Below, one piece after another: positions 1-34,962 of a DNA stretch of 34,962 bases. The stretch spans positions 1-34,962 of the forward strand of contig CAMJNF010000009.1 in the NCBI GenBank assembly GCA_946407235.1, written 5' to 3'. Position 1 is the stretch's first letter; every line of letters begins with the position of its first letter. A program made the translations under genes and the position numbers. The notes under the pieces were generated by a model, which saw only the letters and a list, made by a program, of their open reading frames with translations, searched no databases and was not told where the DNA came from. The stretch comes from an uncultured Fibrobacter sp. (GTDB lineage Bacteria > Fibrobacterota > Fibrobacteria > Fibrobacterales > Fibrobacteraceae).

Positions 1-54
1 GTCGTGCCAACGGTCTTCTACAATTTTCGGATTATAACGAGTTTCCATTTCCAT
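1..54 (-). CDS. valS: Class I aminoacyl-tRNA synthetase, N-terminus only (probably valyl-tRNA synthetase)
   Basis: Reading the minus strand from an ATG at 54 gives MEMETRYNPKIVEDRWHD, running off the left edge. The pattern ME-x-RYNPK-x-VE-x-W is the typical start of class I synthetases of the Val/Leu group, and the Thr-Arg-Tyr-Asn-Pro form fits ValRS best. These enzymes charge tRNA with their amino acid in the cytoplasm. Two in-frame ATGs lie 6 bases apart (54 and 48) and neither has a clear Shine-Dalgarno, so the exact start is open. Only 18 residues are visible, so LeuRS or another class Ia enzyme remains possible. The gene would mark the housekeeping edge of the accessory block that follows. 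Confidence 0.5.
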   Translation of the reverse strand, partial: MEMETRYNPKIVEDRWHD

Positions 55-73
55 AGTGGGCACAAAGATAGAA

Positions 74-118
74 AAGTAGGAAGTAGGAAGTAGGAAGTAG
101 GAAGGAGAATGTAGCGGG
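74..118. repeat. Heptad tandem repeat array (TAGGAAG-type)
   Basis: Four perfect tandem copies of a 7-bp unit (AAGTAGG) are followed by degenerate copies in the same phase. TAG occurs at 77, 84, 91 and 98, GAG at 105, and TAG again at 112. The array lies between the putative valS start and the DUF4160 gene. The same 7-base TAG phase recurs at 23981-24100 and 29080-29149, so it looks like a member of a dispersed repeat family rather than a chance microsatellite. Confidence 0.8.
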
Positions 119-158
119 AAATGCTATGAAAAATGCAGGACGGAATGCGTCGCTTTTC

Positions 159-190
159 TATGTGAATGCGGATATTATGCGATTCACATA
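159..190. other. Hairpin downstream of the DUF4160 gene
   Basis: A perfect 9-bp inverted repeat (TATGTGAAT / ATTCACATA) encloses 14 bases just past the DUF4160 stop codon. No T-run follows on the minus strand, so it is not a standard intrinsic terminator. It could act as an RNA 3'-end stabiliser or be part of the repeat region next to it. Confidence 0.4.
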
Positions 191-193
191 TCT

Positions 194-472
194 TTAGCAG
201 AAATACGATATCTCGTTAAAGAATTCCGTCCATTTTTTTACAACCTCTTCATTACGTGCCTCGATAATTCGGAGAATGTTCTGCAAAACATGCGGGTTGA
301 TATGCGAATTATTATGAGCCAAGAGGCATTTCCCAGCCTTCGTAATCCAAATTTTAGTTGCGTTTGCAGAAGGCGTGCCTTCCGACACATGGATGTGAAT
401 TGGTTCTAATGGATTATTCTCGTTAGACCAGAAATAAACCCAAAATGATCCGATCTTAAAGATTTGCGGCAT
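194..472 (-). CDS. DUF4160 domain protein (toxin-antitoxin-like)
   Basis: This 92-residue protein carries the DUF4160 pattern: an MPQIFKIGSFWVYFWSNEN start, then a PIHIHV stretch, a short basic and hydrophobic middle, and a C-terminal helix ending in a K-W-x-E-F-x-x-I motif. DUF4160 proteins are small, common in accessory regions, and usually encoded beside a second small protein; a toxin-antitoxin role is suggested for the family but not proven. Its start overlaps the end of the upstream 107-aa gene by 17 bases, so the pair is probably co-transcribed and translationally coupled. No catalytic residues can be named from sequence alone. Confidence 0.75.
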   Translation of the reverse strand: MPQIFKIGSFWVYFWSNENNPLEPIHIHVSEGTPSANATKIWITKAGKCLLAHNNSHINPHVLQNILRIIEARNEEVVKKWTEFFNEISYFC

Positions 473-779
473 TGCTAAACCCGCCTTTCTGAGAGAATTC
501 CATTATCAAATGAGCCGTAGACTCAATCACTTTCTTATAGCGATCGATTTCCTCATCTGAAAAACCGAATATATCTTCCCATGTATAGGAGGGTAAATAG
601 CATGTTGCCCGATGGAAGCCGTCTTTTGCGTCGGGCTTCTCAATGTACACCTTGACGCGACCGTCCTTTCCCATTTCGGAATGGACTATTTCAGCGTTAT
701 CGTCAAGTGTCATGAATGGGTACATCATATTGCTTACGGGCAATATAACTTTTTTCGGCCTATCTTGGCTAGTAGTCAT
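456..779 (-). CDS. Small hypothetical protein, partner of the DUF4160 gene
   Basis: A 107-residue acidic soluble protein with no signal peptide or membrane segment. It is not a family I recognise with confidence. It has a short beta-rich first half (ending YIEKPDAKDG), a Trp-Glu-Asp centre (SYTWEDIFGFSDEEIDRY) and a helical C-terminus. DUF4160 genes often pair with a DUF2442-type gene in the same position, but the DUF2442 pattern is not evident here. Its last 17 bases overlap the first codons of the DUF4160 gene, which supports an operon of two interacting products. A role as the partner or antitoxin is inference from context only. Confidence 0.6.
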   Translation of the reverse strand: MTTSQDRPKKVILPVSNMMYPFMTLDDNAEIVHSEMGKDGRVKVYIEKPDAKDGFHRATCYLPSYTWEDIFGFSDEEIDRYKKVIESTAHLIMEFSQKGGFSNAANL

Positions 780-802
780 TTTTTTGATTGGATGGGGAAA
801 GC

Positions 803-985
803 GTTAGACTTTCGCTACGCTCAAGTCTCAACTGTTCGGCTCGGTTATGACAGCTTGCGAGCAATCTGTCGCAACGCTCGCCTTATACAGTTGTCCCCTG
901 ATTGCAGCCGCTACGCGTCTTCCATCACCCCTTCGAGCGGGGCGCTCAGTCGCCGCGCCCCGCAACGCCCCGGGCTTTTATTTCA
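803..985. other. GC-rich, hairpin-bearing intergenic segment of foreign look
   Basis: The gap between the divergent 107-aa gene and the AAA+ gene is far richer in G+C than either neighbour. It contains GTTAGACTT (803-811) facing AAGTCTCAAC (823-832), an inverted repeat with one bulge. It also has a perfect 9-bp GC stem, GCGGGGCGC (937-945) / GCGCCCCGC (955-963), and an overlapping CCCC-N7-GGGG stem. The short ORFs through it look non-coding. It may be a relic of a mobile element or a recombination site; nothing here is a recognised RNA gene. Confidence 0.5.
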
Positions 986-1051
986 CAGAAAGTGTAATTA
1001 TGTGTGTTTTTCTTATTATTTTTATTGGGAACTATCAGACGGAAGAATGTT

Positions 1052-2680
1052 ATGGATGTTGAAGAATTTGAGCAAAAAATTAGAGAAAATGAATATTCGA
1101 TATTGGGGGGAATAGCTGGATTTATAAGCCTTGTGCTTTTTATATGTGTGTTTATATCGGAAGATGTTCCTACTGGAATAGTTCGTTTTGGGGCTTTTCT
1201 AATTTTTTTATTGATTTCAATTCATTTGCTCAGAAAAAAGAATATCAAATTATCTGAAAATTCAAAAATTGAAAAAAATGACAAGTTTATAGATTTGAAA
1301 GCATTAAAGAACTCTCTCATTCCTTCACAAAAGAGGCTTTTTGATGATGCTTTGTGGATTCATCGAATTTATGAAAGAATATCCTTAAATAAAACATTCC
1401 GTCAACGAGTTGCTAAAGAAATCCATATTTCAAATAATCTGAATCCGTCGGAAGATTTTTCTATAGATGATATTCTTGTATTAGTGATTTGTGCGGATTT
1501 ACTGCATGTCCAAAAACAGTTGGGGCATGATTTTGATTATGGAAATAATGAAAGCTGTGGATTACTTTATTTTATAATTGGAAATGCTATTGCTGATGCA
1601 AAAGGCGATGATAAATGGGATCAAAAAGAAATTCAATCGTACTTTGGTGATCGAGAGAAAAAGGGACGCATTTTAGATTTTGTTATTTTTATAGAACAGA
1701 TTGAATCAACTTATAAAGACAAAGGAATACTCTCTTTAGTTTATGCTTTGGCGCCGACTAAAGAATTTAAAGACCAATTCAAATCAGCTTTATGTCAGTA
1801 TGCCACAACAATTGCAGAAATAGATGGAAATTGCACGGTGCAAGAGAATTTGTGGATTGAAAAATTAAAGGCGTGGGATGGGCTTGTTGAAAATAAAAGT
1901 AATGCTCAATTAAATGATTTAATCGGACTTGACTCTGTCAAAAAAGAAATTTCCACTTTCTATAATTTTCTGTCTTTACAAAAGAGACGTGAAATGCAGG
2001 GATTGCCTTTGCCGACAACGTCATATCATTGTGTTTTTACAGGTAATCCGGGAACGGGTAAAACAACTGTTGCTCGCATTATGGCTGGTTTTTATAAAGA
2101 TCTCGGTATTCTCAAAAGTGGTCATCTTGTTGAAGTTGATCGGTCAAAACTTGTTGCCGAATATGTTGGTCAGACTGCGGTTAAAACAAATAAAGTTATT
2201 GATGAAGCTTTAGATGGAGTCTTGTTTATTGACGAAGCGTACACTCTAGCAGGCGATGGCAATGATTTTGGAAAAGAAGCTATAGATACACTTTTGAAGC
2301 GTATGGAAGATGATCGAAAACGTCTTGTTGTTATTGTCGCTGGTTATACTAATGAGATGAAAAATTTCATTAATTCTAATCCCGGCTTGCAATCCCGGTT
2401 CAATAGGTATATTAACTTCCCTGATTACACCACGAATGAGATGATTCAAATTTTTGAAAAAATAGCTGATAAATATCGTTACACTATTGATGATTCTATG
2501 AAAAATGTGTTGGGGTCTTATATTGATGAGGCTCATCGTCTTAATGCTGAACATTTTGGTAATGCTCGCTTTGTTAGAAACCTTTTTGAAAAATGCATTG
2601 AAAATCAGGCGAATCGAATGGCTCAACAAACAGGTTGTAGCGATCTTAGCACTTTGACTGCGGAAGACTTACCGCATTAG
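1052..2680 (+). CDS. Membrane-anchored TerB-like / CbxX-type AAA+ ATPase
   Basis: About 542 residues. Two hydrophobic helices near the N-terminus (about 16-37 and 44-63) form a membrane hairpin. A middle all-helical region contains IAEIDGNCTVQENLWIEKL, which matches the acidic TerB-domain pattern. The C-terminal half is an AAA+ module of the CbxX/CfqX/SpoVK type: Walker A GNPGTGKTT near residue 331, Walker B VLFIDEAY near 388, and a Ser-Arg-Phe-Asn-Arg arginine-finger segment near 447. It is probably an ATP-driven remodelling protein at the inner membrane with an unknown target. I chose the ATG at 1052 because GGAAG sits just upstream and it removes an unrelated 16-residue extension of the ORF-track start at 1004. 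It is AT-rich compared with the housekeeping genes and stands alone between restriction-type genes. Confidence 0.8.
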   Translation: MDVEEFEQKIRENEYSILGGIAGFISLVLFICVFISEDVPTGIVRFGAFLIFLLISIHLLRKKNIKLSENSKIEKNDKFIDLKALKNSLIPSQKRLFDDALWIHRIYERISLNKTFRQRVAKEIHISNNLNPSEDFSIDDILVLVICADLLHVQKQLGHDFDYGNNESCGLLYFIIGNAIADAKGDDKWDQKEIQSYFGDREKKGRILDFVIFIEQIESTYKDKGILSLVYALAPTKEFKDQFKSALCQYATTIAEIDGNCTVQENLWIEKLKAWDGLVENKSNAQLNDLIGLDSVKKEISTFYNFLSLQKRREMQGLPLPTTSYHCVFTGNPGTGKTTVARIMAGFYKDLGILKSGHLVEVDRSKLVAEYVGQTAVKTNKVIDEALDGVLFIDEAYTLAGDGNDFGKEAIDTLLKRMEDDRKRLVVIVAGYTNEMKNFINSNPGLQSRFNRYINFPDYTTNEMIQIFEKIADKYRYTIDDSMKNVLGSYIDEAHRLNAEHFGNARFVRNLFEKCIENQANRMAQQTGCSDLSTLTAEDLPH

Positions 2681-2695
2681 GAGAATAAACGATTG

Positions 2696-2723
2696 ATGTT
2701 TGCGTGTACAAACATTTCTTTTT
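2696..2723 (+). terminator. Intrinsic terminator of the TerB/AAA+ gene
   Basis: A perfect stem ATGTTTG / CAAACAT with a 6-base loop is followed by TTTCTTTTT, 15 bases after the ATPase stop codon. A second, very AT-rich perfect stem (CAAATTTT / AAAATTTG, 2728-2748) follows before the convergent methyltransferase stop. It lacks a T-run on the minus strand. Confidence 0.7.
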
Positions 2724-2752
2724 AACTCAAATTTTATAAGAAAATTTGAAAA

Positions 2753-5170
2753 TTATTTCAAAAATCCGTATTGATAGACTTGGGGGCGGAGTTTTTCAGA
2801 TAGGGCCTTGTAGGCGGCTTCGAATGTGGCAAAGCTGACGGGAATGGAGTTGCCGGATTCGTTTTGTGCTTTTAAGGCTTGACGGATTTGATACCAGCCG
2901 ACATCGGGGCGGTTGAGTTTAAATTCTTCGCGGATTTTGTGGTTGAAAGATTGCTTGAAGTAAGCGGCCCAAATTTTCTTACCTTCGTCAAGGACCGCCT
3001 GCGCTTCGGCGCTGAAGGTTTTGCCTTCCATGTACTGCACCATGAAATCACTTTCGAAACGGTCGCTTGCTCCTACATCTTCTTCAGAAAAGGGTATAAA
3101 GTGATTGACGATGCTCCATTTTTTGCCATTCCATTCAAGATTGTTTGCACTAGCTGTGAGATTTTTTCCATGGAAAAGCATGTACATCAAACAATCGTCT
3201 ATAAATTCTTGTGAGAGTTCGCTGTTGGGTTGCAAGAATTGGTCGTTATGGTTAATCCAAGTATGGTCTATGAGGTGGCGAACGCTATACACTATAGCGA
3301 CCTGCCACATATTTTCTTTTGTAACATATAGTCCATGCCCGCCGCTATATCCTGAAGAAAAAATAGCGGTATCAGAAGAATGCTGAAAATCATTTGCATT
3401 AACAAAAAGATAACCAATCGCATTATCAGACCAAAACTTACAACGTAAATCTGTTGTACGAGAGGCCGGGGTAACGGCATTTTTTAATGGTAGAATTTCT
3501 TCATCATTATGAATAGGACGGTTAATCCAATCTGTTAAAAGTTTTGTATTCGGAATACTGTAATACTTCTTTTCTCCGATAGGATTTGCGCTCTTATCGA
3601 GAACTTCGCAGGAAATCTCTGAAGGAAATGTATATTTTGATTGTTTCACTTCGCTCGCAATGACGTTTGATGTTTTCCAAATAAGGAATCCTATCGGAAA
3701 GTCACCCTTGAGACCGTCAAATGATTTAGAGTGAACTATAAAACCGTTCAAATATTTTGCGAGCCAGTTTTGTCGAAATATTTCACATGTTTGTGAATTG
3801 ATGTATTTTAGTGTACTGAACATTGCTAGTGTAGCGTTAGGAATTTCCCGTGCAATTCGAGATACGAACTGTAAGAATAGCTCATTACTTGCTCGTCCAT
3901 ATGAGTTCATTCCAACACCTGCCCACTTCGTTTTATTTACGCCAATTTTATTTCCTTTTCCAATTCCATTTCCATTTTCTCCATACGGAGGATTTATCAG
4001 TACTAATAGTTTCTTCTTTCCATCGTTTGCATCGCGAAGGACATTCTGCAAAGTTTGTGGAATTTTATTCGTAAGGTCGTAATCAATTTTTCCGTCATCG
4101 GAAATGTCATCATTCAGATAATCGTATTGAAAACGCTCTGCAGACACGCAAATCTTTGCCGCTTTCATGATGTTCACGTCTTCCTGATCGAGGGTGCTCA
4201 TGAACAAATGACGGTGGTTGGAATGCTTAGCCTCAAGGTTCCCGACTCCGCAACACATATCCCACACGTAGTAATCCTTTTGCCAATTTGCTCCAAGCGT
4301 CTTTTCCAATAAGTCATAAGCCTTATCGACCACGTTGAGCGGTGTGTAGTACGCTCCTTTGAATGTTCGTTCGTCAACGGGAATTAAGCAATCGCGGCGC
4401 TCCAATAAGTAACTTCGAAATTCTTCTTTGGGCGGCCTATCGTAAATCGCCCAGAACTGGCTGTAACCATCCATACTCGCGATTTCGTAAGTTTTCCCGT
4501 TCAACAGGAATATCGGCTTATTGCCTTTGTGTAGCAACTCTGCAGACAAATGTTCGTGGGTACTGACCTTGCCATCACTCATCACATCGGCATAGAAAAA
4601 TTCTGCGTAGTTTTCGGGTTCCGCATTCACGATTTCTTTGCCGATTGTCTCGACCCATTTGTCAAAAACTTGCTTGAGGTTATCGGGTGTAATTTGCGTG
4701 CGAATGATTTCGCCATTCTCAATTGCATTCCGCAGAGTGTCGATGAATTCTTTCTCGTGCGTTTCTATGTTGAAACTTACAAAATGAGTTCCGATATACT
4801 GCGAAACGATATCTAGAGCGTCCTGCGTCACATCGCTTGCGGATTTGCCCCACTTGATGTGAACGTTCTTGTCTTGCAAAAGAGGAAGCGCAACGTCGGT
4901 TTTCATAATGGCTGCTTTGACACTATCGACCACGCAAAGGAATGGTGGAATGTGTTCGCCATCCTTGAGGGCTCGGTGGATGTAAAAAAGCAACTGCGTG
5001 AACATCTCGTAGAGAGATTTCTTGGAGCCGAACTTTGCTTCGAACCAAACTTCGCGTGTTTGAATATCGATTAAGTTTCGCTGAACCTGCTTAAGGTGCA
5101 GTGCCTTAATGTATTCTGCCTTCACATCTTCTTCGGACGAGGCTTTTTGTAGTCTTTCGAAAAGGCTCAT
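2753..5170 (-). CDS. Nuclease-methyltransferase fusion (type IIG/ISP-like restriction enzyme)
   Basis: An 805-residue protein. Near residues 35-46 the pattern D...E-x-K (IDIQTREVWFEAK) is a plausible PD-(D/E)XK nuclease site. A GAYYTP stretch at about 272-277 is the motif X-type entry of gamma-class N6-adenine methyltransferases. VWDMCCGVGN at 302-311 corresponds to SAM-binding motif I, and NPPYGENG at 393-400 is catalytic motif IV. The C-terminal part is probably the target recognition region. Such fused enzymes both modify and cut DNA without a separate subunit; adenine modification is inferred from NPPY. A copy of a dispersed 27-bp repeat is read through in frame at about residues 502-511. 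The start ATG sits in a perfect hairpin with the ribosome binding site. No separate specificity subunit is nearby. Confidence 0.85.
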   Translation of the reverse strand: MSLFERLQKASSEEDVKAEYIKALHLKQVQRNLIDIQTREVWFEAKFGSKKSLYEMFTQLLFYIHRALKDGEHIPPFLCVVDSVKAAIMKTDVALPLLQDKNVHIKWGKSASDVTQDALDIVSQYIGTHFVSFNIETHEKEFIDTLRNAIENGEIIRTQITPDNLKQVFDKWVETIGKEIVNAEPENYAEFFYADVMSDGKVSTHEHLSAELLHKGNKPIFLLNGKTYEIASMDGYSQFWAIYDRPPKEEFRSYLLERRDCLIPVDERTFKGAYYTPLNVVDKAYDLLEKTLGANWQKDYYVWDMCCGVGNLEAKHSNHRHLFMSTLDQEDVNIMKAAKICVSAERFQYDYLNDDISDDGKIDYDLTNKIPQTLQNVLRDANDGKKKLLVLINPPYGENGNGIGKGNKIGVNKTKWAGVGMNSYGRASNELFLQFVSRIAREIPNATLAMFSTLKYINSQTCEIFRQNWLAKYLNGFIVHSKSFDGLKGDFPIGFLIWKTSNVIASEVKQSKYTFPSEISCEVLDKSANPIGEKKYYSIPNTKLLTDWINRPIHNDEEILPLKNAVTPASRTTDLRCKFWSDNAIGYLFVNANDFQHSSDTAIFSSGYSGGHGLYVTKENMWQVAIVYSVRHLIDHTWINHNDQFLQPNSELSQEFIDDCLMYMLFHGKNLTASANNLEWNGKKWSIVNHFIPFSEEDVGASDRFESDFMVQYMEGKTFSAEAQAVLDEGKKIWAAYFKQSFNHKIREEFKLNRPDVGWYQIRQALKAQNESGNSIPVSFATFEAAYKALSEKLRPQVYQYGFLK
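3639..3665. repeat. Dispersed 27-bp repeat, copy inside the methyltransferase gene
   Basis: This segment reads, on the minus strand, CGTCATTGCGAGCGAAGTGAA and onward. It matches the intergenic copy at 5451-5477 in length and most bases, and in part the copy at 29171-29194. Here it is translated in frame as NVIASEVKQS. That peptide is a familiar product of such repeats when they fall within open frames. Confidence 0.8.
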
Positions 5171-5193
5171 AAGGGCTCCTTCTAGCCCTTATG
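5168..5193 (-). promoter_or_regulatory. Perfect inverted repeat enclosing the RBS and start codon of the methyltransferase
   Basis: CATAAGGGCT and AGCCCTTATG form a perfect 10-bp inverted repeat with a 6-base loop. On the coding strand the ribosome binding site AGAAGGAG lies in the loop and the first bases of the 3' arm, and the ATG is the end of the 3' arm. In RNA it would mask the start; in DNA it could be an operator for autoregulation, as seen at other restriction-modification genes. Confidence 0.7.
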
Positions 5194-5450
5194 CAGTGCT
5201 GTCAATCCACGAAAAAAGCGTGGTGTCGAATGCACTTACTTGTTTCGAGGCTCTGGTAAACCTATTCCCAATAAGCACAAACGACCCACGCCCATTGCTG
5301 GACGTGAGTGTTCACCTTATTCTCGGGAATTTTTGAAATTTACCAGATTTCGAAACAGAGAATAAGAGCTAACTCTACGTTAAACTCGGTACCCAATTCC
5401 TTGCGGTCTTGGGCTATGTCATAGTGAAATATATAAATATGCGGAATAGA

Positions 5451-5477
5451 GATTGCTTCGCTACGATTGCAATGACG
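5451..5477. repeat. Dispersed 27-bp repeat, intergenic copy
   Basis: GATTGCTTCGCTACGATTGC followed by AATGACG is the intergenic form of the repeat found inside the methyltransferase gene at 3639-3665, same length and same orientation. It lies between the methyltransferase start and the ORF6N promoter. Confidence 0.8.
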
Positions 5478-5541
5478 TGAAAAATCAACTTTCGGTTTAA
5501 AAGATTCTACCTCTTGACGAATGGTGAACGTTTGTGTATTT

Positions 5542-5547
5542 TATAAT
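5542..5547 (+). promoter_or_regulatory. Candidate -10 box (TATAAT) for the ORF6N gene
   Basis: A perfect TATAAT lies about 50 bases before the ORF6N start. The only good -35 match, TTGACG, is 22 bases upstream of it, which is too far for standard spacing, so the -35 assignment is weak. AAAGGAG at 5586-5592 is a good ribosome binding site for the ATG at 5599. Confidence 0.4.
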
Positions 5548-5598
5548 CGTAGAATTTGTATTTGCGGGTTTTATGCTTGTTCCGCAAAGGAGTGAAAA

Positions 5599-6765
5599 AT
5601 GAAAAAAGTTGTTGCCGCAGCCACAAATATTGGCGAAGTTGATGTTTCGGCAAAGTCTGAATTTTCCTTGATTGATGAAAATATGCTCAAGTCGCGGATC
5701 TACACGATTCGTGGGCTTAAGGTAATGCTTGATGCCGATTTGGCTGAGATTTACGGGTATAGTACAAAGGCTTTCAATCGACAGGTCAAGAATAATATTG
5801 AAAAATTTGATGAAGATTTTCGATTTCAGTTGACAAAAGAAGAGTATTACGAAATTCTAAGGTGCAAAAATTGCACCTTAGAATTTACTGAAACTTATTT
5901 AGAGTTGAAAGAAATGACACTGAAACAGGGTAAGTATACAAAATATTTGCCCTTTGCATTTACCGAGCAGGGCATTTACATGCTCATGACGGTTCTTAAG
6001 GGCGAACGTGCTACAGCTCAAAGCAAGGCTCTTATCCGCCTTTTTAAGCAGATGAAGGACTACATTGTTGCTGAAAATCGAAGTTTGCTGGGTTCTGATG
6101 CTATAGCTCAAATTGCTTCACATACTGTTCAGAATACGAAGGATATTGCTGAAATTCGTGACGGTCTTGCCGAGACGCGTGAAGATGTTTCAGTGATGAA
6201 GTCGGACCTTCAAAAAGTTATGGAAAATTTCATTGATCCTAGCACTTTCAAACATTTCTTGATTTTGAACGGGCGTAAGCTGGAAGCGGATGTCGCCTAT
6301 ATGCAGATTTATGGCTTGGCAAAAAAGTCAATTACGATTGTCGATGATTACATTGGCGTGAAGACTCTGGACTTGTTGCGTGAAATTGCCAAGGGAGTTG
6401 CTGTAACGATTTATAGTGATGAATGTGGCTTTGAAACGTTAACGGATCGGTTGCAGAAGGATTTCTTAAAGGCACGCCCCGACATCTCGTTAAATGTGTA
6501 TGAAACGAACGGAAAATTTCACGACCGCTATATTTTCTTGGATTATGGATTAAAAAGCGAGAAATTATTTCACTGCGGGGCATCGAGTAAAGATGCTGGC
6601 AATAAAATCACTACGATTATGCAAATTGAATACACGGAAGCATATCACAACATCATTGCTATGCTAAAGGAGACTGCCAAAAACACGAAAACATCTTCGC
6701 TCGATAAAAGAACTTTAATTGATGAAAATGCCAATTTTAATGCTAGTACACAGAAAAGTACATAG
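5599..6765 (+). CDS. ORF6N-domain protein with C-terminal PLD-like domain
   Basis: 388 residues. Residues about 30-150 match the ORF6N (KilA-N related) DNA-binding domain: IYTIRGLKVMLDADLAEIYG, then FRFQLTKEEY and LPFAFTEQGIYML. A coiled linker (about 160-215) leads to a C-terminal domain with GKFHDRYIFLD and FHCGASSKD. This resembles the HxD/K half-site of phospholipase D-like proteins often joined to ORF6N. ORF6N proteins are known as phage antirepressors and occur widely in chromosomal accessory regions. A perfect 16-bp inverted repeat lies inside the DNA-binding region (5852-5886). The frame ends at an amber codon within a TQKS-coding 12-bp repeat; without it the frame would continue 24 residues to 6840. 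Strong ribosome binding site; single gene, convergent with the deacetylase. Confidence 0.85.
   Translation: MKKVVAAATNIGEVDVSAKSEFSLIDENMLKSRIYTIRGLKVMLDADLAEIYGYSTKAFNRQVKNNIEKFDEDFRFQLTKEEYYEILRCKNCTLEFTETYLELKEMTLKQGKYTKYLPFAFTEQGIYMLMTVLKGERATAQSKALIRLFKQMKDYIVAENRSLLGSDAIAQIASHTVQNTKDIAEIRDGLAETREDVSVMKSDLQKVMENFIDPSTFKHFLILNGRKLEADVAYMQIYGLAKKSITIVDDYIGVKTLDLLREIAKGVAVTIYSDECGFETLTDRLQKDFLKARPDISLNVYETNGKFHDRYIFLDYGLKSEKLFHCGASSKDAGNKITTIMQIEYTEAYHNIIAMLKETAKNTKTSSLDKRTLIDENANFNASTQKST
5852..5886. repeat. Perfect 16-bp inverted repeat within the ORF6N coding sequence
   Basis: AAATTCTAAGGTGCAA and TTGCACCTTAGAATTT are exact reverse complements around a 3-base loop. The palindrome is translated as part of EILRCKNCTLEF, in the stretch between FQLTKEEY and the conserved LPFAFTEQG. 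Family members commonly differ in this stretch. Confidence 0.9.
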
Positions 6766-6840
6766 AAAAGTACACAGAAAAGTGTACAGAAAATTATTGA
6801 ACTTATTGCTGGTTATGGGCAAATTGTGAAGAATGCTTAA
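6744..6840 (+). other. 12-bp TQKS-coding repeats with an in-frame amber codon and a 24-codon open extension
   Basis: Successive 12-bp units read ACACAGAAAAGT, ACATAGAAAAGT, ACACAGAAAAGT and GTACAGAAAATT. The second has TAG (6763-6765) where the others have CAG. Beyond it the same frame continues as KSTQKSVQKIIELIAGYGQ and stops at 6838-6840. This extension looks like the start of the TQK-type winged-helix tail seen on ATP-binding/Schlafen-like and Fic-like proteins. Confidence 0.75.
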
Positions 6841-6871
6841 TCAGACTTGAATTGTTCAAAGATGGTTAAAG

Positions 6872-6903
6872 AAAAAAGTCGCCCTCAGCGTGGACGACTT
6901 TTT
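6872..6903. terminator. Bidirectional intrinsic terminator
   Basis: AAAAAGTCG and CGACTTTTT form a stem with a loop that can extend by a CC/GG pair. A-runs and T-runs flank it on both sides. It lies between the convergent ORF6N and deacetylase genes and could stop transcription from either side. Confidence 0.7.
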
Positions 6904-6938
6904 GCAGGAATTGTTTGTCGAGTTAATTAAAACTGCGG

Positions 6939-8150
6939 CTATTTCGCAACTTTCTTGATGTAGCTGGATTTCAGGTCTTTGAGGAAGTAAGTGCCGTGCG
7001 GAATTTGCAAGGCCTTGAAGGATCCTTCCGCAGACTGCAGGGTTGCTTCGAAGGATTTTACCAACACGCCTGTAGCAGAGAACACGGCGAAGGTTGTCGG
7101 CTCTTGGCTTGCCCACTGGAAATTCTGGGGGATAGCGGTTGTGGAGCTTGTCGGGGCTTCGCTACTGCTGGACTGCACTTCTTCACTGCTGCTAGATTCT
7201 GGGGCGGCTGCGCCAACTACTTCCAATTCCAAATCCATGAATTCAATGACAAAGGAACCGTCGGATTCCGCCTGGATTTCCTTGCCTTTCTGCTTTACGG
7301 TCTTGCCGTCGGCGCCTTCGATTTTTACGCGGAGGGGCACGCTCTTGGGCATCGCCGGATGGGGTGATTCCCAAGTGACCTTGAAACCGCCGTCGATGTT
7401 TGTCGAGGTTGCTTTGTCGATCACGAAGTGGGCGCGGTAGTAAGCTGCCACGCGGCCCATCGGGGCGCGCCACAAGCCTTGCGCTTTGGCTTCGTCCATA
7501 ATGGAAATCATGTCCGAGGCTTCAATGCCGTAACCGAAGCCGCGGCCATCCACGCCGTGGTTCAGCTGCACCGTCCAGGCGTTCAGTTTTTTGGCTTCGC
7601 TCATGTTGCCTTTGGATTGCTGTGTATTGCCTTGATAGCAGTCCGAACTGATGCGTTCCCAAACGGGTTCTTCGTCCCACTTGTACTTGGTGGCGCCTTG
7701 GCAGTTGCGATTGACGATGTGTTCCTTTGCAATTTCGGCTTCTACGGCGTCGTTGTAATAACAGTAGGGTGTTGCGAACGAAACGACTTCAAAGTCGCCC
7801 TTGCTTTCCAGGGTATGCTTGTATTCGGTAATTTCGCTCTTCAGGTTTGCACCGTTGCTGGTCAAGTCGCTGTGCGATTTTGAATGGTTGCCGATTTCGT
7901 GACCTTTTGCGGCCATCGGGAAGTACTTCGGCTGGTTTCCGGCATTCATACCGCCCGTCAAGAAGAATGTCACCTTGATGTCATCGTTCTTTTCGAAATA
8001 ATCCCCGAGGTTATTCAACTGGGATATTTCGCAGTCATCAAAGGTGAACGATACAGCTCCTGGATAACCATTCCAAGGAACTGTGGTGATGGGGCCGGCA
8101 TAGGCTGCTGCGCCCATCAACGACATGACTGCTATGGATGCGATTTTCAT
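6939..8150 (-). CDS. Secreted polysaccharide deacetylase (NodB/CE4) with Ser linker and sorting-type tail
   Basis: 403 residues. Signal peptide MKIASIAVMSLMGAAAYA, then a NodB homology domain: motif 1 SFTFDDC (usually TFDDG), motif 2 HSKSH (the metal-binding H-x3-H), motif 3-like SFATPYCYYND, and a late LNHGVDG motif. CE4 enzymes remove acetyl groups from chitin, peptidoglycan or xylan; the substrate cannot be told here. After a beta-rich region comes a poly-Ser linker (about 315-340). The C-terminal ~80-residue domain (VFSATGVLVKSF...GTYFLK...IKKVAK) resembles type IX secretion sorting tails. GGAGGG precedes the ATG. It is monocistronic with its own terminator. Export to the cell surface of a plant-fibre degrader is inferred. 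Confidence 0.88.
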   Translation of the reverse strand: MKIASIAVMSLMGAAAYAGPITTVPWNGYPGAVSFTFDDCEISQLNNLGDYFEKNDDIKVTFFLTGGMNAGNQPKYFPMAAKGHEIGNHSKSHSDLTSNGANLKSEITEYKHTLESKGDFEVVSFATPYCYYNDAVEAEIAKEHIVNRNCQGATKYKWDEEPVWERISSDCYQGNTQQSKGNMSEAKKLNAWTVQLNHGVDGRGFGYGIEASDMISIMDEAKAQGLWRAPMGRVAAYYRAHFVIDKATSTNIDGGFKVTWESPHPAMPKSVPLRVKIEGADGKTVKQKGKEIQAESDGSFVIEFMDLELEVVGAAAPESSSSEEVQSSSSEAPTSSTTAIPQNFQWASQEPTTFAVFSATGVLVKSFEATLQSAEGSFKALQIPHGTYFLKDLKSSYIKKVAK

Positions 8151-8260
8151 TTACCCTCCAAATATTGAGCGCATATAATCTAATTTCAAAGTGCGATTAT
8201 CAACTTGCGTTCAATATCTTTTCCGTTGTTGTAAATGACAACGAAGAGGGATAATATGAC

Positions 8261-8292
8261 AAAAAAGGAGATTCCCGCTCGGTGGCGGGAAT
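8261..8292 (-). terminator. Terminator of the ClC transporter gene
   Basis: ATTCCCGC (8271-8278) and GCGGGAAT (8285-8292) form a perfect 8-bp stem with a 6-base loop. On the minus strand it is followed by CTCCTTTTTT, 34 bases past the transporter stop. This GC hairpin type is also a common dispersed repeat form in bacterial genomes. Confidence 0.65.
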
Positions 8293-8325
8293 GACTGGTT
8301 TACTTAAGAATGTAGATATAGATTT

Positions 8326-9729
8326 TTAAATCTTTATCCTAATCTTCTTCTGCTTGTAAATTGATTGTCCGCCGTTGCACATGTATGCCATGGTGCAGAC
8401 GATGAAGAATGCGGGGAGGCAATTGAATCCGAAGATTTCGCCTGCGATGAGGATGGGGGCCCAGAGCGTGTTGCTTGCGCTTGCGAACACGGCGGCAAAG
8501 CCAAGGGCTGCGGCGAGTGCAACGGGCATTCCGAACATGCTTGCGATGAAGATTCCGAAGGTTGCGCCGATGGCGAAAAGCGGGGTGACGACACCGCCTA
8601 CGAATCCGGCGGAGAGCGTAAGAATCGTGAGTGCGAATTTCAGAATCCAGTCATACCCGGCAATCCCGGCGGCATTCCCTAAATCGGCGGCAGTTCCTAC
8701 AGCATTCGCGGCATCACCGGCAGCATTCGCAGAAGCAAAACACATATCCAACAAGTTTGTTCCAAGTCCAGCGTAACGTCCTTGGAAAAATACGAGTAGC
8801 AAAGCGCTTATTCCAACGCCCATAATGGCGATTCGCTTGATGTTGCTCGGGAACTTCTTTGCAAAGAAGTTTTGCGAGAGCCCGAGGAGTTTTGCAAATC
8901 CGCCACCGACAATTCCGAAGAGCACGCCCATCAGCGCGAGCTTCACGAGGAACTTGCCGTCAAGAGCTCCTTCGTTCGTGAAAATGCTTGCCGAGAATCC
9001 GCTCGCATCAAGAATTGAACTCAAATCCACACTGAACTTGTGAAAACCGAGCATGCTCGAAACTTTGCAGGCGGTGAATGCAGCTGCTGCGGCGGGTAAC
9101 AACGCGCCAAGTTCCAAATGACCGACGAGCAGAACTTCCAAAGCAAATGCTGTGGCTGCCATCGGGGCTTGGAAAATTCCGGCGAAACCTGCGGCAAGCC
9201 CTGTCACAAGCATGATGTGCGCTGCATTTTCGAATGGTAACTTTTTACTTATGTTGTACGAAAGTGCGGAGCCGATTTGCATAGCGGCGCCTTCGCGACC
9301 GGCGCTTCCGCCAAAGAGCTGCGTAAGCCAAGTGCTCACTGCTGCCATCGGGATTGCAACCAATGGAAAGTCGGATTCTTTGTTGAGTCCAACGGCGAAA
9401 ACTTGATCCATGCCGCGTTCCGTCCAACGGCCCCATTTCTTATAAACGAATACGATGGCTGCTCCGCCGAGAGCGAGTGCGGGAATGAAGTAAAGCGGGT
9501 TTGCATCGCGGATTGCAGAAAGTCTGTCGCTGATATCGCCGAAGCATGCGGTGAGTGCGCCGATGATGGCTCCGAGTGTGATTCCTATCACCACGAATGT
9601 CGGCGTGGCGAACCACTTGAGTAACTTTTCTTTAACGCGGGCTTTTGCCATCTTCATCATCTGTTCTTTCATCTCTGGGCTGAACTGATTGAACTGTTGG
9701 CTCGCCTTGCTAAAATCGCTGAAATTCAT
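8326..9729 (-). CDS. ClC-family anion channel/transporter, possibly CLC-F (fluoride) type
   Basis: 467 residues with about ten hydrophobic segments beginning at residue ~40. Diagnostic ClC motifs are GGSAGREGAAMQIG (the GREGP-type anion-binding loop with the gating Glu), LAAGFAGIFQAPMAATAFALE, and GFVGGVVTPLFAIGATFG (the GGxFxP-type motif). The loop reads GREGAAMQ, closer to GREGT/VxVQ forms known in fluoride/proton antiporters than to GREGP of chloride exchangers, so fluoride export is a reasonable but unproven guess. The inner-membrane location follows from the fold. No fluoride (crcB) riboswitch is visible upstream. AAGGAT precedes the ATG. The amphipathic 40-residue N-terminus is longer than in E. 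coli ClcA. The gene stands alone. Confidence 0.88.
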   Translation of the reverse strand: MNFSDFSKASQQFNQFSPEMKEQMMKMAKARVKEKLLKWFATPTFVVIGITLGAIIGALTACFGDISDRLSAIRDANPLYFIPALALGGAAIVFVYKKWGRWTERGMDQVFAVGLNKESDFPLVAIPMAAVSTWLTQLFGGSAGREGAAMQIGSALSYNISKKLPFENAAHIMLVTGLAAGFAGIFQAPMAATAFALEVLLVGHLELGALLPAAAAAFTACKVSSMLGFHKFSVDLSSILDASGFSASIFTNEGALDGKFLVKLALMGVLFGIVGGGFAKLLGLSQNFFAKKFPSNIKRIAIMGVGISALLLVFFQGRYAGLGTNLLDMCFASANAAGDAANAVGTAADLGNAAGIAGYDWILKFALTILTLSAGFVGGVVTPLFAIGATFGIFIASMFGMPVALAAALGFAAVFASASNTLWAPILIAGEIFGFNCLPAFFIVCTMAYMCNGGQSIYKQKKIRIKI

Positions 9730-9778
9730 GAAAAATCCTTTTTATGCAACGAAAAGTTTTCACAAAAATAGTTAAAAC

Positions 9779-9839
9779 GGAACGTCTTGTTCCATTTTTT
9801 CTCGCGTTGTCAAATGCTCAATCCTTTTACAACGAGAGT
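9779..9839. promoter_or_regulatory. Two dyads between the divergent ClC and CotH genes
   Basis: GGAAC-GTCTT-GTTCC (9779-9793) is a perfect 5-bp dyad followed by a T-run on the plus strand. CTCGCGTTGT (9801-9810) faces ACAACGAGAG (9830-9839) with one mismatch. They lie in the shared upstream region of two divergent genes and could be protein binding sites; no known regulator is implied. Confidence 0.35.
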
Positions 9840-9873
9840 GTTTAAAAAATAGCTTTTGCAAAACTTCAGAATG

Positions 9874-9879
9874 TATAAT
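9874..9879 (+). promoter_or_regulatory. Candidate -10 box for the CotH gene
   Basis: A perfect TATAAT lies 53 bases before the CotH ATG. A TTGCAA upstream is only 12 bases away, too close for a standard -35, so only the -10 element is supported. Confidence 0.35.
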
Positions 9880-9932
9880 TAGGCAAAGGATTGGATTGTG
9901 GTGTATCGCTCTAAACAGCTAAGGGAATAAAT

Positions 9933-12900
9933 ATGAAAAAGTTTTCCAAAGTGGCGTTATTCGGGATAGGTTTGGGTTTTGTATTGTCCTCTTGTAGTGA
10001 CTCGAACAATTCTGATTTTAGCCCTATTGCACCGCCTATCGGTGAAATAAGCTCTGATTCTGGTGCGGGTATCGGTAATCAAACCGACCCATCAAGCGCT
10101 GGATCTCAGCCTGGGCTTTCTGCGGGCGTTATTGGCGGGTCTTCTGCAGCCGTTCCGATGAGCTCTTCGGGAATGTCTTCCCCGGTTCAACAACCGACTT
10201 CTTCGGCGGGCTCAGTAATTCCGTCGTCTTCGAGCGTAGCGACGGTTATTCCGCATTTCCAGGGCAATAGCCCGGTGTTCTTCTCGGAAGTGTCCCCGAT
10301 GAACGTGAACTTCAAGGATAATGATGGAAACGATCCGGGATGGGTTGAATTCTACAACTCGTCCGATGCTCCGGTAAGCTTGAAAGGTTATTCTCTTACA
10401 GATGATTTGTCCAATCCGCGTCGTTGGACTTTTGGAAACGTAACGGTCCCGGCCAAGAGTTACATGATTGTGTTCCTTTCGGGCAAGGATTACGCCGATT
10501 ATGTTTTGCCTTCTGATTCCCTCAACTTGATGGGTTCCGATTGTAGTTCTGAATCTGCTGCAGGCAGCACGGGTGGCTTCAATATCCCTGGTATGGGTGG
10601 AGATTGGGGCGGCGGCATGGGCGGTCAGCAACAGCAGTCCGGCAATAACGTTAGTAATTTGTCGGGTAAGTCCTCCCTTTGCTTTAACGAAGGCGGTGCA
10701 CAACAGGTTGGTGCAGTGATGAAAGTGGCTCAGGGCGGCAGTTATTCGCGCGTTGTGGTCAAGTCTAATAATGCATCGAAAATCAGCAAGGCTAACCAAA
10801 TTGTGGTCCGTGGTTTTATCACCAAGAATCACAAGATTCGCGTGAACTTTAAGGAAGGCGAAAACCTTAGCAGTTGGACTGGCAAGAATCTTCGTGGTAC
10901 GGGCGATTTGTCATCGGTGTATTACGTTCGTTTGGACGATAATGCAAAGGACCTGAACCGCAGTAAAATAACGGCAATGACTTTTGCCACTGAAACCCAG
11001 GGTAGCGAATCAACGACAATCCAGATTACATCGGTAGTTGCTCGCAATCGTGGGCATGAACCGCATGCTTCGTTCAAGATTGGTAAAGATGGTGGCGCAT
11101 TGTTCTTTGTGAATGCCGAAAGTGCGCTTGTGGACTCCGTGCGTTTCGGGAATGTTCCGACGAATGCTTCTTGGTCTCGTGATGGCGCTGGCAAGTGGGG
11201 CTTTGCATTGCCGTCGCCTTATGGCAATACGCTTGGCGAAGTGTTTGCAGAACAAGTGCAAGTTGCCGAAGTGAATATTCCGCCTTCCGGATTCTATTCC
11301 TCTGCGGTGACGGCTACGTTCCCGGCTGGCACGCGCTGCGAACAGGGCGGTGCAGAACCGACTGCAAATTCTCCGGTGGTACAGACAACGTTGTCGATTA
11401 ACGCTACAACAGTTTTGCGTTGCCGTACTTATGCCACGGGCTCTTACCCGAGCGAAGAAATCAATCGTACGTATGTTTTTGAACAGCAACCGTCGCTTGC
11501 TACAATCTTTGTGACGACTGATCCGCTTTCGATGTTCAGCCCCGATTCTGGCCTTTACATGACGGGTAATGGTGCTGCAATGATGGACCCGAAGAAGGGT
11601 GCAAATTTCTGGAGCAACCGTGAACTCCCTGTGTATATCGAGATGTTTGAACCGGGTAAGCCGAAAACGCCTGCGTTTGGAATCAAGGGCGATTACAAGA
11701 TTACAGGGCAGTATAGCCGTGCAAAAGAAAAGAAGTCGTTCGCAATTACCTTGCGCGAAGAATATGGCGACAAACGCCTGAAATACACCTTGTTCCCGGA
11801 TTATCCGGAACTCAAGAAGTTCAAGGCTATCTCGTTCAGAAACTTCGGTAACAATAGCGGTGACGATTATTTGCGCGACCGTTTGGGCACTTCGATGACG
11901 GAAGGTCTCGGCGTGGATTACCAGCGTGGCCGTTATGTGATCGTGTATTACAATGGCAAGTATTATGGCATCCATGACATGCGCGAACGCAACAATGAAT
12001 ACTATTACGAAACCAAGTACGGCTATGACCCGAACGATATAGACCTTGTCGCTACCACGTCGAGTGGCACCAATGAAGCTGCCGCTGGCTCCGCTTCGGA
12101 TTACAAGGCTATGATTGATTGGCTGCAAAGTAATAGCTTGACATCTGATGCAAACTATAAAAAGATTGCAGACCAGGTTGACGTTGATAACTTCATGAAC
12201 TACATGCAGGCTGAAATGTTCTTGAATAACAGCGACTGGCCGCATAACAACTTGAAAAAGTGGCGTGTCGCAAGCCAGAAGACCAAGTGGAAATGGTTCA
12301 TGTACGATGTGGACTTTGGCTTTGGCGTGTCTTACAATACCCAGAATGGCAACGTGTTTAGCTACGTGACAAACGCTAACGGTACGCAGGGCATGGGTGG
12401 CATGAACTTCCCTGGTATGGGCGGCGATTTCCCAGGCATGGGCGGCAACTGGGGCGGTGGCATGGGTGGCCAGCAACCGCAAATGGCTGCAGCAAACGGT
12501 GGTATCTCGGAACATACAATTCTTATCAGCCGCTTGCTTGAAAACGCTAACTTCAAGAACGCTTTCATCAACCGCTTTAGCGTTCTCCTTTCGATGAACT
12601 TCTCTGCCGACAGACTCCTTAAGCGTATTAACGATTTGCAGTCTCAGGTGGAATCCGAAATGACTCGCGATCAGCAGTTCTGGAACTATAATGCATCTTC
12701 GATGAGCAACAACTTGCAGACGATAAAGACGTTTGCTCAGTCTCGTCAGGCTACGGTTCGTGAGCAGATGGAATCGTATTTCTCGCTGGGAGCAAAGTCT
12801 GAAATGACTCTTACCTCGCAGGGCTCGGGCGTGATTTATGTGGACGGCCTCGCATTGGATCAGTCTTCAATGAAGTTGACGTTCTACACGGGCGTGCCTG

Positions 12901-13022
12901 TAACACTCACGGCTGAAGCTAAATCTGGAAGCTCGTTCACAGGTTGGAGCGACGGCGTGACCGATGTGACCCGCAAGGTGAACCCCGGTGAAGTGACCTC
13001 GATTACCGCAGTGTTCAGATAA
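9933..13022 (+). CDS. CotH-kinase-family lipoprotein with split lamin-tail domain
   Basis: 1029 residues. The lipoprotein signal ends in LSSC (Cys21). A Ser/Pro/Gly linker runs to about residue 105. A lamin-tail domain begins (SPMNVNFKDNDGND...VEFYNSS), is interrupted near residue 195 by a roughly 180-residue insert, and resumes at HASFKIGKDGG to NASWSRDGAGKW. The CotH domain (about 530-900) contains FRNFGNNSGDDYLRDRL, YNGKYYGIHDMRERN, MFLNNSDWPHNNLKKWR and MYDVDFGFG, the last two being the catalytic and metal-binding region of the protein-kinase-like CotH fold. The C-terminal 60 residues (SFTGWSDG...ITAVF) form an InlB-B-type repeat. A GMGGxWGGGMGGQQ segment occurs twice (residues about 214-235 and 822-850). 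It is probably at the cell surface; CotH proteins phosphorylate other proteins in spores, but the substrate here is unknown. Confidence 0.88.
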   Translation: MKKFSKVALFGIGLGFVLSSCSDSNNSDFSPIAPPIGEISSDSGAGIGNQTDPSSAGSQPGLSAGVIGGSSAAVPMSSSGMSSPVQQPTSSAGSVIPSSSSVATVIPHFQGNSPVFFSEVSPMNVNFKDNDGNDPGWVEFYNSSDAPVSLKGYSLTDDLSNPRRWTFGNVTVPAKSYMIVFLSGKDYADYVLPSDSLNLMGSDCSSESAAGSTGGFNIPGMGGDWGGGMGGQQQQSGNNVSNLSGKSSLCFNEGGAQQVGAVMKVAQGGSYSRVVVKSNNASKISKANQIVVRGFITKNHKIRVNFKEGENLSSWTGKNLRGTGDLSSVYYVRLDDNAKDLNRSKITAMTFATETQGSESTTIQITSVVARNRGHEPHASFKIGKDGGALFFVNAESALVDSVRFGNVPTNASWSRDGAGKWGFALPSPYGNTLGEVFAEQVQVAEVNIPPSGFYSSAVTATFPAGTRCEQGGAEPTANSPVVQTTLSINATTVLRCRTYATGSYPSEEINRTYVFEQQPSLATIFVTTDPLSMFSPDSGLYMTGNGAAMMDPKKGANFWSNRELPVYIEMFEPGKPKTPAFGIKGDYKITGQYSRAKEKKSFAITLREEYGDKRLKYTLFPDYPELKKFKAISFRNFGNNSGDDYLRDRLGTSMTEGLGVDYQRGRYVIVYYNGKYYGIHDMRERNNEYYYETKYGYDPNDIDLVATTSSGTNEAAAGSASDYKAMIDWLQSNSLTSDANYKKIADQVDVDNFMNYMQAEMFLNNSDWPHNNLKKWRVASQKTKWKWFMYDVDFGFGVSYNTQNGNVFSYVTNANGTQGMGGMNFPGMGGDFPGMGGNWGGGMGGQQPQMAAANGGISEHTILISRLLENANFKNAFINRFSVLLSMNFSADRLLKRINDLQSQVESEMTRDQQFWNYNASSMSNNLQTIKTFAQSRQATVREQMESYFSLGAKSEMTLTSQGSGVIYVDGLALDQSSMKLTFYTGVPVTLTAEAKSGSSFTGWSDGVTDVTRKVNPGEVTSITAVFR

Positions 13023-13068
13023 TAAAATTTCCCGATGCGGTTTTATGGCCGCAATTCAGGTGGATAGC

Positions 13069-13101
13069 AAAAGTGCACGGCAATGCCGAGCACTTTTTTT
13101 T
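13069..13101 (+). terminator. Strong intrinsic terminator of the CotH gene
   Basis: AAAAGTGC-A-CGGC-AAT-GCCG-A-GCACTTTT forms a 12-pair stem with a 3-base loop and one symmetric A/A mismatch. It is followed by a run of at least eight T residues, about 45 bases past the CotH stop. Confidence 0.9.
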
Positions 13102-13147
13102 GATGTTGGAATTATGTTGGAAAATAAAAAAATGGGGAATGTAGTAA

Positions 13148-13166
13148 AATGTCATTATTTGACATT
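13148..13166 (+). promoter_or_regulatory. Dyad operator candidate upstream of the HIRAN-recCBD operon
   Basis: AATGTCA-TTATT-TGACATT is a perfect 7-bp dyad with a 5-base spacer and contains a TTGACA -35 hexamer at 13159-13164. A clear -10 at standard spacing is not seen; TATATT at 13176 is too close. The site lies about 50 bases before the first gene of the repair operon. Confidence 0.4.
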
Positions 13167-13213
13167 CTAAAACTCTATATTTTCATTGTAACCTTCAAAA
13201 AAGGAGGCCTGCA

Positions 13214-14224
13214 ATGGCTACAGAAACATTTTACGTCAAGATCGAAAACTCAAAAACTACGAGTATTCATGCGTTTACCCGCAGCGAAACCGGTATCATG
13301 GATTACGCAGGCTTGGCAAGTCCTTCTGACGAAGAGCTCGTTCAAATGCAATGTGTTGAAGGGAGCGGTTACTTCACGCCTTCGTGGTACACTTATCTGC
13401 CTGAATTTTTGCAGGCGCAAATTGAGGTGTTCATTCCTGTAAAGGTGCTGCATTTGGATGCAAACCAATATTCTTTTTTGCTGCATATCGGGGCTGTTTT
13501 GCTTGCTGTGCAAGAACGCGATGCACTTTTGGTGGCAGAACTTTTGCAGAGGCGTTCCATGGTGTTTGCTAACTTTACGCCCCTACTTTTGCATGTCGTA
13601 AAACCTGTGGCGGCTGAGGCGTTGTTTGCTTGGGTGTATGGCGGTTTTCGTGGCGATAGCGGTTTCCAGAATATTTATGCGAATGACAAACCTATTTCGA
13701 CTGGCGAAACGGATGTGGCTGCAATTCTTTATGCGGCAGCACATGATGCGTTGGAACCGAACCCTCGTAAGGAATCTGCCGAAGAAATGTTTATTCGTTA
13801 TTTTAGTGAAGAACGTTCTTTCGATTTTACGATGGGAATAGTCGGTGCGTCAAATCATCCTTGGGTAGATGGTGTCGAAAGATTTGGCTGCATTAGCGAT
13901 TCGGCGGCGAGCTTTCATTTTGTCGAAAGTCCTGACAAGGTTGGTAAAAAACGCCAAGAAATCTTTGCGTCGCTTAAGTCTAAAGTGCAGGCGGAACCTT
14001 ATAACCCGCATGACCATAACGCGATTAGTGTTTTCATTGATGATCTAGAGTCGATTGTTAAAGGTGCTCGTAGCAAGAGTAAGGCTGGCTATTTGCGCGC
14101 TACGGGTGCGGCAATTCTTCGCAAGGCGCGTCCGAATTTGTTTAGTTTTAACTCGTCGCTTTGGCGAATTGGCGGTAATCCCGATTATTTCGAGAATGCA
14201 ATCGTCATGAGACTGAAGTTTTAA
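13214..14224 (+). CDS. HIRAN-domain protein heading the recCBD operon
   Basis: 336 residues, soluble. The N-terminal two-thirds are not a family I recognise; it has a short beta-rich start, a helical centre (ADLL-like AVLLAVQERDALLVAELLQRR) and no catalytic motif that I can name. The C-terminal part, about residues 203-305, fits a HIRAN domain: FTMGIVGASNHPWVDG, then EPYNPHDHNAISVFIDD and a GYLRATGAAILRK ending. HIRAN domains bind DNA ends or damaged/stalled DNA in HLTF/Rad5-type and bacterial proteins. A strong AGGAGG precedes the ATG, and recC begins 23 bases after its stop, so it is very likely co-transcribed with RecBCD subunits. A role in end recognition or control of the nuclease is inference. 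Confidence 0.75.
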   Translation: MATETFYVKIENSKTTSIHAFTRSETGIMDYAGLASPSDEELVQMQCVEGSGYFTPSWYTYLPEFLQAQIEVFIPVKVLHLDANQYSFLLHIGAVLLAVQERDALLVAELLQRRSMVFANFTPLLLHVVKPVAAEALFAWVYGGFRGDSGFQNIYANDKPISTGETDVAAILYAAAHDALEPNPRKESAEEMFIRYFSEERSFDFTMGIVGASNHPWVDGVERFGCISDSAASFHFVESPDKVGKKRQEIFASLKSKVQAEPYNPHDHNAISVFIDDLESIVKGARSKSKAGYLRATGAAILRKARPNLFSFNSSLWRIGGNPDYFENAIVMRLKF

Positions 14225-14247
14225 CAATTTTTTTATAGATTGCGGTT

Positions 14248-17200
14248 ATGCTGCACCTAAAGTTTGCGTTGAATCTCAATAATCTCGCTGATAAAATGAT
14301 CGACGAGATTTCTCGTTGTTGGAAAAATCCGTTTGAAGCTCCTGTTATCGTCTTTCCGGATCCCAAGATGGAACAGTGGTTTCGCTTGCGCTGGGTGCAA
14401 AAAAAAGGTGTTCTTGCGAATCTGAACAATAGCATGATTGACCGGTTTCTTTTTGAAATTCTGGTTGGCGATAACGATCAGCTCAAGAAACTTTCATCGG
14501 ACATGCTTGCGAATGTCATTATTTCGTATCTGCAGCAAAAAACGGGTGAAAAATTCAATTATGAACTTATAGGCGATAGCGTCAAATCGTATCTCGAAAG
14601 TGATGGCGTTATTGATGAAAATCGTCTTTTCGATTTTGCGAATGTCGTTGCGGGGCTTTTTCTGGAATACGAAACGAGCCGTCCGAGCGGTTTTATCGCG
14701 GATTCGGAAACGGGCGAAAGCGCAAAGGGAATTCTCGATTGCTGGAAACAGGGGGAGCTGCGCGATTTCTTCTTGATGCGGGACGGAAGCCCGGTCGCAA
14801 ACGAGGAATGGCAACGCAAGCTGTATTCTGCGGTTTTTCATGCCGATGGAAAGGATAAATCGCTGTTATCGCAGGTGTTTGAAAAATCAGCGGAAAAGAA
14901 AGGCAAGGATGTAACCTACTTGACGCTGCCGTATCTGTATGAAGCGTGTAAGGATAAAAATGGCAAGGCGAAATTTCATTACGATAGCGACCTTCCTGTT
15001 TTTATTTTTGGCCTCTCGGGGATGGGGCAGTTCTATCGCGTTATTTTGCAAGAGTTTTCTCGCAATCATGAAGTCTATGCTTATGTGCAAAACCCTTGTA
15101 TGGCGTTTTGGGAAGATTGCAGTGGCGTCCGGAAACCTCTGGAAAGCATGCGTCTTGCGGTTCCTGCTCTTGCAACGGATCCGACTGACGAAAGCGAACT
15201 GATTGACGAAAATGAAAACGAACTTTTGAGATATTGGGGTAAGGCCGGCCGCGATAACATTAAGCTTTGGAGTATTGCTACCGATTACAACTTTGTTTTT
15301 GATGGAGATTCCATTGTAGACCGCAACAGCGAAATGCCTTGCGATACACTCTTGCATAACGTGCAATGGATGATTGCAAATCGAAAGAATTGCTTCCATG
15401 AAAATTCAAATATTTTGAGCAGGGCTCCGTTCAAAGATGATGAGTCCTTTAGCGTAACGACGGCTCCATCGAAGATTCGTGAAGTCGAAGCGCTGCATTC
15501 GCACATTTGCCGCCTGCTTTCTGAAAAAGATGAAATGGGGCATCCGAAAGCAAATATTGCGGATATTCTCATTGTGTCTCCGAACATTGACGATTATCGC
15601 ACTGCGATTTTCCAGGTGTTTGACCAGACTCGTGATGGTTTCCACATCCCGTTTAACATTGTCGATTCTGCCGCTCGCGATTCGTTGACGGCGAATGCGC
15701 TTGCGATTCTTTTTTCTATTCGTGAAAAGGGTACGCTTTCAAGACCGGACTTTTTTGCGCTGATGCGAAATCCCGTGGTGCAAAATGTCCGTAGAATTCA
15801 TGCGGATGAAATTTCCGATTGGCAGTCTTGGACGACCAACATGAATATTTACCGCGACCGCATTGCCGATGATAATGGTGTAAAACGTTGCGAAAAATCT
15901 TGGATTACGGCGACTAGGCGCATTTTGCTTTCTCGCTTTAGCTATGGTGGAGTGCAATCGGAAGAGGGTGAAATTTTGCCCTATAGCGATATCAGCAGCA
16001 GCGATAGCAATTCGCTGTACCGCTTTGTTGACGCGATTGATTCACTCGAAAGCTGGATGGATAAGGATGCCTGGGAAAAGAAATATGGTTCGCCCGACGT
16101 GTCTGCAGAAAATCTTTCTGCGGTTTACCAGTTCTTAGATTCTTGGCTTTGCATGGGAAATCCGCCCAAGGAACTGGCGGGCGAAAGCGTTATTTACCAG
16201 TCGATTGCGTCTGCCCGTGAAAATTTGGAATACCAGTATTTCGCGGGTAGTGAAACGATTTCGTTCAAGTGTATTTCGCAAACGTTGCTTTATGCGGCGC
16301 GAGGTTCGGAATACAGTTGTGGTAGTGTTTTCATTAACGGGCTTACGTTTATGAAGTTCGCTCCGAACCGCATTGTGCCGACAAAATACCTCTTCTTTAT
16401 CGGGGCTGATGCCGCGAATTTCCCTGGAGTCCGCAATACGAATACGCTGGATTTGCGGAAGTCTTGCCGCCCTTGGCCGGGCGACGATTCGGTTGTGTGC
16501 AGAAATCGTTATGGATTCCTTTGCGAACTCATGAGCACATCGGACGGATTCTTTATCAGTTATGTGAATAAGGACTTGCAAAAGGATGAAGATTTTTATC
16601 CATCGTCCATCGTGAATGATATCCGCGGATTCTTGCGGAATGCGCTTAAAGCGTCTGGCGTAAACGATTCCTCGGTTTTGAAAAATCTATGGCCCGATAT
16701 TAATATTCCGCTTGATGAAACGCGCTCTTGGGAATCGCTTTACACTCGCCGAGAAATTCGCAATAAGAATGCTCATTTGGAATTTGGCAATGATCGCTTG
16801 GTAGTCAATTTTACGCCCGATGAAGAAAGTGGCGGAGACCCGCGCCTTCCAGAACAAGTGAATATTTATCAGTTCAAGGAGTTCCTTAAGGATCCGTTTG
16901 AATTCCGTGTGGGTCAGATGATGCAAATCGAAGAAGAAAAGGAAGATCCCGAAAAAACGGAATTTGAGCCTGTTGTTGCCGATAATTTGCAAGTGTCTAT
17001 CTTGCGTCGAATGCTCTTGGCGCAGAAATTGGGCGTTTATGAAAACGAGCATTTGAAAACGGAAGAAAATATTCGTCTTTATGCAATTTCTAAGGGCCTT
17101 CTGCCAAAGAGTTCTTTTGGTGAACGTGTTTGGAACGACATTTATGACGAAATCAATTGCTTGGCGCACTTTGTTGAAGGCTTGTATAACCGCAACGAGT

Positions 17201-17814
17201 TCCAATACGGACGCCGAGCGATTGAATTGAAAATGAATGGATGGACGCTTTTGGGAAATATTTCCTTGCTCACGCAAAACGAAAAATGTGTACACTTGAT
17301 TGAAATTGCGGGCGTCAATATTCATCCGTATCATTTCTTGGCGGGGTATATCCAGGCGCTGGCCCTTATTTGCGAAGCGGATCGGAAAAAGGAACCGTTG
17401 CCCGAGATTTACGTGGATTGCTATTCTAAGACAACATGGCAATCGAAGCGTATCAATCGCTCTCCGGCAGACGCAGAAGCTCTGCTTGAAAAAATTTATC
17501 GCAAGATGTTTACGGTGCAGATGGATCCGTGCGGCAAGTGGGGACGCTACAGTAAAGTCCTCCCGATTGATATGGTGGATGATGATAAGATTGAATCTTA
17601 TGACGATTACATTAATGCGTTTAAAGATGAAAATAATTCACCTTGGAAATATTTTGCTGGTCGCAAGCTTTTTGATGTCAAAAAAGTTTGCGGTTTCCCG
17701 GAAAAATATTTTATGGATCTTTGGGAAAAAGAAGTTGTTGATCTCAAGAATTTGACGCCGGATTTGTGGATTCCCGAGAATGATAGGGGAGGTGTTGTCG
17801 ATGTCGCAGATTAA
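14248..17814 (+). CDS. recC: Exodeoxyribonuclease V gamma subunit RecC
   Basis: 1188 residues, close to the usual 1100-1200 of RecC. The N-terminus (IVFPDPKMEQWFRLRW...GVLANLN) matches the RecC inactivated-helicase start. Further RecC signatures are FIFGLSGMGQFYRVILQEFS with YVQNPCMAFWEDC, then ADILIVSPNIDDYR and PFNIVDSAARDSL, followed by LTFMKFAPNRIVPTKYLFFIG. RecC holds the RecBCD complex together, splits the duplex and reads Chi. It acts on double-strand ends in the cytoplasm. The gene follows the HIRAN gene by 23 bases with a weak ribosome binding site and overlaps recB by 14 bases, indicating translational coupling. Confidence 0.93.
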   Translation: MLHLKFALNLNNLADKMIDEISRCWKNPFEAPVIVFPDPKMEQWFRLRWVQKKGVLANLNNSMIDRFLFEILVGDNDQLKKLSSDMLANVIISYLQQKTGEKFNYELIGDSVKSYLESDGVIDENRLFDFANVVAGLFLEYETSRPSGFIADSETGESAKGILDCWKQGELRDFFLMRDGSPVANEEWQRKLYSAVFHADGKDKSLLSQVFEKSAEKKGKDVTYLTLPYLYEACKDKNGKAKFHYDSDLPVFIFGLSGMGQFYRVILQEFSRNHEVYAYVQNPCMAFWEDCSGVRKPLESMRLAVPALATDPTDESELIDENENELLRYWGKAGRDNIKLWSIATDYNFVFDGDSIVDRNSEMPCDTLLHNVQWMIANRKNCFHENSNILSRAPFKDDESFSVTTAPSKIREVEALHSHICRLLSEKDEMGHPKANIADILIVSPNIDDYRTAIFQVFDQTRDGFHIPFNIVDSAARDSLTANALAILFSIREKGTLSRPDFFALMRNPVVQNVRRIHADEISDWQSWTTNMNIYRDRIADDNGVKRCEKSWITATRRILLSRFSYGGVQSEEGEILPYSDISSSDSNSLYRFVDAIDSLESWMDKDAWEKKYGSPDVSAENLSAVYQFLDSWLCMGNPPKELAGESVIYQSIASARENLEYQYFAGSETISFKCISQTLLYAARGSEYSCGSVFINGLTFMKFAPNRIVPTKYLFFIGADAANFPGVRNTNTLDLRKSCRPWPGDDSVVCRNRYGFLCELMSTSDGFFISYVNKDLQKDEDFYPSSIVNDIRGFLRNALKASGVNDSSVLKNLWPDINIPLDETRSWESLYTRREIRNKNAHLEFGNDRLVVNFTPDEESGGDPRLPEQVNIYQFKEFLKDPFEFRVGQMMQIEEEKEDPEKTEFEPVVADNLQVSILRRMLLAQKLGVYENEHLKTEENIRLYAISKGLLPKSSFGERVWNDIYDEINCLAHFVEGLYNRNEFQYGRRAIELKMNGWTLLGNISLLTQNEKCVHLIEIAGVNIHPYHFLAGYIQALALICEADRKKEPLPEIYVDCYSKTTWQSKRINRSPADAEALLEKIYRKMFTVQMDPCGKWGRYSKVLPIDMVDDDKIESYDDYINAFKDENNSPWKYFAGRKLFDVKKVCGFPEKYFMDLWEKEVVDLKNLTPDLWIPENDRGGVVDVAD

Positions 17815-20800
17815 ACTTTTCGATATTAAAGAGTTTCATTTTGGAGACAACCTTTACATTGATGCATCGGCGGGAACGGGCAAGACATACACCATCCAGC
17901 AGTTGGTGGCGAAATTGGTCCGTGGCGAAAATCGCCATGCGGGGATTCCTCTTTCTAAAATTCTGATTGTCACGTATACGGATAAGGCCACAGGTGAACT
18001 TCGTGACCGCATTCGTCAAAAGATGGAAGATTGCCTTGCCGAAGAAAACTTGGAATGTTATCGCGAGGCTTTGCAGAATATCCATACGGCTCCGATTTTT
18101 ACGATTCATTCTTTTTGTCAAAAAGTCTTGCATGATTTTGCGTATGAAGCGGGCTCGTCATTTAATTTGGATGTTGTTTCAGATGATGGTATAAAGAATC
18201 TAATCCAGAGGCTCGTTCGAGATAAGTGGTCGTATGAAAAAGATTTTGTGAATCTGCTTTATGCAACGGACTTTAAAATGGATTTGTTCGTCTCGAATTT
18301 TGTGAATGCCGCCAATCGCATTTTGCAAAATCGCGATGTGAAATGTTTTTCGCCAGATTATAGTTCGCTAGAAGGAATTTTTGAATGGGTGCCGGGTGCA
18401 CGCGATGCATGGAATGTCTTGCTTGAAAATAAGGACGAAGTTTACGAAGAAGTCCTCAAGACGAAAACGAATAAGCTGAAATTGTCGGATTTTATTGATG
18501 CGATAAAAGCGTATGATGGAACTGGAAAACTTTTTCCGGGGACGAAATTCAAGTCGAAATGGCGCGGTGTCTGGGGTTCTGATGAGTTGAATAACGCTGT
18601 GGATCTTCTTTTTGAAATCAAGGACATGGATTTGCAAAAAGATTCTATTAAACTTTTCCAACAGTTTATATTCAATCATGTGGATGAAGTCGTTGCGCAG
18701 TGGCAAAAGGAAAAGCGCGATAGTAAATCGCAATCCTTTAGCGATATGATTAACGCGGTTCATGATTCCATTATGAACGAAAATGGCGCTCTTGTCCGCA
18801 AATTGCGCGAAACCTACCGCTATGCGATTATAGATGAATTTCAGGACACGAATCAGTTGCAGTGGGATATTTTCAAGACGATATTCTTGAATGTCCCGCA
18901 AAATGAAGGTTTTCCCGAAAATAACATCGTAGTAGTGGGCGATCCGAAACAGTCGATTTTCTCGTTTCAAGGAGCGGATGTCGATGTTTACCGTCGTGCC
19001 ATCGCTGAAATTGGCGATAAGAATGGTCGTCGTCTTTCAACGAATAACCGTTCGAGCGATGATATCATTGATGCCTGCAATGAACTTTTCCAAGGAGATT
19101 TTTTTGAAAATGGAGAGTTTAAGAATTCCGAGACGCCTCCTGAAGAACGCAAAAAGCTATCGCCTGCTTTGAATGGTGAAGCAACGCCGCCGTTTTGGAT
19201 TTCTTATTTGGCGGATGAATATGAATTTGCCGATTTTGCAGTGCGAAAGATTGTGGAATGTTGCGCGCCCAATGCAAACGACAGTTCAAAAACGTCTTTG
19301 CAGGTTTACGATAAAGAGAAAAAAGGCCTGAGGAATGTGCGCTTTTCGGATTTTGCAATTCTTTCGCGCACAAGAAGCGAAATGGAAGCGATGGAAGCTG
19401 CCATGGCGCAAGTCGGCATTCCTTATACGCGCTATAAGGATTCGAACTTGTTCTACGGAAAGGAATGCGCTCATTGGATTTCGCTTTTGAAAGCGCTTGA
19501 TGCTCCAGATTTTTCTAGTTGGAATCGAAAATTCTTGAACGAAGCTCTTGTCACGGATTTTTTTAGAGTTCCGCTAGATTCTGTCGAAAATGAATCATTT
19601 GTGTACCCGACGGGACATGTAATGAATTTGTTTGTTGTATGGCGCCAGCTTGTTTCAAAGAGGCGCTGGGCGGAGTTGCAGGAGAGCATTTACCAGGAAA
19701 CAGAAATTGACAAGTATTTGAGTACACCTGCGACTTTGCAGCAATTGGCAAAGGTCAAACAAATTGGTTCGTATATTTTTGACTACTTGTACAACAATCA
19801 TGTTTCGCTTGAGGAAGTTATAAAGCATTTGCAAGGGCTTGCGGGTGCTTCGGAAAATGTTGACGATGCGGATGGAAACTTGGTGGCGAAGGGGAGCGAT
19901 TTTGATGCGGTGAACCTCATGACGATCCACTCCTCAAAAGGCCTTGCGTTTCCGATTGCCATTATTACAGGCGGGCTTCGTGGCGACAGCAATCGCAAAG
20001 AACGTGAACCTTATGCGTTTAGTGCCGATGGTCGAAAATTCATTGGCTTTGATGCTAGCGTATCGCGTACAACGAGCAAGCAAGAAGACCATGCGGAATG
20101 GCGCCGCTTGATTTATGTGGCCTATACGAGAGCGGAAGCTTTGATGATTGTTCCGCAGTATAAAATCTGGTATAAAGAAGAGAAAGGCAAAGAGGACGAA
20201 ATTCAAACGGATGAAAATGTAAAATGGACGTTGAAGGAATCGAATCCGTTTGCTTTCTTGGCGAGTGCGGTAGAGCGCATGACGCATACAAAATACGCTC
20301 GAATGCCCAAAGAAGATTTTTACGCTACTGCTGATTATGCCGCATTGAAAAAAATGGTAACACAGATTTTGCAGAATGCGAAAAAAGAATCGCTTGATAC
20401 AAGTTTGTTGCCTGATTTCAAGAGCTTGCAAAGTCGCGTGGATGACGCTTGTATCTACCAGTATTCTTATTCTAGCTTGGCCTCTAAAAAGCGCGTACTT
20501 GAAAGTAGAACGGAATCGCGTTATCTTGAAAATGCAGATATCTCGGTTGATGGAAATCGCACAAATCGCGAAGAAGTTTACGAGTCCGAAGCAAATGCTC
20601 TCGATATTGCCTTGACGCCGATTTCGAGGGAGCTGAAAAGCATCATGATTGATGATGCTTCTGCTGTAGTGCAGCCCTGTGAAAACTACGACCGAAATGC
20701 GATTGTCGCCAATATTGCGAATTACCCGCGAGGTGCGAATTTGGGTGATGCGTTGCATAAGGTATTCGAGAATCTGGATTTTGAAACGATTGGTAATCTG

Positions 20801-21469
20801 GCGGATGAAAATGCGGCTTGCGAAAATGCTTTGCTCCGTAACTTGATTACGGATATGTATCAAGGAAATTCTATTCATATTCAGGAACATCCGGAGTGGA
20901 ATAAGCTGACTGCAAGTTTTGTCTGGAATACGATGAATGCTGAATTCCCCGAAGTTCATGGCGGCGTGGCAACCGGGAAGAATTTCTCTCTTAAGGATTT
21001 GCCGGCAAAATCTCGCCGCGCAGAAATGGGATTCCATTTGGATAGTCATGATTCAAAGGAATCCTCTTGGGTGAATTGCCTTTGCAAGGGTTTTATAGAC
21101 TTGATGTTTGTCCGCAAAGGTGAAAATGGTGAAGATTACTATTCAATTCTAGACTGGAAATCCGATGTCATGGACGATGCGGAATACAGCGACAAGACTT
21201 CGCTTTCTCGAAAAATCGAAGAAGATTATTCTGTGCAACGAGTCCTTTATTCTTATGTGCTAATCAAGTGGCTTAAACAGTTCTACGGCGGTATGACTGA
21301 ATCGCAAATTTATGACAACCATTTTGGTGGCATTTATTATGCACTTGTTCGCGGGACAAAAGCCAACACTTGCAATGGTATATATTGCCAAACTTGGAAA
21401 AGCTTTGATGACCTTGAAAACAGTTACCGCAATGTAACGGCATTGATGAAACGCGGCGTGAGGGAGTGA
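17801..21469 (+). CDS. recB: Exodeoxyribonuclease V beta subunit RecB
   Basis: About 1222 residues. UvrD/Rep-type SF1 motifs in order: DASAGTGKTYTIQQL (Walker A), TYTDKATGELRDRI, TIHSFCQKVL, IIDEFQDTNQLQW (Walker B), GDPKQSIFSFQGAD, NLMTIHSSKGLAFP and LIYVAYTRAEAL. The C-terminal nuclease domain keeps its metal ligands: GDALHKVFE (His), GFIDLMF (Asp), LDWKSD (Asp-x-Lys) and QRVLYSYVL. It is therefore both a 3'-5' helicase and a nuclease. I chose ATG 17801 because GGGGAGG lies 8 bases upstream; the ORF-track ATG at 17780 adds an unsupported 7-residue extension. Overlaps recC by 14 bases and touches recD. Confidence 0.95.
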   Translation: MSQIKLFDIKEFHFGDNLYIDASAGTGKTYTIQQLVAKLVRGENRHAGIPLSKILIVTYTDKATGELRDRIRQKMEDCLAEENLECYREALQNIHTAPIFTIHSFCQKVLHDFAYEAGSSFNLDVVSDDGIKNLIQRLVRDKWSYEKDFVNLLYATDFKMDLFVSNFVNAANRILQNRDVKCFSPDYSSLEGIFEWVPGARDAWNVLLENKDEVYEEVLKTKTNKLKLSDFIDAIKAYDGTGKLFPGTKFKSKWRGVWGSDELNNAVDLLFEIKDMDLQKDSIKLFQQFIFNHVDEVVAQWQKEKRDSKSQSFSDMINAVHDSIMNENGALVRKLRETYRYAIIDEFQDTNQLQWDIFKTIFLNVPQNEGFPENNIVVVGDPKQSIFSFQGADVDVYRRAIAEIGDKNGRRLSTNNRSSDDIIDACNELFQGDFFENGEFKNSETPPEERKKLSPALNGEATPPFWISYLADEYEFADFAVRKIVECCAPNANDSSKTSLQVYDKEKKGLRNVRFSDFAILSRTRSEMEAMEAAMAQVGIPYTRYKDSNLFYGKECAHWISLLKALDAPDFSSWNRKFLNEALVTDFFRVPLDSVENESFVYPTGHVMNLFVVWRQLVSKRRWAELQESIYQETEIDKYLSTPATLQQLAKVKQIGSYIFDYLYNNHVSLEEVIKHLQGLAGASENVDDADGNLVAKGSDFDAVNLMTIHSSKGLAFPIAIITGGLRGDSNRKEREPYAFSADGRKFIGFDASVSRTTSKQEDHAEWRRLIYVAYTRAEALMIVPQYKIWYKEEKGKEDEIQTDENVKWTLKESNPFAFLASAVERMTHTKYARMPKEDFYATADYAALKKMVTQILQNAKKESLDTSLLPDFKSLQSRVDDACIYQYSYSSLASKKRVLESRTESRYLENADISVDGNRTNREEVYESEANALDIALTPISRELKSIMIDDASAVVQPCENYDRNAIVANIANYPRGANLGDALHKVFENLDFETIGNLADENAACENALLRNLITDMYQGNSIHIQEHPEWNKLTASFVWNTMNAEFPEVHGGVATGKNFSLKDLPAKSRRAEMGFHLDSHDSKESSWVNCLCKGFIDLMFVRKGENGEDYYSILDWKSDVMDDAEYSDKTSLSRKIEEDYSVQRVLYSYVLIKWLKQFYGGMTESQIYDNHFGGIYYALVRGTKANTCNGIYCQTWKSFDDLENSYRNVTALMKRGVRE

Positions 21470-21471
21470 TT

Positions 21472-23445
21472 ATGGCAATCGAAAAAGTAAATGTTGATGG
21501 TTCGGTAGCTGAATTTTTTGAATTGCTCCGCGAAATGCGCGGGATTACTCCGATTGCTGAAAAAATGCACAAGTTGCTTTGTGATTTGCAGCAAAAACCT
21601 GCAATGAGTACGTCTGCGCAAAAGGTTTTGTACATGTATCTTTCGCTTTTGGAAGATGGCAATACGCGAATCCCGCTAGATGAAAAAATGCTTTTTGCAA
21701 AGTGGTCGCAAAAGTGGAATGGGCTTGTCGTGCAGGCGGAAAGTCGCGATGCGCTGCGGGGCTTTAAACGCGATGAATTGTATCTAAGTGCCGATGCTTT
21801 TTTGCCCATCATTCGTGATGGCGTTCAAGATATTCTTTTGAAAGGCTATTCGCAGATTATTGGCGATGATTCGACTCTATTGCATTTGCAAGAAACTCCT
21901 CAATGTCGTTATTTGATTTCGTCAAAGCATCTAGAAGATAAAATTCATATCGAAAATATTTTCAAGTCCGGAATCTTTAAGGAATCGGTGATTGAAAGTG
22001 ATGCGGTTCCGCAAGCGAAAGAATTTGTTCGAAGCTTGTTACGCGAAGGCTCGCCGATTGATTTTGACGATCGACAGGCTGAAGTGATTGCCCGTGGTGC
22101 CTTGCAAAACCTGATTATTACGGGCGGTCCAGGAACTGGGAAAACGACCGTTATCGGTTTTTTGCTGTGGAAACTTTTTGCAAGTGATGCCCGTTATTTA
22201 AACTGGGATTTGTTTATGGCGGCGCCGAGCGGAAAAGCGGCAGACCGACTTGCCGAAAGTATGGAAGATACTTTGCATGAAATTTCGGAAAACGTGCGGA
22301 GTGAACATCCTGAGTTTGTTGAAAAACTTGCAAAAACTTCAAGCTATACATTGCATCGACTTTTGAAATATAGCGTTTCGAAAGGTGGATTTACTTTTAA
22401 TGCCGGTAATCCGCTTCCAGAAAAGGCTATTTACATCATTGATGAAGCGAGCATGATTGATGTGTCGCTGTTTGCGGCATTTTTGCAGGCGCTCCCGCCT
22501 AGCGGTGATTTTAAGCTTTTTATTTTGGGGGATCCGAATCAGTTGCCATCGGTTGATGCTGGGGCTGTGCTCGGAAACATCCTGGAATTCGATCGTAATT
22601 TTGTGGTGAAACTTATTCGTTCCAATCGCTTTAATGATGATTCTAAAATCGGTGTACTTGCCGGAAGAATCCAACGCGGCGAGAACATCGTTTTTGAAGC
22701 ATCTCCGTTTGATTCGCGTGAAGCCTATTGGGAAACTCGCGATAGCGTGAATCTTTTGGATTTGGATGGCGACCGGAATCTTTCCCGCAAGGAAGAATTG
22801 CGTTCAGTCGAAGCTTTGGTGCGCAAGTGGACAAAAAAGTTTTACGCCCCGCTTTTGAGTCTCGCTGCTTCTGTCAATCCTGATGTTCCTGAAGAATGTG
22901 TTTCATCGGAGCAATTAAGTATTTGCGAAAAACTTTGGAATGTTGCGAATCAAGCGCGAATTTTGTCTGCAGAACGTCGTGGCAATCGCGGTGTTGAAAT
23001 CTTGAACCAGATTGTTTCGGAAACGCTTACGCAAAGCACTGCAACGCGCTTTGTAGGGCAAATTTTGATTTTCAACCGTAATCAGAATGAATTCAAGCTC
23101 TATAACGGTGATACGGGAATCGTGGTGCGCTCCGAACGGCACGAACAGCTTTTCTTGATGCTGAAAAAACAGTCTAGGTTCAGCTTTTTCCCGCTTTCGT
23201 ATTTCCCAGAGGATTGCTTGGAGAGTGCGTTTGCGATTACAATTCACAAATCTCAAGGTTCTGGCTATCCGAACATTTTGATGTTCTTGCCTACGCGCAA
23301 AGGTCATCCGCTTTTGAATCGTCAAATCCTTTATACGGGGGTGACCCGTACGAAAAAACAGAGCCTTACGATTGTGGCAACGCCTGAAACATTCAAGGCT
23401 GCTTGCGAAACCGTTATCGAGCGCGATACGGGTATAGCGCTGTAG
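21472..23445 (+). CDS. recD: Exodeoxyribonuclease V alpha subunit RecD
   Basis: About 657 residues. SF1B helicase motifs: IITGGPGTGKTTVIG (Walker A), AIYIIDEASMIDV (Walker B), LGDPNQLPSVDAGAVLGNI (motif III), TIHKSQGSGYPNIL (motif V) and LYTGVTRTKK (motif VI). The N-terminal ~190 residues are the RecD-specific helical region that contacts RecC. RecD is the fast 5'-3' motor of RecBCD. The ATG at 21472, 2 bases past the recB stop and 5 bases after GAGGGAG, is preferred over the GTG at 21466. Last gene of the operon. Confidence 0.93.
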   Translation: MAIEKVNVDGSVAEFFELLREMRGITPIAEKMHKLLCDLQQKPAMSTSAQKVLYMYLSLLEDGNTRIPLDEKMLFAKWSQKWNGLVVQAESRDALRGFKRDELYLSADAFLPIIRDGVQDILLKGYSQIIGDDSTLLHLQETPQCRYLISSKHLEDKIHIENIFKSGIFKESVIESDAVPQAKEFVRSLLREGSPIDFDDRQAEVIARGALQNLIITGGPGTGKTTVIGFLLWKLFASDARYLNWDLFMAAPSGKAADRLAESMEDTLHEISENVRSEHPEFVEKLAKTSSYTLHRLLKYSVSKGGFTFNAGNPLPEKAIYIIDEASMIDVSLFAAFLQALPPSGDFKLFILGDPNQLPSVDAGAVLGNILEFDRNFVVKLIRSNRFNDDSKIGVLAGRIQRGENIVFEASPFDSREAYWETRDSVNLLDLDGDRNLSRKEELRSVEALVRKWTKKFYAPLLSLAASVNPDVPEECVSSEQLSICEKLWNVANQARILSAERRGNRGVEILNQIVSETLTQSTATRFVGQILIFNRNQNEFKLYNGDTGIVVRSERHEQLFLMLKKQSRFSFFPLSYFPEDCLESAFAITIHKSQGSGYPNILMFLPTRKGHPLLNRQILYTGVTRTKKQSLTIVATPETFKAACETVIERDTGIAL

Positions 23446-23470
23446 CCTGCGCACATTTCTGGCATGCTCG

Positions 23471-23507
23471 CAAAAAAAGAAAAGCGAAACGGTGTTTCCG
23501 TTTCGCT
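23471..23507 (-). terminator. Terminator of the ACT/PaaK genes (minus strand)
   Basis: AGCGAAACGG (23483-23492) and CCGTTTCGCT (23498-23507) form a perfect 10-bp stem with a 5-base loop. On the minus strand it is followed by TTTCTTTTTTTG. It lies between the convergent recD and ACT genes; on the plus strand there is no T-run, so recD is not clearly served. Confidence 0.85.
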
Positions 23508-23528
23508 GTTTCGACCAACGACCAATGA

Positions 23529-23954
23529 CTATCCGAGCATTTCTTGGGTGCTGAGCGTCTTGAAGTTCTTTTCTTCCAGGACCTTGAGCGCCTTTTCGGT
23601 ATCGCTAAAGCGAAGAATCATGACGTTCGTTGCCGTCGAGCATTCAGACGGGTAAGCGTACATGTAGTCAATCTGCAAGTCGCCAAGAACATCCAAGAGG
23701 TCGGCGAGACCGCCAACTTTGTCTGCAACAGGGCATGCGACAACGTCGGTAACGGTTGCGCTGAGGCCTGCCTTGGCAAGAACATCGACGGCTTTTTCAG
23801 ATTCATTCACGATCAGGCGGATAAGGCCGAATTCGCCGGAGTCGGCGAGCGTGAGCGAGAGAAGGTTGATGCCAGCGTCAGCGAGCGAGCGGCAAACAGC
23901 CTGGAGACGACCCGGACGGTTCTGAACAAAAACGGAAACCTGTGGAATTTTCAT
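23529..23954 (-). CDS. Tandem ACT-domain protein
   Basis: 141 residues made of two ACT modules: the first starts QVSVFVQNRPGRLQAVCRSLADAGINLLSL, and the second, about residue 70 onward, contains LADLLDVLGDLQIDYMYAYP. ACT pairs bind amino acids or related ligands and regulate enzymes. Stand-alone tandem ACT proteins are frequently encoded beside phenylacetate-CoA ligases and indolepyruvate oxidoreductases in anaerobes, and the upstream neighbour here is such a ligase. AAGGAG precedes the ATG. The ligase gene is separated by a 120-bp repeat element, so co-transcription is likely but not tight. Confidence 0.88.
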   Translation of the reverse strand: MKIPQVSVFVQNRPGRLQAVCRSLADAGINLLSLTLADSGEFGLIRLIVNESEKAVDVLAKAGLSATVTDVVACPVADKVGGLADLLDVLGDLQIDYMYAYPSECSTATNVMILRFSDTEKALKVLEEKNFKTLSTQEMLG

Positions 23955-23980
23955 AAAATTTCTCCTTGTATAAACGTTGC

Positions 23981-24100
23981 TAGGTAATAGGCGTTAGGGA
24001 TTAGGCTTTAGGTGAACAATCGCGGCAGAGCCGCCCAATAGAGATGCACGAAGTGCATGATTCTTATTCCTAATACCTACAGCCTACAACCTGTAACCTA
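23981..24100. repeat. Composite inverted element: heptad arms around two hairpins
   Basis: The left arm has TAGG at 23981, 23988, 23995, 24002 and 24009. The right arm has the complement CCTA at 24069, 24076, 24083, CCTG at 24090, and CCTA at 24097. Every step is exactly 7 bases and the two 32-bp arms are reverse complements at about two-thirds of positions. Between them lie two perfect hairpins, GCGGC-AGA-GCCGC and ATGCAC-GAA-GTGCAT. The element sits between the ligase and ACT genes without breaking either. Confidence 0.75.
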
Positions 24101-24102
24101 AT

Positions 24103-25452
24103 TTAAATCTTCTTTCTGTTGTCGATGACTCGCTTGGCCTTGCCTTCGCTACGCGGCAGAGAATCCGGTTCGCAAAGCGTGACAATCACAGAAATGCCAA
24201 GAATCTGTTCGATGGAGTGCTTGAACTTCTTGGAGAGCTGTTCCATATCGCTCATGGAGTCGCTCACCATGTCGCGAGAAACTTCCACCTTGACTTCGAG
24301 CGTATCCATGTTGTTCTTGGTGTCGAGTACAATCTGGTAGTGCGGCAAAGCCTTTTCGGCGCGGAGGAGTGCTGTTTCGATCTGGCTTGGGAACACGTTC
24401 ACGCCACGCATGATGATCATGTCGTCGCTGCGGCGGCCAATGCGGCGGATACGGCGGATGGTACGGCCGCATGCGCACTTGGTCTTTTCGATAGCGGTGA
24501 TATCGCGGGTACGGTAGCGGAGGATCGGCATGGCGCGCTTGCTGAGCGTACTGATGACGAGTTCGCCTTCTTCGCCGTCCGGAAGCGGTTCGAGAGTTTC
24601 CGGGTCCACGATTTCGGGGTAGAAGTGGTCTTCGAAAATGTGAATACCATCGCGGCATTCGCATTCGCAACCCACGCCCGGGCCAACAATTTCAGAAAGA
24701 CCGTAAATGTCGTAAGCTTTGATACCCGTCTTTTCTTCGATGTAGTCGCGCATGCCATCGCTCCACGGTTCTGCACCGAAGATGCCGCGCTTCACGTTCA
24801 ACTTGGAAATATCGACGCCCATCTTTTCGGCAACGTCGATAATGCGGACAAAGTAGCTCGGGGTGCCACCGACTGCGGTCACGCCGAAGTCCTTCATGAG
24901 CATCACCTGGCGTTCGGTATTGCCGCCGCTAATCGGCACGACTGTGGCGCCGAGGGCTTCGAAACCGCCGTGAATGCCAAGGCCGCCAGTGAAAAGGCCG
25001 TAGCCGTAGAAGTTCTGCACAATGTCCGTGCTGCGGAAACCGCAGGCGAGGAGGCCGCGCTTGACGACCTGAGCCCAGACTTCCATGTCTTCCTTGGTGT
25101 AACCGACAACAATCGGCTTACCGGTGGTGCCGGAGCTTGCATGCAAACGCACGACTTCGCTCATGTCCACTGCAAAAAGCCCGTACGGATAAGTGTCGCG
25201 CAAGTCCTTCTTCATGGAGAACGGAATCTTCACGATGTCCTTCAAGGTCTTGATGTCATCGGGGGTCACGCCCTTTTCGACCATGCGTTCGTGGAACAGC
25301 GGGACCTTTTCGTAGGCGAGCTTCACGGTTGCACGCAAACGCTGCAACTGCAATTCGCGCAATTTTTCTTCGGGCATAAAATCGAGCGCCATTTCGGGCA
25401 AGATCTTGTTTTCTTCGTCGTTCCAGGCTGTAGATCGCATAGTATCCTTCAA
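24103..25452 (-). CDS. paaK: Phenylacetate-CoA ligase (adenylate-forming)
   Basis: 449 residues, typical for PaaK. Adenylate-forming motifs: HASSGTTGKPIVVGYT (P-loop A3), YDIYGLSEIVGPGVG (A5), RYRTRDITAI (A7) and RRIGRRSDDMIIMRGVNVFPSQIE (A8 hinge), with the Cys-rich turn KCACGR. It converts phenylacetate or a related aryl acid plus ATP and CoA to the aryl-CoA. In an anaerobe next to an ACT protein it probably serves aromatic amino acid interconversion rather than aerobic phenylacetate catabolism. GAAGGAT lies 4 bases before the ATG; a TTATATAT stretch about 45 bases upstream may hold the -10. Confidence 0.9.
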   Translation of the reverse strand: MKDTMRSTAWNDEENKILPEMALDFMPEEKLRELQLQRLRATVKLAYEKVPLFHERMVEKGVTPDDIKTLKDIVKIPFSMKKDLRDTYPYGLFAVDMSEVVRLHASSGTTGKPIVVGYTKEDMEVWAQVVKRGLLACGFRSTDIVQNFYGYGLFTGGLGIHGGFEALGATVVPISGGNTERQVMLMKDFGVTAVGGTPSYFVRIIDVAEKMGVDISKLNVKRGIFGAEPWSDGMRDYIEEKTGIKAYDIYGLSEIVGPGVGCECECRDGIHIFEDHFYPEIVDPETLEPLPDGEEGELVISTLSKRAMPILRYRTRDITAIEKTKCACGRTIRRIRRIGRRSDDMIIMRGVNVFPSQIETALLRAEKALPHYQIVLDTKNNMDTLEVKVEVSRDMVSDSMSDMEQLSKKFKHSIEQILGISVIVTLCEPDSLPRSEGKAKRVIDNRKKI

Positions 25453-25761
25453 TAGAGGGTTAGGTTAAAATTTTTCGCCTTAAATATATATAATGCACTT
25501 GCGTTGCGTTTAATTTAGGAGCGTTTCTTTTTCTTTGCGAAAATGCTCGGCTTGCGATTATCCATATATATGGGGCCCCCTTTGCGCATAGCGTAATACT
25601 TTCAGAAAGTGTAAAAACTGCATGTAGGGCGAATCTTGTTCTCCATATCTTCCGAACATCGGTTGTTGGGGCGCTTTTAAAAAATGTCCAGTGGGCGCGG
25701 GTGTGTAATTTTTGTATTTTTGGGCAGAAAATTTAAATAAACTGCTTTTATAGGTAGGTCT
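25453..25761. other. Divergent intergenic region between paaK and bamA
   Basis: No gene, tRNA or riboswitch is visible in these ~310 bases. The first 60 bases are AT-rich and probably hold the paaK promoter. At 25562-25579 two perfect palindromes overlap, CCATATATATGG and GGGGCCCC. CTTTC-A-GAAAG at 25600-25610 is a third small dyad. The last 40 bases precede the bamA signal peptide and carry AGGTAGG as the likely ribosome binding site. Confidence 0.5.
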
Positions 25762-28548
25762 ATTCTGCGTTCTCGTTCGCTTTTATTTGTTCTTGCTTTG
25801 GTCGGTATGTCGAATGCCCAATTGTTGGACATGTCGCAGATTTCCGACAAATATATGGTTGAGAATAAGATCAACAAGATTAGTGTCGAAGGCACTCACC
25901 ATATGGATGATCGTTCGGTCCTCGGACGTATCGGAATCCGCACTGGCCAGAGCTATTCCCCGACAGCGCTTTCCGAGAAAGTCCAAAATTCGGTCAGCAC
26001 ACTTTATGCATCTGGTTTATTTGACGATGTGACTGCATGGGTGGACTATGTGGGCGATGACGGTTCTTATGTGGACTTGGTGTTCAAGGTCAAGGAACTT
26101 CCTGCACTTGATACCGCAATTTTGGATGGCTGCGATGAAGTCTCCGAAGATGACCTCCGCTTGAAAATCCGCATGATTCCGGGCCAGGTCTATAGCAAGG
26201 CCCAACTTGAACGTACACGTCAGGCGATGCTTGACCATTATCGTTCCGAAGGCTTCCTCCTTGCCGAAGTGGGCTACCGCGAAGAGCCTGTTGATGAATA
26301 CCAGAACAAGGTGACATTCGTGATTCGTGAAGGCTCCAAGGTGCGTATCCGAGGCATTGACGTGAAGGGCAATGATCACGTGCCGGTCGAAGAAATTTCG
26401 GAACATATGCTTTCCAAGGAAAACCAGTGGTGGGGCGGCGGTGAATTCAAGGAAAATGTCTTTGAAGCTGACCGCGATACCGTGCTGAATGTATTCCGTC
26501 ATTTTGGTTACCTGGATGCGGAACTCAATGATTACCATGCCGAATATCTACCGGATTCAACCTGCTTGTTCTACCTTGGACGCATGGTGCCGGTTGGAGA
26601 AAAATTGGCTCCGCTCTACACGCAGTTGAACGATGCTTTGGCCGATTCGACAAGCCCGCTTTACAAGATGGCTGGCAAGCCAACGATGGAAGTGACGCAC
26701 TTTTATAGACACATGCGCAAGGCCGGTGACAAGAATCCGGTGACAAGGCGCATGCCGCAAGTCAAGGACGAAGAAGCCGCCTGGAAAATGTTGAACGACA
26801 TTATCCGTTATGAATCGGCTCGTAAGGAATGGCTCAATCTCGTTGCCGGCAAAAACTGGAACAACCCGAAAATCGATTCTCTCTTGAAAATCAAGAAACG
26901 CACGGCTTACGAAAGCAAACTCCTCGTGCGCTACATGATCGAAGACTTGATCCCGGCTCTTTACAAGTATGATAACATCAAGACTTCTAGCGATATTATC
27001 GTCCATATTGATGTGACCGAAGGCCGTCGTTACTACATGGGCGGGCTCCACTTTACGGGTAATGAAGTCCAGAGTGACGCCATGCTTGGCTATGTGTTCC
27101 GCCTCGATAGTGGCGCTGTGTTCGACCAGTATCTCTACGAAGCTTCCCGCAAGGCTTTGCTCGATTCCTATCGTGAAGATGGTTACCTCTTTGCCCAGTT
27201 CGAGGAAGAGAGAACGTTCGAAAATGATTCTGTCGTGAACCTCGCCTTTAAGATGAACGAAGGCTTACCGGCCCAGATTCACAAGGTGCATGTGCGCGGC
27301 AATACCAAGACAAACGAAAAGGTTATTCGTCGTGAAGTGCGTCTGTACCCGGGTGATACGTACCGCCAGTCGGCATTGGAACGCAGCTTCCGCGACATCA
27401 TGCAGCTCAACTACTTTGACATGGTTGTCCCGGATATCAAGGTCGTGGGTGAACAGGAAGTGGATTTGGACTTCGCCGTTCAGGAAAAGCAGGCCGGTAC
27501 GGGTCAGTTCAGCTTGGGTGTTTCGTATAGCGAAAGCGATGGCTTTGTGGGTACGGCTAGCATTTCCATCCCGAACTGCTGTATGGGCGATGGCCAGCAG
27601 GCTGCCCTTAACCTCGAATACGGTGCAGACAAGAAGAGCGCTACAATTAGCTTTACCGAGCCGTGGTTCCTGGATAAGCCGATTACGCTGGGTGCAAGCC
27701 TCAGCTACTCTTGGTGGAACATGGAAGATTCCTATGAACATGACATCACTCGTTATGGCGGAAACATCTTTGCTGGTAAGCGCTTGAAATGGCCGGATGA
27801 CTACTTCTACGGTCAGATTGGTTACGGCTGGCTCATGAACGACCAGGGCCCGAATATCCCCAATAGCTATGTGGTTTATACGGGTATCGAATCGGCGTTC
27901 AACTTCCGCATCCAGCGTGATGACAAGAACTTGCCGCAGTTCCCGACGGACGGTTCCCGCTATGTGCTCGACGTGCAGTGGGCGAACAAGTACTTTGGCA
28001 GTGATTTTGAATTTGTAAAGGCAGACCTCTCTATCAAGTGGTGGTTCCCGCTCTTCCGTGACCGCTTGTCAATTGCTCTTACAAATGAATACGGCGTTAT
28101 CTTTGGTGACAAGTTGCAGCACCGCACTCTCTATAGAATGGGTGGTGTGCTTGGCTATGACGGTATGCTCCGTGGCTATAGCTCTGGTTCTATTGGTTAC
28201 AGCCGCTTGGGCCGTAGTTACCAGTATGTCGGCGCAGAACTCCAGCTTGCCCTTGTGCCGCAGACGTTCTATCTCTTGCCGTTCTTCTTTGATGCCGGTA
28301 ACGTATTTGGTGAACGCATCGATTTGGATAACAAGATTGAAAAGCCGAAGAAGAACCCGCTCACGGAATGGGATCCGACTTCGCTCAAGAAGGACATTGG
28401 TTTTGGCTTCCGTGTTGTAGTCCCGATGCTCGGTATTATCGGTTTCGACTTTGCTTGGCCGCTTGATCCTGGTGAAGCCTACAATGGTACGAAGTACTCT
28501 AAGGTGGGTGATATGGAATTCAACTTTGTCATTGGTCAGGCATTCTAG
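25762..28548 (+). CDS. bamA: Outer-membrane assembly factor BamA (noncanonical start)
   Basis: About 927-928 residues from ATT 25762 or CTG 25765. The first in-frame ATG/GTG/TTG (TTG 25798) falls inside a signal peptide, LRSRSLLFVLALVGMSNA-Q; upstream is AGGTAGG (25752-25758) and an in-frame stop at 25738. Five POTRA units follow: INKISVEGTHHM, LDTAILDGCDEV, VRIRGIDVKGNDHV, YYMGGLHFTGNEV and IHKVHVRGNTKT, each with a Gly-rich turn. POTRA 3 carries an inserted charged helical segment of about 140 residues. The barrel holds LRGYSSGSIGYS (the VRGF-type loop motif) and ends in Phe. It folds proteins into the outer membrane. skp starts 18 bases downstream. Confidence 0.9.
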   Translation: MLRSRSLLFVLALVGMSNAQLLDMSQISDKYMVENKINKISVEGTHHMDDRSVLGRIGIRTGQSYSPTALSEKVQNSVSTLYASGLFDDVTAWVDYVGDDGSYVDLVFKVKELPALDTAILDGCDEVSEDDLRLKIRMIPGQVYSKAQLERTRQAMLDHYRSEGFLLAEVGYREEPVDEYQNKVTFVIREGSKVRIRGIDVKGNDHVPVEEISEHMLSKENQWWGGGEFKENVFEADRDTVLNVFRHFGYLDAELNDYHAEYLPDSTCLFYLGRMVPVGEKLAPLYTQLNDALADSTSPLYKMAGKPTMEVTHFYRHMRKAGDKNPVTRRMPQVKDEEAAWKMLNDIIRYESARKEWLNLVAGKNWNNPKIDSLLKIKKRTAYESKLLVRYMIEDLIPALYKYDNIKTSSDIIVHIDVTEGRRYYMGGLHFTGNEVQSDAMLGYVFRLDSGAVFDQYLYEASRKALLDSYREDGYLFAQFEEERTFENDSVVNLAFKMNEGLPAQIHKVHVRGNTKTNEKVIRREVRLYPGDTYRQSALERSFRDIMQLNYFDMVVPDIKVVGEQEVDLDFAVQEKQAGTGQFSLGVSYSESDGFVGTASISIPNCCMGDGQQAALNLEYGADKKSATISFTEPWFLDKPITLGASLSYSWWNMEDSYEHDITRYGGNIFAGKRLKWPDDYFYGQIGYGWLMNDQGPNIPNSYVVYTGIESAFNFRIQRDDKNLPQFPTDGSRYVLDVQWANKYFGSDFEFVKADLSIKWWFPLFRDRLSIALTNEYGVIFGDKLQHRTLYRMGGVLGYDGMLRGYSSGSIGYSRLGRSYQYVGAELQLALVPQTFYLLPFFFDAGNVFGERIDLDNKIEKPKKNPLTEWDPTSLKKDIGFGFRVVVPMLGIIGFDFAWPLDPGEAYNGTKYSKVGDMEFNFVIGQAF

Positions 28549-28566
28549 CTTGATTGGAGGTGCGCT

Positions 28567-29082
28567 ATGTTTCGCAAGTTGATAGTTTTTCTTTCGATAG
28601 TCTTTGCTTGTGCAAGCTTTGCTGAAGATGGTCTCCGCATAGCTCATGTTGATTCGAAGATTATCTTTGACGGATTCAAGGGCACTAGGAAGGCTCAAGA
28701 AGAATACGATCGTCAGGTGGCAAAGTGGGAGCAGCAGGCAAACCTTCTGCAGAAGGAACTTGCTGCTATCAAGGAAAAACTTGATAAGCAAGTACTGATG
28801 CTCTCTGACGAGAAAAAGCGCGAACTTGAGGCCGAATATAATAAGAAGGATACAGAACTCAAGTCATTCATCGATCGCGTCTACGGACGTAATGGTGAAC
28901 TCATCACCGAAAACGAAAAGGTGAGTGCCCCGATTATCCAGCTTATCCGCAAGGCCGTGAACGAAATTGCGCTCCAGGAAGGCTATGACATGGTCGTGGA
29001 TCGTGCCACCGGCGCTGTACTCTTCTGGAAAAAAGAAAACGACCTTACGAATAAAGTGCTGAACTATTTGAATAATAGGTAG
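28567..29082 (+). CDS. skp: Periplasmic chaperone Skp/OmpH family
   Basis: 171 residues. Signal peptide MFRKLIVFLSIVFACASFA, then RIAHVDSKIIFDGFKG, the standard start of mature OmpH proteins. A long charged coiled coil (about 45-110, Lys/Glu/Gln-rich) forms the tentacle region, and a C-terminal strand region (EGYDMVVDRATGAVLFWK) closes the trimer body. It shields unfolded outer-membrane proteins in the periplasm and hands them to BamA, which matches its place 18 bases after bamA. GGAGG precedes the ATG. The TAG stop codon is also the first unit of a 7-bp-phased repeat array. Confidence 0.92.
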   Translation: MFRKLIVFLSIVFACASFAEDGLRIAHVDSKIIFDGFKGTRKAQEEYDRQVAKWEQQANLLQKELAAIKEKLDKQVLMLSDEKKRELEAEYNKKDTELKSFIDRVYGRNGELITENEKVSAPIIQLIRKAVNEIALQEGYDMVVDRATGAVLFWKKENDLTNKVLNYLNNR

Positions 29083-29149
29083 TTTGTAGTTGGTAGAACT
29101 TAGAGCTTAGAACTTAGAATGGAGTTGCTAGTTCTAAGTTACTAGAGGT
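29080..29149. repeat. Heptad repeat array starting at the skp stop codon
   Basis: TAG occurs at 29080 (the skp stop), 29087, 29094, 29101, 29108, 29115, 29129 and 29143. The two missing positions in the 7-base phase are single-base variants, GAG at 29122 and AAG at 29136. Ten consecutive heptads keep the phase while the other four bases vary. Confidence 0.8.
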
Positions 29150-29170
29150 GTCGCAGCATTCGCTTTTTCA

Positions 29171-29194
29171 CGTCATTGCGAGTGTAGCGACCAC
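29171..29194. repeat. Dispersed repeat, partial third copy
   Basis: CGTCATTGCGAGTGTAGCGA and four more bases match the complement of the 27-bp repeat at 5451-5477 and 3639-3665 over their first ~19 bases, with diverged 3' bases. It lies between the heptad array and the bamA-skp terminator. Confidence 0.65.
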
Positions 29195-29226
29195 TAGCCC
29201 CATCCAGTTAAATTTTAATAGTGAAT

Positions 29227-29263
29227 ACCCCGCAGTTCTGAAAGCTGCGGGGTGTGTTTTTAT
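29227..29263 (+). terminator. Terminator of the bamA-skp operon
   Basis: ACCCCGCAG (29227-29235) and CTGCGGGGT (29245-29253) form a perfect 9-bp stem with a 9-base loop, followed by GTGTTTTTATT. It is about 145 bases past the skp stop, beyond the repeat array. Confidence 0.85.
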
Positions 29264-29350
29264 TGGATGATTGATGCCGAATTCTTTACAGCTTTAGCGC
29301 TTTGGCTCTATCCCAGGTAGATTTTTTGTATTTTGTTTTGCCTTGTTCGC

Positions 29351-29725
29351 TCAGTTTTTTGACGTGATCTTGTCTAAATTTTTCAATACTTCCCAATATC
29401 CGTTACGAGTTGTACCAATGTGGCGAATTGCTGGATTAGAACCATTCTTAAGCTTGTTAAGGTAATACTTTATTTGATTTGTATCCATTCCCAATGATTG
29501 GGCCATTTCTCCTTGTGTTATATAGGGATTGTTTTTGAGAGCTTGGAGAATCAAAAGCTCTTTTTCGCTATATTGGGTAGGATTAGGTAGTTTTTTGTTC
29601 CACGAAAGAGATATCCTAAAATCGCCATGAAAATCTTGCATTTCCGGCTCTGGCAAGTTGTATTCTTGCATTGCTTTAAAAATATTTGGAATGCCGCTAC
29701 CCCAAGATTTTATCGTATTGTTCGC
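29351..29725 (-). pseudogene. C-terminal remnant of an AlbA_2 (Schlafen-like) ATP-binding HTH regulator
   Basis: The frame is open from 29725 to 29351 and reads IKSWGSGIPNIFKAMQEYNL and onward to a winged-helix end (LQALKNNPYITQGEMAQSLG). SWGSGI-x-x-I...GLPEPE is the usual C-terminal segment of AlbA_2-type ATP-binding regulators of 400-550 residues, after which a winged helix follows. The N-terminal DNA/ATP-binding part is absent and an in-frame stop lies at 29726-29728. The ATG at 29671 is inside the conserved region, so the 106-aa ORF in the track is a remnant and not a true start. A second, shorter copy of the helix region lies at 30975-31043. Confidence 0.7.
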
Positions 29726-29752
29726 CTAATTCTTCTTTAGTCTTTTGATTTT

Positions 29753-30901
29753 TTAACCTTGCTTGTTCCCGTTGTCAAATGTGGCGCAGTATTCGCCTAG
29801 CAATTTTTGAACCGTTTCTTGCGGAATCAACTTCTTCTTGTATTCTGCGATCAATGTCGGACTCATCGAACGATTCATCGCGTATTCAACAACAACTTGA
29901 TCTGCTGAAGGACAAAGAATCATACCGATGGAGGGATTTTCGTTTGGCTTTCTCACATCCCTATCCAACGCTTCCAGATAGAATTCAAGTTGCCCCAAAT
30001 CCTTAGGATGAAACTTTGTTGTTTTTAGTTCGATTGCAACTAAAGCTTGCAAGCCTCTATGATAAAAGAGTAAATCGGCTTTGAATGTAGATGAACCGAC
30101 CTGCAAAACATATTCCATATCAACAAAAAGAAAATCCTTGCTGCCGAGTTCCAAAATGAAGTTCTTCATTTTCTCTACAATAGATTTTTTCAGTTTATTT
30201 TCCGAATGCTTTTGCGGTAAGCTTAAAAAATCTAGGAAGAGTTCGTCCTTAAAGGCTATACCTGCTTGCGGATAATTTTTCAGCATCCCTTTTGAAAGAT
30301 TCTTCTTTGAACGTAAAAGGGTCGTGAAAGTATCGTTCTTAATACAACGTTTCAATTCCCTGAAATTAAGACGCTCTTTATTTGCGTAGAGCATATAGAA
30401 AAGACGTTGTTCTTTTGTTTTGCAATGACAAAGAATTTCTACGTGGTTTGAAAATGATGTAAGCGAAACAACCTTCGGAAACGAGCTTAATTGTGCAGAC
30501 GGTGTCTGCACAATTTCCATCTTTCTATTTTTCTTTGTGTCCGTTTCCAATTGTGCAGGTTCTGTCTGCACAAATTCAGAGTTCAATTTTTCAGCAACAA
30601 AATTCAAGAATCCTTCCGATGAATATTCATCGTAAAACATGACCATGTTGTAGATGTTCCTTTTGCTGAACCCTTTCAGCGTAGGATCTTGCGTATGAAT
30701 ATAATCAGCAAGTTCGGCGACAACTTTTGTTCCCCATTCGTTGCTCTTTATCTTTTGACTTACATATTGCCCGACAAACCACACTGAACTAAGGTGCTTT
30801 TCGTTTACTTCACTAGCTGCCAGCGAACGCATTCTCTGAATCTGGTTTAAAATCGTTGAAAAATGCGATTGTAGTGTTTTTTCATTTACTTTTTTAGTCA
30901 T
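29753..30901 (-). CDS. YhcG-type PD-(D/E)XK nuclease (DUF1016)
   Basis: 382 residues. N-terminal DUF1016 helical domain (about 10-105; VWFVGQYVSQKIKSNEWG, then LKGFSKRNIYNMVMFY). A linker at 105-135 contains two similar peptides, EFVQTEPAQL and EIVQTPSAQL, each encoded by palindromic DNA. The C-terminal nuclease domain has FKADLLFYHRGLQALVAIELK (Asp, then Glu-x-Lys) and a following GQLEFYLEALD helix. The family is linked to DNA-end processing and to type I restriction and other defence loci; biochemical function is not settled. It lies between mcrC and an HTH remnant, all on the same strand. Confidence 0.88.
   Translation of the reverse strand: MTKKVNEKTLQSHFSTILNQIQRMRSLAASEVNEKHLSSVWFVGQYVSQKIKSNEWGTKVVAELADYIHTQDPTLKGFSKRNIYNMVMFYDEYSSEGFLNFVAEKLNSEFVQTEPAQLETDTKKNRKMEIVQTPSAQLSSFPKVVSLTSFSNHVEILCHCKTKEQRLFYMLYANKERLNFRELKRCIKNDTFTTLLRSKKNLSKGMLKNYPQAGIAFKDELFLDFLSLPQKHSENKLKKSIVEKMKNFILELGSKDFLFVDMEYVLQVGSSTFKADLLFYHRGLQALVAIELKTTKFHPKDLGQLEFYLEALDRDVRKPNENPSIGMILCPSADQVVVEYAMNRSMSPTLIAEYKKKLIPQETVQKLLGEYCATFDNGNKQG
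30489..30515. repeat. In-frame palindrome 1 within yhcG
   Basis: AATTGTGCAGAC and GTCTGCACAATT form a perfect 12-bp inverted repeat with a 3-base loop. It is translated as part of EIVQTPSAQL, around residues 129-138 of the nuclease. Confidence 0.9.
30549..30577. repeat. In-frame palindrome 2 within yhcG
   Basis: A second copy of the palindromic unit starts exactly 60 bases (20 codons) from the first. TTGTGCAG faces CTGCACAA across a 7-base loop. It encodes part of EFVQTEPAQL. Confidence 0.85.
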
Positions 30902-30974
30902 TTGGCGTATTCCTTTTGGCAGTAAAATAGATTATTGGGGCGGTGAGTGCAATAGCGATCGTTTCCTTCGATTG

Positions 30975-31043
30975 GACTAATGCTCCTTGCGTTATAGAGG
31001 GGCTGTTTTTGAGGGATTGGAAAATCAAAAGCTTTTTACTCAG
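30975..31043 (-). pseudogene. Short second remnant of the AlbA_2 HTH tail
   Basis: The minus strand reads LSKKLLIFQSLKNSPSITQG, matching SEKELLILQALKNNPYITQG of the remnant at 29351-29725. DNA at 30983-31032 and 29509-29558 agrees at about 44 of 50 bases by eye. The frame overlaps the mcrC stop codon and shows no start. It lies between mcrC and yhcG. Confidence 0.7.
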
Positions 31044-32419
31044 ACAATTAAATTTCTTTTCAAATTATTTTCTTCTTCGCGCATCGCTGCCCGAAATTTT
31101 TCAAAGCTCCCTTTTATCTCGGGAACTGTAAATGGCATGATGGTCAGCTTGATTGAATCGTCGTTATAAAGCGTCAAACTTGATGCTCGGTGCGTCTCAT
31201 TGAACTTTACGGGATGAATTAAGAACCCCTGTTTTGATTTAAATCTAAACAGGTAGGCTAGCATTTGAAATGCATCATCGCGGCCTAAACCGCCATTTAG
31301 TTGCTTATACTTGGCGTCGATAATTGCTGTTGCTGAATCTACTTGGCCTTTTGCCGTGTTGCAACCTATCATAAAATCGGGGAAAACCCAGCGTCGATTT
31401 TGATGGCCGTCATTCTTGAATAGATATTGAGCCCCTTTGCCTGTTCTATTGTTGGGGTGGCGCAATTTCTCCTTGAATTGTTCTTCTAGCACGATATTCA
31501 AGTATTCCTCCCAAAGACTTGCTCCGTCAAATAAAATTCCGTTTATTTGATGTTCTGAATTTTCACCATAACTTAACTTTTTATGCATTAGAATAGCAAT
31601 GCATAACTTGCGTAGGGGCTCGTATGCTGTATAATAGGGATGTGTTATTGGACGGAGATTTTTTGAGATAATTTGTTGACGGGTATTTCTGCTATAGCTT
31701 GATGTAGCTTGTTCGATTGCTTTTACATTATCAAATGTTTCGGAATAAACATCGCTGCCTAAAATTGACTTTCCGAAAGAACGCAAACGGATATATTCAA
31801 TTGTGTGGCGTATCAACTGTGTGATGTTGTTATCCGTAGTGTATTCGCGTGTATGGTATGCGACCTTTCCATTGAAAGGAATGTTATACCGTATATGACG
31901 AGCGATATCGATTGGACCACGAACATTTGCATCGTTGTATTCTCGAGTTACGTATGCTCGATAAACGCCTTGTTTTAAAGCGTTGTTCAAGTAACCGGGG
32001 AACAGATAATACAAAAAATCAAAGAAAGAATCTTCGCCTGCATCGGTTCGTGGCGTGTATGCTACATTACAAATCTTTTGCAACATGTAGTGTAAAAAGT
32101 AATTCTTGTCATTTAAATCAAAACGCGAAGTAATATTGACTCGGATGTCGTTCTTGAGACTTATGAAGCCCATTATATTGCCTGTAGAAATCCTCGGCGT
32201 TGTTTCGTCTGAATAATCTACATTGAAAATAGCATCGTTATCTTTTAAATCTAATTCCTTTGAAAAGGGAGGATAGATGATGAATCTGAATTTTTCACTG
32301 GCTAACGATTTTAAATCTTTTCCGGCAATGCTGTCTAAAGCTCTTCGAATTTTTTCGGGAGACGAATCAAGAGCGAATACTTGATTTTGCGTATTGTCTT
32401 TTAGAGTAATTAACTTCAC
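31040..32419 (-). CDS. mcrC: McrC-type restriction nuclease subunit
   Basis: 459 residues. The N-terminal region (about 1-110, FIIYPPFSKELDLKDND, RISTGNIMGFI) fits the McrC family. The C-terminal PD-(D/E)XK nuclease is seen in VFPDFMIGCN (near 344) followed by AIIDAKYKQL (near 365). McrC is the nuclease partner of the GTP-driven McrB motor and cuts modified or foreign DNA. The start is GTG at 32419, 2 bases after the mcrB stop, so the pair is translationally coupled. Confidence 0.9.
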   Translation of the reverse strand: MKLITLKDNTQNQVFALDSSPEKIRRALDSIAGKDLKSLASEKFRFIIYPPFSKELDLKDNDAIFNVDYSDETTPRISTGNIMGFISLKNDIRVNITSRFDLNDKNYFLHYMLQKICNVAYTPRTDAGEDSFFDFLYYLFPGYLNNALKQGVYRAYVTREYNDANVRGPIDIARHIRYNIPFNGKVAYHTREYTTDNNITQLIRHTIEYIRLRSFGKSILGSDVYSETFDNVKAIEQATSSYSRNTRQQIISKNLRPITHPYYTAYEPLRKLCIAILMHKKLSYGENSEHQINGILFDGASLWEEYLNIVLEEQFKEKLRHPNNRTGKGAQYLFKNDGHQNRRWVFPDFMIGCNTAKGQVDSATAIIDAKYKQLNGGLGRDDAFQMLAYLFRFKSKQGFLIHPVKFNETHRASSLTLYNDDSIKLTIMPFTVPEIKGSFEKFRAAMREEENNLKRNLIV

Positions 32420-32421
32420 GA

Positions 32422-34812
32422 TTAATTTTCGCTTATTTCGTCAGAAGAATCTTTTGGGTCTTCGTTCATGGAATATGCTTTTTCCAATTTTTTGAATTTT
32501 TCGCCACTTTCGTCAATGCCGCGTAAATATTCGCGGACAACGCCTTCGATATGGTATTCCCAAAGCTGTTGGAATCGTTGATTGGTATCACCGCTGTAGT
32601 TTTTGAGTTTTAAGAAATAAGCAGGGCCGATATCGTATGCTGAAGAAAGTCCTTCTGTTTGTTCAATTGCAGCATTCAAAGATTGCATTCGTTTTATTGC
32701 TTCATCCGCATATTCTGCAATACCATTCTCGGTATCGCTTAGCATTTCAATGCGGTCATCAGCCTTGATTTCTTTGAATGCGAATCTACGACGCATTGCA
32801 AAATCCATGCTTTCGACGCTGCGATCAATGTCGTTCATTGTACCGATGATATACACGTTTTCGGGGACGAAGAAACCTTCTGTAAACGTATCGTCGTCAT
32901 CTACAAGATTTTGATACTGTGTCTTTATTTTTCCTTTCTTTCCACGATAACCTGGATCAATAGCGAAGAAAAGTTCTCCAAAAATCTTAGATATCTCACC
33001 ACGATTGATTTCATCAATGATAAAAACAAAGTTTTTTCTGTTTATTTTTATTGCTTCAATATTTTCTTTTTTTATTCCATTGTATTTGGATACAAGCTGA
33101 TTTATGGCCCAACGATATTGGATGTAATCTAAATGATTTGCTCCATTAATATATTTTTCTGCTATATCGTCAATTTCTTTTTGGGTCATTTTATCATGTG
33201 CTATCTGTTTGTCTTTTAATAAACTGAATAGAATTTTCAAGTATTCTTTTTTTGTATTTTTGTGCCTTCCCGATTTTGTGCTAAATACAATCTGCCCCTT
33301 ACTAGACAAAGAAACTCTTAAATCTCCTTTTTCTGTTTTGTATGTTGAGATTACTTCATTATCAATATCATCTTGTAACTCTGCATAAATTTTTTCAAAT
33401 ATTTCATCATCTTTGGTTTCTTGAATGCTGCGATTACTGTCAGTTATATTTTTTATTGCTTTTTTACAGAACCGCTTAAATTCTCCATCTTTAAGTTCAA
33501 ATCCATCAGCCTTGCCATTCTCTCCTTTGGCTGGTCGAAGTCCTTCAACAAAGTCAGTATAGTCGTAGGATTGATGAAATTGAACAAAGCCGATTTCTTC
33601 ATCGGAACAGTCCATAGATTTAGCAATCTGTTTGGCTAAATATGTTTTACCGGTGCCTGGAGCGCCATGAAGAATGATGTTGTGATTTGCAAGTAAAAGA
33701 TTTTTGCAGGCTTCTGTTGTCTTGTTTGTCATAGAGCCAATAAAGTCTCCAAAAATAATTTTAATGGCTTCGTTCCCATTAACAGGAAAAAGTGTTCCGA
33801 ACCAACCTCCTTTATCCATTTTAGGACCCTTCCCATGGAATAGATTGTCGGTGTCTTTATTTATTTTTTCAAGGTTAACAATTCCATTTTCTTTATCTAC
33901 AGAAGTAACTTTTGAAATTTGCCAAATTGTCAAATCATTAGTCCCGCCATAAGAATGAAATGCAAAGAAATCACCTTCTTTTATTTTTTTGATGTTGTCC
34001 CATGCTTGCTTTGCACCCTTATTTGGAGATTCCCTATCCCATCCAATTCGCCAGTATTCATTTTTTTGAAATTCTTCTAATTTGCTTTCTTTACCGTCTT
34101 GCCATTTAATACCCCCGGACCAAAAATTAATTTCATCAATCGGACGAGTGTTTTTCCATGCGTTGTAAGACAATGTGGGTATAGATTGGAGTTCTCCAGT
34201 ATGTTTTTTTTTATTTAAAAAATCTAAAAGTTCATTATATTGCAGGGATTTCGGTTTCTTTTTATCTATTTGCCAAGAATATTTTTCCTTAAGATAGCTT
34301 GAGGTGTTGTTGTCTAGTGGGCATAATTCTTCTGGTCTTATCCAGAAAAAAGCCATAGTCAATTTAGCCAACGCAATACCATCTATTTTTAAAGCATTAT
34401 CAAAATCAGAATCGTCAAACTTAGATTGTTGAACGTCAAGAAATAGTTTCCATAATAAATTTATATCATCTTGCTTGTTTGCATAAACAGAGTTGATGTT
34501 GTTTAAAATGGGAATTCCATCCCAATCAGCTGGAGCAGAACTCTGTAGCTCAAATTTATCTTTGAAGTATGTAGCGATTTCATTTCGCCGTTGAAATGTA
34601 GAACGGTTTAATAGGCCAAATACTGTAAATGGATCAATGTCGTTGATTTTTGAAAAAAGTTTATTTGTCAAATAATCACGGTATTTTTCACGAATACCTT
34701 TTATGATTTCAATAAGAGTTTGACGATTTTCTCTGTATTCACATAATTTGTGGGCGAGTTCCTTAAAAAAGGGAATCCACGTAAAATTATTTGTTGTTGG
34801 TATGTCAGACAT
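32422..34812 (-). CDS. mcrB: McrB-type AAA+ GTPase with EVE/PUA-like N-terminal domain
   Basis: 796 residues. After a ~220-residue helical start, EYWRIGWDRE...GDFFAFHSYGGTNDLTIWQI looks like an EVE/PUA-type modified-base reader (about 240-330). The AAA+ motor has Walker A LHGAPGTGKTYLAKQI (near 382), Walker B FIIDEINRGEISKIFGEL (near 596) and the McrB signature TMNDIDRSVESMDFAMRRRF (near 655). It would recognise modified DNA and translocate, activating McrC. An inserted stretch between Walker A and B (about 435-570, RVSLSSKGQIVFSTKSG) is longer than in E. coli McrB. SD AGAGAGG precedes the ATG, and TATAAT on the minus strand at 34831-34836 is the likely -10. Confidence 0.9.
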   Translation of the reverse strand: MSDIPTTNNFTWIPFFKELAHKLCEYRENRQTLIEIIKGIREKYRDYLTNKLFSKINDIDPFTVFGLLNRSTFQRRNEIATYFKDKFELQSSAPADWDGIPILNNINSVYANKQDDINLLWKLFLDVQQSKFDDSDFDNALKIDGIALAKLTMAFFWIRPEELCPLDNNTSSYLKEKYSWQIDKKKPKSLQYNELLDFLNKKKHTGELQSIPTLSYNAWKNTRPIDEINFWSGGIKWQDGKESKLEEFQKNEYWRIGWDRESPNKGAKQAWDNIKKIKEGDFFAFHSYGGTNDLTIWQISKVTSVDKENGIVNLEKINKDTDNLFHGKGPKMDKGGWFGTLFPVNGNEAIKIIFGDFIGSMTNKTTEACKNLLLANHNIILHGAPGTGKTYLAKQIAKSMDCSDEEIGFVQFHQSYDYTDFVEGLRPAKGENGKADGFELKDGEFKRFCKKAIKNITDSNRSIQETKDDEIFEKIYAELQDDIDNEVISTYKTEKGDLRVSLSSKGQIVFSTKSGRHKNTKKEYLKILFSLLKDKQIAHDKMTQKEIDDIAEKYINGANHLDYIQYRWAINQLVSKYNGIKKENIEAIKINRKNFVFIIDEINRGEISKIFGELFFAIDPGYRGKKGKIKTQYQNLVDDDDTFTEGFFVPENVYIIGTMNDIDRSVESMDFAMRRRFAFKEIKADDRIEMLSDTENGIAEYADEAIKRMQSLNAAIEQTEGLSSAYDIGPAYFLKLKNYSGDTNQRFQQLWEYHIEGVVREYLRGIDESGEKFKKLEKAYSMNEDPKDSSDEISEN

Positions 34813-34830
34813 ATAAACCTCTCTATCTTA

Positions 34831-34836
34831 ATTATA
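34831..34836 (-). promoter_or_regulatory. Candidate -10 box of the mcrBC operon
   Basis: TATAAT on the minus strand ends 18 bases before the mcrB ATG. TTGAAC is 20 bases further upstream, slightly long for a -35. CCTCTCT at 34818-34824 is the complement of the ribosome binding site. Confidence 0.45.
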
Positions 34837-34898
34837 CATTTTGTTGTTCGGTATGCGTTCAATTATTGCGAAAACAAACCTTGATTGGGGGTAAATGC

Positions 34899-34962
34899 CT
34901 ATTCTTGCTTTTCCCATAGCTCTTTCAATCTCTTGAATGCGGCCTTGAACCAATTTGCGTCA
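34899..34962 (-). CDS. C-terminal fragment of a gene cut by the window edge
   Basis: The minus strand frame entering from the right edge reads DANWFKAAFKRLKELWEKQE and stops at TAG (34901-34899). The sequence looks like a helical protein C-terminus and lies on the same strand as mcrBC, 86 bases upstream of the mcrB start. Twenty residues are not enough to name a family. Confidence 0.45.
   Translation of the reverse strand, partial: DANWFKAAFKRLKELWEKQE

Follow-up and report, generated by a model that had tools for sequence, protein, structure and literature searches.

Phased Heptad Arms around a Covarying Two-Hairpin Core: A Dispersed, Structured Repeat Family in Fibrobacter

A gap between two minus-strand genes of an uncultured Fibrobacter sp. 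contains a 120-base element, 23981–24100 of the window (the whole stretch of 34,962 nucleotides that was analyzed), in which two arms built of seven-base units face each other around two hairpins. The family that shares its core is widespread in Fibrobacter, structured, and mobile over evolutionary time. We consider it reasonably probable that the element is one member of a genus-wide set of short, dispersed, non-coding structured repeats, which resemble REP/BIME elements but do not depend on RAYT.

Results

Architecture of the Element

The source metagenome-assembled genome (MAG; G000, the "own genome" below) comprises 2.94 Mb at 72% completeness and is assigned to Fibrobacter, the genus that the earlier note had guessed correctly, its nearest named relatives being Fibrobacter succinogenes and Fibrobacter sp. 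MAGs. The element, which has no assigned strand, takes up the 148-base gap between the upstream gene for an AMP-binding, phenylacetate-CoA-ligase-like protein (24103–25452, minus strand, 449 residues) and the downstream gene for an ACT_8 domain-pair protein (23529–23954, minus strand, 141 residues). Arm A (23981–24012, plus strand) has five TAGGNNN heptads, with TAGG at 23981, 23988, 23995, 24002, and 24009 in exact seven-base phase and TAA, CGT, GAT, and CTT in between. Arm B (24069–24100, minus strand) starts two bases past the ligase stop codon and has five heptads that read TAGG or CAGG on the minus strand (CCTA at 24069, 24076, 24083, and 24097; CCTG at 24090). The earlier note had described a TAGG or CCTA at every seventh base, which is accurate for nine of the ten units, the remaining one being CAGG.

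Between the arms, an AATC box (24018–24021, plus strand) forms the foot of hairpin A (24022–24034, plus strand; GCGGC-AGA-GCCGC) and pairs with GATT at the other foot; hairpin B (24044–24058, plus strand; ATGCAC-GAA-GTGCAT) has a GATT box at its foot (24059–24062, plus strand). Both stems are perfect and close three-base loops, and the convergent 32-base arms in seven-base phase around two perfect hairpins are present at 23981–24100 as first reported. The conserved core, represented by covariance model R1, spans 24014–24065 (minus strand).

Two further arrays are present in the window. The first (29078–29150, plus strand, class TTAGAAC) supplies, with its first TAG, the stop codon of an OmpH-like gene (28567–29082), and is followed by a partial inverted partner, CTAGTTCTAAGTT, and then by a palindrome piece, GTCATTGCGAG, at about 29172. 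The other (74–104, plus strand, class AAGTAGG) is unpaired. A heptad-like run, GACCAACGACCAATGAC, is also seen at 23509–23530, right after a terminator-like hairpin behind a RecD-like gene. That gene belongs to a run of RecC-like (Exonuc_V_gamma), UvrD/RecB-like, and RecD-like genes (14248–23445) adjoining the element, and a likely defence cluster encoding a YhcG/DUF1016 nuclease, an McrBC component, and an AAA_5 ATPase (McrB-like) occupies 29753–34812.

The Core Is Dispersed within the Genus

Many unrelated loci across the own genome, G001, G006, and G027 carry copies about 72–81% identical to the 120-base element. The covariance model finds the R1 core in many Fibrobacter species, with 21 copies in the own genome, 55 in G001, 44 in G008, 72 in G021, and 77 in G076, and does not find it in G003, G005, G010, G022, G033, G034, and G037. 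Outside the genus, it returned two weak matches in one of eleven family genomes of other genera and no match elsewhere in the class, and a search of Rfam 15 (E ≤ 1) matched the element to no known RNA family. The common form, as seen in 25–26 aligned copies, runs from a B arm of TAGGTTN repeats through an AATC-like foot, hairpin B, about nine bases, hairpin A, and GATT to an A arm of CCTAANN repeats.

Comparison of 36 copies in G008 and G021 separates core from surroundings: the flanks are 25% identical, as expected for random sequence, and the cores 97%. The same 44-base core recurs exactly, with different arms, in 26 of the 36 copies at unrelated loci, an identity that could reflect constraint instead of youth. 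Repeats may in general be blurred in MAG assemblies. In the arms of these copies, CTAG anchors are almost invariant over the first heptads (near 2.0 bits) and the intervening triplets vary (CCC, ATC, ATT, CCT, TCT; 0.5–1.35 bits), with the signal falling to background past the fifth heptad. Left arms are common to copies with unlike right arms, and the arm differences may come from mosaic recombination or from newly written heptads. At the right flanks of L310, L317, L318, L331, L332, and L341, elements pass into another palindromic repeat, AGATTGCTTC..GGGCTTCGCCCTTCGCAAT, giving longer mosaics.

Seven-Base Phase Is Not Due to Chance

The phased arms are not a product of chance. The pattern (TAGGNNN)x4 has 96 overlapping matches in the 2.94 Mb of the own genome, and the reversed pattern has none. 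In 400 kb of unselected sequence from this genome, TAGG-to-TAGG spacings of 7, 14, and 21 occur 40, 38, and 21 times, compared with 0–5 times for other spacings up to 27, and 41–46 arrays are found at lag 7 versus 0–6 at lags 4–6 and 8–13. Array statistics sampled from unselected stretches of four genomes show lag 7 to be dominant in G000, G008, and G024, with 36 period-7 arrays in G008, 52 in G024, and only 7 in G003. Seven-base tandem units are thus far above other periods, and they are mainly intergenic, since just 9 of 134 arrays lie inside ORFs. Some arrays form convergent pairs near the preceding gene, and the loci compared hold 33 such paired (inverted) elements; by the pairing criterion applied, 28 of 43 TAGG arrays lack an inverted partner. 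The earlier note had staked its reading on the element not being the only inverted pair in the genome and on its arms exceeding the background rate of TAG at this phase; the 33 pairs, the 21 core copies, and the spacing counts agree with it on both points.

Class changes that keep the seven-base phase are seen inside single arrays, for example GAGGTAA GAGCTTA GAACTTA (L182, 1976–2010) and AGTAGGA AGTGGTT (L014, 1500–1600). Because classes pass into one another without loss of phase, this suggests that heptad classes arise via point change and unit duplication.

Folding and Covariation of the Core

Hairpin A covaries between copies, and hairpin B does so strongly: for a given pair, as many as 11 of 25 copies have changes on both sides, and 98% of cells are paired. 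Over the core structure, 37 double-sided cells were counted, compared with 11.2 in shuffles and 0–7 in slid controls, an excess which implies that the core fold is maintained. Folded as RNA from either strand, the window element is predicted to form a rod tipped by the two hairpins, along which each heptad of one arm makes about four pairs with its counterpart in the other before a small internal loop. Its RNA fold z scores are −3.4 and −3.6 for the two strands, those of four elements with other heptad classes range from −3.8 to −5.1, and the single-stranded DNA fold of the window element gives −3.3.

The constant four bases of the arms can pair arm to arm at every seventh base. Copy-specific arm pairing, that is, compensatory evolution of the variable bases, was rejected at the resolution of this comparison: own arms pair no better than foreign ones (permutation p 0.84 and 0.59), and so only the class-wide anchors matter for pairing.

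Orthologous Gaps Are Empty or Carry the Same or Other Heptads

Both genes bordering the ligase/ACT gap were found at 39 Fibrobacter loci, and the gap was compared across these. In 19 it is empty, measuring 12–34 bases with the next ribosome site right after the stop codon, and in 5 it holds a TAGGNNN element of the window type. Elsewhere, it carries GTGAGTA elements (L107–L109, L114, L122, and L123), ATGTGGA elements (L104, L111, and L121), CTAGAGG elements (L112, L117, and L130), an ATGAGCA element (L100), or a one-hairpin TTAGTGG element (L098 and L101), the right border of which in L098, ACCTAGCAACGTTTATAC, is the same as that of the window element. A second gap (L206), compared in 15 genomes, contains a TAGGNNN element in two, with junctions too diverged to judge duplication, and arrays of AGTAGRC, TTGATGA, GACGAGA, or CTAGAGG, or in some cases nearly nothing, in the others. 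The check proposed in the earlier note, whether homologous sites in related strains lack the element, thus has a positive outcome at both gaps. All arrays at L206 share one starting point, the stop codon of a single gene; position alone is no proof of targeting, because short gaps force any tolerated insertion near a stop codon.

Once in place, the arms change little. The window copy is identical to those of L094, L095, and L102 over all 131 bases compared, with the ligase genes about 95% and the ACT genes 82–91% identical; the CTAGAGG element of L112, L117, and L130 is 96–100% identical, with genes at 88–95% (rows L096 and L099, for which a false core had been picked, do not count in these two comparisons); and other orthologous pairs have elements at 98, 95, 95, and 89% versus flanks at 84–92%, with gaps mostly of 7. 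This identity could reflect recent between-species exchange instead of selection. Orthologues differ by exact seven-base gains and losses, i.e. one heptad. The combination of in-place identity with the variety of arms among paralogues implies that arm differences date from the formation or recombination of copies, with little later change except heptad gain or loss. The proposal that the four bases separating successive TAGs can vary freely hence does not hold within a locus: they are fixed at one locus in four genomes despite diverged flanking genes, and the bases that differ do so between paralogous copies, over a small set of triplets, not between orthologues.

These data bear on whether the arms are simple-sequence repeats, in which case heptads would have grown in gaps by slippage, inverted copies would have arisen by template switching at a hairpin, and nothing would move. 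The seven-base gains and losses, the in-phase class transitions, and the over-representation of heptads in other bacteria (PMC4692102) are as such a process would predict, but the sharing of one 44-base core by 26 unrelated loci, the covarying hairpins, the sharp drop to background past five heptads, and the empty orthologous sites are not. We regard this explanation as improbable overall; it is largely refuted for the two-hairpin family and is possible for single unpaired arrays. The earlier judgment that the pattern is not simple slippage accordingly needs qualifying, in that slippage is part of the history but leaves the shared core, the convergent polarity, and the dispersal unexplained.

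A Classical MITE Origin and a Resident Y1 Transposase Are Both Unlikely

The element was initially called MITE-like. A classical MITE would be a cut-and-paste remnant with the heptad arms as terminal inverted repeats, recognized by a transposase reading seven-base modules. The family is indeed short (about 120 bases) and non-coding, with inverted arms, dozens of dispersed copies, and empty orthologous sites. However, the ligase/ACT gap, the one well-resolved site, offers an empty junction (L093, TTTAA-G-AAGGAG) for comparison with occupied versions of those flanks, and relative to empty relatives its junctions show no duplication of the target site. Moreover, conservation in young copies is lowest, not highest, in the arms, and many arrays are unpaired. 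A search for hairpin-B boxes with and without a near partner in two genomes met no long version, the partner hairpin being adjacent in 21 of 27 and 42 of 46 cases. A classical MITE is therefore unlikely; the dispersal and the relatives with empty sites hold from the original description, whereas MITE status proper, with target duplication and a transposase-bearing long version, is not supported by these comparisons.

Mobilization as a REP/BIME proper, by a REP-associated tyrosine transposase, appears less probable still and is very doubtful. In its favor are palindromic units in inverted pairs, a conserved tetranucleotide at each hairpin foot, the intergenic location, and the mosaic copies. 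Against it, the foot is AATC/GATT, not GTAG, GGAG, or CGTC, and profile searches did not find Y1_Tnp (PF01797) in the own genome, in the rich carriers G006, G008, and G021, or in G027, and did find it in G005, which has no R1 core. A REP-transposase link was rejected on these grounds, PF01797 showing no correlation with core content.

Polarity and Stop Codons

At gene 3′ ends, the G-rich strand of the arrays is sense in 50 of 62 cases, and in 19 of 27 where the stop codon strictly precedes the array; the latter figure is safer because ORF calls are mechanical and a stop-bearing array ends any frame that enters it. Directly before start codons, the G-rich strand is antisense in 26 of 32 arrays. 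In 93 of 132 arrays the G-rich strand has stops in every reading frame, compared with 44 for the other strand and 57.8 expected by column permutation. The enrichment and the polarity are suggestive, given that the heptad classes are not independent. At the left array edges of L014, L052, and L054, a C-rich arm abuts a putative start ATG (e.g. CCTAAAAATG) with no visible Shine-Dalgarno sequence, as likewise reported for TAACTGA repeats (PMC4679880).

The three-frame stops raise the question of a stop-codon trap, in which a stop every seven bases would close all frames after a gene and limit read-through, and insertions near gene ends would be harmless. Several genes take the first TAG of an array as their stop, the L108 gene derives its stop from a GTTAAGA array where an empty relative uses another stop, and the three-frame property has also been noted for TAACTGA repeats (PMC4679880). 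The classes AGACGAG, ATGTGGA, TCAGTTN, and AATTCGG, however, have no regular stops, and a trap leaves the core and the second arm before gene starts unexplained. As the main explanation, it is possible but less than likely.

Three other candidates were set aside. G-quadruplex formation was rejected because runs of three or more G are absent in most classes (e.g. CTTAGAA, TTAGTGG, and TGAGTTA) and TAGG units mostly give GG. TRAP-like (U/G)AG sites have a spacing of 5–6, not the 7 seen here. Rho rut sites were considered for the C-rich arms, which are short and predicted to pair.

Discussion

Taken as a structured REP/BIME-like repeat, the element sits in gene-adjacent gaps, its G-rich arm directed away from the stop codon, and the same gap may be empty, carry a window-type element, or carry an element of other heptads. 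Copies would spread by ectopic recombination or another mobilization route, not by a resident Y1 transposase, and their arms would be reshaped through loss, gain, and exchange of whole heptads. The four-base anchors may be kept for pairing and, in most classes, for TAG, TGA, or TAA in all three frames. REPs between operon genes are known to act as barriers in mRNA. By analogy, the Fibrobacter element probably acts in mRNA beside stop codons, where the folded form could serve as an intercistronic or 3′ barrier affecting stability or stopping ribosomes or exonucleases.

A more speculative proposal, which we rate as decidedly unlikely, is that in each new copy the core is kept and the arms are written anew, by a copying mechanism that would re-anchor on the four constant bases and add seven bases per step, with the three variable bases perhaps drawn from a small repertoire. 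If true, it would account for why copies within one genome combine identical cores with combinatorially varied arms, why arms are stable once inserted, and why whole classes differ between species at one site.

The closest precedent for the Fibrobacter element is the convergent GGGAATC heptads of Xanthomonas (PMC4692102). These, and the GGGGA(T/C)T heptads of Nostoc, form intergenic arrays, mostly of about four units near the end of the preceding gene, with unit positions 1–4 and 6 conserved, 70–75 convergent inverted pairs per genome, and prominent arrays at different genes in sister species (PMC4692102). Intergenic location, convergent pairing, and closeness to the end of the preceding gene are shared with Fibrobacter. 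In contrast to the one heptad class with G-quadruplex potential of these systems, Fibrobacter has many classes per genus and genome, with G-runs absent from most of them; its arms enclose a two-hairpin core that is conserved and covaries, and classes are exchanged at orthologous sites. The TAACTGA repeats of Beggiatoaceae, Cyanobacteria, and Bacteroidetes are likewise dispersed intergenic seven-base repeats with three-frame stops, but are direct only (with one indirect case), lie mostly just upstream of start codons, and have a single invariant unit and no reported hairpin core (PMC4679880). In the P6b region of the Nostoc tRNA-Leu intron, degenerate heptads of classes I and II pair across the stem, a whole class can be replaced at one site, and length changes in steps of 7, although this is one site in a group I intron and not a dispersed family (PMC4476775).

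In function, the element most resembles REP/BIME elements, with which it shares inverted hairpin units, short conserved feet, mosaic structure, intergenic location, and high copy number (PMC2817692; PMC3733652); it differs in its heptad arms and AATC feet, and in that its richest carriers, among those tested, have no Y1 transposase. BrickBuilt, a minisatellite-bearing MITE of Porphyromonas gingivalis, is also short and mobile-looking with tandem repeats and long stems, but has 23-base units, IS-like terminal repeats, and some target duplications (PMC4596501). Seven-base repeats are therefore known in other bacteria, and we found no description of the structured, arm-swapping form; the open literature searched contained no account of such repeats in Fibrobacter, and a prior description is possible.

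Separate reports describe heptad repeats from Xanthomonas, cyanobacteria, and Beggiatoaceae, and no origin or role for them is generally accepted. In Fibrobacter, with its dozens of species, the same gaps are empty or hold different heptad classes, and copies can be traced by a covarying core, which makes both the origin of heptads (slippage, conversion, or templated addition) and their effect on neighboring mRNAs directly testable. Because the repeats touch stop and start codons, they matter for the assembly and annotation of rumen Fibrobacter MAGs.
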